In this document: positions 1-37,710 of the stretch, in pieces | How positions within the stretch are numbered: the stretch's first letter is position 1 | Layout of the letters: each line of letters opens with the position of its first letter | Virus record (IMG/VR): IMGVR_UViG_3300033153_004061 | Span: 1 to 37,710 of that record | Length of the DNA stretch: 37,710 nt | Direction: 5' to 3' (one strand) | Origin: a virus | Notes under the pieces: model-generated | What the model was told of the DNA's origin: nothing | Database searches by the model: none | The model's input: only the letters and a program-made list of their open reading frames with translations | Translations under genes and position numbers: made by a program

Positions 1-59
1 GTTCTTTGCATTCTTCTATACACCTGTTGCATTCATCTCACATTCTAAACGAAGGAATA
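1..59. repeat. Terminal direct repeat, left copy
   Basis: These 59 bases are identical to the last 59 bases of the window. The repeat lies inside a coding frame that continues through the join, so it marks the overlap of a circular contig rather than an intergenic repeat. A 59-base overlap would also be expected from a de Bruijn assembler using k=59 (inference), so it need not be a physical terminal redundancy. Confidence 0.95.
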
Positions 60-508
60 AAAGCAGATCTTCATTCCTGTATATAGTAACCATGCTTATG
101 AATATAAAAACTATATTTTCATTCTTCTATTTTATTCTCTGCGTGCCACACCCATATAGCTTTTAGTGCTTGGAGTTTATTTTCAAAGCTAGAAGCATTA
201 TTAAATGAACTAAATATAATTTCATATCTTGAAATATAATAATCTTTACTATGATCATAGCTTCAAGAATCAACAACCATCCCATTTCCTGCTACAAGTC
301 TTTCTTCTACAGGAGCGAACCATTCGGGGTTGTTTTCAACCTGATTTACTCTGTATGTCATATTCTCTTTTTCACCCATTCTTTCAGCAGAAATAGTCTC
401 TGTATACATATACTCAGGAACATATCTTTCAAACTGAGTTGTTTTAGATAAAATAAATACTGTACCAGCTTTATTAACTGGTGTATCTTTTAGTAGTTTG
501 TACTTCAT
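1..508 (-). CDS. Conserved phage protein, N-terminal part (wraps contig end)
   Basis: A 178-residue protein of unrecognised function starts here at ATG 508 (MKYKLLKDTP) and finishes beyond the contig end at TAA 37623-37625. The N-terminus (KYKLLKDTPVNKAGTVF) resembles small phage proteins of unknown function. Three in-frame UGA codons are read as Gly, near residues 82, 130 and 146. The C-terminal part is charged and has two cysteines (CNRCIEEC). It is the first gene behind the promoter at 588-616, after a hairpin leader, and its start carries the AACACGCAAAACA leader also seen at 33966. A start further upstream (position 550) would lie inside the leader hairpin and is rejected. Confidence 0.8.
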
Positions 509-524
509 AGTGTTTTGCGTGTTA

Positions 525-574
525 GTTATAAAACAGAAAGAGGAGGGCAAAAACTTCTAACTTACTGCCTCCTC
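525..574 (-). promoter_or_regulatory. Leader hairpin / possible attenuator
   Basis: In the minus-strand RNA, GAGGAGGC pairs with GCCCTCCTC (one bulged base) and is followed at once by UUUCUGUUUU. It begins about 7 nt after the start site expected from the promoter at 588-616 and lies upstream of the gene at 508. The shape is that of an intrinsic terminator inside a leader, so attenuation is plausible; it could also be an RNA stabiliser. The GAGGAGG arm resembles a Shine-Dalgarno sequence but is not near a start codon. Confidence 0.5.
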
Positions 575-587
575 ATTTCCTATACTT

Positions 588-616
588 AGTATATACGATG
601 GTATATTTAATTGCAA
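588..616 (-). promoter_or_regulatory. Promoter A with spacer dyad
   Basis: Minus strand TTGCAA - 17 bp - TATACT. The spacer holds ATATAC-CATC-GTATAT, a perfect dyad with a 4-bp centre (591-606). The whole element differs from promoter B (36554-36582) at only about three of 29 positions. It drives the wrap-around gene at 508. Confidence 0.7.
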
Positions 617-659
617 TACTTTTTTCATCTTTTTCACAATATCGTATATTAATACGTTT

Positions 660-697
660 TAGACAAAATAAAAAACACCACTCCATAATGTGATGTT
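660..697 (-). terminator. Intrinsic terminator after the PD-(D/E)XK gene
   Basis: Minus-strand RNA AACAUCAC - 8-nt loop - GUGGUGUU, an 8-bp stem with one G-U pair, followed by UUUUAUUUUG. It separates the upstream operon ending at 838 from promoter A. Confidence 0.7.
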
Positions 698-837
698 TAG
701 TGTCTTTTTCTGGCGACAACCATATCCGCTCTGCTCTTATATGTATCTCACGGCGATACAGTACCATATGGTGCGATACTATAATATATGGATTACCTTA
801 TAGTGTTCGTATGGTGGACTAGTGATTGTATTATATA
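698..837. repeat. Gene-free stretch with short palindromes and direct repeats
   Basis: No supported gene. GCGATAC occurs at 753-759 and 773-779, each followed by an ATATGG-type element; ACCATATGGT (763-772) is a perfect palindrome. An ACTATAA / TTATAGT inverted repeat lies around 777-808. It could be the 3' untranslated region of the nuclease transcript, a protein-binding array or part of an origin; nothing decides between these. Confidence 0.35.
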
Positions 838-1332
838 TTACATCTCCGATAAAAGCAAGTCTGTCTCATACACTATATAAGTAGAGAAGTGAGATGGCTT
901 ATTAAATATAGGATGATGTTCTCATTCTTTTACAAATGTGCATTCACTTATCCATCAATGTGAAAGTTCTCATACACATTCTACGGTCTTCTTATCACGG
1001 TCTGCATAATAGAATACATATTTATCTATTCATTTCTTATAAAGATCTTCTTTGATTTGCCAATGCATAGCATCATTACATTTAACATCTACAGTAGTTC
1101 AATCTTCTAATACAAAATCTATTCAATTATCATACTCAAGATTCTTAGCAGGATTAAATACAAGTCTATTAGTTAAAGCATATGCTATTTCTCATACATA
1201 TCCTTTAATAGATCTTTTTCTATCGTAGTCTTTATAGTTCTTATGATCAGATAGATTCTTTTGTTTGAATCACATCTCCAGATACTTAGATGATAGTTCT
1301 GCTAGTTCTAGTATATCTTTAGTTATATTCAT
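838..1332 (-). CDS. PD-(D/E)XK family nuclease
   Basis: A 164-residue protein with the restriction-endonuclease-fold signature: E48 in GEIAYA, D72 in NGIDF, and D82-V-K84 in TTVDVKC, the E...D...(D/E)xK arrangement of metal-dependent nucleases. Eight in-frame UGA codons are read as Gly, including those in GEIAYA and NGIDF, so a standard-code reading breaks it throughout. It starts at ATG 1332 and ends TAA at 838. It lies 5 bp after the HNH gene and in front of an intrinsic terminator. A recombination or DNA-processing role is likely; the exact substrate is unknown. Confidence 0.75.
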
Positions 1333-1337
1333 ATAGT

Positions 1338-1700
1338 TTAAAATAATGTTAAATTAGCTTCTTCTTTTTTATGAAACATATTTGTTCAAAAGAATCAAAG
1401 ATCTAAAGAAACTCTATATTTCATTGTAGCGAATCTAGAATGATGACTTGCTCATTTCTTAAATACTATAGTTCAATCATTCATAAGGTCATGAGTTTTA
1501 TAATGACATCTTCTACATAACACACGAAGATCAGAATTTTCTACATCATACCAGTTCTTATAAAATATATGATGAACATCTAGGTTTTTAGTTTCAGAAC
1601 AAATAGCACATCTTCTTTTCTTTAACAACTTCTTCTTTCTTTTGTTTTTCCAATCATCACTTTGAAGATATTCTTTATATAATTGTTTTCAAGACTTCAT
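1338..1700 (-). CDS. HNH endonuclease
   Basis: A 120-residue protein. It shows the compact HNH layout: a basic N-terminus, CAIC near residues 31-34, LDVHHIFY (residues 40-47) with the catalytic histidine, and LRVLCRRCH (58-66) completing the zinc knuckle. UGA-Gly codons occur at residue 4 and several times in the C-terminal half, so the frame is broken under the standard code. It starts at ATG 1700 after a 740-bp noncoding stretch and is followed closely by the PD-(D/E)XK gene. Free-standing HNH proteins in phages can be homing endonucleases or packaging nicking enzymes; position does not decide. Confidence 0.85.
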
Positions 1701-2204
1701 AAGATTATTTATATTATATATTCCTGAGGTTTATACGCCCACTCGCTACATATTAGTAGAGAGAGAATAGGCAACAATATCCTATTATAATTTGTATGAC
1801 ATTTTTGTACGACTAATAAAACATTCCATCGTTCTGCCTGTTAAGAGTTTGTAAATACTCCAGGAAGTAACATGAGGTCTACTGACCATCCCAAGACATT
1901 TCTGTCTAGTCTCGTGTTATTATTACTTTTACAATGCGTGTATAAGGAAACTCTATTATATACACAGCAATAACTCATTATTAAGTGATCGGGCGTGCCA
2001 CCACTTACCTAAAGCGTTATACAAATCCAACAATATATAGATGTATTTAGGTTCTCTATATATAACTAGTAGTATTTACATTTCTTATAATATGAAAGGT
2101 TTTATTCTGTGCAAATAACTGAAGCATACCTTTAAATCATATAAGCACAAATCATATAAAGACTATACCCTGCGTACGGGATTCATCCAAAATATAAATA
2201 CATA
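1701..2204 (-). other. Long noncoding stretch rich in hairpins
   Basis: No coding frame with UGA=Gly is convincing here. In the minus-strand RNA several stems are evident: UAAGUG/CACUUA (2007-2002 with 1987-1982), GUGUAUA/UAUACAC (1965-1959 with 1944-1938), AUAUAUAGA/UCUAUAUAU near 2065-2035, and AAAGGU/ACCUUU with flanking UUAUAUGA/UCAUAUuaUAA near 2135-2085. The density of helices suggests one or more structured RNAs, or a long leader for the HNH gene. No tRNA cloverleaf was recognised. Confidence 0.4.
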
Positions 2205-2235
2205 AAAACACATAGTCCCCAAGACTATGTGTTTT
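2205..2235 (-). terminator. Intrinsic terminator, perfect 13-bp stem
   Basis: AAAACACAUAGUC pairs perfectly with GACUAUGUGUUUU around a 5-base loop. Both flanks are A/U runs, so it can work on either strand. It closes the candidate sRNA. Confidence 0.8.
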
Positions 2236-2324
2236 CACTAGGACTTTTACATCCTATACCTGTATAAAACCTTCTTGGGGTAGAGCTTATATAGATACAG
2301 GATACTGATTGCTCAGCACCTAGT
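2205..2324 (-). ncRNA. Candidate 120-nt sRNA with own promoter and terminator
   Basis: The promoter at 2331-2359 predicts a start near 2324, exactly where a closing helix begins: ACUAGG (2324-2319) pairs with CCUAGU (2242-2237). Inside, CCUGUAU (2301-2295) pairs with AUACAGG (2265-2259), giving a rod with an asymmetric central bubble. The RNA ends in a perfect 13-bp hairpin (2235-2205, loop of five bases) with a U-rich tail. No reading frame of note is present. The rod-with-bubble shape recalls 6S RNA in outline only; its function is unknown. Confidence 0.55.
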
Positions 2325-2330
2325 ATTACT

Positions 2331-2359
2331 ATTATATCAAAGATAAAAACAAAAAGCAA
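2331..2359 (-). promoter_or_regulatory. Promoter of the candidate sRNA
   Basis: Minus strand TTGCTT - 17 bp - TATAAT. The -35 hexamer lies inside the 3' arm of the terminator at 2349-2380, so termination of the upstream transcript and initiation of the next are nested. Confidence 0.65.
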
Positions 2360-2380
2360 CACCTAAGTGCTACTTTTTGT
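2345..2380 (-). terminator. Intrinsic terminator after the metallophosphoesterase
   Basis: Minus-strand RNA ACAAAAAG ... CUUUUUGU (2380-2373 with 2356-2349), with an inner GCAC/GUG helix, followed by UUUUUAUC. It lies about 60 bp beyond the stop at 2439. Confidence 0.7.
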
Positions 2381-2438
2381 AATTATCCTACACTCTCCCA
2401 CTACATACACCCACTTAAATTAGTATGCCCTCGGATAA

Positions 2439-3362
2439 TTAACTGTATAACTTGCCGTTTGGAGCTATAAACTTTCAATCAGTAATAATTATATTATAAT
2501 CATTAAAGTCTCCGTTCTCCTGAAAGAATGCAATATTGAAACCATTCATCCATGAGTTTGGTCTTTTCCTCATATATTCTGGATTAAGATCACACATACA
2601 AGGTAATGACTTAGCAGTATATGTCCTATCTCCTACTGGAGAAGACTTAGCATACTCTTGTACAGTATGAATATGACCGTAACGCATATTCTTCATAAAC
2701 TCTATAGCATGTTTTTTTGCATGAGAGTCATTATGATATACACCATGAGTAAAGTATAGATGACCAATCTTATATACATCATTGTATTTAACATAGTGGT
2801 CTACATAATTAGATAGCAGTTTCCAATGGTCTATAAGCCTCCCTCTCGCTTTCTTTTCTTTAATCTGATTCCATACACGGTCTTCATGATTACCGTCCAT
2901 AAAAACGATTCTAGTACGTTTAGATAATCTCTTGATTCTTTTAAGTACATCATTCTTGAAACCTTGTATTTCGTCGTATGTATCATAGCATCATTGCTCA
3001 ACACCGCCTTCATAGTATGTTGATACCCCATGCATGTCAATAGCATCACCAAGAAACACTATTTCATCAGGTTGTTCGTCCTTAATGTATTGGAACATTG
3101 TCTCAGGATTTACATTAAATGGATAATGAAAGTCAGCAATTGTTATAACCTTCTTTATTCCAGTGTGTTCCATTTCGGAACCAACTGAATTGTTATTATA
3201 ATATCCTTGTCGTCTCTTGTGAGACCGTATGAAGTTTCTTAGTTGAATACGGGTATCAAAGCTCATGTTTGTTATTTCATTAACCTTAGACAGCCTGTCA
3301 GCTCAATTAATTCACTCTTCTCATAGAGAAATATATAAATCGTAGATTTCTTGGTTAGACAT
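2439..3362 (-). CDS. Calcineurin-like metallophosphoesterase
   Basis: A 307-residue protein with all motifs of the family in order: IADFHYPF (D-x-H), FLGDAIDMHG (GDxxD), GNHEDRV (GNHE), THGVYHN and YGHIHTVQE (GHxH). These form the two-metal phosphodiesterase/phosphatase site. UGA-Gly occurs in the N-terminal 25 residues, after GGVEQ and near the C-terminus; reading through the first group extends the start to ATG 3362 (MSNQEIYDLY). That start carries a TAACACGC leader and lies 12 bp beyond the preceding stop. Phage members often act on DNA, nucleotides or tRNA ends; the substrate cannot be read from sequence. Confidence 0.85.
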
Positions 3363-3373
3363 AGCGTGTTAGG

Positions 3374-3658
3374 TTAGAATTCTTTTTCAGCTCTCTCTCT
3401 TGCTAGATGAGGAACTATCCAAATAGAACTATAAATAAAATATAGAAACAGAGGCACTTTGTCAACACCATCACAGATAAGCATCATTGCCATGCCAATA
3501 ATAAACCCAAACAATATGATTGAGATGTGTTGTAGAGAATGTTCTCTTTCATTATTTACATAATTCTCAGCTAGATATTCTTCATGCAAACCTTTTAATT
3601 CCTTTAGGGAAATAAAAGAGAAATAAACGAACGCCGATATAACAAGTATAGATAGCAT
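3374..3658 (-). CDS. Small membrane protein, three predicted TM segments
   Basis: A 94-residue protein with a hydrophobic N-terminal segment (LSILVISAFVYFSFISL), a hydrophilic loop of about 25 residues, and two more hydrophobic stretches (IILFGFIIGMAMMLI and FLYFIYSSIWIV). It has no UGA codons. The ATG overlaps the holin stop (TAATG), so the two are translationally coupled. The pairing suggests a lysis-related membrane partner (antiholin or second holin), but no family was recognised. Confidence 0.7.
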   Translation of the reverse strand: MLSILVISAFVYFSFISLKELKGLHEEYLAENYVNNEREHSLQHISIILFGFIIGMAMMLICDGVDKVPLFLYFIYSSIWIVPHLARERAEKEF

Positions 3659-3966
3659 TACTTTCAGATTTTATCTATTATAATATGGAAACCTCTTTCT
3701 TCCAAATAATCCAACAATGGATACGCAGAAAATCAAGCAATGGCAAGTAAACCATTCCTTACATCTTGACCTAAAGCATCTGGAATAAAAGCACCTACTA
3801 CATATCAAATAAAGAAAGCCAATACTAGATTTATAAAGAAACTTGATACTCTAAAGCTCTTTCCTTTATGTACCGAATAAAGATAGAATGCTACACCACC
3901 GAATGCACCAAGTCACCCTGTTGTTACCGCTTTTATTACTGTCTCTGGAATTATTGAAGTAGGCAT
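3658..3966 (-). CDS. Holin, LydA-like
   Basis: A 102-residue membrane protein with the layout of LydA-type phage holins: GGLGAFGGVAFYLYSVHKGK, then SFFINLVLAFFIGYVVGAFI, then LLAIAGFSAYPLLDYLEERG. Four UGA codons read as Gly fall in the N-terminal TM segment, in FFIGYVVG, in AIAGFSAYP and at the C-terminus; glycine suits these membrane positions. The frame is badly broken under the standard code. It lies beside another membrane protein, consistent with a lysis role at the cell membrane. Confidence 0.75.
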
Positions 3967-4060
3967 AGTGTTTTGTAAATTATTTGATTGCATTATAACA
4001 TATTGATTAAAAAAAATAAAGCCAGTATTCTAATTAGAATATAGACTTAGTATAAAAGAA
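3967..4060 (-). promoter_or_regulatory. Possible promoter in a 111-bp gap
   Basis: TATAAT (minus strand, 3997-3992) follows a T-rich stretch and lies just beyond the terminator at 4053-4079; the -35 region (TTATTT) is poor. A self-complementary TATTCTAATTAGAATA lies at about 4026-4041. A weak promoter for the holin operon is plausible. Confidence 0.35.
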
Positions 4061-4079
4061 AACCCCGCAGTGCGGAGTT
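4053..4079 (-). terminator. Intrinsic terminator
   Basis: Minus-strand RNA AACUCCGC - ACU - GCGGGGUU (8 bp, one G-U pair) followed by UUCUUUU. It begins at the stop codon of the 39-residue basic protein and ends the long late transcript. Confidence 0.8.
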
Positions 4080-4197
4080 ACTTTTTTAATTTACCTTTTC
4101 TCTTAACAACCATTTTTGTTTTAGCATTAGATTTTAGCTTTTTTAATTTGCTTTTATCTTTTGGGGCTGACTTTGCTTTGAATTTAATAACTGGCAT
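4078..4197 (-). CDS. Very basic 39-residue protein
   Basis: MPVIKFKAKSAPKDK followed by a Lys-rich remainder ending KRKGKLKK; about two fifths of the residues are Lys or Arg. It overlaps the upstream gene by 14 bp and its stop codon abuts a strong terminator. A nucleic-acid-binding or DNA-condensing virion peptide is possible, but no family was recognised. Confidence 0.6.
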   Translation of the reverse strand: MPVIKFKAKSAPKDKSKLKKLKSNAKTKMVVKRKGKLKK

Positions 4198-4573
4198 TTA
4201 CGTATTGGTTAATAATATAGTCTAAAACATCCTCGTCAATATAGATAGCTGTCTCTGCGAAAGAATAGGCTATAGAGAAACCTAGCACAAACCCTGAGAT
4301 CAGAACCGACACAAGTAACTGAATAGATGATATTTCTATTATCTTTTTTATATCAGGCTTTATCTCATAATCAAAATCTGTATTATATAATGTATACTTA
4401 TTTCAATCAAAAGATATCATCTTTAGTTTTGAATTTATACGAGACACCATAGTTCTTATATAAGACTCAGAGAAGTCCTTCTCGTGATCTATAGTTATTT
4501 CAAGCTCAAGCTTATCTTTTGGTCACTCTCTTAGTGATTCAACGATTATAGATTCTGTTTTTGTAAGTCTCAT
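4184..4573 (-). CDS. Winged-helix domain fused to a C-terminal TM segment
   Basis: A 129-residue protein. Residues 1-65 read like the OmpR/PhoB-type winged helix: LTKTESIIVESLREG, then SESYIRTMVSRINSKLK (recognition-helix region), then ISFDGNKYTLYN (wing). After a linker comes a TM segment, LLVSVLISGFVLGFSIAYSF, and a short acidic tail. Two UGA codons are Gly, at REG and FDG. This is the domain order of ToxR-like membrane-anchored transcription regulators. It lies just downstream of the terminator at 4595-4632 and begins a short operon. The fold assignment is by eye. Confidence 0.6.
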
Positions 4574-4594
4574 ATAATTATTATAACATTTTAA

Positions 4595-4632
4595 GTGTAA
4601 AAAATAAAGCCCCACTGTCATAAGGCTTTATT
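4595..4632 (-). terminator. Intrinsic terminator
   Basis: Minus-strand RNA AAUAAAGCC pairs with GGCUUUAUU (9 bp) around a 12-base loop and is followed by UUUUUUACAC. A TATAAT follows at 4585-4580 with a poor -35, so the next operon may restart here. Confidence 0.75.
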
Positions 4633-4740
4633 AGTTTTTTGTTTTTGTTTTCGCCGTTAAGCTTACCTTGATATTACTCTATATATTCTACATTTTCAAG
4701 CGTTTCTCATAAATCATACTTTACATCTGTTGGAAACAGT
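4633..4740 (-). other. Short gene-free stretch
   Basis: Between the stop at 4741 and the terminator I see only very short frames (15 codons or fewer), none with a recognisable start context. It is read as the 3' untranslated region of the late transcript. Confidence 0.4.
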
Positions 4741-4953
4741 TTACTTAGCGCCGCCATTAACAACAGAGCCAGCGTTAGAAACAAAAGAATTATCAATTTC
4801 GCTCATAGTAAGAATATGTTGAGACGCTGCGTATAAGTCTGTGATTTCATATATGTACTCTTTAAATATTTGAATTATTCATAAATCATCAAGAATTGAA
4901 TAAATCAACATAATGATGATCATAGGCATAAGCAGCCTGATAAATGTTACCAT
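4741..4953 (-). CDS. Small N-terminally membrane-anchored protein
   Basis: A 70-residue protein starting MVTFIRLLMPMIIIMLIYSI, a TM segment or signal anchor, followed by a mainly polar domain ending SVVNGGAK. One UGA-Gly lies at DDLGII. Its start overlaps the stop of the upstream adhesin by 7 bp, so it is coupled to it. No family was recognised; a chaperone or membrane partner of the adhesin is one possibility. Confidence 0.6.
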
Positions 4954-6407
4954 ATAGATGCTGTTGAAGAAGTAGAATTAAAATGAACATATCCTACATT
5001 TTCTGACCAAGAATACCCTTTAATTAGTCCGTCCGCACCAACATAAGGAGTTGAAGTTGAACTAGTTGGGTCGCAATAATCAAGGTTTGTTGTGTCATCA
5101 AGAGAAATCCATCCAGTAATTTCAGTCCAGAAATAACCAGTAAGACATACCGCAACATCTGCATTTTCATCATCTACATCTGTATCCTCCATGACACCAT
5201 CTTTATCAAAGTCAGAATCAAGAGGCTTCCATACGAAAGATCCTGTTGTTGATTTTGAACATACATAAGGACGAAGCTGAGTTGTATCAAAGAACATGCG
5301 AGATAATTCAGCGTCATCATCACAATCAGCAGATACGCTAGAAGATAATGTTTTGAATTGAATATACCCGTCTGCTGTAATGTTATTAAACACTACGTCG
5401 CTTGTAGTTGAATGAGAGCTTCTGTGTGAAGTGTTAGCAGCAACCTGACCATTTGATTCTACACGAGCATCTGTGAAGTATTTATTTGTTAATCCTTCTG
5501 TTACATCATCTGTATCTAAAGAGACTGCTCCTTGCTCACCATTTACTGACAGGACTGTATCTGTAGGAGTCTTGAGTAATTCCCAATCTGATATAGTTTG
5601 TCCTGTACCAGACAGATGAATAAACGACTGACTAATATCTGTTACTACTGCTACATCACCTTCTTCAGCCTCAAGTGCTATCATAGCTCCTGTATTTGAT
5701 ACAACTGTTGTGTTTGTAATTGCTATTGATGGTATTTGAGATGTTGGAACTTTACCATTTGGATCAAGTTCGGCAACGCCACTAACAGCTCCAAGAAGAC
5801 TTGATGTAAGAACAGCTTCTGATGTAGCTCCTTCACGGAAGAATATATCTGCAGCAGATGAAGATCCTTCAGAAGTAAACACTGTTGATTCAGCACCACC
5901 TACAGATGATCTGACAATATTATGTTCTACACTATATATATCTCCGATAGAATCAATCTTATCAGCAATTTGAGCTACTGTTAATTGAACACCCGGATTA
6001 GCTATTGTATATGTACCAATTATAGCCTCGTTGTTATCAAGACAATCTAAGTCCTCAACGAATGTAGAATTGTCTCCAGTAGTAGCTCCATCAGAAAATG
6101 TAATCTGACACGCTTCTACTGTGATCATTTCATTATGAACTGGTACACCAACTACTTGTATTTCACGATTAGCTTGAACCGTACCAACAACACCTTCTGT
6201 GCTAGATACTGACTGTATGTTTCCAGTAGGGACAAGACCAATCTTAAGTTGATTATCATTGATGTACATAAAACCCATGCCAGAAGCAGCAACAATCCCT
6301 ACGGATGCCATTGCCGCTACTGATTTCTTATATGTGCTTTTTAAAGCATTAATGGCTTTATCGCCATCTAATTTCATTTTTCATGAAGTTGATACTTGAT
6401 AACCCAT
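4947..6407 (-). CDS. Membrane-anchored fibre/adhesin with Ca-binding-like repeats
   Basis: A 486-residue protein. The start at 6407 is chosen because it forms a TAATG overlap with the previous stop; it requires reading one UGA as Gly at residue 9, the only UGA in the gene. Residues about 28-55 form a hydrophobic segment (signal peptide or anchor). The middle has tail-fibre signatures: ELDPNGKVPTSQIPS, EEGDVAVVTD, VLSVNGEQGAVSLDTDDV and TNKYFTDARV. Near 420-440 is an Asp-rich stretch (DFDKDGVMEDTDVDD) like calcium-binding repeats. The C-terminus has two aromatic motifs, GYFWTEITGWISL and GYSWSENVGYVHF. It is probably a host-surface binding protein; whether it is in the virion or displayed by the infected cell is open. 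Confidence 0.7.
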
Positions 6408-6742
6408 TAGTTTGCTTCGTTAAATTTATAATAAATTACACCATCAATTTCATTTTTGCTTATATAAATATATTCCATGTTAAAAATTCATTCTGTATAC
6501 ATAACATCAGAAGGTATAACAAAATATGTAGACATATCTGACTTCTCACTAATTTTTATATCAGAAGTAGCCCAGAATGTTATTTCTGTTGCGTTGTTTG
6601 GTATTTCAATACTTGTTGTTGACTCATTGTAAGATGTTCACGTGTTTGTTGTTAAAAATCTAGCTGAAGTCATAAACTTACTTCAATACTTATCTTCTCA
6701 TAAAACAATTTGTGTATTTACATGTTGATTATTTTTTGACAT
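6407..6742 (-). CDS. Small structural-region protein
   Basis: A 111-residue protein, MSKNNQHVNTQIVL onward, with four or more UGA-Gly codons. The body is rich in Ser/Thr and beta-prone (TTSIEIPNNATEITFWATS). It is bounded by TAATG overlaps at both ends. It is not recognised; its place between fibre genes suggests a small virion or fibre-associated beta protein. Confidence 0.65.
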
Positions 6743-6951
6743 TATTTTTTAATTTCTTTACCAAGATCTACAAGAGCTTGTCCTCCTACGAAGGTAGTAA
6801 ACATTACAATAATTCCCTCTGTTGCTTCTTGTGGAATAATAATATCATATTCAGCAAGAATTACCACTGATACACCAATAAGAGATGTAACAAACTTCTT
6901 AGATCCAAGAAGATTTATAAGTGTTGATTTTAGCTTTTCTAAATGTTCCAT
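6742..6951 (-). CDS. Small membrane protein, possible holin
   Basis: A 69-residue protein without UGA codons. After a short amphipathic N-terminus comes FVTSLIGVSVVILAEYDI, then a second hydrophobic stretch (GIIVMFTTFVGGQALVDLG) and a basic end (KEIKK). The size and two-TM layout fit a class II holin or phage-lysis accessory protein. It overlaps its downstream neighbour by TAATG. A second holin-like gene lies at 3658-3966, so the role is uncertain. Confidence 0.6.
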   Translation of the reverse strand: MEHLEKLKSTLINLLGSKKFVTSLIGVSVVILAEYDIIIPQEATEGIIVMFTTFVGGQALVDLGKEIKK

Positions 6952-6952
6952 G

Positions 6953-7153
6953 TTAAAGTTGTGTTATAAATTGAAGTCTTTGCAGGATGTTTCAACGATC
7001 ATCTGATGAGTCATAGTTTATGTCTCCCGCTAATATATTATAGAATTCTCAGCGATCGTCAAGTGATACTGGATTGCTGAATGAAGCATATACAGCTATA
7101 GATCAAAATGTTGTAGCAATAAGCCCTATAGCAACATGTTTTATAATTTTCAT
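6953..7153 (-). CDS. Small secreted-like protein
   Basis: A 66-residue protein beginning MKIIKHVAIGLIATTFGSIAVYA, a good signal-peptide shape (Lys, hydrophobic core, small residues before the presumed cleavage). The mature part is acidic and contains two DDRG motifs (SLDDRGEFYNIL and SSDDRGNILQ). Gly residues in the core and in both DDRG motifs are UGA. It overlaps the papain-like peptidase by 13 bp. Function unknown. Confidence 0.6.
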
Positions 7154-8046
7154 AGTTTGTGTAGATTATAAAGTATTTGAGCTACTTCTGCTCTTGTGCT
7201 TTTTTGAGCAACTTCTTGTGTGTATTCTCCTGGACGAAAACGATTTTGACTATTCACAGTCATGTAACCTTTTTCAATAACGAACTTCACTGCGTCAGAA
7301 TACCAGGCGTTATCAGAAACATCAGCACAAATCATATTAAGATCTTTTTCATCGTATATTACATATGTTGAATTATATACATATCTTGTCATTTTATCAT
7401 ACGGGACATAAACAAATCCGTTATCACCGTAATTAGAACCCCATGAGTTCTGTATCTTAAACTCCTGTGTTTCGTCATTATAACCTACTATGCAGATAGC
7501 GTGACCGCCACTAGTTGGGTTATGTTTCCACTTCCCAGTTTTAGAGTCCCATATAGCCTGCAGAGCTGTTGTTCCAGTAGCGATAGAGTCGTTAGTCATA
7601 ACATTCATACCGAACATAATCGGAAACCCTTTAGCAAGATAAGTTTTTAAAGCATTTGGTCTTTTGTCATATATACGAGCAAAACCATTTGTCTTATAAA
7701 CTTTGCCTCATATAGACATTGAACCATGAGCTACTATTTGTTTAACAGCGTTTACAAGGTAATCTCCATGATCACATGCCGCACCAGTTGGAACCTGGTA
7801 TGTCTTAAACAAGTATTGTGCGTCCAATTCAATCTTTTCTTTATTATCTTTGTTGTTAAGGATTTCATGACATATAGTTGCTGCGTGAGCAGTACATGAG
7901 CCACAAGAGCCTTGATTTTTTACATCTGCGACACCTGACAAGTCAACACTAGATGGCAGCCCCTCTTGAGCACCGCCAAGCAGAGATTCTACATCATAAT
8001 CACGCTGATCTACTAAGTCACCAGCTAAACCTGTTTTATACTTCAT
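7141..8046 (-). CDS. Papain-like (C1) cysteine peptidase fused to an SLH domain
   Basis: A 301-residue protein. Residues 30-225 carry the C1 peptidase signatures: NQGSCGSCTAHA gives the oxyanion Gln45 and nucleophile Cys51, GGHAICIVGY gives His182, and QNSWGSNYGDNG gives Asn200. Residues about 240-298 form an S-layer homology domain: DVSDNAWYSDAVKFVIEKGY followed by FRPGEY, then TRAEVAQILYNL. UGA-Gly occurs after GSMSI and in the last three residues, so the true stop is TAA 7141-7143. There is no signal peptide and almost no propeptide. It follows the promoter at 8081-8108. SLH domains bind cell-wall polymers, so a surface-targeted protease acting on host or prey envelope is likely. Confidence 0.85.
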
Positions 8047-8080
8047 TAGTTTTTTAATTAAGAAATTCGGAGCTGGCTAT

Positions 8081-8108
8081 ATTATACCAACTCCTATATA
8101 AATTTCAA
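8081..8108 (-). promoter_or_regulatory. Promoter for the peptidase operon
   Basis: Minus strand TTGAAA - 16 bp - TATAAT, with TTGG directly before the -10 (extended -10, as at 24666-24694). The start site would be near 8074, in the 63-bp gap upstream of the peptidase gene. GGAGUUGG/CCAGCUCC around the -10 is also an 8-bp inverted repeat. Confidence 0.6.
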
Positions 8109-8109
8109 C

Positions 8110-8538
8110 TTACGAAACAGTAATATATCTAGCTTCAATTACATTCCCTTCTTCATCTTCTCCTTCTGCTGTGATTTCAAACTTACCAGGTTCTGCCTCT
8201 GTAAGATCTGTATTGTCTTTAATCCAATCACACGCTTCCTCTGTAGTAGCGAAGACTTCAATCTGGAACTGAGATCCTACTTGTGCCACAGAAGCTCTGT
8301 AATCGTCTTCTACGATGTAGTCTGCGTTGAACTCTCCGATCATAAAGCGAGTTTGCTTTTTGATTCCTGGAGCAATCTCTGCTGTGTAGCGATCAGTTGG
8401 AATCTCGTTGTCTAGCGTAGCTGTGAGTCCTGCTTCTAGATAATCCGCATACTGCTTGTCTAGAAAAAATGCTGGAGAATATGTGCTTGTGTTATTTGTG
8501 TATACCTTTCTATACGTTGCGAATAGTTTCTTGATCAT
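8110..8538 (-). CDS. Unknown 142-residue protein
   Basis: An acidic protein without UGA codons, starting MIKKLFATYRKVYTNNTSTY. It contains FATTEEACDWIKDNTDLTEA, a helix-turn-helix-like ferredoxin-fold element, and ends in a strand-rich stretch (NVIEARYITVS). It sits between the LamG fibre and the peptidase. No family was recognised. The lack of UGA contrasts with its UGA-rich neighbour at 8552-9982. Confidence 0.65.
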   Translation of the reverse strand: MIKKLFATYRKVYTNNTSTYSPAFFLDKQYADYLEAGLTATLDNEIPTDRYTAEIAPGIKKQTRFMIGEFNADYIVEDDYRASVAQVGSQFQIEVFATTEEACDWIKDNTDLTEAEPGKFEITAEGEDEEGNVIEARYITVS

Positions 8539-8551
8539 AATTTAAAGTTGG

Positions 8552-9982
8552 TTACATAATAAACGAAGTATAATAAATTTGCTGTATTTCTGTTTCTGAT
8601 AAGGCTCTGTTGTAAACCTGTGCTTGTGATATTTGTCAGTCAAAATTTCTTCATGTTAAAGCAGCATTTCATCATATATCAATATCAGCAACAATTCATA
8701 CAGCTCAAGTAGCAGAATAACTATCTTGAAATACTCAATTCTTATAAACAGATACTGTTGATCAATTATAGGTCATACATATATGAGCGTATTCTCATAC
8801 TGGAATAAATGAAGTTGGGAATGTTACAACATCTCATATTCAGTTATTATTAACTGTTCTCACTGAAAATTCCCAGTCATTAGCTGAATCGCTATGAAAA
8901 ATATATATTCAAGTTTCACTTCAACCTCACGCTCTATCATTCATAACCTCTTGTATGTGTGATAATGCTCAATCCCACTTAATAATAGCACTTATTGATA
9001 CATTTGTATATCATGATATGTTTGCTGTTGTATTAACCTTATCATCGCTCCCATCAAACGTCATAACCTCATGCAATCCAATCCGACTAGTAGTTACTCC
9101 ACCAGACTGTGTCCCATCGTTTCCGTTACCTGACTGATCGTAGAATGTAGTCCCGTTGTTCTTCCCGTTTAGGTGTAAAACTTTTCCTTCTTCAAGATTT
9201 GGAAGAGATGTTTTAGACCATGGGTAGATGTATTGAGTAGAGGTTAGTATTTCAAGGGAATCTTCCTCAGAAGTATCAAGTGTTCTGTTAAATAGGAACA
9301 CAACTCACACATCACCTGTTTTATTTATTCATGTTGCTGTAACAGAGGCATCGTTCTTTGTAAAAACATAACCACTTCCTGTGTCTATCCATGCGTATGA
9401 ATTTGTAAAAGTTATTAAACTCCAAGAATAATTTGGATTTGTTATTGCTTTACTATATCAAATTTGGTCTGTTGTATTCGCTCAGGCTGTTCGTGTTGGT
9501 ATAGTTCAGTCTATAATGTTTCAGTATTCTGTTGTTCAGTCTTTTACGTCCATATACCCAACTAGTCCTTGCATTAGGTCTGAGTGGTTATATTGCCCGA
9601 GCTTTCTTTTCCCTTCTAGGTAGAGTTCTTTTTCTTCTGAATCTGTAAGTGTTTTGTTATACAATTTTAACATTGCATAATCATTTCAATCAATACAAGT
9701 CAATGCTGTAGCTGATACATCAGAATGATTCTTCTCAAGACTCCAAGATCCTCAAGACTTTATCCACACATAACTATTGGTGTAAGTTACAGATGAATAA
9801 GTGAATGTAGTAGATGCTCAAGCTGATAACATTTCTTTCTGAAAACCTACTTCGCTTGTTACCCAAGATCAATTAGTTACAGTAGCATTATTAGAGCCTA
9901 CATTATTATTTCCATTTCCGTTCATATCAAAGCTAGCAACATAATCTATTGCGATGCTAGCTGGTCTTTTTACTAAGCTCAT
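8552..9982 (-). CDS. Tandem LamG/concanavalin-like fibre protein
   Basis: A 476-residue protein with three related modules. Each has a TNSY-W or equivalent strand and ends in a LamG-type signature: MLKLYNKTLTDSEEKELYLE, VVFLFNRTLDTSEEDSLEIL, and FDGQISQAQVYNRALSETEI near the C-terminus. The third has the canonical FDG, with Gly encoded by UGA. The third module also carries LNGKNNG and SGNGNDG loops. Dozens of Gly are UGA, making this one of the most UGA-rich genes here, and it is unreadable under the standard code. LamG-type folds bind carbohydrate, so a receptor-binding fibre or spike is likely. Start ATG 9982 (MSLVKRPASIAIDYVASFD), 11 bp after the previous stop. Confidence 0.8.
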
Positions 9983-9993
9983 ATTGTTTTAGG

Positions 9994-12237
9994 TTATGAG
10001 ATTTGAAATGCAAAACCTGAACCAGAAACAGCAGATCCTATCTGTGCAATCTCTACTGTAACACGATCATTCTCTGACACACTATATGTGCTTGTGTCCG
10101 TTGTAATATACAAGCTATTAGTAGCAGAAGCCGTTGTAGCTATTGTTACATTACCTTGATTCACACCATTTATAAGTATTCTACATACAAAGTCAGAACC
10201 TGAAGGTTTTGTTTTGAGTGAGATCTTAAATTGGCTCACATCAAAGTCTCCTGCTGCAGGCACTTCAAATACGATTCCTGTTGCTTGTTCACCAGCTATT
10301 ACTCCGTCATAGATTGTAACTCCTGTACCTCAACTAATATCATCAAGCATTGCAAGCGTACCATCTTTATCTGGAATAGATATTGTTCGTGTTGTGGATG
10401 TTGTTATTCCTGCACCACTAAACACCCATTTCTTTGTTTGATCAATCAGATTACGGAATGTAATTGCAAGATCAATAGCTGTTGAGTTAGTGTTGATATC
10501 ACATGTTTCAAGACTACCTCCTGATATTGTCTTATTGCTTAGTGCCTCTGTTCCATTTAGTGTAGCAAAATTATCATCACTTAGGGCAGTATTGAACTCA
10601 GCTGTTGTTCCTGTGATACCAACTATAGATGTTTGATCACCTGTATTAGTACCGCTTGTGTTTTGTAGAACAATATTTTGTGCTTCTGTAGAATGATAAA
10701 GTTCATCTGGTGCTCCTCCTTGCGTACCTGCTAACACGTTATGTGTTGTAACTTGTGATGCACTAAAGGTTTGTGAAAATGCACTTAATACGTTATTAAA
10801 CGCTGTTGCTGATTTTTCATATACTACAAACCCTGCTAATGCTCCAAGTCCTGCGACAATAGTCGGTACTTCTGATGGCGGAGTCGCAGCCTCTGCTGTT
10901 GCCTGATTGGCGTATTCTTCTTGCCCCATAACAGTAACTATCAAAGAAGGCGTGTTATTTATAATATAAAACCATGTAACACCAAACTTATTGTTCGCCA
11001 ATGTTACTGGAGTTCCTGTGTCTCCATCATATGTTGTTGTATCAATTAATTTTGAATCAGCTACTTCTGTCCATCCCGTTCCTCCGTCTCTGTAATACAT
11101 TGAAAACACATTTTCATTAGCCGTTCCTGCAATAGATGTGTCAAACGCTAAATGAGGAAGCTGGTTCATCATAAAATAAAATGATCCTCCTGTAATAGCA
11201 ATTGCTAAGTCTGACGGCTCAGAAATAGCTGTTCCCCCTTCTGAATGGATAAACCTTGAGAAATCTAAGAATAGTCTACGAGCCTTACGGTTCGCATCTA
11301 CATTTTGCTCTCGTGCATCTACCCAACTAAGATCTGTGCCTTGTCTTGTAACAACATATGCTAGACAAACATCAAGACAGTTGAAAGATGCAATTGATGT
11401 ACTTGTTATATATTGAGGTGTTCCTGAATTCCAATCAATAGAAATGTAGTTTGTAGCATTATCAGTCATTTCAAGATTTAAAATCTCTGGTATAATAATA
11501 CTGTAAAGAGTAGTATGAGGATCATCTGTAGCACGAAGCGTTCCTTGTCCTTCGCTTAAATCAACTGTACCGTCTGTATTATCTGTTAAATCACCACCAT
11601 GCATAATACCTGAACTATACCAATGATTATATATTGTTTGAAAATCTTTAATATGGTCTGGGTCTCCAATTAAATTAGACTGTTTTATACTAGCCCAGTT
11701 TTCAATAACGTTAGTATCATCTAGTGTTTTATTTGAAAATGTAATTGCTGCGGTATCTAAATCACTAATAGTAGAAGCTGTTTGTGTTCCTGTGTGATTA
11801 GCACGGGCAAGTAATGTTGCGTCAGAACTATTTACTGTTGCCGATGTATTTACTATTGGATTAGCAGGGTCTGTGTCATCAACTGTTATGTTAGTACCGC
11901 CTACTATTGTTTGGACTTGACCGTCTGCACCATCTGCACCGTCGGCACCAGTTGCTCCTGTTTCACCAGCATCACCAGTCTCTCCTTTATCACCTCTTGG
12001 TATAGTGAAATCAAATATTGCTTCACTTGTTGTTCCGCTATTTTCAACCAAGGCATCTGTTCATGCTGCCCCTGTAGTAGTTGAACCTACATCTAAAGTA
12101 GCAGCGTCTCCTTGATCACCTTTTAATTCTGCTTTTGTAGCTTTTTTGGTTTCTCAAGCTACAAGATCAACATAAGGTATTATGTCTGTATCTGTAGGAG
12201 TACCAGCCGTTAATTGAGATATTTTAAGATCTGCCAT
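9994..12237 (-). CDS. Collagen-like tail fibre protein
   Basis: A 747-residue protein. The N-terminus, MADLKISQLTAGTPTDTDII, is the usual attachment-type start of phage fibres. Then come GTDALVENSGTTSEAIF and FTIPRGDKG, followed by Gly-X-Y collagen repeats (about residues 75-100), a long beta-rich middle with SNKTLDDTNVIENWASIKQ and a second SNKTISGG, and a C-terminal beta domain. UGA-Gly sits in TTGAAGT, just where this motif has Gly in other phages. The start at 12237 requires reading through two UGA codons. Trimeric receptor-binding fibre is the likely role. Only a few of its many Gly codons are UGA. Confidence 0.8.
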
Positions 12238-12249
12238 ATTATTATTTGG

Positions 12250-12423
12250 TTATGATATTTGTGTTCTTTGTTCCCAAAGAGTATTTATACTTTCTTCTAA
12301 TAGTATACCATCTCAACTCTCTTGCAAGAGCTTATTAAAAGTCTCTTGCAATAAGAATTCTAGCTTAAGTCTGTCTTCCCATGTTGTTGATGGTGGTGTT
12401 CTTTCTGTCCATGAAGTAGCCAT
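12250..12423 (-). CDS. Small 57-residue protein
   Basis: MATSWTERTPPSTTWEDRLK, then a helical stretch (LEFLLQETFNKLLQES) with one UGA-Gly before DGILLEES. It lies between the internal virion protein and the collagen-like fibre, with gaps of 1 and 12 bp. Small proteins of this type at the tail-fibre junction can be fibre-attachment or tail accessory proteins, but no family was recognised. Confidence 0.6.
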
Positions 12424-12424
12424 A

Positions 12425-14719
12425 TTATTTATTTGGTTTATAAATATATTCCTCTCATAATGATTCGTTTATATCATCCAAAATATGAGAATATTTTACA
12501 TCCTTTGATATAACTTTGCCTTCTCCAGCGTAAGATTTAGCTAGATCATAATTAGTTGTTATGAAATCGCCAGGAGCAATATCTTTTTGAGATTTAACTG
12601 TTCATCTATATATTGTAACAACATCATTTGGATTTTTACCGCTTGTTTTATCTAGCGTTGTAATATTATCACCAAGTTTAAGTTTGTTTATCTTAGACGG
12701 GTTGTATTCAACATAAAGACCTCCAGTTGGATTAAGCGATGTGAGAGTACCTGTCTCAAAATCACTTTTTATAACTTTATCTTTTGATTCAGATAGAATA
12801 TCTTTTTTAAATTTTTCTATATCTTTCTTATCCCATCCTGATTTTCTTAGTTTATCAACAACCTCAGATAGTGTTTCTCAAGTTCTTTTGTTTACAACTG
12901 GGTTTTTAACACTCTCTATTCCTTTCTCAATACCTTTAGCTACCTTTGGTCATATACCTAGTGTTACGTCTGAACTAATTACTTTTGATGGTTCTGCGAA
13001 TCCTTCTTTAAATCCGCTACCGAACTTTTTTATATCTTCTGGGTCTATTATATATTCAATTTCCTTTTTAAGATTGATAAGATCAGCATTATCTTTTTCT
13101 TTTACTAGTAGTTTGTTTACTTTCTTAAGCGTTTCTCCAAGAGCTTTTTTAACTGTAGGAGATGTTATAAACTTCTTAGCTCAGTAAGCAATAGCTATTG
13201 GTAATGATACTACAGGAAGTGCTGCCGCAGCTACTCCAGCTCCTGCTGTACCACTAAGTAAAGCAATTCCAGCTAACGCGTCTGATTTAAGATTAAGTTT
13301 ATTTTTTACTTTATCAACAAGACGACCGACTTTACTACCAGCTTCTACAGCAGCTTTGTCTGAAACATTTTTTACAGCACGAAACAAATTAGTTTGATCT
13401 GATAGTGACTTTTTAATAGCTACATCAGCAACTTTCTCATCAAGAAGGTTGTTCATAGAGATTCTGAATTCAGTAGCAGCTGTTTTTATTGCATTCTGCT
13501 TATCAGACTCAAAGAACGAGCTTCATTTTTGTGAAGTAAGCCACTTATCAAATTCTTTTCTTGATTTTAGAATAGATAATGCCTGACCAGGTTTATCATT
13601 TATAAGTCTTATCATTTCTTCTTGCATTCTGTCTATCGCAGGATTTGCTTCTGTTCAAATAAAAATATTATCACGTAGTGATTCCCTTGTCTTGTTTACA
13701 CGAGATATGATTTCTATTCTTGGTATTATTGTATTGTTTTTTGCTATATCTTTCTCTAGCTGTATAGCCTTTTTTGATATATCATCATTTAATATGTTTG
13801 AGTTTTCAAGAAGTGTATTATTTGGAGATACACCTTCTACATTACTAACTGTTTCTTTTATTCTAATCTCCTGAGGAGTTAATTCAATAGTTCTTGACTC
13901 AAATATTCCTTCTCACTCTGTAACTCTTCATTCTCTTATAGCTTCAGCTCTCACCTTCTGTGTTTGCTTTGGCTGAACAAGATCTGTAAGAAAGTCATCT
14001 TGTGTTTTAAAGACTTTTTTCTCAGATGACTCAACAAGAGCTTCACCTGCTTTTCCAGCAACTTTAGCTGTAGCTTCAACAGCTTCTCCTGCAGCTTCCT
14101 TAACCACCTTTGCTCCTTTTGCTACTGGGAATACAGATGCTATTCTAAAGACTGACTCAAGAGCTTCCGCACTATCTGGGTTTTCTTCTTTCCATATTGT
14201 GTATGATTCCACACCTTCACCAAGTGCAACAATACCTTGTTTACCTATGTCAGATTCAAGTATAGCCTCTCCTGTTATTTCAGCTCCTCTAGCAATATGT
14301 CTTCCTACTTCCCTTAAAGGCTCAGGACTTATTGCAGCAATGCCTTTACCTGTTTGTTTTATTGCAGTTATAAGACCTTCTCCTAAAACATCAAATGGAG
14401 CTACAGCTGCTTGACTAAAAGCACTCAAAGCTGCCTTAGCTGGAGTAGTTTCTCCAGTTACAACACCTTTTTTAAACGCTTCTCCAATCTTAGAGCCTCT
14501 TTCTGACAATTGAGAACCAATACGATCAAGTATTCCTTCTTTTATCTCAGCGGGAGCTCATTGGTCTTTTCTTCTTACTTTTAGAATCATTAGACCAGCT
14601 TCTTTTGGATCAACACCTGACTTAACGAGATTTCTGAAGTTTCCTATCTCTTTTTGAGATAATTGCACATCACCAGAGCTTTGTGAAGGCTCTGGGATGT
14701 TTTGTTCAAATATATTCAT
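12425..14719 (-). CDS. Large internal virion protein with ADP-ribosyltransferase-like C-terminus
   Basis: A 764-residue protein. The N-terminal two thirds are helical and Ala-rich, with an amphipathic stretch (AGIALLSGTAGAGVAAAALP) that could insert in a membrane, typical of podovirus ejection proteins. The last 65 residues resemble R-S-E class ART domains: DVVTIYRGT (Arg motif, Gly from UGA), PGDFITTN (STS-like), LAKSYAGEG and a terminal GEEYIY (Glu motif). If active, it would be injected with the DNA to modify host proteins, as Alt does in T4. UGA-Gly occurs about eight times; the start at 14719 is reached only by reading one near residue 52. The ART assignment is by pattern only. Confidence 0.6.
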
Positions 14720-14724
14720 AGCTA

Positions 14725-17442
14725 TTATTGGTTAATTTGTTGACTTAAACTATTGATAAGTGCATTTATTTCTTCAGGAGATGACTCAGCAGAAATATCT
14801 CCAATAACAATATCTGATTGAAATTCATTAGACTGAGAGAATGATGGTCATAATTCAGGGTCTCTTATGGCATCCAATACTAATGAACTTGTTCTTGAAG
14901 GAAATCCAGCTGTTGGTATTCTTTGCTGCTCAAGTCTTTTAACACTGTCATCGTATGTCTTATCATATAATGAAGCGCTATTCTTAATAAACTGTCTTCA
15001 TAGATCTTTAAATTGTTTTCTTTGAGTTGGTGTTAATTTACTGCCTTTATTCAGCCTATCCCATATTGGTCTCCAATCAAATACTCCACTTGTTGTTGCA
15101 GCAAGTTCAAATTCAGATTCACGAACTACAGATGAAGGATCAAGTGTTTTCATAAATGTAAATATACCAGCCATATCACCAGCTCCACCTGGTTCACTAA
15201 GAGCAGACAACAGATTAAGCGATTGTGTAGCCGCTGATTCAAACGCTTTCACATTTGGATTAGAAGCAAATGAATTTATAATCTGATTAGATTGTGTAAA
15301 CTCTTTGTCCGTAAGCTTTCTTTTCTCTTGTAGGTTGTCTTTAATATATCTTTCAACATCTCTTGATGATGTTCTTTTCCCTTTATCCCATAGTGTGATA
15401 TCAACATGAGTACCGCTACCAGAAGCTAGTGCAGCTTCACTTGGTCTTTTACCACTCTTTCCAAATACATTACCTGTATTACCCATCATTCCAACAGCGT
15501 CTCCTGCTGATAACATATCACCTTCTTTTACAAACACTCCGTCTTGTAGATGAGAGAACCTCATTGACTTACCATCACCCATTTTTACTTGCACATAGTT
15601 ACCGAATCCACTTGGATCATAACCTATCTTCTCTACTTCACCTCCGAAAGGAAGTGTTATTTCAGGTGGTTGTTGTGTTTTGTAGTCTATACCGTAATCA
15701 AGACCAGAGAATCCGTCATGTTCTCCTCCATACGATGTAAATTGTCCAAGAGAACTTAGCCAACCTCCACTACCGAATGATCTTAATACTTCATTAGTTC
15801 TTAAATCAACTAGCTGTTGTGTACCATCAGGAAGTTCAATTATTTCACGATCACCTGTTGTTTTCTCTGGAGCAAGAGCTTTAGCAAACGATGCTATTTC
15901 TTCTCCTGTTTGCTTGTTAATAAGAACATCTCTGTCTCCAAGATTTCTAAACTCTGTTTTAACTTCTCCAGCCTCAGTAATGAACGTAAGCTCTCCACCT
16001 CTTTCTTCTGCCATTTCTTGCAAAAGAACAGCCTGTACATTTTCAGCCTCCATACCAGTATCAGCAAGTTGATTAGCTCTTGATGTCCATCTCTCTGTCA
16101 TAGACAATGGAGAGACTAATTGATTAGATATATTAGCAACAAGACCACGAGTATTTTCTTTAATCTTTGTTATACGAGTGTCTCTTGCTCTATCAGCAGT
16201 AGCTATTATATTTCTTTCTTCAACTAGTAGGTCAAATATCTCTTGTTCTCTCTGTATTTCAAGATCAAATAGCTGTGTAGCAATGTTTGTTTGGTAGTTC
16301 AGATTAGCCTGATCTTGCGAGATGTCTATATTAAGTGTAGATAACTCATCGTTAAGATCCTTTGTCATACGAGCAGCCATAGCCATTTGCATTGAAATTG
16401 TAGCCATTGGATACTGTTTCTTTACATCTTCCAATATCTTACGCTTAGCCATCTCTACTTTATCTTTACGAGCTTCTTTAGAGTTTATGTCTTTAACAAG
16501 ACTGCTAATCTCTGTGTTCTCAATAACAGTATCTCTGAACACCTCTGCGTAATCCAAACCCTTCTCCTCTATAAGTAAATCACTTACTTGTTGAGTTGTT
16601 TTCTTCCTTTTAGGAGTAACAATATCAACTTCTCCATCAGAGAATGCTTTGGCATTCAATGTAGCATCTTCGTTTATATTCTGGGTATCAGAATATGTTT
16701 GAAATAATTGTTTAGCTTCCAACATCTGTTGTGTTTCACGTCCTCCATTAGCTAGAGCTAAATCATTGTATGCTTTTGTGTTAGGAGCAAGCTTTCCTGT
16801 CTTCATAGCGCTATACAGTTGGCTTGTGCTAGCGTTTATATACTTACTTGATATTTTAAAGCGTATCTCAGCGTTAGTTTTAAGATCTTTATCAATTTGT
16901 ACACCATCAAACGTTGTATCAGCATTTCAAGTTCGCACAATATTCATGAATGCATCATTCTCACTTTTAATAATAGGAGTTGCTGCTGCTTTCTGTTCTT
17001 CTGCTGCAATTTCTCTTCTTTTCATAACATTCTCAGCTTCTGAAGCCTTAGCCTGAATTTGCTCTGGTGTTTCTGTACCCGCAAGAGTAAGACCAGCTTC
17101 TTCAATCCTAGCAATTGAATCAAGTTGTTCTGTTCTAGGTATTACTGGAGCAACTGGAGTAGGCTCAATAACAGGAGCTGCTGTTTGAATATCCTGAGGT
17201 GCTTGTTCAGGAGCAAACACTGTAGGCTCAGGAGTAATGGTTGGTTCAGAAATAACCTGCTCTTGCTTAGCAGGTTGTATTGGAGTTGGAGTAATTTGCT
17301 CTTGAATCCCAGGAGCCTCACTCTGAACAGGCTCAGGAGCTGTATAAGAATTTGTTGCTTGAAATTCTGATTGTGCTTTTTGATAACTCTCAGTATTTCA
17401 GCCGAAGTTATCTAATATAGGCTTTTTGTTTATTTGTGGCAT
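14725..17442 (-). CDS. Large virion protein with a variant M23 peptidase domain
   Basis: A 905-residue protein. Residues 1-100 are Pro/Gln-rich and disordered. A long helical region follows. Around 480-590 an M23-like domain is seen: GGEHDGFSGLDYGIDYK, LPFGGEVEKIGYDPSGFGNY, FSHLQDGVFVKEGDMLSAGD and GTHVDITLWDKG. The usual HxxxD is DYGID and the usual HxH is HVD, so zinc ligands are altered and activity is uncertain. C-terminal of this the protein is helical again. Only about five of its many glycines are UGA. It ends TAA followed by in-frame TAG. Together with the preceding ART-like protein it resembles the ejection-protein set of podoviruses, with a cell-wall opening domain. Confidence 0.7.
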
Positions 17443-17452
17443 ATTGTTTTAA

Positions 17453-17980
17453 TTATAATTTATATATTCAAACAGTATTTAGGGATGTGCTTGATACTGT
17501 AGACCCTGAGTCTTGATACATTCGTAAAGAAACCTTATCTCACTCGCTAGCATAGAATGTATGAGATATACCCATCATAACCCATCATACAGTAGCTGGT
17601 CTATTTCTCCATGCCTTTACTGTTCAATTAACCAATACGGCTATTTCTCTCTTTCCTGTGGTATTAACATTCCAAGTAACATTACTCGTGATGTTATATA
17701 ATCCAGCAGACAAGAGAATCTCTGTAGAACTGGATAAGGTTATTCAATTAGATCCAGTCTGCGACATTGTAGCATTAACATTAGTTGAGGTCGGAACAGA
17801 AAAGGAAACATCTCAAAGAAAGTATTCTGTAGCTATCACTTCAGCCTCTGGCAAATTACGGATAGATACATTAGCGTCTAGCTTCTCTAATTGTCCTCTA
17901 CCAGCGACACCATCAAATACTGATGGGTTTACAATTTTGGCAGAAGACGGCTTAAATTCTTTATTCTTTAATGAGGTCAT
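17453..17980 (-). CDS. C1q/TNF-like small virion protein
   Basis: A 175-residue protein. The C-terminal 110 residues show the jelly-roll pattern of C1q/TNF-like phage proteins: STEILLSAGLYNITSNVTWN, REIAVLVNGTVKAW, and SEGDKVSLRMYQDSGS. Six UGA codons are Gly, several in strand-turn positions (VNGTV, SEGDKV). The fold is used for trimeric surface or decoration proteins. The gene begins inside the tail of the upstream gene (20-bp overlap). Confidence 0.6.
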
Positions 17981-19478
17981 ATTTTATCTGTAGATTACGA
18001 ATAAAAGGTGTCTCTGAGTACCCACTCCTAGAATCAATCTCTATCTTCAAAGACAGTGTGTGAAAGTCTACGTTTACATTATGTCTTACCGTATCTCTTT
18101 GTACATCACCATCTTCACTTGTATCATATATCTTAACCCATGTAACAGTATCTCCTCAATCTTGTGCAACATCTTTATAGTATATTCTTATATCTCACTG
18201 ATTATTTCCAAGATTACTACCGTAGAACTGTATATTCCTTAGAGCCTTTAGACTAGAAGCATCTCATGCATCAAAGTCTTTAAATACAATGAATCAGTCT
18301 TTTGGATAGTCGTTGTGGTCTACAAGGTTATTCTGAACATATCAATATCTGATATTATCGTCTTCGTCTTCATAAAGCACATACATCATAACACCTGACT
18401 GAGTCATTCCGTATATTTTGTCTATTCTTTTTCCTTGGTCATCGTATGCTAATTGGTATTCAAATACATTATTTCCTCAAAGGAAGTTCTCACCATATCT
18501 TACTACTACATCAGGGTCGTCTCCAAAGTTATTATCTGTATCTATAAGGTAATAGTCTCAGTAGTGGATTATAGAAGCGTTTGTTCTGTCATTACTTCTA
18601 AACGAGAAAGCGAAAGGATAAGCCGTTCCTCAAAGATCTTGTACAGAACGTTTCTTTGCTATAAGCTGTCTCTCATATCCTGAAGTTAAGAAAAGCCCCG
18701 CATCCGTCATTACATAATCCTGTGACCCATCACTCTGTATAAAATTTATTCTATCGCCCCATTCTATCGTTGTATTGATTCAGTAATCTGATGCGTTTAT
18801 AAAGAATTGCTTTCATGTTGCTGTGTATATCTTTATAAGTCCACCATATTGAGTCAATCCTACAATCATTCCTGAATCAGACATAGAGAATATTTCTGTT
18901 TTTACTCAAAGATTATCTACAGTGTAAAGCTTGTTTACAGCTGCTACAAATAATGTTCCTGAATATTGTAAGGTTACAGTCTCGTTTCCAAATACACCTG
19001 ACTCTTCTACATAAGGAAATTCAAGGTATGTTTCTGTGAAGCTTCCTGCTGCTGTGTAATCAGAGGCTGATACAGCGTCTGCTAATGATATTCTTGAGAG
19101 CCTTACTTTATCATTACTAGCATCATTCTGGAATATAAATAAGTATTGTACTCCGTTAACTGTATAGTTAGTGATGTGATTCACTACCTTATCAGAAGTC
19201 CATACATCCGAAGCTCCATAAAAGAAATGTTTATTTCCTGTCGCTGTAAACAATCTGTTTGAGAAATTGTAATAGATTGCTGATGTTGCCGCTATATCTT
19301 GTAGAGCAGAGACTGTTCCTAGCTGAACACTACCTGAGAAGTTTCTTGATAGCCTTATGTCTCCTGTTGATTTTGTATCTATACCAATCCCGAGAATATA
19401 TTGGTCATCTCACACAATATTGTCATCATGTGATGTGCCATTATATGCAAGACCGTATTTATATTTAATTTGAGCCAT
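17961..19478 (-). CDS. Tail propeller/stabilisation-like protein
   Basis: A 505-residue beta-rich protein starting MAQIKYKYGLAYNGTSHDD. It is built of repeated short strands with small turns (FTATGNKHFFYGASDVW, NGVQYLFIFQNDAS, GGLIKIYTATGKQFFINAS, MTQSGVMMYVLYEDED), as expected of a beta-propeller, and ends IRNLQIKYDLIKE. Many UGA-Gly codons break the standard reading. Its position next to the neck gene fits a podovirus tail-needle/stabilisation protein. Ends overlap both neighbours (14 and 20 bp). The family is inferred from composition and place. Confidence 0.55.
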
Positions 19479-20202
19479 GTAAAAAGTCGGTTACATTTTG
19501 AGATTCTGATCCGTCATTATATCCAGCGTAGTAAGGCTTCTGTACTCTATCACTCATAACTTTCGTTGTATTTATCTTCATGCTTTCATATATCTGCACA
19601 GCATTTATATATTCTTGTTGTTGTTGTTGATCTTGGAACATATAAGCGACAAGACCTTGAAGAAGCGTTTCATGCTGATCAAATGGTATAACCATGTCAG
19701 CTTCAGAAGTAGAAATACTATAGTCTGATATACTTTTAATACCTTCTATCTTAATACCATTAGTTACAGTAGTCTCTGGTGCTGGAGCAATAAATATACT
19801 ATTCTCTGCAACATAAAATATTGGATTCTCTTTGCTTTGATTGTTCACATAATAATTCCATTCATGCGGAAGAGACTCTGGAGATATTTCTTTGGCTGGT
19901 ATATATATCAATGCACCATTTCCATCGTAAGTTTCTCCGTCGTAGTTGATAGCTATTGCGTTAATAGTTTTTGTACCAACTGTTGAGCTACTCATGATTG
20001 GTTGTGTGTATTCGCTTTGTTCTGCGACTGTATCTGCTTTCCATTTATCCCAATTCCTATTCTCCCCTACAGCAGTAACTATAGCAGACCATAGATCATT
20101 CTTTCTGAGATTCAGATAGATTAAAGCTTGATCATCAGATATTTGAGAAGATGTTGTACGAGACAATGTTCTTCCTGTGGTTAATAAAGTAGCTGGTGTC
20201 AT
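19465..20202 (-). CDS. Head-tail (neck) adaptor-like protein
   Basis: A 245-residue protein without UGA. It starts MTPATLLTTGRTLSRTTSSQ and has the size and position (right after the capsid gene) of podovirus neck/adaptor proteins. Helical segments at both ends surround a strand-rich middle (NAIAINYDGETYDGNGALIYI, shortened here). A DQQQQQEY run lies near 195. The start is fixed by an upstream in-frame TAA. Function is inferred from synteny. Confidence 0.55.
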   Translation of the reverse strand: MTPATLLTTGRTLSRTTSSQISDDQALIYLNLRKNDLWSAIVTAVGENRNWDKWKADTVAEQSEYTQPIMSSSTVGTKTINAIAINYDGETYDGNGALIYIPAKEISPESLPHEWNYYVNNQSKENPIFYVAENSIFIAPAPETTVTNGIKIEGIKSISDYSISTSEADMVIPFDQHETLLQGLVAYMFQDQQQQQEYINAVQIYESMKINTTKVMSDRVQKPYYAGYNDGSESQNVTDFLHGSN

Positions 20203-20273
20203 ATTTTATTGAGTTAAATAATATAAACAGAGAACTCCATCGTGAGATGAAGTGCTCTAGCATATTACTTGGT

Positions 20274-21446
20274 TTAAGCTTCAGCAGCTTGAGCAGCAAT
20301 AGCGATGTCTGCCATACGTTCAGCACCTTCAGAGAAAGTTTTGATACCATAGCGAGACCATGTAAGGTAACGTTTAGTCAATTGACCAGGAACTTGTTGT
20401 TCTTCTGTGTTAACAGTTGAACGAAGAACCATATGAATTGCACCTTTTTCCATAGCGATATTATGAATTGTAACAACTCCGAACTTATCTGAAGCATCAT
20501 CAAGGTCAGATGATACAACACGGTAACCACGTTTTGAAGTAAGAGCAATAGAAGTTGTGTTATCTACAGCTGTTAGTCCTGAAAGTTTAGCACGATCTTT
20601 AGCAGATACTTCAATATAAGTAGATGAACCAGGAGTTCCTTCACCATTGATAGCAAGAACTAGGTTGTCTACAGAAGCAGCAGCAGAACCAGCGATATCT
20701 ACATCACCAGCAGCAGCTGGAGAAGCAACAAATGTAAATACTACACCATTGATTGTTACTGTATCATTTGCAGTTGGGTTAGTTGCAACAGCAAGGTCTA
20801 CAGTAGCAGTAAGATTACGAGCTACATAAAGCTGCATTCCTTGGAATTCACCTTTGTATCCACGTTTGTAAGACTCATCTGAAACATTAAATGTGTTTCC
20901 GATAGCACCTTGACCAATCATATTGAACTGATAAGGATCTACTACAAGAGCAATGTTTGAATCATCTACACCTTCGTTTGAAAGCTCAGCGAACGCTTGT
21001 CCATAAGTTGATACTACATTAGATGTAGAAAGAACAACAGAAGAAGCAAAAGGAACAATATCAGCGTTTGAATATTCGTTAAAGAAGTTTCCTTCAATAT
21101 CTTGACGAATACGGAATGCAGATTTCTCAGCATCTTGTGCAGCGATATCATAAGCAGACTCAGGTTTGTCTTCAGAGTAATCCATTACGAATGAAATGAT
21201 TGGAGTCTTGTTAATTACAAGCTGTTCATTTGTGTAAGTAATATCTTGATCTGTAGCGTTGTTATACTTAGTGTAATCAGATACATTAAGGTATGTAGGA
21301 CGTTGATAGTTAAGAGTGTTACCATTTGGCATGTCCGCAGTAAGCGTCATGTTAGCAAGCTCCATTGCGATTAGTTTTTCTTCTAGAAGTGCTTGTGTTT
21401 TTTTAGCATACTTCTGGTGCTTTACAGCCGAAATTGAATTAGCCAT
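20274..21446 (-). CDS. Major capsid protein, P22-like with inserted domain
   Basis: A 390-residue protein that fits an HK97-fold coat protein of the P22 type. It starts MANSISAVKHQKYAKKTQAL. The P-domain region has NTLNYQRPTYLNVSDYTKY and ALVVDPYQFNMIGQGAIGN. An inserted beta domain (about residues 215-320) carries TINGVVFTFVASPAAAGDV and LVLAINGEGTPGSSTYIEVS. It ends MADIAIAAQAAEA. No Gly is encoded by UGA, in sharp contrast to many neighbours, possibly because it is the most expressed gene. It follows the scaffold and portal genes in the classic order. Confidence 0.85.
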   Translation of the reverse strand: MANSISAVKHQKYAKKTQALLEEKLIAMELANMTLTADMPNGNTLNYQRPTYLNVSDYTKYNNATDQDITYTNEQLVINKTPIISFVMDYSEDKPESAYDIAAQDAEKSAFRIRQDIEGNFFNEYSNADIVPFASSVVLSTSNVVSTYGQAFAELSNEGVDDSNIALVVDPYQFNMIGQGAIGNTFNVSDESYKRGYKGEFQGMQLYVARNLTATVDLAVATNPTANDTVTINGVVFTFVASPAAAGDVDIAGSAAASVDNLVLAINGEGTPGSSTYIEVSAKDRAKLSGLTAVDNTTSIALTSKRGYRVVSSDLDDASDKFGVVTIHNIAMEKGAIHMVLRSTVNTEEQQVPGQLTKRYLTWSRYGIKTFSEGAERMADIAIAAQAAEA

Positions 21447-21488
21447 TTTAATATAAGTTTATAATAATGAGTTATTATAATCTGCATA

Positions 21489-22082
21489 TTACCCAAAAGG
21501 ACTACGTTTTTTCTGTGCTCTATCCCATTGCAAATAAAGATGATTTGGGAGTTGAACAGCTTCTTCCTCAGTTAGATCAGAGACTCTTTTTTTCTTCTTG
21601 AGACCTTCTGACTTTAGTGAGAAATCGTTTTTAGTATCCGATTGTGGGTTTTCTGCTTTAGCAAAAGTAAAAGCTTTGTTAACGTCGTCAATTGCGTAAG
21701 TTTCCATAACTTTCAGTATCTCACTTTTATACTCTTTAGCATCAGGGTTGTCTAGAACGAATTCCATAACCTCTAGCTTAGTATTAGTATCAACTGATTT
21801 ATTATCCTTAGGCTTTACGTCTTCAGAGTTATCATCAGAGCTTGAAGCCTCTAGTTCTTGGATACGCCTGGCTTGATCCTTATTCTTTTGAAGAAGTTTC
21901 TTCCAGTTTGACTTAGCTTTTCCTTTTTCTGAGGATTGATTATCATCCTCTTCCGAATCTTTAGTCTCAAGGACAGAGTCATCTGTAGACTCACCTGAAT
22001 CATCAAGATCTACATCAACTGTTGTATCATCTACAATAATTTCTGTACCATCTTCAAGTTCAAAGTTTTGTGTTTCTGACAT
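21489..22082 (-). CDS. Scaffolding protein
   Basis: A 197-residue protein directly upstream of the capsid gene. It is strongly acidic in its first 65 residues (LEDGTEIIVDDTTVDVDLDD), has a coiled-coil-like stretch (KKLLQKNKDQARRIQELEAS) and a basic C-terminal third (SEGLKKKKRVSDL) suitable for binding coat protein. No UGA codons. Composition and position both match phage scaffolding proteins. Confidence 0.8.
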   Translation of the reverse strand: MSETQNFELEDGTEIIVDDTTVDVDLDDSGESTDDSVLETKDSEEDDNQSSEKGKAKSNWKKLLQKNKDQARRIQELEASSSDDNSEDVKPKDNKSVDTNTKLEVMEFVLDNPDAKEYKSEILKVMETYAIDDVNKAFTFAKAENPQSDTKNDFSLKSEGLKKKKRVSDLTEEEAVQLPNHLYLQWDRAQKKRSPFG

Positions 22083-22172
22083 AAAATGTGCAGTAATAAT
22101 ATAAAAGGCGTAAAGCCATTAGGATAAAATCCTAATTTATACCCACAATCTCTTGTGGATACAATCAAGAGT
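22083..22172 (-). promoter_or_regulatory. Intergenic triple hairpin
   Basis: Ninety bp between the 175-residue gene and the scaffold gene. In the RNA there are three consecutive hairpins: CCACAA/UUGUGG (22158-22143), UUAGGAU/AUCCUAA (22135-22119) and GGC/GCC (22117-22107) followed by UUUUAUAUU. This could partly terminate transcription or process/stabilise the scaffold-capsid mRNA. Confidence 0.5.
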
Positions 22173-22700
22173 CTATTCTTCAAAAGCATCTTCTTCATCA
22201 GTTGGTGTTTCTTGTTTTGGTTCAAGATGTGCAATAAGTGTATCTACTAGATCTGATAGTTCAGTACACATTGATTTCTCAACACGTTTCATATCAAGTT
22301 TAGTGAACACTGGTGTATCATGAGACATTCCCATTGGATCAAGAACAGCAGAAGCAATATATTTTTTTCTGTCGTCTTTCATTGCTTCAATGTTTTCATA
22401 AGCAATTTCAGATCCTATTGATCCTTTCTTAATCAACTTAAGAACTCCTTCGTTGAACTTAACGAATGCAACATGACGTTGCTGTGTTGATAGTTCAATC
22501 TTTGGCTTATAAGTTGAATCACTAGCTTTAGAGTATACTTCTTTTTCAAGATCAATAGCCTTCTCAATGTATTTTTCTTGGATTTTAATCCATTCTTTAC
22601 TCATAAGGTATTTACGCAACTCTCTTAGCTTAGTGGTTTTATCAAAGTCATTAGCAATTACTTCTTCTACCATTACTGCATCTTGAATTGTTTCTGTCAT
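22173..22700 (-). CDS. Unknown protein between portal and scaffold
   Basis: A 175-residue mostly helical protein without UGA, starting MTETIQDAVMVEEVIANDFD. It contains STQQRHVAFVKFNEGVLKL and an acidic C-terminus (PTDEEDAFEE). It is bounded by the portal stop 4 bp upstream and the triple hairpin downstream. No family was recognised; position suggests a head-assembly role. Confidence 0.65.
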   Translation of the reverse strand: MTETIQDAVMVEEVIANDFDKTTKLRELRKYLMSKEWIKIQEKYIEKAIDLEKEVYSKASDSTYKPKIELSTQQRHVAFVKFNEGVLKLIKKGSIGSEIAYENIEAMKDDRKKYIASAVLDPMGMSHDTPVFTKLDMKRVEKSMCTELSDLVDTLIAHLEPKQETPTDEEDAFEE

Positions 22701-22704
22701 AGTT

Positions 22705-24636
22705 CTATAAGTTAGGTGTTATTACATTTGTTACATCTGATCTGCTCTGTTGAGCTGAATCAGAGGATGTCTGTGCAAGAGCTGAAGACAACATTGCATT
22801 CTTAGCTGTGCCTTGAGTACCTCCTCCTTCTACAGGAGCCTCAGGGTTAAGTCCTTTGTTAATAGCAGCTTGTACATGAGCCATTCTATGAGCGATAGAT
22901 TGAGGACTGTTTCCTGACCCTTTATGAACAATAAGGTGAGTCATATCATCATCAGAAGGATCAATACCAACGAATATATTATTAAGCATATCATTGTTCT
23001 CCTGTACAGCTATCATCTCTTGTGGTGTCATTGGCACTTCAATATCTACATGTTCTTCTGGCACTCCATTAGCAAGCAATACTCGTCTAGCAGTAAAGTT
23101 CTGAGATGCTTGTGGACGCTCAAATGATTGCAGTAGTCCAAGAGAAGCGTTATAAGCAACTTGCTGTTTACGTCTTTCTTGTTCTATTTGTGAAGTGCTC
23201 TGTACAGTGATCTTAATAGTGTCTTCTTGTAAGAACTGTTTCTTAGTCAATTGCACTGGTACTATTTTAGCACCTAATGTAATATTTACAAGTTTTTTAT
23301 CTCCCTCTTGGAAATTCTCCATATAACCACGGAACCAAGACTTAACAAGATCTTTCTCTCCCCATGACTGAATACGTCCATAATACTGAAGAAGAATGTC
23401 TGTATTACCTTGAATCAATTGGTTAGTACCAAGGGTTTCTCTACGGTCAGGTTCTGATCCTTGAATCACTTTACCAATACCTGTAGACATCTCAACTGTT
23501 TTCTCTACTGATTGCTCCACCAAGAAAGAATTATCAGCCCTGAAGTCCTTTTGCATTGGAGTAATAGAGTTGTTGATGTTCTCTCCATCTAGTGGATTAA
23601 CACCAATCATCTTATTAAACCCAAAGTCTAGATCAGATCTGTTCTTTATTAACTTTGTATTGTATAGGTACATTGGATATAGCTCAGCTTTTGACTTATT
23701 AAGTCGTAAGTTAGCCATCACTGATTGTACTTTCTGAGGATCTCTTGTAAGATCAGGCACTCTTGTAAGTCCAAACGGTGCATTTCGTCCTGGTACAAAG
23801 TTTGTAATAGTAATCGGAAAAGGTATAAGGTTCTTGTCTTTCTTTTCTTCCTTTGTAACAGCTGGAATTAGTTTAGCTTTAATGATACGAGTTCTATCTT
23901 CAGCAGTAACTATCAAACACTTGTGTCCGTTAAAGGTACCCATGTGATAGTAGATCTCTGACTGAGGATTGTAGATTGCATCACTCTCTGTTGTACTAAG
24001 ATTAGCTGAGATATGACTATCTTCTCTTGCTTCATCAGCTAGACCATCATAGTCTTTCATGAAGATGCCTTCGTAATCAAAGAACTGTGAGTCTGTGATA
24101 TTGCTTTCATATACAAGCCTTTCAAAACCAGTATAAGAGAATTCATTTCTACCATAGTCTCCTGTAGGATCTGGAATCCATGTTCTAGGATCTACTGTTT
24201 CAAAGATATTCTTTTTCTCAACACCATCCCATCCTGACCTTGCTGTAATAGCCGCCCCGTAAAAGAAGGCATCCCATCTACTGTAGTATTTTGTTACAGC
24301 CATTTCTTCTGACTCAAAATCTTCTTTCAATGCCGCATTAAGATTATCTACAACATCATCAACACCAAGTCTTGTTGCTTGGAACTTAGCTTGAGGTTTG
24401 TCTATGTACGTTCTTGCCATCAATGCTGACATAACATTATACATTGTAGTGTCTCCAATCTTATCTTTTTTAGCCTTCTCATTCTGGTACAAGCGAAGAT
24501 CTTCTTTGAACTGATCACGGTATTTTTCTACGAAAGACTTACCTCTGTCGTACTCATCACGAATCTGAGCAAGGATATCTCACTCGCTGAGCTGAGTAGC
24601 GGCTAAAAGCTCTTTATAATCAAGGATTGGATTCAT
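22705..24636 (-). CDS. Portal protein
   Basis: A 643-residue protein. The true start is ATG 24636 (MNPILDYKELLAATQLSEGD), reached through one UGA-Gly at residue 19. Portal-type features are VEKYRDQFKEDLRLYQNEKA, WDAFFYGAAITARSGWDGVE and VDPRTWIPDP near residues 110-150, and the helical C-terminal half with SGIGKVIQGSEPDRRETLGT. This pattern is typical of podovirus portals of 600-750 residues. It forms the dodecameric DNA channel and terminase docking site. It follows the promoter at 24666-24694. Confidence 0.8.
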
Positions 24637-24665
24637 ATATTAAAATGTTTATTATTATTTACTCT

Positions 24666-24694
24666 ATTATACCAAATACTGATAAATAAAACAA
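24666..24694 (-). promoter_or_regulatory. Promoter for the portal-capsid genes
   Basis: Minus strand TTGTTT - 17 bp - TATAAT with an extended -10 (TTGG before TATAAT), about 30 bp upstream of the portal start. The TTGGTATAAT core is the same as at 8081-8108. Confidence 0.6.
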
Positions 24695-24733
24695 TATCCT
24701 ATAAAATATTCTCTGTTTACTATAAACTGTAAA

Positions 24734-24985
24734 CTATAAACTATTGTATTCGTTTATAATATAATGTCATAGATCAGTAACACTTTTGTTATGAATATCT
24801 TTTTCTGCAATAAATAGTTTCTTATCTAATCATTTATTATTTACTGTTTCAATATCAAAATGTATAACACATCAATCTTCTTCTTCTTGAGTAAGAGCAT
24901 GTATATTTTCAATAGATAACTTCTTTGCTGCAAAATAATACGACTCTCTTAATTTATTAATATCTCCAATGTTTAATTTTTTCAT
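24734..24985 (-). CDS. Small protein after the terminase
   Basis: An 83-residue protein, MKKLNIGDINKLRESYYFAA onward, with UGA-Gly in EEEDGCVIHF, NNKGLDKK and TDLGHYII. It ends TAG within AT-rich repeats (CTATAAACTGTAAACTATAAACTA region). It lies 15 bp after the TerL stop. Function unknown. Confidence 0.6.
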
Positions 24986-25000
24986 AGTTTTAATAGTTAA

Positions 25001-26443
25001 TTAGTAAGCATCATCAGGGTCTGCTATCTCAATCTCAAATGAATCCTCTTCACTGCTATATGTAGTATAAGCGCCATCTTCTGGCTCATTGTGATACACA
25101 GCATTCTCTGGATATTCTCTCTTATCTATTAGTTCAAAGTACATTCTCATCATCAATGCATCAGAGTAATCTGGAGATCTTCCAAGTCTTTCCTTGATCT
25201 TCTCTTTGCTTATTATCTTCTTCTTAGCATCTTTGTCTATATCTACCTCACAAACAATATCTAGTTCTTCTATGATCTTTTGTTTAATACCTTCATCATC
25301 TGTATTGATTCTTATGACTCACTCCTCTATAGGTTTTGCTAATTCAAAGTAACACTGAGTCTTAAGGTTAACAAAGTTACGTTTCATATAATCATGCACC
25401 TTACTCTCATAAGGATTGATAGGTGAAGAGTTATTCAAGAACCCTTTACATTTAAGGATATCAACAACACCTCAACCAACACCATCTTCATCAACAATAG
25501 TGTGACTCATTGTGACTCAGTATCTATAAGCAATCTTTCTTATTCTGTCTGCGAGCTCATCTACTCAACACTTATCTATAGATATAATCTCTTTCACTTC
25601 CCATCAATCCCACACTTGAATAACCGCAAGATCTTTCCCATTCCTTGCTGCATCACAAGATATATATTTTGTTCCGTTGTATGCTTGGTTTGTAAACATA
25701 TCGGTCAAAGAATCATACTTGTACAGCTTACCTGGAGTGTCATCATACTCAAAGTTACCATTTAATAAACGCTCTACAGTTACTTTATCAGCGGTCTTTA
25801 GCTGTTCTATATAGTGCTTACTAATAAACGGGTTATCGGTCACAAGTGATGGGACAAACACTCTTCTTTCTGGTAGTGTTCATCTTCTATATGGCTGATA
25901 GAATTCTGTATATATCCAATTCTTAGCAGGATTACAAGTATACAAAGCCTTTGGAGTAGTTGACCATCCTTCACCTTCTAATAAAGAGAAACGCCCTTTG
26001 AGTATATTCACTGCCTTAACGTCTATTTCCTGAGCTTCATCTATAAACACTCATGTAATACCATAAGAACCAAGGCGATCATAGTTAGGGTCAGAAGGCA
26101 TATGAGATAGATCAATAAGGAAGACTCTACTTCCATTCTTAAATGTTATAGTTGATTCCTGTGCGTTATAGTTGAATTGTTCTTCTATGCCAAAAGACTT
26201 TGCCACCTCAAAGAAGGTTAACAAAGTTGTTTGTCTTAAACGTTTAAGTTCATTGCGTCAGATAATCCATGCACTTCCTTGTTTAGAAAGACACTGGATA
26301 ATAATCCATGCACAACCAAAGTAACTCTTGCCTCAACGAGCTCCTCCACCATAAAGAACCTCTGTTGTTGTAGAATCATTAAGTTTTTCTAATGCTTCGT
26401 ATTGTCGTCATGTAGGTTTAAATTGTATCTTTATTTTCTGCAT
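25001..26443 (-). CDS. terL: Terminase large subunit
   Basis: A 480-residue packaging motor. Walker A is YGGGARGGKS (residues 31-40), with the Gly at 37 encoded by UGA. Walker B is VFIDEAQEI (132-140). The C-terminal nuclease has CDAARNGKD (Asp264), IVDEDGVGGGVVD (316-328, UGA at 324) and RSPDYSDALMM. UGA occurs at least ten times; under the standard code only an 85-residue fragment remains. It sits two genes away from the probable TerS and next to the portal, as in other tailed phages. Start ATG 26443 (MQKIKIQFKPTG); the preceding stop lies four bases upstream. Confidence 0.95.
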
Positions 26444-26446
26444 GAA

Positions 26447-26992
26447 TTATAGTTGGTCTTTTGTATAAAGTTTAGATTTTGTTGATTTCCTTTTGTCGTA
26501 ATCATATTCTTCTGAATGCTCCCATTCTTTATGTGTAGTATCAAAATCAAATTTATGTCATACCTCTTCTAAAATACAATCAAGCTCATCTATTTCATCT
26601 GGGAATAAAACAAACCTATATCATATTCAATTATGTAGCGTACTTGAATCATAATAATTACTTATATATACAGCTACTGGTTTTCAATCATCATCTTTAT
26701 ATATACACTGTAGCATATCATTCTGCTGCATCATAGTGTGCTTTGGTATTACAACATTATCAAGTCAGCAGTCTTTAAGATACAACTCTTCACTGTTTGT
26801 AATGACTTTAAACTGACAATATTCAGAGCATCATTTGGCAAGTCTAAAAGACCTTCTGTATATTTCTCTATCTGTCAGGTCTACATCTTTTCTTTTCTTA
26901 TAATAATCTAACTTAAAGAACTCTCGTGACAATCAAATATTTCATCATATTGTTGTTAGCGGTTCATTGCTATTCATATCTATATTGAGCAT
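26447..26992 (-). CDS. Unknown protein with glycine encoded only by UGA
   Basis: A 181-residue protein, MLNIDMNSNEPLTTIGGNIG onward. All nine glycines I count are UGA and none is GGN, the extreme of UGA usage in this genome. It has three cysteines near CSEYCQF and a Lys-rich C-terminus. It starts behind an AACCTTTC leader and is followed directly by TerL. No family was recognised. Confidence 0.7.
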
Positions 26993-27080
26993 GGTTGTGA
27001 AAGGTTATTAATAGTTTCATTATCGTACTGGAGTAGGTGTGCCTTTTAGGCTTCTGTAAGCTATTCTTATTTTTACTATA
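26993..27080 (-). other. Short gap with hairpin and AACCTTTC leader
   Basis: Contains GCC-UAAAA-GGC in the minus-strand RNA and the leader TAACCTTTCACAACC directly before ATG 26992. The same 18-base leader-plus-start occurs before ATG 36488. Confidence 0.45.
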
Positions 27081-27155
27081 TTACATAAATAAGAACCAAA
27101 GTATCACTAGAACTATCACTATTGTGAACAATTCATCATTACTGTCTTCATACAT
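27081..27155 (-). CDS. 24-residue single-TM microprotein
   Basis: MYEDSNDELFTIVIVLVILW followed by FLFM: an acidic head and one hydrophobic helix. It lies 4 bp after the next small gene and has an ATG and TAA. Length is near the limit for calling a gene, but the clear membrane helix and tight packing support it. Confidence 0.45.
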   Translation of the reverse strand: MYEDSNDELFTIVIVLVILWFLFM

Positions 27156-27159
27156 AGCT

Positions 27160-27261
27160 TTATTTTTTAATTAGTTTCCATCTTCTAAGTATCTTATCCT
27201 TTGTTATATTCAAGAAAGAAAGATCTATATTGAACCTAGGTTTAAACAGTATAAGTCTCAT
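27160..27261 (-). CDS. 33-residue basic small protein
   Basis: MRLILFKPRFNIDLSFLNIT then a Lys/Arg-rich end (KILRRWKLIKK). It begins 4 bp after the TerS stop and ends 4 bp before the TM microprotein. No UGA. Unrecognised. Confidence 0.45.
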   Translation of the reverse strand: MRLILFKPRFNIDLSFLNITKDKILRRWKLIKK

Positions 27262-27265
27262 GCTA

Positions 27266-27652
27266 TTAGGGTTTAATAATTTCAATAGAAGCATTGATTA
27301 CTCCAACGTTCTCTGTAACTCCTCCACCAAGCAATTGGTTCTGTTTAAAGGCTGTCTCTACAATAGAATCAAACTGTTTATTATCACTCCAAGAGTTAAT
27401 AGGTCTGCTTTTAGCGTCTGCGAGTATTCTTTCTCTTCCCATAATAATTAGTTCAGTATTAAGGTCAACTAATTTTTTGACCGTGTCTAAACTGTCTATA
27501 CTCTCAATCTCTTCTTTTATGATGTTATTAGCAGTATCTTTCTTTACTCCTGTTTCTTTCTCTAGGTCTCTTAGGCTTATATCTGGGTTAGCAATCTTAT
27601 TATTGATTACTGCCGCTATTTTCTCTGGGTTTGTTTTTTTACCTTTAGCCAT
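27266..27652 (-). CDS. terS: Terminase small subunit (probable)
   Basis: A 128-residue protein without UGA. The N-terminus has a helix-turn-helix pattern: ISLRDLEKETGVKKDTANNI. It continues with a helical region (LVDLNTELIIMGRERILADA) and a C-terminal strand-like end. DNA-binding N-terminus, oligomerising middle and position near TerL fit a small terminase. No family search could be made. Confidence 0.7.
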   Translation of the reverse strand: MAKGKKTNPEKIAAVINNKIANPDISLRDLEKETGVKKDTANNIIKEEIESIDSLDTVKKLVDLNTELIIMGRERILADAKSRPINSWSDNKQFDSIVETAFKQNQLLGGGVTENVGVINASIEIIKP

Positions 27653-27657
27653 TCTAT

Positions 27658-28014
27658 TTAGAGTTTATTTATAAGTTCATTAGCTTCTTCCTCAAACAAC
27701 ATTGTATATCAGTTTTGTAATACAAATTTCTGATCTTTCCTAGCTATTAATGAAGATACAAATTCTCATTCTTTATTAAGTATACATACGTGACAATCTA
27801 TTTCTGTATCATAAAGTTGTCATTCAATATCATATTCTTCTCCTGCTTCGTCTTCTAGGTAGTTATCATCTCCAAGTACTTCTTCAATATCTTCTACATC
27901 TTGTTGTAGTTCTTCTTTAAATAATTCCAATAGGTTAGTGAGACTACCCAGTTGAGTATTAGTAAGTCCTTCCTCAATCATATCTGATAGATAATCTGTT
28001 GCTTGTTTTTTCAT
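27658..28014 (-). CDS. Unknown acidic 118-residue protein
   Basis: MKKQATDYLSDMIEEGLTNT, then a very acidic middle (LLELFKEELQQDVEDIEEVL), then, after a UGA-Gly, a beta-prone C-terminal half ending FEEEANELINKL. Two UGA codons besides the first extend it well past the standard-code end at residue 64. Behind an AACCTTTC leader. Unrecognised. Confidence 0.65.
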
Positions 28015-28035
28015 AGTGGAAAGGTTTTAATTATA

Positions 28036-28188
28036 TTATTTTGACTGAAAGAATTCTTTCATAAAGTCAGGCACATCAATTGATTTATCGTTCTCTTTGT
28101 ATTTCTTCTCACACAAAGAGCAGCAAAACTCTTTGCCTATATTTATCAGAAACTGTGGTATTTGTTTATTGCATTGTTTACACCTCAT
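28036..28188 (-). CDS. Zinc-ribbon microprotein
   Basis: A 50-residue protein: MRCKQCNKQIP (CxxC) and FCCSLCEKKY (CxxC), the two knuckles of a small zinc ribbon, then an acidic/aromatic tail (VPDFMKEFFQSK). Behind an AACCTTTC-type leader. Similar small ribbons occur at 32193-32501 and 33347-33568. Confidence 0.65.
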   Translation of the reverse strand: MRCKQCNKQIPQFLINIGKEFCCSLCEKKYKENDKSIDVPDFMKEFFQSK

Positions 28189-28210
28189 GGCTGGAAAGGT
28201 TATTTATAAG

Positions 28211-28282
28211 TTACATGTACGCATCATCTTCCACTGGATCAACTTCTGGTTCATCATTGGTTAGAACAATTACTTCTTCCAT
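28211..28282 (-). CDS. 23-residue acidic leader-position peptide
   Basis: MEEVIVLTNDEPEVDPVEDD then AYM. It is the first frame behind promoter D (28315-28343). It is too short to classify; it may be a true small protein or a leader peptide. Confidence 0.4.
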   Translation of the reverse strand: MEEVIVLTNDEPEVDPVEDDAYM

Positions 28283-28314
28283 ATAAGTGTAGTGGTTAAT
28301 AAAATACTACATAT

Positions 28315-28343
28315 AGTATATACGGGTGGTATAAAAAAAGCAA
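28315..28343 (-). promoter_or_regulatory. Promoter D, start of the late operon
   Basis: Minus strand TTGCTT - 17 bp - TATACT. The spacer contains TATAC-CACCC-GTATA, related to the dyads of promoters A-C but with a 5-bp centre. Genes from here to about 24,700 follow without a clear terminator. Confidence 0.6.
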
Positions 28344-28689
28344 ACAAAAACCCTATGGATAGAGCCTAAGATAGTACACGCAAGGACTACCCTAGACACT
28401 ATTCACAGAGAGAGATGTGTAGTGTGTTTCTGAATTGCTTATGTAAAGAAAACTTTAAGTCCTGCTTTGTTCCCAACTCTGACGAGTAGAGCTTTTGTCA
28501 GGTTCTTCAACGGTAGGCGAACCCCGTCTATCATATATTGAATTACAGATTATTCCTGACAACAATGTGTCATAGCAAGGATAATATATAATCCTCTGTA
28601 ATAAATATAGATAATGTGTATTTGTTCTGTTGCATTAAACAAGCTATATTGTTGCAACGCCGAGAGCCTATCTCCCGTATAGTTGTGAT
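28344..28689 (-). ncRNA. Candidate large structured ncRNA
   Basis: About 345-380 nt without a convincing gene, expressed from the promoter at 28690-28718. Minus-strand helices in order: GAGA/UCUC; GUUGCAACAA pairing with UUGUuuaaUGCAAC; a junction closed by AUUACAG/CUGUAAU holding AGGAU/AUCCU and GACA/UGUC hairpins; an H-type pseudoknot with ACGG/CCGU and GGUUC/GAACC; CUGAC/GUCAG; ACACUACACA/UGUGaaUAGUGU; and CUAGGGUAGU/ACUAUCUUAG with two G-U pairs. It ends near CCAUAGGG-UUUUUG. The G-U pairs favour this strand. Function unknown. Confidence 0.6.
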
Positions 28690-28718
28690 ATTATATACAC
28701 TCTATTCAAATTTTGCAA
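28690..28718 (-). promoter_or_regulatory. Promoter of the large ncRNA
   Basis: Minus strand TTGCAA - 17 bp - TATAAT. The -35 lies within the last codons of ninG and the spacer covers its stop codon. Confidence 0.7.
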
Positions 28719-29256
28719 CTCTTTCTTTATAGTACTCTATTTTCTCTCTTAGATCATTCATTCACATCTTATAAGGTTGTTTTGCCAGCCTGTGCATTTC
28801 TTGCACATATTCAAGTCAGTGTTTGTTTACCATATGTAAAGTATACATTCTCATATGGAATTCTTGATTGTATGTATTACAACCAGCACATCCTAGATGA
28901 CAATTCTCTTCATCGTATCTATATCTTATACAACCTCTACCAATGTAATGGCAGTTGTGAGCTTTTGAGAACTCCACATCTTTTGAACAGGTTATACACT
29001 GTCATGTTCAGTTTTCAGAGTCTCTATGCCTTATAAACCTAGAAAATATAGTATCTAGTTTCTTTTTTAAGCTAGATATAGTCTCTCGCTTCTTAGGCTT
29101 AGCTTTAACAGCCTTTTCTTTCTTAGTTGATACTTTCTTCGGCTTTTGTTTTTCAAACGCTCTCAAGCAATCATATGAACATGTTTTATCAGTTGATTTG
29201 AATGGAGAGAACTTTTCTCAACAAGCCTTACATTTTTTCTGTTTAACTTTATCCAT
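28702..29256 (-). CDS. ninG: NinG-like recombination protein
   Basis: A 184-residue protein. It has an N-terminal zinc knuckle (KCKACGEKFSPF and TCSYDC), a Lys-rich linker, then CITCSKDVEFSKAHNCHYIG, RYRYDEENCHLGCAGCNTYN and a helical end, matching the layout of lambda NinG (Rap): CxxC, AGHY-like, R-x-DE-N-H-x-x-C-x-x-CN. NinG is a Holliday-junction-directed endonuclease of the NinB/Erf recombination group. UGA-Gly occurs in KACGEK, twice around ENGTGQ, in KHGLEY and in KMGMND. Its 5' leader is highly structured. Confidence 0.85.
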
Positions 29257-29340
29257 AATAGTATTTGTTATATAAAATACGTGGTTGATATAGCTCAGCC
29301 ACGAAAGCTGAAGAAAGAATTAACATCATGATAATGTTTT
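29257..29340 (-). promoter_or_regulatory. Structured ninG leader with pseudoknot
   Basis: UCAGC/GCUGA (29315-29295 region) has a loop CGUGG that can pair with CCACG downstream, an H-type pseudoknot. GUAUUU/AAAUAC forms a second hairpin that ends nine bases before ATG 29256. No Shine-Dalgarno sequence is present. The arrangement could control ninG translation. Confidence 0.5.
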
Positions 29341-29367
29341 CTTTATAACCAGTTTATACACTGGATA

Positions 29368-29498
29368 TTGTATGTATAGCTTCTCTATTCACAGAAGGGG
29401 TTTTGCAGACCCTGTGAAGAGAATTACTGCACCTCTTAGTAAGAGTTTCTCAGCATTACCTGTTGTCTCTTTTAGCGTATAACGCACTATACATACAA
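29368..29498 (-). ncRNA. Candidate 131-nt RNA with a 12-bp closing helix
   Basis: UUGUAUGUAUAG (29498-29487) pairs perfectly with CUAUACAUACAA (29379-29368). Inside are GCG-UUAUA-CGC, CUCUU-ACU-AAGAG and a long hairpin UUCUCU-UCACAG ... CUGUGA-AU-AGAGAA. Two more hairpins, CCAGU/ACUGG and AACAU/AUGUU, follow toward ninG. No coding frame was seen in this 300-bp gap beyond a 5-codon frame at its upstream edge. It may be an independent RNA or the 5' part of the ninG leader. Confidence 0.55.
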
Positions 29499-29525
29499 AA
29501 TTCAATATACAAAATTAAGTTTTGA

Positions 29526-29545
29526 GAGAGATACAAAGACCTCTC
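29526..29545 (-). terminator. Hairpin closing the SD cassette
   Basis: Minus-strand RNA GAGAGGU - 6-base loop - AUCUCUC, 7 bp with one G-U pair, soon after the last SD-led frame. No true U-run follows, so it may be a weak terminator or an RNA-stabilising end. Confidence 0.35.
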
Positions 29546-29552
29546 CCATTTA

Positions 29553-29570
29553 TTACATTACTGGAAACAT
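29553..29570 (-). other. Five-codon frame with a perfect SD
   Basis: AAAGGAGG, 6 bp, then ATG TTT CCA GTA ATG TAA. The Shine-Dalgarno sequence is as strong as those of the real cassette genes and overlaps the previous stop codon. It could be a leader peptide, a ribosome stand-by site or a decayed gene remnant. Confidence 0.3.
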
Positions 29571-29572
29571 AG

Positions 29573-29662
29573 CTATCCTCCTTTTTCTAAAGTTAGATTT
29601 GCTATATCACCATTTCTTCGTTTATTCTTTCTTGTCTTTGATCTTCTTTTCCAAGTACACAT
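29573..29662 (-). CDS. 29-residue basic peptide, SD-led
   Basis: MCTWKRRSKTRKNKRRNGDI then ANLTLEKGG. Strongly basic first half. AAGGAGG lies 6-7 bp before the ATG. It is the last sizeable member of the SD cassette and its last codons form the SD of the five-codon frame. Unrecognised. Confidence 0.5.
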   Translation of the reverse strand: MCTWKRRSKTRKNKRRNGDIANLTLEKGG

Positions 29663-29672
29663 ATCGTCCTCC

Positions 29673-29936
29673 TTATGATGGCATGCCATACATTTTTCTC
29701 ATACTATCTTCCATGTTATCAAAATCCATAACCTGTTGGATAGGATCAATCCTCTTGTCCTGAATACACTTCTGAACACTTTCATCAGCTCTATATATTT
29801 CAATAGCCTTCTCATAGTCCACTGACTCTACCATCTGAATCTCGTGAGACCCAGGTGGGATAAGGCTTACTGGCGTGCCTGCAAATAAGCAACATATAGT
29901 GCCGTGTTCATCAACATAGAAAAGGTATTTATTCAT
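29673..29936 (-). CDS. SD-cassette protein, paralogue of the next gene
   Basis: An 87-residue protein, MNKYLFYVDEHGTICCLFAG onward, with DYEKAIEIYRADESVQKCIQ and a C-terminal KMYGMPS. Its N-terminus matches the 70-residue neighbour (MSKFLFYVDLNGKIIGF), and both share a DYxKAL/I element, so they are tandem paralogues. AAGGAGG stands 6 bp before the ATG; the start overlaps the upstream gene by 8 bp. No UGA. Function unknown. Confidence 0.7.
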   Translation of the reverse strand: MNKYLFYVDEHGTICCLFAGTPVSLIPPGSHEIQMVESVDYEKAIEIYRADESVQKCIQDKRIDPIQQVMDFDNMEDSMRKMYGMPS

Positions 29937-30141
29937 CTTGTCCTCCTTTTTTTGTAGAAAGTCTTTCTAAAGTCTCTTGTACAACAGTTAGCTCTCCATA
30001 TCTTTTAAGAGCCTTTCCGTAATCATCTTCTTTTATTACTCTTATCTCCAAAGAATTAACACCAATCTCTTCAATTTTTTTATCTGAATCAAAACCAATA
30101 ATCTTTCCGTTAAGATCCACATAGAAAAGAAACTTACTCAT
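29929..30141 (-). CDS. SD-cassette protein, paralogue of the previous gene
   Basis: A 70-residue protein starting MSKFLFYVDLNGKII. ATG 30141 is preferred to ATG 30150 because AAAGGA is at proper distance only from the former. Elements IRVIKEDDYGKALKRYGEL and the acidic end GGQDE. It overlaps both neighbours by 8 bp. No UGA. Probably a product of tandem duplication with 29673-29936. Confidence 0.7.
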   Translation of the reverse strand: MSKFLFYVDLNGKIIGFDSDKKIEEIGVNSLEIRVIKEDDYGKALKRYGELTVVQETLERLSTKKGGQDE

Positions 30142-30388
30142 TGTTACCATCCTTTATATCACATTTATCGTCTCCGAATATCTTCACAGTAATGTAATGA
30201 AAGTATTCATCACTACAAAGCATTTTTCTAATAGCTTTTCTTTTGTCTTCAGCCATTATACCGATGACAAAATCAAACCTTCCAGCTTCTTTCCTGCTAT
30301 ATACACTTCTCGTGTAGTTTTCCTGTGTATATACCTCATAACTCTCGTCACCTTCTATAGTAACAACAAAATGTTTATCTTCTGCCAT
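30134..30388 (-). CDS. SD-cassette protein, 84 residues
   Basis: MAEDKHFVVTIEGDESYEVY onward, with a middle RFDFVIGIMAEDKRKAIRKM and an acidic end. Two AEDK motifs are present. AAGGAG precedes the ATG by 6-7 bp. No UGA; Gly is GGN only. Unrecognised. Confidence 0.7.
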   Translation of the reverse strand: MAEDKHFVVTIEGDESYEVYTQENYTRSVYSRKEAGRFDFVIGIMAEDKRKAIRKMLCSDEYFHYITVKIFGDDKCDIKDGNNE

Positions 30389-30398
30389 AACAAACTCC

Positions 30399-30599
30399 TT
30401 ATGTAGCCGTCATTGTTCTTGCAATAATGATAGCAGATAATGTTTTCAGGACTTCTCCATCTCTCATCATCTTCTCAAGAGCTTTGTTCCTAGTCCAGGA
30501 AGTAGCTGTTGAAACAAACGAATCTTCTTTTTTTCTGTTTTTAGATCTGACAACAGTAGTGTCCCCGTCCTTATCAACAACTAAATCCCAACTCAGCAT
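30399..30599 (-). CDS. SD-cassette protein, 66 residues (first gene)
   Basis: MLSWDLVVDKDGDTTVVRSK onward, a strand-rich start followed by a helix (RNKALEKMMRDGEVLKTLSA). It is led by AAGGAG, with a CAGC/GCUG hairpin just before the SD. No UGA. A TATAAT (30650-30645) lies upstream, with a poor -35. It begins the cassette. Unrecognised. Confidence 0.65.
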   Translation of the reverse strand: MLSWDLVVDKDGDTTVVRSKNRKKEDSFVSTATSWTRNKALEKMMRDGEVLKTLSAIIIARTMTAT

Positions 30600-30697
30600 A
30601 TCGTCTCCTTTTCAGCATAATAGCTGATTCAAACTAGCATTACAATTATAAAAAATCAGAGATAAATTATTACTAGCTTGAAACAACCATTAGGCTG
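30600..30697 (-). other. Gap before the SD cassette
   Basis: Holds AACAGCC-UAAU-GGUUGUU, a 7-bp hairpin with one G-U pair just after the 31-residue gene (30697-30680), a TATAAT box (30650-30645) and the hairpin next to the first SD. It may separate the cassette from the upstream operon. Confidence 0.35.
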
Positions 30698-30793
30698 TTA
30701 TTTTTTCATTGTTATAAGGTAAACAACAAACCATGTTGCCTGTATGCTTGTGTTAATAATTATAGCATATTCAGCGATTATTTGTAAGTGCAT
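30698..30793 (-). CDS. 31-residue membrane microprotein
   Basis: MHLQIIAEYAIIINTSIQAT then WFVVYLITMKK: one hydrophobic helix with a basic end. It starts 7 bp after the DUF7220-like gene. Short, so moderate confidence. Confidence 0.45.
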   Translation of the reverse strand: MHLQIIAEYAIIINTSIQATWFVVYLITMKK

Positions 30794-30799
30794 ATTATA

Positions 30800-31030
30800 T
30801 TATTTTTTTGTTATAAATTCGTAAAATCCATGTACAAATACTCTTCTTATTACATAGCTTCTTATAAGCGATACTACTGTATAGATGATACCAATTAGTG
30901 TAAAGTTTGTATAGTTTACTGGCATACCGAACATCGGAAGAACTATTATGTTTGTAAGGAATGCTGTTGAGAAGCCGACTAGAATGTTAAAGCCTGATTC
31001 TGTTAGAGATTTTATTCTTGAGTCTTTCAT
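30800..31030 (-). CDS. DUF7220-like membrane protein
   Basis: A 76-residue protein starting MKDSRIKSLTESGFNILVGF and ending with the pattern IGIIYTVVSLIRSYVIRRVF. The ESxxNxxxGF start, a Pro-containing TM segment and the TVVSLIRSYxxRR end match a phage family of unknown function (DUF7220). Two TM segments. No UGA. ATG overlaps the previous stop (TAATG). Confidence 0.75.
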   Translation of the reverse strand: MKDSRIKSLTESGFNILVGFSTAFLTNIIVLPMFGMPVNYTNFTLIGIIYTVVSLIRSYVIRRVFVHGFYEFITKK

Positions 31031-31269
31031 TATAGTTCTATGTTATAAAGTTCTTTGGCTTTTTGTTTTGAATTATCAATACACACATCGTATCAATTTC
31101 AATATTCGGATCTTTCAAATGTTTCATCTGGCAACACACTCTTTAATACTTCTGGGATTACTTGCTTAAATATAAAATGCCTTATTTCAATAATGTGCTG
31201 ATCCTGTATCACTCCTCTATATTTTTGTAATTTATAATCAAGTAGATCATTTATTTCTTCACGGTTCAT
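31030..31269 (-). CDS. Unknown 79-residue protein
   Basis: MNREEINDLLDYKLQKYRGV onward, a helical, charged protein with two UGA-Gly in SEYGNGYDV near the end. It overlaps the DUF7220-like start by TAATG. The C-terminal NGYDVCIDNSKQKAKELYN could be a small zinc-free helical motif. Unrecognised. Confidence 0.6.
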
Positions 31270-31270
31270 A

Positions 31271-31432
31271 TTACATACAGTTAGTTAAATAATAATCAGC
31301 TACCTTTACCAAGAACGCCCAGTCTTCCGCACCAAACGAACCAGAAAAGAAATCGTAGTTGTTAAGAATCCAATTAGCTCCCGAGCATTTCTCAGTAGGG
31401 ATTCCAAAAGAGTTAAGAATGTTTTCATACAT
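31271..31432 (-). CDS. Unknown 53-residue protein
   Basis: MYENILNSFGIPTEKCSGAN onward, aromatic-rich (NYDFFSGSFGAEDWAFL), ending YYLTNCM. All Gly are GGN. TAATG-type coupling to the upstream gene; one base separates it from the next start. Unrecognised. Confidence 0.55.
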   Translation of the reverse strand: MYENILNSFGIPTEKCSGANWILNNYDFFSGSFGAEDWAFLVKVADYYLTNCM

Positions 31433-31893
31433 TAGTTTATAGTTTTTAATAATCTAAGCAAATTAGCCTGCTCTTCTTCTGTGTATAGATGAAGAGGTTT
31501 GTTTTTTGTGTCAAATAAAGTTTCAATATAATCTCAAGTGTCAGTATTTATTTTTTGTAATTCTCAATACACAGACAGTATTATACTATCTTTATCTTGT
31601 ATATTGCCTTCTATATACTTCAACACTGCTGTAATGTCGTAGTGTCCGATTATATCAAATTCTTTTTTACAACTTTCCTTCATTCTTTCAAATCTTTCTG
31701 TTATTGAGTCAGAAATTTTATCAAAATAAGAAGCATCTATTACGTCTTCAAGATCTCAACAATCTGTAATTATTATTCAATTACTCCACATATCAACATA
31801 TTTGTAAGTATCTTTTCATCTTTTAAAGATACACCCAAAGCTCAAAGTCTTATCCATATACGGCTCTATAATTTCTAGTATTTCTTTGTTCAT
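31432..31893 (-). CDS. Unknown 153-residue protein
   Basis: MNKEILEIIEPYMDKTLSFG onward. The N-terminal half has UGA-Gly in FKRGKDTY, WSNGIIITDCGDLEDV; the C-terminal half has SVYGELQ and DTGDYIE and ends LLRLLKTIN. A mixed alpha/beta protein with no family recognised. Coupled to the downstream gene by TAATG. Confidence 0.65.
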
Positions 31894-31905
31894 TAGTTTA
31901 TAAGG

Positions 31906-32193
31906 TTATAGGGTTATAAGGTCGTATAAGCAAGATACAGGATCGTCTAGGTTGTCCAAAAGCTCTCAAGATAATTCATTAAATTTATCAAGACCACCAA
32001 TTGATTGATAATATCTCCAGAGCTTATCCATAAACTCCTGAGTAAAGATTATTTCTCTTACATCTGCAGAAGAATAACAAGGGTTTGGTTCTATTCAAAA
32101 TTCATATCAGAATTCTTTTCTATTTTCTATCCATTTATTACTTTCATGCCCTATCTCATCACAGATAGCTTTTAATTTTTGATGATCAGTCAT
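31906..32193 (-). CDS. Unknown 95-residue protein
   Basis: MTDHQKLKAICDEIGHESNK onward, with FGYEFGIEPNP (both Gly UGA) and LSGELLDNLDDPVSCLYDLI near the end. Resembles in style small phage proteins of unknown function that regulate or accompany neighbouring genes. TAATG coupling to the upstream zinc-ribbon gene. Confidence 0.6.
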
Positions 32194-32501
32194 TAGTTTT
32201 CTTTGTTAAGTGCTTCAGAAATAAGTGCTATCTTCGCAATCTCCTCCTCCTGGGTCATCTTCCGAGAGTAGAACTTCGTATCTCTATTGATGGCATACCA
32301 TACAACATCTTTCTCTTCATCATGAAGGACATAGAACACATCCTCGTAGTCTGACTTCTGGACAGAAGATAGTATCTTGAATCCTGTCTCCCTATGAGCT
32401 TTGTGTTCACAATCTTTACAGTGAATTTCCAAAGCTCAGTCATATGCCCCTTGATATTCTACAAGGACTATGTTTTCTGAGTTACATTTTTTGCAGTTCA
32501 T
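32193..32501 (-). CDS. Zinc-ribbon protein, 102 residues
   Basis: The true start is ATG 32501: MNCKKCNSENIVLVEYQGAY, reached through a UGA-Gly at residue 22. It has CxxC at 3-6 and HCKDCEHKAH at about 27-36, a four-Cys zinc ribbon, then a beta-rich domain (EDVFYVLHDEEKDVVWYAIN). Likely nucleic-acid or protein binding; unrecognised family. Confidence 0.6.
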
Positions 32502-32502
32502 A

Positions 32503-32862
32503 CTATAGCGTGTTATAAAAGTGAGTTACATTGTTTAGCCAAGCTCCAGCACGATCATTACCTGACCATTTAACAGCCATTGCTCTATTAGGCATTTCTC
32601 CGTACCATTTAGTCCATATACGAACAAAGTCTTTGTATGAATCTTCAGGAGCATCGTATCGTTTAAAGAACCGACTACCATCCTTTCTGAAAGACATAAT
32701 CCCGAAGCAATTATTTACATCGCTTGATCCAGCTAGTGTACAGTTACCAGTTTCATGAGTGGCAACGGCAAGGGCTAGTTTGTCTATATTGAAGGTGGCT
32801 TCTGGCAGAATAACATTCTTACGAACATCATCCGCCAAAATTACAGGCCCACCGAATCGCAA
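32503..32862 (-). CDS. Muramidase/glucosaminidase-like lysin
   Basis: A 119-residue protein with a lysozyme-superfamily pattern: ALAVATHETGNCT holds the presumed catalytic Glu37, followed by DVNNCFGIMSFRKDGSRFFK and DSYKDFVRIWTKWYG. This resembles small glycosidases of the GH73/transglycosylase type. No ATG lies in frame before the preceding TAG at 32899; TTG 32862 is the best start, so the exact N-terminus is uncertain. It overlaps the TM coiled-coil gene by 22 bp. Its size suits a muralytic enzyme of the lysis or entry step. Confidence 0.6.
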   Translation of the reverse strand: MRFGGPVILADDVRKNVILPEATFNIDKLALAVATHETGNCTLAGSSDVNNCFGIMSFRKDGSRFFKRYDAPEDSYKDFVRIWTKWYGEMPNRAMAVKWSGNDRAGAWLNNVTHFYNTL

Positions 32863-33239
32863 TGATCGTAGTTCATAGTTTTCTCATTCTCTATTACGCT
32901 AATCTTACACTTCGCTATTTCCAGTATACGAGCAATCCTCGTACGCTCTTTTTTCTTCGCTTCTATAAGTTTATATGCTTCTTGAATTTCAAGCTCCATA
33001 GCTGGCAGTTCTTCGTGTTCAATAACTCCTGCTTTCGCTTCAAGTCTTCCTGCTTCCTTACCTAGTTGGTAGTCCGTATATAGAGAAGATGCGAGAGCAG
33101 TAGACCATGTAAGGATCATCACCGCTATTGTTGCAGCCATAAAATATCCTACAGCGGTAGCTACTTTCTCGCCTCCTGGCGTGCGAGAGAATACTCCTAG
33201 CTTACTGTTATAAGTAGCCAATTCTTTGCGTGTTTTCAT
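32841..33239 (-). CDS. TM-anchored coiled-coil protein (i-spanin-like)
   Basis: A 132-residue protein without UGA. A basic N-terminus is followed by one TM segment (VGYFMAATIAVMILTWSTAL) and then a long charged helix (GRLEAKAGVIEHEELPAMEL then EIQEAYKLIEAKKKERTRIA). This is the architecture of inner-membrane spanins, and it directly overlaps a muramidase-like gene. An adaptor anchoring the lysin is an alternative. Confidence 0.55.
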   Translation of the reverse strand: MKTRKELATYNSKLGVFSRTPGGEKVATAVGYFMAATIAVMILTWSTALASSLYTDYQLGKEAGRLEAKAGVIEHEELPAMELEIQEAYKLIEAKKKERTRIARILEIAKCKISVIENEKTMNYDHCDSVGL

Positions 33240-33243
33240 TGTT

Positions 33244-33354
33244 TTATTTATTAGAAACTAAAGTGTTGTAACTATTCAAGTGAAATGCAGTAGAAGGCTT
33301 ATTACTTTCTTCTATTATCTTTTTTACTATTTTTTGTAATTCTTGTTTATTCAT
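33244..33354 (-). CDS. 36-residue unknown peptide
   Basis: MNKQELQKIVKKIIEESNKP then STAFHLNSYNTLVSNK; an amphipathic helix with a short tail. It overlaps the upstream zinc-ribbon gene by 8 bp. No UGA. Unrecognised. Confidence 0.45.
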   Translation of the reverse strand: MNKQELQKIVKKIIEESNKPSTAFHLNSYNTLVSNK

Positions 33355-33568
33355 TGGTTTTTACGTTAGTGATTGTGCCATTAACTATATATTCACAACC
33401 TTGTGTCCTGTCTTTCTTCCAGCAATTATCACAGAAGAATGTATCTGGTCACACCTCAGGAGTTGATCTGTTTTGCACATTATCAACTATAATCTTCCAC
33501 ACATGGCTACTTTTGCAACGTGGACAATACCTGGTAACTGAGAATGTTTTTACTTTTACTGAGCTCAT
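33347..33568 (-). CDS. Zinc-ribbon protein, 73 residues
   Basis: MSSVKVKTFSVTRYCPRCKS with CxxC, and FFCDNCWKKDR with a second CxxC about 30 residues later; one UGA-Gly in PEVGPDTF. A beta-ribbon end follows. A nucleic-acid-binding zinc ribbon is likely. Confidence 0.6.
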
Positions 33569-33579
33569 ATAATTATTTA

Positions 33580-33966
33580 TTAGAAATTAGAATTGTATTC
33601 AGCGACACTTTGACCAGCTTTATAAATATCTGAATCAAGAGTGATTGTGATATCTTCAAGGTTTTCAGCTCATAGATAGTCAGTTACTTTAGAGAATAAC
33701 TCCATGGCTATATCTGCTTCATCTTTTTTATTATCATCTAATACAATAATCTCTTCTGTTTCTCCTGTGAATGAATTATCATGGTCAATATAAGTGATCT
33801 CAAATTTCCACTTACCTTCTGTAGATTTATAAGGAATCTCAAGATAAGCTTGTACATTCTCATCTGCTACATAGTATCAGTCAAACTCTTCAATGTTAAT
33901 ATCTGCTTCTATTGTTCCTCCTGATATTTTCAGAAGAGCCTTCTCAATTGATTTGTATTTGTTCAT
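33580..33966 (-). CDS. Unknown acidic 128-residue protein
   Basis: MNKYKSIEKALLKISGGTIE onward. Acidic, beta-rich (VQAYLEIPYKSTEGKWKFEI), with two UGA-Gly (EFDGYY, DYLGAEN). It is the first gene behind promoter C, after a structured 5' leader, and its start has the AACACGCAAAACA leader shared with ATG 508. Unrecognised; an early host-directed function is plausible from its position. Confidence 0.65.
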
Positions 33967-33980
33967 TGTTTTGCGTGTTT

Positions 33981-34054
33981 AAAAATAAGATATAGAGAGT
34001 AGGAGTTTCAGAGGTTGCTGTCGCTAACTTGTGTTTCCTTATCTTTCTATATCT
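33981..34054 (-). promoter_or_regulatory. Leader stem with U-run (possible attenuator)
   Basis: AGAUAUAGA (34054-34046), at the very start of the transcript from promoter C, can pair with UCUAUAUCU (33996-33988), which is followed by UUAUUUUU. This is terminator-like and lies just before the start codon of the acidic protein. Confidence 0.5.
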
Positions 34055-34083
34055 ATTATATACATTCGTATATTCAAAGTCAA
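34055..34083 (-). promoter_or_regulatory. Promoter C with spacer dyad
   Basis: Minus strand TTGACT - 17 bp - TATAAT, the best match to the sigma70 consensus in the window. The spacer contains ATATAC-GAAT-GTATAT (34073-34058), the same dyad and phase as promoters A and B. Confidence 0.75.
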
Positions 34084-34112
34084 TACTTTTTTAGACTTTT
34101 TTACATTCTATA

Positions 34113-34274
34113 TTATGGTTTCTTTATAAAGTAAACTCCATCAATCATTATACAGTCAAGCTTACCGTTGTTGATACGCTGTATAACTGTCTGTTTATGT
34201 ATTCCTGCAAGTTGTGCATACTTTCCTGTGTGAACATAGTCTTGTAGGTGTTTTTGTAGTGTTTTATTTGTCAT
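34113..34274 (-). CDS. Small HTH DNA-binding protein (excisionase/MerR-like)
   Basis: A 53-residue protein, MTNKTLQKHLQDYVHTGKYA onward. The pattern GKYAQLAGIHKQTVIQRINN (helix-turn-helix) then GKLDCIMIDGVYFIKK (wing) is that of excisionase/MerR-type small winged helices. No UGA. It ends just before promoter C and is coupled by TAATG to the NinB-like gene, so it is a candidate regulator of the dyad promoters. No integrase was found, so excisionase is not its likely job. Confidence 0.6.
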   Translation of the reverse strand: MTNKTLQKHLQDYVHTGKYAQLAGIHKQTVIQRINNGKLDCIMIDGVYFIKKP

Positions 34275-34660
34275 TAAAATCAGTGTTTAGTTAAGTATTC
34301 ATCTATCCTATTATCTTCAGGATTTGGAATTGTCATTTGTAGATAATGTAGAGCAAATCATCTTATTGATTCAACAAAAGCTGAAAACTCTTTCTTTGTT
34401 AGTTGTGATGTATTCTTTACTACATCTATACTACTTCTTTCTCATACAAGAGTGTCTTTTAAGAACATGCTTTTAAGATTCTCTTTCATAAAGACAGGGT
34501 CATCACCTGTCTCTACTGCTATATCAGAGAACACTGCATGCAGGTAATTATTCTGCTGCAATGTTCTATTGTTTTTCTTTTCTGATAAAACATATGTCTT
34601 AGCATCATCTAATTCCCATAGTCTTGTCTTTATCTGGTCAGGAGATCATACTAATTTCAT
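34274..34660 (-). CDS. NinB-like recombination protein
   Basis: A 128-residue protein whose elements align by eye with lambda NinB (Orf): KKNNRTLQQNNYLHAVFSDI corresponds to the NRSLDQN motif, and NTSQLTKKEFSAFVESIRGF to the TS...EF motif. NinB binds single-stranded DNA and helps the annealing pathway. Four UGA-Gly are present, and the protein ends KHGF. The set ERF, SSB, NinB, NinG is a coherent lambda/P22-type recombination module. Confidence 0.65.
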
Positions 34661-35142
34661 AATGTTTTATATTTAAAATTGTAAATATCAATCTCCATAT
34701 CTTTATTTACAAGTCATCTTCAAGAATGTTCTTTTGAGTGACATCTTGAACATAAAGGAATTATAATATTTGGTCTTTCATAATCTGTATGATGCATTTC
34801 AATATTATCTACTGATTTACACACAATACATTCTGAGGGCTTTTTATAAGGATTCTTTCTGAAGAAATTATTTATAACTCACTGAGCATACCGTTTGTGT
34901 TTATATTCTGGATCATTTCTTTTTCTTTTTGCTTGTTCAAAAATATAAGCTCTTCTTTTTGGATTATTCTTATATCTTTCTCTATCTCTTTCTCTTGACA
35001 TCTCTAACTCTCTCTCACTTTTTCTTCATTTCTTTATACACTCTTTACATCTAGGAAGTGTTCATTGAACACCTTGTGGATGCTTATAAAATTCAGTTAA
35101 TTCTTTTTCAATCAAGCACTCTTTGCATATCTTCATTACCAT
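34651..35142 (-). CDS. HNH endonuclease
   Basis: A 163-residue protein. N-terminal zinc knuckle: ICKECLIEK and LPRCKECIKK; a Lys/Arg/Glu-rich linker of about 60 residues; then an HNH core: SECIVCKSVDNIEMHHTDY and IIIPLCSRCHSKEH. UGA-Gly in VQGTL, KKGRK, AQGVI, SGRGL. It overlaps the NinB-like start by 10 bp. Start ATG 35142 or ATG 35136, two codons later. May be a homing enzyme inserted in the recombination operon or a structure-specific nuclease. Confidence 0.8.
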
Positions 35143-35167
35143 TTTAGGTTATTTATAAATTATATAT

Positions 35168-35196
35168 ATTATACTAGAATGGTAATATTAAATCAA
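35168..35196 (-). promoter_or_regulatory. Promoter for the HNH-NinB operon
   Basis: Minus strand TTGATT - 17 bp - TATAAT in the 83-bp gap between the SSB-like and HNH genes. It lacks the ATATAC dyad of promoters A-C. A second, poorer TTGGTATAAC box lies at about 35210-35220. Confidence 0.6.
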
Positions 35197-35225
35197 TGGT
35201 AGTTTTAGAACGTTATACCAAGGTT

Positions 35226-35528
35226 CTAGTTAAAAGGTAAATCATTTGTATCAATCTTATCATCGCTACCGCTGTCTTTATAAAAGAAATCATTGATTGT
35301 AATCTGCCAGTCTCCTTTATTTATAAATACTTCACCTTCTTTATTAGCAATATCTTTTGATGACTCTGTAATCTGAAGTTTAATGTAACCCTTCTCTGTA
35401 ACAACCTCTGGATTTTCTTCTATCCATTGCATAAAAGTATCAGCTTTGATATCAATAGACGCTTTTACGAAGTCTGGAGTTTTTTCTGATGGTTTATTTG
35501 TGTAGATACCTTTTGTGAATTTAGCCAT
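35226..35528 (-). CDS. Single-stranded DNA-binding-like protein
   Basis: A 100-residue protein. The start at ATG 35528 (MAKFTKGIYTNKPSEKTPDF) is 4 bp after the upstream stop; an in-frame ATG at 35573 is inside the previous gene. It is beta-rich (YIKLQITESSKDIAN, DWQITINDFFY) and ends SDDKIDTNDLPFN. The acidic tail ending in a DLPF-type motif is the hallmark of SSB C-termini that recruit partners. No UGA. Position next to ERF supports an SSB role. Confidence 0.7.
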   Translation of the reverse strand: MAKFTKGIYTNKPSEKTPDFVKASIDIKADTFMQWIEENPEVVTEKGYIKLQITESSKDIANKEGEVFINKGDWQITINDFFYKDSGSDDKIDTNDLPFN

Positions 35529-35532
35529 GGTT

Positions 35533-35670
35533 TTATTTAGTTTTAATAGTAATAATAGATTTAAGTCTCTCATTCAATTCCTTATTTGAAATAGGAAATT
35601 GCCTTTTGAACGTCTCAAGGTTTGATTTGATTCTGTTTGCACGAGAATCTGATTTTGTATTTATACGCAT
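35533..35670 (-). CDS. 45-residue basic peptide
   Basis: MRINTKSDSRANRIKSNLET then FKRQFPISNKELNERLKSII; very basic and helical. It overlaps ERF by TAATG and lies 4 bp before the SSB-like gene. No UGA or glycine. A nucleic-acid-binding accessory of annealing is plausible; unrecognised. Confidence 0.5.
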   Translation of the reverse strand: MRINTKSDSRANRIKSNLETFKRQFPISNKELNERLKSIITIKTK

Positions 35671-36239
35671 TATTTTTTAGATTTTAAAAGTTTAAATTTT
35701 TCTTCTACGTCCTTTTTCCACTCAGGAGCATCAGACCAGTCAAAGTTCTTAACATTTGTTACAACTTGTTCTGCATCTCATTCTTCTAAAGCTTTTAGAG
35801 TCTTCTTATAAGCAGACTCAGGAACTTTGTTCTTTTTTACTGTTCTTTCTACTGGTTTTGAGTTATCCATAGTGTCAGCGTCTTTTGTGTCATCTATTGC
35901 AAACATACCATTCATAGCATACTTACGAGCATATGAACTTGCTGCTCCAGTTATCTGTGCAGAGTCCATCCCTTTCTTGTCTTCTGATTCTCTAGCATAT
36001 GCAGTAGATGTAATTTCACCATCTATATCTTTTAGAGTCACAGTGGCTTTTACATAGTATCTATCACCTAGGTGTTCTATAGTGTCTGATATATTGAGAA
36101 TACAATCATTAAGCAAAGGCTTCACCGCCTCAAGTATATCCTCAGCAGATCTGTACTTATATTTACCAAAAGCATTTGTTTGTCCTTTAGGGGCTTTCAG
36201 CTCTTTCTGGATTGTCTCTAGCTTCTTTAGTATTGTCAT
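35670..36239 (-). CDS. ERF family single-strand annealing protein
   Basis: A 189-residue protein. Core signatures of the ERF family: FGKYKYRSAEDILEAVKPLL near residues 24-43 and MDSAQITGAASSYARKYAMN then GMFAIDDTKDAD near 90-120. A Lys-rich linker leads to a C-terminal tail that lies beyond one UGA-Gly (ALEEGDAEQ) and ends KFKLLKSKK. It anneals complementary strands for recombination-dependent replication or genome circularisation. It is the second gene behind promoter B. Confidence 0.9.
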
Positions 36240-36251
36240 AGTTTTGAAAGG

Positions 36252-36488
36252 TTAATATTTATTAAGTAATCATTCACTCTTCAGCTTCATGAATGTTTCC
36301 CATGACTGCTGTTTAAATAATTCTGTAGAATCTTCATACTGCTTTTGATTCATAGAAAGAAGTATCCATTCTCTATAGGGATCGTATGTTCTAAAGTGAA
36401 ATTCATACATGCTTATAGTAGGATGGTTCTCTGCCTCTGGGTTAGAAGCTTGCATTTCAGCAGCTAATTTGTTATAATTTGTTTGCAT
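36252..36488 (-). CDS. Unknown 78-residue protein upstream of ERF
   Basis: MQTNYNKLAAEMQASNPEAE onward, with HFRTYDPYREWILLSMNQKQ and an end KLKSEGLLNKY, in which the Gly is UGA. First gene after promoter B. It carries the leader TAACCTTTCACAACC before its ATG. Unrecognised; possibly an ERF partner. Confidence 0.6.
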
Positions 36489-36523
36489 GGTTGTGAAAGG
36501 TTATGCAATTAGAATTTCAGAAG

Positions 36524-36538
36524 CACCCAATTCGGGTG
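36524..36538 (-). promoter_or_regulatory. Leader hairpin after promoter B
   Basis: CACCC-GAAUU-GGGUG at about +10 of the transcript from promoter B. On the minus strand no U-run follows; on the plus strand GCACCC/GGGUGU is followed by UUUUUC, so it could also stop antisense transcription. Confidence 0.4.
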
Positions 36539-36553
36539 TTTTTCTGTATTTAT

Positions 36554-36582
36554 AGTATATACATTTGTATATTTAATTGCAA
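36554..36582 (-). promoter_or_regulatory. Promoter B with spacer dyad
   Basis: Minus strand TTGCAA - 17 bp - TATACT, with ATATAC-AAAT-GTATAT in the spacer (36572-36557). Nearly identical to promoter A. It drives the ERF/SSB operon, and its -35 overlaps the end of the upstream gene. Confidence 0.75.
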
Positions 36583-37004
36583 GACTTTTTCTTGCTTTTT
36601 AAGTACTCTTTTCTCCACTCCTCTTTAATATCCTCTGTGTGTGTCCAGTAATATCATTTCTCTTTAAGCCAGTTATATAAATCAAAGAAGAAACCGTATT
36701 CGTTTTGACAGTCACAATCAAATCACCCGTCTGATAAAACACTGTGTCTTACTCCGTGGTTACAATACCCGTACAGTATCTTTCTTGTTTGTTTCACTTC
36801 TTTTATCTGTTCAATAATACCAACTATTCAGCTAAATAGAGATCTTGTTTTCTCTTCGTTCATTATCTCTATGAAAGTGGAATATCATTCAGACATAGCG
36901 TTTTTGATTACATCTGACTGATCTCTCGTAATATATATTGGTTTTTCTGTTTTATCTTTAAAGACTATATAGTGAGTCTTAACACTTTTTGAAAGTTCTT
37001 GCAT
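36573..37004 (-). CDS. Unknown 143-residue protein
   Basis: MQELSKSVKTHYIVFKDKTE onward. UGA-Gly lies in MSEGYST, LFSGIVGII, SDGGFDCD and KEKGYYW. Cysteine motifs (YGYCNHGVRHS and FDCDCQNE) could bind a metal. C-terminal SKKKSCN is cut by promoter B's -35. Unrecognised. Confidence 0.65.
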
Positions 37005-37005
37005 G

Positions 37006-37209
37006 TTATAATCGTGAGTAAATAATTTCTATAATATAATAATCATCATCAAAGTCTTCAAGGAAGAAGTTAGATAATACTTTTTCAGCATCACTAATGT
37101 CTGTATAAAACTTATCTACTTCTGATATGTCTGATACTCAATAGAAACTTCATCTAAATTCATTTATATATGTACCAGTAACAGCATTCTTTATATAGTA
37201 TTTTTTCAT
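37006..37209 (-). CDS. Unknown 67-residue protein
   Basis: MKKYYIKNAVTGTYINEFRG onward, with two UGA-Gly (FRGSFYGVSD) and an acidic aromatic end (LEDFDDDYYIIEIIYSRL). It begins 10 bp after the upstream stop. Similar in look to small phage proteins with a KYYI...Y start; unrecognised. Confidence 0.55.
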
Positions 37210-37219
37210 AGTGTTTTTA

Positions 37220-37621
37220 TTAGCAAGTAAATTTAGAACGCTTATTCTCAATCTGCTTTACTGGTTTAGAGAATGAACTTGAACGAGAGAACCATGTAGC
37301 AAGTCTTCTTTTAACATCAAATGTTTTTTCCATTTGCCATCTTTGTTTTGTTCAGGATTGATTTGATTCAGTCCAATAAGAATAAAACTTTATAAGTTCA
37401 GCAGATGAGTGTTCTCTATCAGATCACTTATCCACAAGATAATCTATAAATTGTGTATACATACCTGTGTTATCCACAACATCTTTGAAAAATTGTGTAG
37501 TAATATCCTTTGGCTTTTCCTGTACTACAGCAATCTCATTCTTTTCCTTCTCAATAGATAAAGCCTTTTCAAGCTTGAGTATTCTTTTCTCCATCGCTAG
37601 GAGTTTTTTTTCTATATCCAT
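37220..37621 (-). CDS. Coiled-coil protein with conserved W-rich C-terminal motif
   Basis: A 133-residue protein. Residues 1-35 form a coiled coil (MDIEKKLLAMEKRILKLEKA). The C-terminal half reads ELIKFYSYWTESNQSGTKQR then WQMEKTFDVKRRLATW. This FYxYWTE...SGTK-(R)...KTxDVxRRLATW signature recurs in phage and Bacteroidetes replication-associated proteins of unknown function. Gly in QSGTK is UGA, where those proteins have Gly. A DNA-replication or primosome-like role is a guess. Confidence 0.6.
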
Positions 37622-37622
37622 A

Positions 37623-37710
37623 TTATTTTACATCAAATAAGATATTAAGGTGTTCTTTGCATTCTTCTATACACCTGTTGCATTCATCTCACATTCTAAA
37701 CGAAGGAATA
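37623..37710 (-). CDS. C-terminal end of the wrap-around gene
   Basis: This is the 3' end of the gene that begins at 508. The frame from position 2 continues as codons 37650, 37647 and so on to TAA at 37623-37625, giving the C-terminus HLNILFDVK. Bases 37652-37710 duplicate 1-59. The stop lies one base beyond the start codon of the next gene (37621), the tight spacing typical of this genome. Confidence 0.8.
37652..37710. repeat. Terminal direct repeat, right copy
   Basis: Exact copy of the first 59 bases. Removing one copy gives a circle of 37,651 bp in which the gene ending near 37,623 and the gene beginning at 508 become one intact frame. Confidence 0.95.

Follow-up and report, generated by a model that had tools for sequence, protein, structure and literature searches.

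A discrete, gene-free predicted transcription unit of about 340 nt was located on the minus strand between the ninG and terminase genes of the virus record IMGVR_UViG_3300033153_004061, and on balance it is probably a small noncoding RNA gene of this phage. The preliminary description of the locus had proposed a large structured noncoding RNA behind its own promoter; the transcription unit is upheld by a promoter class, a terminator hairpin specific to the minus strand and the lack of coding signals, whereas a large, ornate RNA of the GOLLD or ROOL kind was not borne out. The principal features are as follows.

28702-29256, minus: ninG/rap recombination nuclease gene (PHROG 171, E 5.9e-25), the upstream neighbour, with its stop at 28702
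28718-28344, minus: gene-free stretch
28718-28690, minus: promoter TTGCAA-17-TATAAT followed by A (-35 at 28718-28713, -10 at 28695-28690)
28684-28344, minus: putative noncoding transcription unit, about 340 nt (presumed start 6-8 nt past the -10, presumed end within the U-tract)
28410-28342, minus: oversized intrinsic terminator, a 23-bp hairpin with several G-U pairs plus UUUUUGUUUG
28343-28315, minus: promoter-like site (promoter D), TTGCTT-17-TATACT-A, which overlaps the U-tract and precedes the terminase operon
28284-28210, minus: 24-codon ORF (MEEVIVLTNDEPEVDPVEDDAYM) with TTAACC, a TAAC-type start signal, upstream
25001-26443, minus: large terminase gene terL
20274-21446, minus: capsid gene

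Genome and genetic code

The window, i.e. the whole stretch of DNA analysed, is the virus contig of 37,710 nt. As a 59-nt direct repeat is shared by the contig ends, the phage genome looks like a complete, closed circle. Open frames covered 89% of it when TGA was taken to encode an amino acid vs 56% under the standard code, and glycine was the commonest residue of relatives opposite TGA codons in alignments of terL and ninG. The phage is accordingly annotated here with code 25 (TGA = Gly) as its predicted code, which would make Absconditabacterium or Gracilibacterium the probable host; other phages with the same TGA = Gly code are on record (PMC10746230). The genes recognised (ninG, large terminase and capsid) are on the minus strand, as is the unit.

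Promoter, terminator and coding potential

The promoter TTGCAA-17-TATAAT, which the preliminary description had placed in the end of ninG, is present there, with its -35 inside the 3' end of the gene, and genome-wide counts put it beyond chance. Over the whole genome, TTGNNN-16..18-TATAAT was found nine times on the minus strand vs twice on the plus strand (3.0 ± 1.8 expected from an order-3 Markov model), and TTGN(19-21)TATAATA nine times on the minus strand and never on the plus strand; the promoter at 28718 is one of these last nine sites, seven of which have an intergenic -10. A scan around the unit with a loose consensus gave 13 sites vs 11 expected, which is within chance. The promoter at 28718 looks like a member of the phage's own promoter set and is the sole strict-consensus promoter between 34083 and 24694.

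At the other end of the unit, the hairpin at 28410-28351 with its T-tract reached -27.7 kcal/mol and was the strongest in the genome in a scan of both strands, the next-best hairpins with a T-tract having -17.9 kcal/mol on the minus strand and -19.9 kcal/mol on the plus strand. The fold of the terminator segment had a z of -3.6 on the minus strand vs -0.4 on the plus strand; due to its several G-U pairs it folds well only as minus-strand RNA, for which the pairing is specific. A 10-bp stem with two G-U pairs reported previously turned out to be the core of a 12-bp segment, GUCUAGGGUAGU/ACUAUCUUAGGC (28397-28364), within this 23-bp hairpin. The U-run just before promoter D, near which the unit had been said to end, is present as well: U-runs (UUUUUGUUU from 28350, followed by seven U at 28339-28333) precede TTGCTT-17-TATACT. 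Promoter and terminator have the same orientation and enclose about 340 nt, close to the ends given earlier for the element.

No ORF of at least 60 aa was found inside the gap under code 25, and the small ORFs lack the usual start signal of the genome, in agreement with the claim that no gene is present. This signal, TAAC(C) about 11-15 nt ahead of the start codon, was seen in 22 of 50 genes against a background of 6.6%, and none of the gap ORFs of at least 12 aa has it. Shine-Dalgarno sites were found at 3/50 gene starts, and Absconditabacteria have been reported to be Shine-Dalgarno-scarce (PMC10783764); the three Shine-Dalgarno-like starts are clustered at 29573-30388. No gap ORF showed a convincing Shine-Dalgarno start; a purine-rich GGAG precedes just one of them, which has a TTG start and lies about 15 nt from the motif. 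With its own promoter, an intrinsic terminator and no ORF, the unit has the attributes of a small RNA gene.

Directly downstream, promoter D shares its -35 with two consensus promoters (2359 and 858), and its -10 departs from the consensus by one base. The evidence for it is weaker than for the site at 28718; transcription of the terminase operon could begin here, with the 24-codon ORF as the probable first gene past the unit.

Fold of the interior

The following elements were predicted between promoter and terminator.

28681-28632, minus: 5' hairpins CGGGAG/CUCUCG and GCGUUG.AACAA/UUGUU.UAAUGC (z -2.4; pair probabilities 0.62-0.95, second fold)
28613-28529, minus: three-way junction UAUC/GAUA, UAUAUU/AAUAUA and AUUACAG/CUGUAAU plus two inner hairpins
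28528-28501, minus: candidate H-type pseudoknot, GACG or ACGG / CGUU or CCGU with GGUUC/GAACC
28502-28461, minus: hairpin CCUG..CUC.ACUC/GAGU.GGG..CAGG (pair probability 0.93-0.96; z -2.4)

The minimum-energy fold (RNAfold) contained more than a dozen helices, where at least seven had been claimed. Folding of the whole unit led to z values of -3.0 on the minus strand and -2.7 on the plus strand, with one of 300 shuffles as good on each strand. When 234 windows of the same size from the same strand and genome were compared, using 16 shuffles for each, about 17 folded better than the unit, whose fold is in the top tenth of the genome's windows, modestly beyond chance and no outlier. The three-way junction with AUUACAG/CUGUAAU recurred in the predicted fold, enclosing AGGAU/AUCCU and UGACA/UGUCA; its closing helices had mean pair probabilities of 0.96-0.98, and these three helices 0.98, 0.78 and 0.79, respectively. 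With a z of -2.2 on the minus strand and -3.1 on the plus strand it is a nearly strand-symmetric inverted repeat and, due to this near symmetry, could be a DNA inverted repeat. The pseudoknot ACGG/CCGU with GGUUC/GAACC exists in the sequence as described, but not beyond chance, as one or more arise in 32% of shuffles, and it was rejected as evidence of RNA structure. Also set aside was a stem closing the 5' and 3' ends, UAUACGGG/CCCGUAUA (28681-28674 with 28326-28319), because its 3' arm lies past the terminator. Apart from the terminator, the helices are individually weak evidence.

Comparison with known RNAs

A cmscan against all 4227 Rfam families with E up to 10 led to a single chance snoRNA match in the region, and the GOLLD and ROOL covariance models gave no match, either at the gathering score or at E up to 10. 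Identity of the unit with GOLLD, ROOL, introns or any other Rfam family was rejected on the basis of this search. Neither a tRNA nor a tmRNA was detected in the genome by ARAGORN. That the unit belongs to a known family such as GOLLD, ROOL, ARRPOF, a group I intron or a tmRNA is therefore highly improbable, although by inspection its size range and pseudoknot are superficially alike. Many GOLLD RNAs are longer than 800 nt, and both GOLLD and ROOL are frequently located close to tRNA islands (PMC12286853). The unit shares with them that it is phage-borne, noncoding and multi-helical; it differs in lacking an Rfam match and a tRNA island, in being much shorter, and in that its helices are predicted from one sequence. 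The words "large, ornate", which the preliminary description used of GOLLD and ROOL, hence do not fit an RNA of about 340 nt whose interior fold is unexceptional for its genome.

A closer parallel in layout is found in phage lambda. There, the late promoter gives rise to the 194-nt 6S leader RNA, which is followed by a terminator. Both loci have a promoter, a structured noncoding stretch and a terminator in the same orientation between early/recombination genes and late genes, in the present phage with the promoter at 28718-28690, the terminator at 28410-28342, late genes from 28284 downwards and terL at 25001-26443. In contrast to lambda 6S, the unit is about 340 nt long, its terminator hairpin is far larger, a promoter-like site follows the terminator, no antiterminator beyond chance is present, and no antitermination gene is among those recognised. 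A lambda-type leader depends on a Q-type antitermination protein; these proteins are diverse, so that the lack of one by name would carry little weight.

Search for homologues in related phages

Homologues of the unit were found neither by blastn in phage and plasmid records nor by nhmmer and blastn in the loci of relatives; the exact pseudoknot pattern recovered no relative of the unit across IMG/VR, and a covariance model built from the single sequence retrieved no homologue, whether from 38 related loci or from 14 virus records scanned in full. Searches for close relatives with the ninG, TerL, capsid, portal and TerS-like proteins, and in genomes, led to distant phages only (about 30-62% identical). 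Among them are recoded phages with capsid and portal proteins about 30-62% identical and related terminases; no ninG was found in the recoded relatives where it was sought.

In many of the relatives examined, noncoding gaps that hold repeats precede the terminase genes. A conserved hairpin CACATAA..TTATGTG was observed before the terminase genes in six loci (L123 3283, L133 567, L146 3090, L143 3010, L136 324 and L137 7636), followed by GCCACGCAGAGAGG-like sequence in L123, L133 and L146. A GC-rich motif, GRGACCCGG..GGGGT then TATACCAYCYCC..ATTTTT, is located ahead of the terminase genes in L123, L128, L133, L136, L143 and L146 and probably serves this group of phages as a cos-like packaging site. 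Short phage-specific repeats are likewise present before the terminase genes (GTGAACA, TGTGAACAC, GTTTACAT, GTTGACATAA and AGTGTTAA in L128, L123, L124, L133 and L137), repeated words that resemble replication-origin iterons. Neither part of this pre-terminase element, hairpin or cos-like motif, was matched in the window, the best hit of a profile of the cos-like motif to the 37,710 nt having an E of about 1.

Possible functions of the unit

From its sequence, we infer that the unit is transcribed and that its RNA is stable and acts as RNA. A host-type RNA polymerase would start at the promoter at 28718-28690 on the minus strand and produce a transcript of about 340 nt with several hairpins, which would end at the terminator at 28410-28342, while promoter D just downstream would serve the terminase and structural genes. 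Most plausibly, the RNA would bind a protein or a second RNA and so act in trans when expression passes from early to late genes, and the terminator would keep transcription from the ninG side out of the terminase genes. The longest complementarity of the unit to other phage transcripts was 11 nt vs a shuffle mean of 12.2, which gives no indication of a target in trans among them; the reading as an antisense RNA against transcripts of this phage was rejected, complementarity being no better than in shuffles.

The main rival is a late-operon leader. In this case, late transcription would begin at the promoter at 28718, and the structured stretch and its terminator would form a leader acting in cis, which stops transcription before the terminase and structural genes or, as in lambda, lets it pass with the help of an antitermination factor. 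We regard this as possible, though not the likelier course. It would fit the position of the unit between a recombination gene and the terminase genes, and the promoter at 28718, being the only strict-consensus one over this part of the genome, is the best candidate to drive terS-terL; at 34083, too, the promoter is followed by a short leader that has a hairpin and T-tract directly before a gene. However, the near-consensus promoter at 28343-28315, right past the terminator, could drive the terminase genes alone, and an antiterminator hairpin of -7.6 kcal/mol can be drawn, but the arm is paired equally well in 49% of shuffles, so that the antiterminator reading, with an alternative pairing no better than in shuffles, was dropped. 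A spacer devoid of RNA function, carrying a promoter and a strong terminator around an interior that is ordinary or a DNA element (a packaging or replication site), appears unlikely. The repeats and the conserved GC-rich cos-like DNA motif in the relatives' pre-terminase gaps speak for it, as do the near strand symmetry of the three-way junction and the unremarkable interior fold; since about 17 of the 234 genome windows fold better, the interior could be no more than ordinary AT-rich sequence. Against it stand the missing match to the cos-like profile, the minus-strand specificity that the G-U pairs confer on the 3' hairpin, and the common orientation of promoter and terminator.

Therefore, we class the unit as an orphan small RNA gene belonging to the phage, which is the most likely assignment from its sequence and at present a solid but orphan prediction. 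It is rather doubtful that it founds a new RNA class, restricted to phages of TGA-recoding bacteria of the candidate phyla and acting in trans at the early-to-late switch. No literature on noncoding RNAs was found for the phages that infect Absconditabacteria and Gracilibacteria, two host groups in which the code is altered and Shine-Dalgarno sites are scarce; if the prediction is true, an RNA gene delimited by promoter and terminator where early and late genes meet would offer a candidate whose ends are exactly defined.

Other noncoding elements in the genome

Because a second noncoding unit bounded by promoter and terminator occurs at 2359-2207, this phage seems to carry such RNA genes habitually. 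In this second unit (2359-2200, minus), the consensus promoter TTGCTT-17-TATAATA is followed by hairpins over about 130 nt and by a terminator of 13 bp at 2207. It resembles the unit described here in its consensus promoter, its strong terminator and the structured noncoding stretch between them, and differs in its length of about 130 nt, its sequence and its far more significant fold (2081-2421, z -7.5). Complementarity between its loop CCCCAAGA and UCUUGGGG at the terminator loop hints at a kissing or a switching contact. On the upstream side of ninG, the gap also folds far more strongly than the unit described here, with a z of -5.1 (29257-29572, minus) and of about -8 for 29281-29621, and 27-nt arms (29353-29379 / 29487-29513) close a multi-hairpin core there. 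Neither a consensus promoter nor an Rfam match was found for the gap at 29257-29572, nor a homologue in the relatives' loci searched. Finally, at 34083-33987 (minus) a consensus promoter followed by a hairpin with T-tract just before the gene at 33580-33966 possibly forms a short attenuating leader.
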